In this document: positions 1-5,525 of the stretch, in pieces
Layout of the letters: every line of letters starts with the position of its first letter
Numbering within the stretch: position 1 is the first letter of the stretch
NCBI GenBank assembly: GCA_913776795.1
Contig: CAJYRH010000398.1
Span: 1 to 5,525 of the forward strand
Source of the DNA: an uncultured Pseudorhodoferax sp.
Lineage (GTDB): Bacteria; Pseudomonadota; Gammaproteobacteria; Burkholderiales; Burkholderiaceae
DNA length: 5,525 bases
Direction of reading: 5' to 3'
Position numbers and translations under genes: made by a program
Notes under the pieces: model-generated
The model's database searches: none
What the model was told of the DNA's origin: nothing
Seen by the model: only the letters and a program-made list of their open reading frames with translations

Positions 1-684
1 GACGACTACCGCAGCCTGGCCATGGAGGCGCCCGCCATCGACGTGGGCCGCATCGAGGTGCTGCCGCGCTTCAAGCCGCGCGACCGGCGCTTCCACGTGC
101 CCGGCGTGGTCAGCGTGCTCGCGCTGCCCGCCGCGCCGCTGGCGCCGGCCCCCAACCCGCGGCCCGACCGGCCGTTCATCGAACGCCTGCACGCCCACTT
201 GTCGGTGCGCACGCCACTGGCCACCGAGCTCTACGTGATCGGCTGCGACTACGTGGCGCTGGGCCTGACGGTGGCCGTGCTGGTGCGCGACGGCCATGCG
301 CGCGACCAGGTGCTGCTGAATGTGCGCGAGGCGCTGCGCCGCCTGCTCTGGCCGCTGGCCCCCGGCGGCCTGGACGGCGGCGGCTGGCCGCTGGGCCGCG
401 CCGTGCGTTCGCGCGAGCTGGAGGTCGAGGTCTCGCGCGTGCCCGGTGTCGACGAGCTGCGCGGCCTGCGCCTGTTCCAGCGCCAGGGCGACGACTGGCA
501 GCTGCTGCCGGGCATCGCGGCCGACGGCGCGCAGCAGCTCGTGCTCTCGCCCTGGCAGCTGCCCGAGCTGCTCTCGGTCATCGCCGTCGAGGGCGCCAGC
601 GCGCCGACCGACCTGCGTGCGCTGCCCAACCCCTTTGCCGATGCGAGCGCCGTGGCGGTGCCGGTCGTGCCGGAGCTGTGCTGA
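1..684 (+). CDS. Putative baseplate assembly protein, C-terminal part (gpJ/gp6-like), 5'-truncated by window edge
   Basis: The reading frame is open from base 1 to a TGA at 682-684, giving 227 codons of a longer protein; the ATG at 22 is internal. The sequence resembles the C-terminus of the putative baseplate assembly family (TIGR02243, related to phage P2 gpJ/T4 gp6). It has a DDYRSLA motif at the beginning, then a PGVVSVLALP strand, a proline-rich link, an IERLHAHLSVRTPLATELYV helix-strand stretch, and GGWPLGRAVRSRELEVEV near the middle. The end is a QLPELLSVIAVEGAS-type strand. Such proteins form the wedges of the baseplate around the spike in contractile tails and injection systems, and act in the cytoplasm during assembly. 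A gpI-like tail gene follows, the usual partner, but here it is 771 bp away. Family assignment is from remembered motifs; the N-terminal part is outside the window. Confidence 0.82.
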   Translation, partial: DDYRSLAMEAPAIDVGRIEVLPRFKPRDRRFHVPGVVSVLALPAAPLAPAPNPRPDRPFIERLHAHLSVRTPLATELYVIGCDYVALGLTVAVLVRDGHARDQVLLNVREALRRLLWPLAPGGLDGGGWPLGRAVRSRELEVEVSRVPGVDELRGLRLFQRQGDDWQLLPGIAADGAQQLVLSPWQLPELLSVIAVEGASAPTDLRALPNPFADASAVAVPVVPELC

Positions 685-697
685 TGGAACAGCTCCG
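671..697 (+). other. Hairpin straddling the stop codon of the baseplate gene
   Basis: CGGAGCTGT (671-679) and ACAGCTCCG (689-697) form a perfect 9-bp stem with a 9-base loop. The loop contains the TGA stop (682-684) and an overlapping ATG (684-686). No T-run follows, so it is not a standard intrinsic terminator. It could slow ribosomes or polymerase or protect an mRNA end. Confidence 0.5.
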
Positions 698-715
698 CCC
701 CGCCCTCAAAAGTCC

Positions 716-767
716 AGGCCGAGCGCAGCGACGGCCCGGACACCAGGCCGAGCGAAGCGATGGCCCG
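716..767 (+). repeat. Two direct copies of a 23-bp motif
   Basis: AGGCCGAGCGCAGCGACGGC at 716 and AGGCCGAGCGAAGCGATGGC at 745 begin two 23-bp units (716-738, 745-767) that differ at two bases and lie 29 bp apart. A third, inverted copy closes the right element at 1379-1401. The motif is therefore the outer terminal tag of the element, duplicated on the left side. Short AAGTCC (710-715) and GGACTT (772-777) bracket the pair as an inverted repeat. Confidence 0.75.
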
Positions 768-978
768 TGTGGGACTTCTCCCTGTGCCCCTGCCGAGGAG
801 CGCAGTGCCATGGGCTGCGCGGGGAGCCTCGCGCTTTGTCATCTGACTCATTGCGCTTGTTCGAGCTACGTTCCCGCAGTGAACGGTGCGAGTTGCGCAA
901 TGCAGCCCATGGCGCGAGCACCGCAGGTTGCCCGGAGCGCCAGCGGAGGGACAGGGGCACCGGGGTCGCCTTCTTTTG

Positions 979-1013
979 CTTGCTTTTCTTGGGCGATTGC
1001 CAAGAAAAGTAAG
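979..1013 (+). other. Hairpin H1 of the left element copy
   Basis: CTTTTCTTGG (983-992) pairs perfectly with CCAAGAAAAG (1000-1009) around a 7-base loop; the stem extends to 979/1013 with one G-T pair. Its counterpart on the right copy is at 1132-1155, with two compensated base-pair differences (986/1006 and 983/1009). No T-run follows, so a terminator role is not supported. Confidence 0.75.
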
Positions 1014-1020
1014 TCGCCGT

Positions 1021-1039
1021 GCGGGGGCGAATACCCCGC
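1021..1039 (+). other. Hairpin H2 of the left element copy
   Basis: GCGGGG (1021-1026) pairs with CCCCGC (1034-1039) around a 7-base loop. It begins 11 bases after the H1 core stem, as in the right copy. The third pair (1023 G, 1037 C) is swapped to C-G in the right copy, so pairing is kept while sequence changes. Confidence 0.65.
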
Positions 1040-1101
1040 CTCTGGACCTCGATCAGGCGTGGTCGTCGATAGAACACATTGCTTTCGCACAAGCACCTGG
1101 A

Positions 1102-1120
1102 GCCGGGATGTGCGCCCGGC
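1102..1120 (-). other. Hairpin H2 of the right element copy
   Basis: GCCGGG (1102-1107) pairs with CCCGGC (1115-1120) around a 7-base loop. Spacing to H1 (1121-1131, 11 bases) and loop size equal those of the left copy. One pair (1104/1118) is inverted relative to the left copy. Confidence 0.65.
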
Positions 1121-1131
1121 AGCGCAGTCAC

Positions 1132-1155
1132 TTTCTCTTGCTCCGCCAAGAGAAA
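1132..1155 (-). other. Hairpin H1 of the right element copy
   Basis: TTTCTCTTG (1132-1140) pairs perfectly with CAAGAGAAA (1147-1155) around a 6-base loop. It sits where H1 lies in the left copy, just inside the end of the well-matched arm. Confidence 0.75.
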
Positions 1156-1444
1156 TTAACCAAAGAGAAGGCGGCCCCGGTGCCCCCGTCCCTCCGCTGG
1201 CGCTCCGGGCAACCTGCGGTGCTCGCGACCTGGGCGCATTGCACAACTCGCACCACTCACTGCGTTCGTTCAGCTCGAACAAGTGCAATGAGTCAGTCAT
1301 TGAAGCGCGAGGTTCCCCGCGCCGCCCAGGCCACTGCGCTCCTCGGCGTGGGCACAGGGGTGGGAGCGGGGTCACACACGGGCCATCGCTTCGCTCGGCC
1401 TGGGGGCTTGGGGCTTCGCTGTGCGCAGCCACAGGCTGGGCCTT

Positions 1445-1448
1445 GAGG
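1445..1448 (+). promoter_or_regulatory. Ribosome binding site of the gpI-like tail gene
   Basis: GAGG lies 7 bases upstream of the ATG at 1456 and overlaps an in-frame TGA (1444-1446). The frame cannot extend further upstream, so this fixes 1456 as the first possible start. Confidence 0.6.
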
Positions 1449-1455
1449 CACTGAC

Positions 1456-4218
1456 ATGGACGCCAACGGCCAACGCTTCTGGTTGCTCGGGGAGTCCTCC
1501 CACTTCCCGTCGCACGCCCACACCACGTGGGACGCCGACTGCCGCCGCCTGCGCCTGGCCTCCGAACGCGCACTGACCCCTGCGCTGCCCCCCGCCGCCG
1601 CCTTCACCACCGCGCAGGAAGCGCTGGAACGCATCCCCCGCGCCATCGACGCGCTCGAATGCGTGGCCCGGTGGGACGCCGACAGCGGCGCGATCCTCGT
1701 GCGCAGCGTGCTGCCCGACCAGGCCGTGCTGCTGGCACTCGACGCGACGCCCACGGACCTGTGCAACGGCACCGACGGCGTGCTCTACATCCTGCTGCCC
1801 GGCGCCGTGCTGCTGCACGACCTGCGTGGCCGCTGGGCCGACGTGCGCGTGGCGCTGGCCGGCTTCTCGCCCTGGCGCGCGGCCCCCGCAGCCGACGGCG
1901 GCGTGTGGCTCATGGAGCGCGGCACGGGCCGGCTGGCGCGCCTCACGGGCCGGCCGCGCCGCACCGAGACCCCGCAGCCCGACGACTACGACCCGCGCGT
2001 GTTCCGCCCCCACCCCGAAAACGCCTGCGCGCCGCAGATCCGCCTGCTGGCCGGCGCACCTGGCGACGGCAGCGAAAACGCCGTGGCGCTGGCCGCCGGC
2101 CCCGACGGCGCGCTTGCGCTGCTGAGCTGGGCCACCGACGGCGCACCGCGCCTGCGCCGCTGGCGCGCCGATGCCCGGCGCTGGGATGCACCGGCTGCGC
2201 CGCAGGGCGCGGCCTACGCCTATGCGCTGGCCTGGCTCGCCCCCGACCGCGTGGCCCTGCGCGTGCCGGGCCGGCGCGACGCACCGGCCTGGCCGCTCCG
2301 CGACACGCCCGCCGCACTGGCTCCATCCGCTCCACCCGCTCCACTCGCTCCACTCGCACCGCTCGGCGACATCCACCCGCTCGCCGCCGACGCCATCGAA
2401 GCCCCGTTCTGCAACGGCCCCGTGCTGCCGCCCTGCTACCCGGCAGGGCCTGCCGGCGCCGAGCCGCTGCATGCGCTTTCGCTGCACCGCTTCGCCGCCC
2501 AGGGCGAGGCGCGCAACTACGCCGACAGCGCCAGCGGCCTCGTGGCGCGGCTCGTCGACAGCGGCGACACCACCACCGTCTGGCACCGCCTGTTCGCCGA
2601 GGCCATGCTGCCTGCCCACACCGGCTTCGTCGCGTGGCTGGCCGCCACGAACGAGCCCGCGCCGCCGGCCGCCGACGACCAGTTGGCCTGGCATGCGCAC
2701 CTCTTCGGCGGCACCGCGCTGGTCGCGCCGCAGCTGCCCCAGGCCGCCTGGGAGCCCGTGCCCAGCGAGCTGCCGCACCACCCCGGCCTGCTGGGCGGCG
2801 CGCAGGAACCAGGCCGCGCCGGCCTGTTCTCGGTGCTCTTGCAGAACAGCCGACAGCGCGTGCGCGCACTCGCCGGCCGCTACCTGTGGCTGCGCCTGGC
2901 GCTGCAGGGCGACGGGCACGCCACGCCCGAGATCGCCGCGCTGCGCGTGTGGGGCAGCCGCTTCTCGTACGTCGACCAGTACCTGCCGCGGCTGTACCGC
3001 GAGTCGCAGTTCGGCAGCGCCGCCACGCAGCCCGGCGAGCGGCTCGCGGCCATCGACCCTGGATTCAGCGATGCGCTGGACGCCGCCGACGCCAGCGACG
3101 CCGCGCTGCGCGCGCGCCTGCTGCTGGAGCAGGTCCCGCTGGGCGCCGCCGCCCACATCGCGGTGGAGCGCGCCGGCCAAGCCTGGCTGCTGCAGGACGG
3201 CGCCAGCGCCTGGCGCCTGCGCCGCGAGGAAGACGGTATTGCCGTCTACCGCCCGCGCGCCACGCCGGCCGACTTCACCGCGCGCCTGCTGGCCAACTTC
3301 GAGGGCGTGCTGACGCGGCTGGAAGACCGCGTGGCCCACGCCCACCTGCTCAGCGACCCGGCCCTGGCCGACGACGGCCGGCTGGACTGGCTGGCCGGCT
3401 GGATCGGCGTGGCCTTCGACCCGGTTCTTCCGCCCGCGCGCCGGCGCGACTGGCTGCGCGGCGCACCCGACCTCGCGCGCTGGCACGGCACGCGGCGCGG
3501 CCTGCAGCTGGCGCTGGACATCGCCACCGGTGGCGCCGTGCGCGGCGGCGAGGTGCTGGTGGTCGAGGACTTCCGGCTGCGCCGCATCCTGGCCACGCTG
3601 CTGGGCGTGGACCTGGCCGACGAGCACGACCCGTTGCTGCCCGGCCTGCAGGTCAGCGGCAACTCGGTGGTGGGCGACACGCTGTTCGTCGGCGAGCAGG
3701 CCCGCGCCGAACTGGCCGCGCTGTTCAACGCCGGCCAGCTCGGCGCGGCCGGCGAGCAGGCCGCGCTGGCCTTCGACGCGGAACTCGCCCACCGCGCCAC
3801 CGTGCTCGTGCACCAGGCCGTGGAGCCGCAGGACCTGGGCCTGATCCGCCGCATCGCGCAGCTGGAGGCACCGGCCCATGTTGAAGTGCGCGTGGCCCAG
3901 GCCAGCTGGCCGCTGCTGGTCGGCATCGCCAGCCTGGTCGGCGTGGACACCTACCTCGGCCCGCCGCGGCTGCCGCGCCCGGTGCAGGTGCAGGCGAGCG
4001 GCCTGGGCCTGGGCGACTACCTGGTCAGCGCCGCCGTGCTGGACCCGCGCCTGGCCGGCGCACCCGCCACGGCGGCGGCGCCCCGGGCCGATGCCGGCCC
4101 CGACCAGCGTGCGCTGCCCGGCGCGAGCTTCGTGCTGGACGCCTCCGGCTCGCGCGCGGCCTCGGGCCGCGCGATCGCCCAGTACCGATGGCGGTGGCTG
4201 CCACCGGCCGATTCCTGA
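1456..4218 (+). CDS. Contractile-system tail protein (gpI-like, TIGR02242-type) with a C-terminal half PKD domain, 920 aa
   Basis: A large tail/baseplate protein expected to link the baseplate wedge to fibres or tip proteins. Residues 1-290 begin FWLLGESSHFPSH and hold repeated strand-rich stretches such as AAGPDGALALLSW, suggesting a beta-propeller. A 9-bp-repeat linker of APx units covers 289-303. LRVWGSRFSYVDQYLPRLYR (496-515) opens the gpI-like region, an unusual insert spans about 516-603, and the core resumes at ADFTARLLANFE (605-616) with DWLAGWIGVAFD and an RWHGTRRGL motif. ELAHRATVLVH (776-786), IRRIAQLEAPAH and VGVDTYLG (829-835) match the family's usual end. Residues 876-917 (DAGPDQRALPGASFVLDASG, then QYRWRWLP) are the first half of a PKD-like domain, cut short by the TGA. 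No signal peptide or membrane segment is visible. Family is from motifs, not a search; the propeller is less certain. Confidence 0.82.
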   Translation: MDANGQRFWLLGESSHFPSHAHTTWDADCRRLRLASERALTPALPPAAAFTTAQEALERIPRAIDALECVARWDADSGAILVRSVLPDQAVLLALDATPTDLCNGTDGVLYILLPGAVLLHDLRGRWADVRVALAGFSPWRAAPAADGGVWLMERGTGRLARLTGRPRRTETPQPDDYDPRVFRPHPENACAPQIRLLAGAPGDGSENAVALAAGPDGALALLSWATDGAPRLRRWRADARRWDAPAAPQGAAYAYALAWLAPDRVALRVPGRRDAPAWPLRDTPAALAPSAPPAPLAPLAPLGDIHPLAADAIEAPFCNGPVLPPCYPAGPAGAEPLHALSLHRFAAQGEARNYADSASGLVARLVDSGDTTTVWHRLFAEAMLPAHTGFVAWLAATNEPAPPAADDQLAWHAHLFGGTALVAPQLPQAAWEPVPSELPHHPGLLGGAQEPGRAGLFSVLLQNSRQRVRALAGRYLWLRLALQGDGHATPEIAALRVWGSRFSYVDQYLPRLYRESQFGSAATQPGERLAAIDPGFSDALDAADASDAALRARLLLEQVPLGAAAHIAVERAGQAWLLQDGASAWRLRREEDGIAVYRPRATPADFTARLLANFEGVLTRLEDRVAHAHLLSDPALADDGRLDWLAGWIGVAFDPVLPPARRRDWLRGAPDLARWHGTRRGLQLALDIATGGAVRGGEVLVVEDFRLRRILATLLGVDLADEHDPLLPGLQVSGNSVVGDTLFVGEQARAELAALFNAGQLGAAGEQAALAFDAELAHRATVLVHQAVEPQDLGLIRRIAQLEAPAHVEVRVAQASWPLLVGIASLVGVDTYLGPPRLPRPVQVQASGLGLGDYLVSAAVLDPRLAGAPATAAAPRADAGPDQRALPGASFVLDASGSRAASGRAIAQYRWRWLPPADS
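2320..2364 (+). repeat. 9-bp tandem repeat coding an Ala-Pro-x linker
   Basis: GCTCCATCC, GCTCCACCC, GCTCCACTC, GCTCCACTC and a degenerate GCACCGCTC stand head to tail. They encode APS-APP-APL-APL-APL at residues 289-303 of the tail protein, between the propeller-like part and the rest. Gain or loss of units keeps the frame and would only change linker length. Confidence 0.8.
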
Positions 4219-4262
4219 ACCCGTTTCCTGCGCCAGATGGCGCAAGCCGATTCCCGAACCCG
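4207..4262 (+). repeat. 17-bp in-frame direct repeat around the tail-gene stop
   Basis: GCCGATTCCTGAACCCG (4207-4223) recurs as GCCGATTCCCGAACCCG (4246-4262), 39 bases later, which is 13 codons in the same frame. The only mismatch changes the TGA stop of the tail gene (4216-4218) to CGA (4255-4257), so the coded peptides are ADS-stop-TR and ADSRTR. Confidence 0.8.
4229..4244 (+). other. Short hairpin between the tail gene and the first PKD-half gene
   Basis: TGCGCC (4229-4234) and GGCGCA (4239-4244) form a perfect 6-bp stem with a 4-base loop, 11 bases after the stop. The alternative ATG at 4237 begins in the loop and would be partly hidden, which favours the start at 4282. Confidence 0.45.
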
Positions 4263-4269
4263 CAACCCC

Positions 4270-4275
4270 AAGGAG
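4270..4275 (+). promoter_or_regulatory. Ribosome binding site of the 104-aa PKD-half gene
   Basis: AAGGAG stands 6 bases before the ATG at 4282. It is the best Shine-Dalgarno sequence in the window and chooses this start over the in-frame ATG at 4237. Confidence 0.85.
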
Positions 4276-4281
4276 CCCACC

Positions 4282-4596
4282 ATGGCTGAATTCACGCCCG
4301 GCGTCGACGTCTCCACCGACAAGCCGACCATCGAGGTCACCGTCGGCCCCAACAACCCCCTGCCGATCGGGCGCCAGACCTTCCGGCTGGTCGTCATCGA
4401 CGACGCGGGCAATGCCTCGCAGCCCGACCAGGTCGTCATCATCGTCGCCGACCAGGAAGCGCCCACGGCCGTGATCCGGGGGCCGCGCATCGCCGCCTTC
4501 GGCAAGAGCTTCGAGCTCGACGGCTCGGCCTCGTTCGACGCGGGCGGCGGCAAGGTGGTCAAGTACGTCTGGACCTACATGGGCCCTGTGACGTGA
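4282..4596 (+). CDS. 104-aa protein of two half PKD/Ig-like domains (C-half then N-half)
   Basis: No named family is recognised. Residues about 15-57, with GRQTFRLVVIDDAGNASQPD and VVIIVAD, match the second half of a PKD-like beta-sandwich (the final strands with the D-x-x-G-N turn). Residues about 60-101 (PTAVIRGP, then KSFELDGSASFD, then VVKYVWTYMGP) match the first half of another PKD domain, and the protein stops right after the YxW strand. The order is thus permuted against a normal domain. The tail protein upstream ends at the equivalent point, and the next small protein starts with another second half. Two TGA codons stand in tandem (4594-4599). The frame is the same as that of the tail gene, 21 codons after its stop. 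It may be an accessory baseplate or fibre subunit, or a fragment of a broken multi-PKD protein. No signal peptide is seen. Confidence 0.75.
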   Translation: MAEFTPGVDVSTDKPTIEVTVGPNNPLPIGRQTFRLVVIDDAGNASQPDQVVIIVADQEAPTAVIRGPRIAAFGKSFELDGSASFDAGGGKVVKYVWTYMGPVT

Positions 4597-4785
4597 TGAG
4601 GCCACCGCCGTTCGGGCTTCTCGCTGCGTGGAGAAGTCCCATCCCCCCACGAAGGATCGCCAGCGGCCTGGCAGAGCGAGTTCCGCGGCGCCTGGCGGCA
4701 TGGCCTGCTCCGTGGCCCTCGGCACCGCTGCTGGCAAGCCGGTTCCGTACGGCGCGGGCGGCGCACTGCGCCACGGGGCGCTGAC
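4597..4785. other. 189-bp gap without a supported gene
   Basis: Two frames are open on the + strand here. One starts at the ATG 4596-4598 overlapping the upstream stop and ends just before the next start; the other runs without ATG into the next gene. In both, only about three quarters of third positions are G or C, clearly fewer than in the real genes, and the products are R/A/P-rich. A hairpin (4614-4639) lies near the left end. A 12-bp GGAGAAGTCCCA (4630-4641) is the reverse complement of bases 770-781 of the repeat element, possibly a scrap of it. Confidence 0.6.
4614..4639 (+). other. Hairpin downstream of the 104-aa gene
   Basis: GGGCTTCTC (4614-4622) pairs with GAGAAGTCC (4631-4639) through nine pairs, one of them G-T, around an 8-base loop. 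It lies 17 bases after the stop. C-rich rather than T-rich sequence follows, so it may pause transcription or stabilise an mRNA end rather than act as an intrinsic terminator. Confidence 0.45.
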
Positions 4786-5112
4786 ATGGCCCAGTTCGCC
4801 GTGGGCAAGCCCATCGCCACGGACGCGGCCAGCATCGCCGTCGATGCCGGCCTGGCCGTCGGCAGCCACCGCTTCAGCCTGGTGGTGCTGGATTCGGCCG
4901 GCCTGCGCTCGCGGGTGGCCGACGAGGTGGTGGTGCTGGTCCAGCGGCTGGTGGTGCCCGACCGTCCGATCCCGGTCCCGGTGACGCCCGTGGGGCCCGT
5001 CATCCCTGTCGTCGTGACGCCGGTCGTCACCCCCGTCCGTCCCCCTGTCGTGGCACCGGTGCGGCCGGTGGTCACGCCCGTGCGCACCCCCAAACCGAGG
5101 AGACCGCGATGA
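4786..5112 (+). CDS. 108-aa protein: half PKD-like domain plus Pro/Val-rich basic tail
   Basis: No named family is recognised. Residues about 10-53, with GSHRFSLVVLDSAGLRSRVA and DEVVVLVQ, parallel the second half of a PKD-like domain and align with residues 30-55 of the 104-aa protein. The matching first half is the C-terminus of that protein. Residues 56-108 are a low-complexity tail of PVTPV, PVRP and VVTPV units that ends KPRRPR and is likely extended. ATG 4786 follows a CTGAC also seen before the tail gene's ATG; the ribosome site is weak (GGGG at 4775-4778, 7 bases away). The frame stays open upstream to 4600 but has no ATG or GTG there. The stop overlaps the next start (ATGA), so the two are probably translated together. 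It could cap or anchor a chain of PKD halves or be the 3' remnant of a split gene. Confidence 0.7.
   Translation: MAQFAVGKPIATDAASIAVDAGLAVGSHRFSLVVLDSAGLRSRVADEVVVLVQRLVVPDRPIPVPVTPVGPVIPVVVTPVVTPVRPPVVAPVRPVVTPVRTPKPRRPR
4951..5109 (+). repeat. Low-complexity Pro/Val coding repeat
   Basis: Degenerate repeats of gtgacgcccgt/gtcaccccc-like units encode the PV-rich tail (residues 56-108) of the 108-aa protein. Unit length is irregular, so the repetition is clearer in the protein (PVTPV, VVTPV, PVRP) than in the DNA. Confidence 0.65.
5097..5102 (+). promoter_or_regulatory. Ribosome binding site of the last gene
   Basis: GAGGAG lies 6 bases before ATG 5109 and inside the 3' end of the upstream gene, supporting translational coupling through the ATGA overlap. 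Confidence 0.75.
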
Positions 5113-5525
5113 GTACCCAGGCCCCGGATGCCGACCCGCTGCTGGCCCGGCCCAACGCCGACCGGCTGGCGTATGCCACCGGCATGCTGCTGGACGCGCA
5201 GGACTTCAGCGACGAGCAGACCTACCACCGCGGCCGGCTCGCGCGCGCGCTGGCCTTCCTGGCCGGGCCCGGCACGCTGGCCGGGCTGCGCGTGGAGCAC
5301 GTGCCCGGCAGCGCCGGCCAGGTCGAGGAGATCCGCGTGCAGCCCGGCCTGGCGGTGGACCGCCTGGGCCGGTTGATCGAGCTGCCGCGCGCAGCCTGCC
5401 TGCGGCTGCCGCGCTGGTTCGAGGCGCTCGCCGCCACGGGTGGCAACGCGCTGGCCCAGGCCAGCTACGACGACCTGGCCGGGTTCGTCTCGCAGCGCTT
5501 CACCGACAGCGGTGCGGCACTGCCG
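5109..5525 (+). CDS. Hypothetical tail-locus protein, N-terminal 139 codons, open at right edge
   Basis: The frame runs from ATG 5109 to the window end without a stop. The protein has YATGMLLDAQDFSDEQTYHR (residues 22-41), a helical RGRLARALAFLAG, then GTLAGLRVEHVPG, a strand EEIRVQPGLAVDRLGRLIEL (73-92) and PRAACLRLPRWFEAL. From memory, proteins of unknown function with this pattern (a bait-like ATG-LLDA-DF-EQ-YHR start, then GT-AGLRV and PG-A-D-LGR-IE) occur in loci with the TIGR02243/TIGR02242 tail proteins; I cannot name a Pfam entry. It starts with an ATGA overlap and a strong ribosome site, so it belongs to the operon. A structural or assembly role in the particle is inferred from context only. 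No signal peptide is visible. Confidence 0.8.
   Translation, partial: MSTQAPDADPLLARPNADRLAYATGMLLDAQDFSDEQTYHRGRLARALAFLAGPGTLAGLRVEHVPGSAGQVEEIRVQPGLAVDRLGRLIELPRAACLRLPRWFEALAATGGNALAQASYDDLAGFVSQRFTDSGAALP

What the first reader, a model, noticed from the sequence alone, without database searches (positions are those of the whole stretch)
4081..4950. Three consecutive proteins carry PKD half-domains cut at the same point of the fold
The 920-aa tail protein ends just after the YRWRWLP strand of a PKD-like domain. The 104-aa protein starts with a second half and ends just after YVWTYMGP of the next domain. The 108-aa protein starts with a second half. The break falls at the equivalent position both times. 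Either a multi-PKD protein was broken twice at the same place, or the proteins assemble non-covalently by completing each other's beta-sandwich, similar in logic to donor-strand pairing in pili. Seen: the halves and cut points. Inferred: the assembly mechanism.
Basis: partly seen in the sequence, partly recalled or inferred. Interest (0 to 1): 0.72.

Follow-up and report, generated by a model that had tools for sequence, protein, structure and literature searches.

The report
Split domains link three baseplate proteins
Three neighbouring genes of a bacterial syringe-like machine each encode an incomplete piece of a common protein fold, cut at the same place, and the pieces most likely snap together to build a short arm on the machine's baseplate; the same cut is kept in bacteria from several phyla.

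The parts
1..684 (+). 3' end of the putative baseplate assembly protein (Baseplate_J / TIGR02243, CIS11 type)
   Evidence: TIGR02243 positions 508-658 of 659, E 4e-14, partial gene, below cut-off; Baseplate_J below cut-off
1456..4218 (+). 920-aa CIS12-type baseplate wedge protein (Tail_P2_I / TIGR02242) whose C-terminus carries H1
   Evidence: Tail_P2_I 8e-6 over cut-off, TIGR02242 5e-14 over cut-off, CIS12_fam 5e-21 below cut-off
4081..4215 (+). H1 of PKD-1: first half (strands A, B, C) at the very C-terminus of the 920-aa protein
   Evidence: Upstream-H1 model 67.4 bits; 120 of 120 listed homologues end 0-16 aa after the H1 match
4270..4275 (+). AAGGAG Shine-Dalgarno-like site before the 104-aa start
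   Evidence: Sequence; an SD-like motif precedes the middle gene in 61 of 62 loci
4282..4596 (+). 104-aa connector: H2 of PKD-1 (residues 1-57) followed by H1 of PKD-2 (residues 58-104)
4282..4452 (+). H2 of PKD-1 (second half), predicted to complete the H1 of the 920-aa protein
4453..4593 (+). H1 of PKD-2 (first half), predicted to be completed by the 108-aa protein
4786..5112 (+). 108-aa cap: H2 of PKD-2 (about residues 1-54) followed by a Pro/Val-rich, basic-ended tail
   Evidence: 104-H2 model 41.5 bits at residues 1-53; tail statistics of relatives
5109..5525 (+). 5' part of the next CIS gene (CIS13_fam, tail-fibre type), overlapping the 108-aa stop
   Evidence: CIS13_fam E 4e-12 at residues 22-91, below cut-off

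Best explanation
The CIS baseplate protein (920 aa), the 104-aa connector and the 108-aa cap form a non-covalent chain. The C-terminal three strands (A-B-C, H1) of the baseplate protein are an open half-sandwich that is closed by the N-terminal half (H2) of the connector, making PKD-1. The connector's C-terminal half is closed by the N-terminal half of the cap, making PKD-2. The cap's proline-rich basic tail (in some relatives PASTA or beta-propeller-like domains) is thereby held on a two-PKD arm at the baseplate, presumably one arm per wedge protein. Shown: the halves, the cut, the conservation of the split, separate translation signals, purifying selection on the connector, and predicted folding of the halves into complete PKDs across both gene boundaries. 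Inferred: assembly in the cell, stoichiometry, and the role (an exchangeable arm for attachment or anchoring).
Confidence: 0.8

Rival explanations
1. Self-complementing polymer: the connector's H1 accepts the H2 of another connector, so the 920-aa protein starts, the 104-aa protein extends and the 108-aa protein ends a fibre of variable length.
For: The 104-aa protein has both a free H2 and a free H1, the layout of an elongating subunit; H1 and H2 of the three proteins are homologous; its SD is stronger than the cap's in 49 of 59 trios (2 ties, Wilcoxon p 1.3e-8), which would give excess connector; ten orphan connectors lack any partner gene found in the locus; the strongest covariation is inside the connector.
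Against: The 104 and 920 H1 halves, and the 104 and 108 H2 halves, score best with their own models, as distinct pairing partners might; no locus has two connector genes; orphans may be relics (L062 has lost the end of its H1).
Confidence: 0.12
2. Each half is a small domain of its own that binds something else; the half-PKD resemblance is only ancestry.
For: The 104-aa model has high pLDDT (91.7) even alone; orphans exist.
Confidence: 0.05
3. The 104-aa protein is a circularly permuted PKD that closes on itself.
For: It contains exactly one H2 and one H1.
Against: The model of the protein alone shows no closed sandwich. The H2-H1 join matches the join between successive PKDs in tandem multi-PKD proteins. 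It would leave the H1 of the 920-aa protein and the H2 of the 108-aa protein without partners.
Confidence: 0.02
4. One multi-PKD gene broken by mutation in this genome, or joined by stop readthrough or frameshifting.
For: In the window all three ORFs are in one frame, separated only by TGA codons.
Against: Across loci frames, stop codons and spacer lengths vary, starts have SD-like sites, and the split is kept across six phyla; the connector is under purifying selection.
Confidence: 0.01

Closest known systems
PKD domains of collagenase ColG and of AAVR/KIAA0319L (Pfam PKD_4, K319L-like_PKD)
   Different: Those are single-chain domains; here each is divided between two gene products at the loop after strand C.
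Donor-strand complementation in chaperone-usher pili (papers seen in search listing only; details recalled)
   Same: Incomplete Ig-type subunits are completed in trans by the neighbouring subunit, giving a base/elongator/terminator logic.
   Different: Half of the sandwich (three strands), not one N-terminal donor strand, is exchanged; the fold is PKD; the genes lie in a CIS locus.
Extracellular and cytoplasmic CIS (AFP, PVC, Anabaena thylakoid CIS)
   Same: Baseplate J, CIS12-type wedge protein and CIS13-type gene, and in six genomes a sheath gene on the same contig 13-19 kb away. In Anabaena an extra domain of Cis12 forms the wide connector (passages read).
   Different: The words PKD, Ig-like and domain swap do not occur in the main text of the Anabaena paper.
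eBAP4 tail fibres of eCIS with PKD/Ig chains (PMC12923769, passages read)
   Same: CIS attachment chains decorated with PKD modules.
   Different: Described there as modules of fibre proteins; the word split does not occur in the main text.

Membership tests
PKD domain | Sequence of the first half (strands A-C) and of the second half | tested here: met
   Profile matches to the first and last parts of PKD models, individually below Pfam cut-offs; family models and profile comparison
PKD domain | Complete domain in one chain | tested here: not met
   0 of 62 upstream genes continue into H2, and each connector carries H2 then H1
PKD domain | Complete fold when the halves are joined | tested here: met
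Donor-strand complementation (chaperone-usher) | Incomplete Ig-type fold completed by a neighbouring subunit | tested here: inconclusive
   Predicted from a read-through chain; no separate-chain prediction or experiment
Donor-strand complementation (chaperone-usher) | One N-terminal donor strand is exchanged | tested here: not met
   Halves of about three strands are divided between the gene products
Donor-strand complementation (chaperone-usher) | Dedicated periplasmic chaperone and usher | not tested
   Flanking genes were not scanned for them
Contractile injection system | Baseplate J, CIS12-type wedge and CIS13-type genes next to the trio | tested here: met
   Window and L001, with L018 for CIS12 and CIS13; a CIS12-body relative in 54 of the 62 loci ends in the H1. 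CIS12_fam and CIS13_fam matches are below their cut-offs
Contractile injection system | Sheath gene in the same cluster | tested here: met
   PF04984 on the same contig 13-19 kb from the connector in G020, G021, G022, G023, G024 and G1456; the window is too short to hold it

The most novel reading that the evidence does not exclude
A minimal self-assembling fibre: the baseplate protein offers the first open half-PKD (initiator), the 104-aa protein adds head-to-tail through its own H2 and H1 (elongator), and the 108-aa protein with a single H2 ends it (terminator). The CIS would then grow non-covalent PKD fibres of variable length from its baseplate without chaperone or usher, and orphan 104-aa relatives would be stand-alone fibres.
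Probability: 0.15. Interest if true: 0.9.

Novelty: new variant of a known kind. Interest (0 to 1): 0.77.

Why it matters
If true, it adds a second way of building protein chains from incomplete Ig-type folds: exchange of half a domain between products of consecutive genes, in a machine where no such joint turned up in my searches. It would explain small CIS-operon genes (about 50 to 180 aa) that sources call hypothetical, give a modular socket at the baseplate onto which different caps (proline-rich tail, PASTA, beta-propeller-like) are fitted, and offer a natural split-domain pair for protein engineering. It can be tested by simple co-expression.

Tried and rejected
Broken gene, readthrough and frameshift: rejected by conservation, varied frames and stops, and SD-like sites. 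Permuted monomer: no closed fold in the single-protein model. Phage origin of the 104-aa protein: no relative in viral contigs, phage records or plasmids. A fused CIS version: the six loci with single-ORF multi-PKD genes (L048, L065, L070, L072, L077, L080) show no relative of the CIS12 body; five of the six genomes have no TIGR02243 match, and in the sixth (L077) it lies on other contigs. Covariation tests did not separate the possible pairings. Solved structures: no sequence relative of the 920-aa protein at E<=1, and only ordinary PKD or Ig-type chains for the 104-aa family. Surveys of 399 genomes of one order and of 347, 339 and 350 genomes of three phyla gave 5, 3, 1 and 1 genomes with a match, several of them multi-PKD proteins or genomes already seen, so the covariation set could not be enlarged. 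Paper searches whose listings showed no description of a split PKD in CIS or phage tails; this is limited to the open-licence library.

Full report
What is there. The window is part of a contractile injection system (CIS) locus: the end of a baseplate J-type gene, a 920-aa CIS12-type baseplate protein, the 104-aa and 108-aa proteins, and the start of a CIS13-type gene. The 920-aa protein stops a few residues after strand C of a PKD domain, the 104-aa protein consists of the second half of one PKD and the first half of the next, and the 108-aa protein begins with a second half.

Is it more than chance? Models made from the other trios, leaving out the window, L001, L002, L004 and L005, find each half in the window: 67.4, 79.8, 102.8 and 71.4 bits for the matching protein, and 18.5 to 58.3 bits when the H1 or H2 model of one protein is run on its neighbour. 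Reversed sequences reach at most 1.4 bits. H1 profiles match H1 (98.7%) and H2 profiles match H2 (99.8%), while H1 against H2 gives 0.2-0.4%.

Is the split conserved? The 104-aa protein has 129 clustered relatives at E<=1e-3; the 120 listed are 95-108 aa. A scan of one genome for each of 84,980 species gave 87 encoding places, of which 80 loci were kept. Six hold long single ORFs with tandem PKDs (L048, L065, L070, L072, L077, L080); the other 74 and the window hold an H2-H1 protein without the complementary halves in the same ORF. Of these 75, 62 follow a gene ending in H1 (47 found by the H1 model, 15 including the window recognised by eye at the C-terminus), and 61 precede an H2 gene (58 by model, 3 by eye); L071 and L024 were added by eye later. 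Among the 62, 60 have the third gene, L003 ends at the contig edge, and L031 has none. No locus has two H2-H1 genes. Of the 120 listed homologues of the 920-aa C-terminal region (306 hits in all), 120 end 0-16 residues after the H1 match, although some of those matches are weak (from 5 bits).

Are they separate proteins? The first spacer ranges from -8 to 369 nt, in all three frames (27, 25, 10), after TGA, TAG or TAA (36, 20, 6). An SD-like motif precedes the middle gene in 61 of 62. The second spacer ranges from -25 to 189 nt with frames 28, 20, 13 (61 loci). Starts were set by the family alignment. In the window all three happen to share a frame, and its second spacer (189 nt) is the longest of the set. 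Between the window and four relatives the 104-aa gene has pN/pS 0.14-0.51; the short flanking halves have 0.42-0.93, so they evolve faster.

The cut. In 59 trios the upstream protein stops 3-9 residues after the strand-C Trp; the middle protein stops within 12 residues of it in 55 of 59; the middle and third proteins start 33-36 and 22-30 residues before the strand-F Phe.

Which halves pair? Distance correlations given the other two halves are 0.37 and 0.35 for the proposed partners and 0.11 for the non-adjacent pair, but 0.37 also for the two H1 halves, 0.30 for the two H2 halves and 0.30 inside the 104-aa protein. Residue covariation at about 40 effective sequences was uninformative, with the highest value inside the 104-aa protein and the proposed pairs hardly above the negative control. 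The 104-aa SD is stronger than that of the third gene in 49 of 59 loci (2 ties), which would fit an excess of connector. A self-polymerising connector therefore remains possible.

What hangs on the arm? The third protein's tail is usually proline-rich with a basic end: 47 of 59 have a tail of 20 residues or more, with median proline fraction 0.22, and 39 of these 47 have net charge of at least +3 in the last 15 residues. In L043 it carries two PASTA domains; in L042, L046 and L064 beta-propeller-like matches, mostly below cut-offs. In L053, L055 and L066 the tail sits on the connector and the cap is H2 only; in L054 both have a tail. In 54 of 62 loci the carrier of the first H1 is a CIS12 relative; in eight it is not recognised as such: L079 is a 230-aa piece with a weak CIS12 match, L043 a PASTA protein, L063 has a weak CIS13 match, L042, L056 and L064 have no family match, and L046 and L060 were not scanned. 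The half-domain thus behaves like a transferable socket.

Orphans. Thirteen of the 75 middle genes lack an upstream H1. Ten of them (L041, L044, L045, L050, L051, L052, L058, L059, L062, L068) also have no H2 neighbour: by ORF search for all ten and by six-frame search for seven (not L045, L050, L052). Their genomes have no TIGR02243 or CIS13_fam match; one has a below-cut-off TIGR02242 match. A sheath search in five of those ten gave hits in three, none near the orphan. Their role is unknown; self-pairing or decay are both possible.

Literature. In the searches made I saw no description of split PKD domains in CIS. I read found passages of four CIS papers; only one mentions PKD, as modules in tail fibres. 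Donor-strand pairing is the closest mechanism; its details here are recalled, with papers seen only in search listings.

Verdict. The split is real, conserved and most likely functional. The best mechanism is half-domain complementation joining three baseplate proteins into an arm (0.8), with a polymerising connector as the boldest open alternative.

Noticed in passing
window 714-1403: The long intergenic region before the 920-aa gene is a large imperfect palindrome: inverted-repeat arms of 88 nt (85%), 73 nt (93%), 33 nt (97%) and 29 nt (90%) around a centre near 1070.
   Followed up: no
L041, L044, L045, L050, L051, L052, L058, L059, L062, L068 (matches near 10001): H2-H1 genes with no partner half found nearby and no TIGR02243 or CIS13_fam match in the genome, five of them in Methylophilus species; L062 has a degenerate end.
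   Followed up: partly
L053 9429-10064, L055 10001-10634, L066 9992-10562: In cyanobacteria the proline-rich tail sits on the connector instead of the third protein, leaving a third protein of 55-57 aa that is only a half-domain.
   Followed up: partly
L043 7697-10886: An Acidobacteria CIS-type locus in which both the H1-carrying protein (five PASTA stretches) and the cap (two) carry PASTA repeats, suggesting cell-wall binding.
   Followed up: partly
L042 10319-11764, L046 10359-11486, L064 8012-9277: Caps that run on into beta-propeller-like repeats after the half-PKD.
   Followed up: partly
L031 9942-10518: A CIS12-type gene with H1 and a connector with its own 43-residue tail, but no third H2 gene before the CIS13-type gene; its PKD-2 would stay open or pair otherwise.
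   Followed up: partly
window 4597-4785: The spacer between the 104-aa and 108-aa genes (189 nt) is far longer than in relatives (median 13 nt) and is open in frame after the two TGA codons.
   Followed up: no
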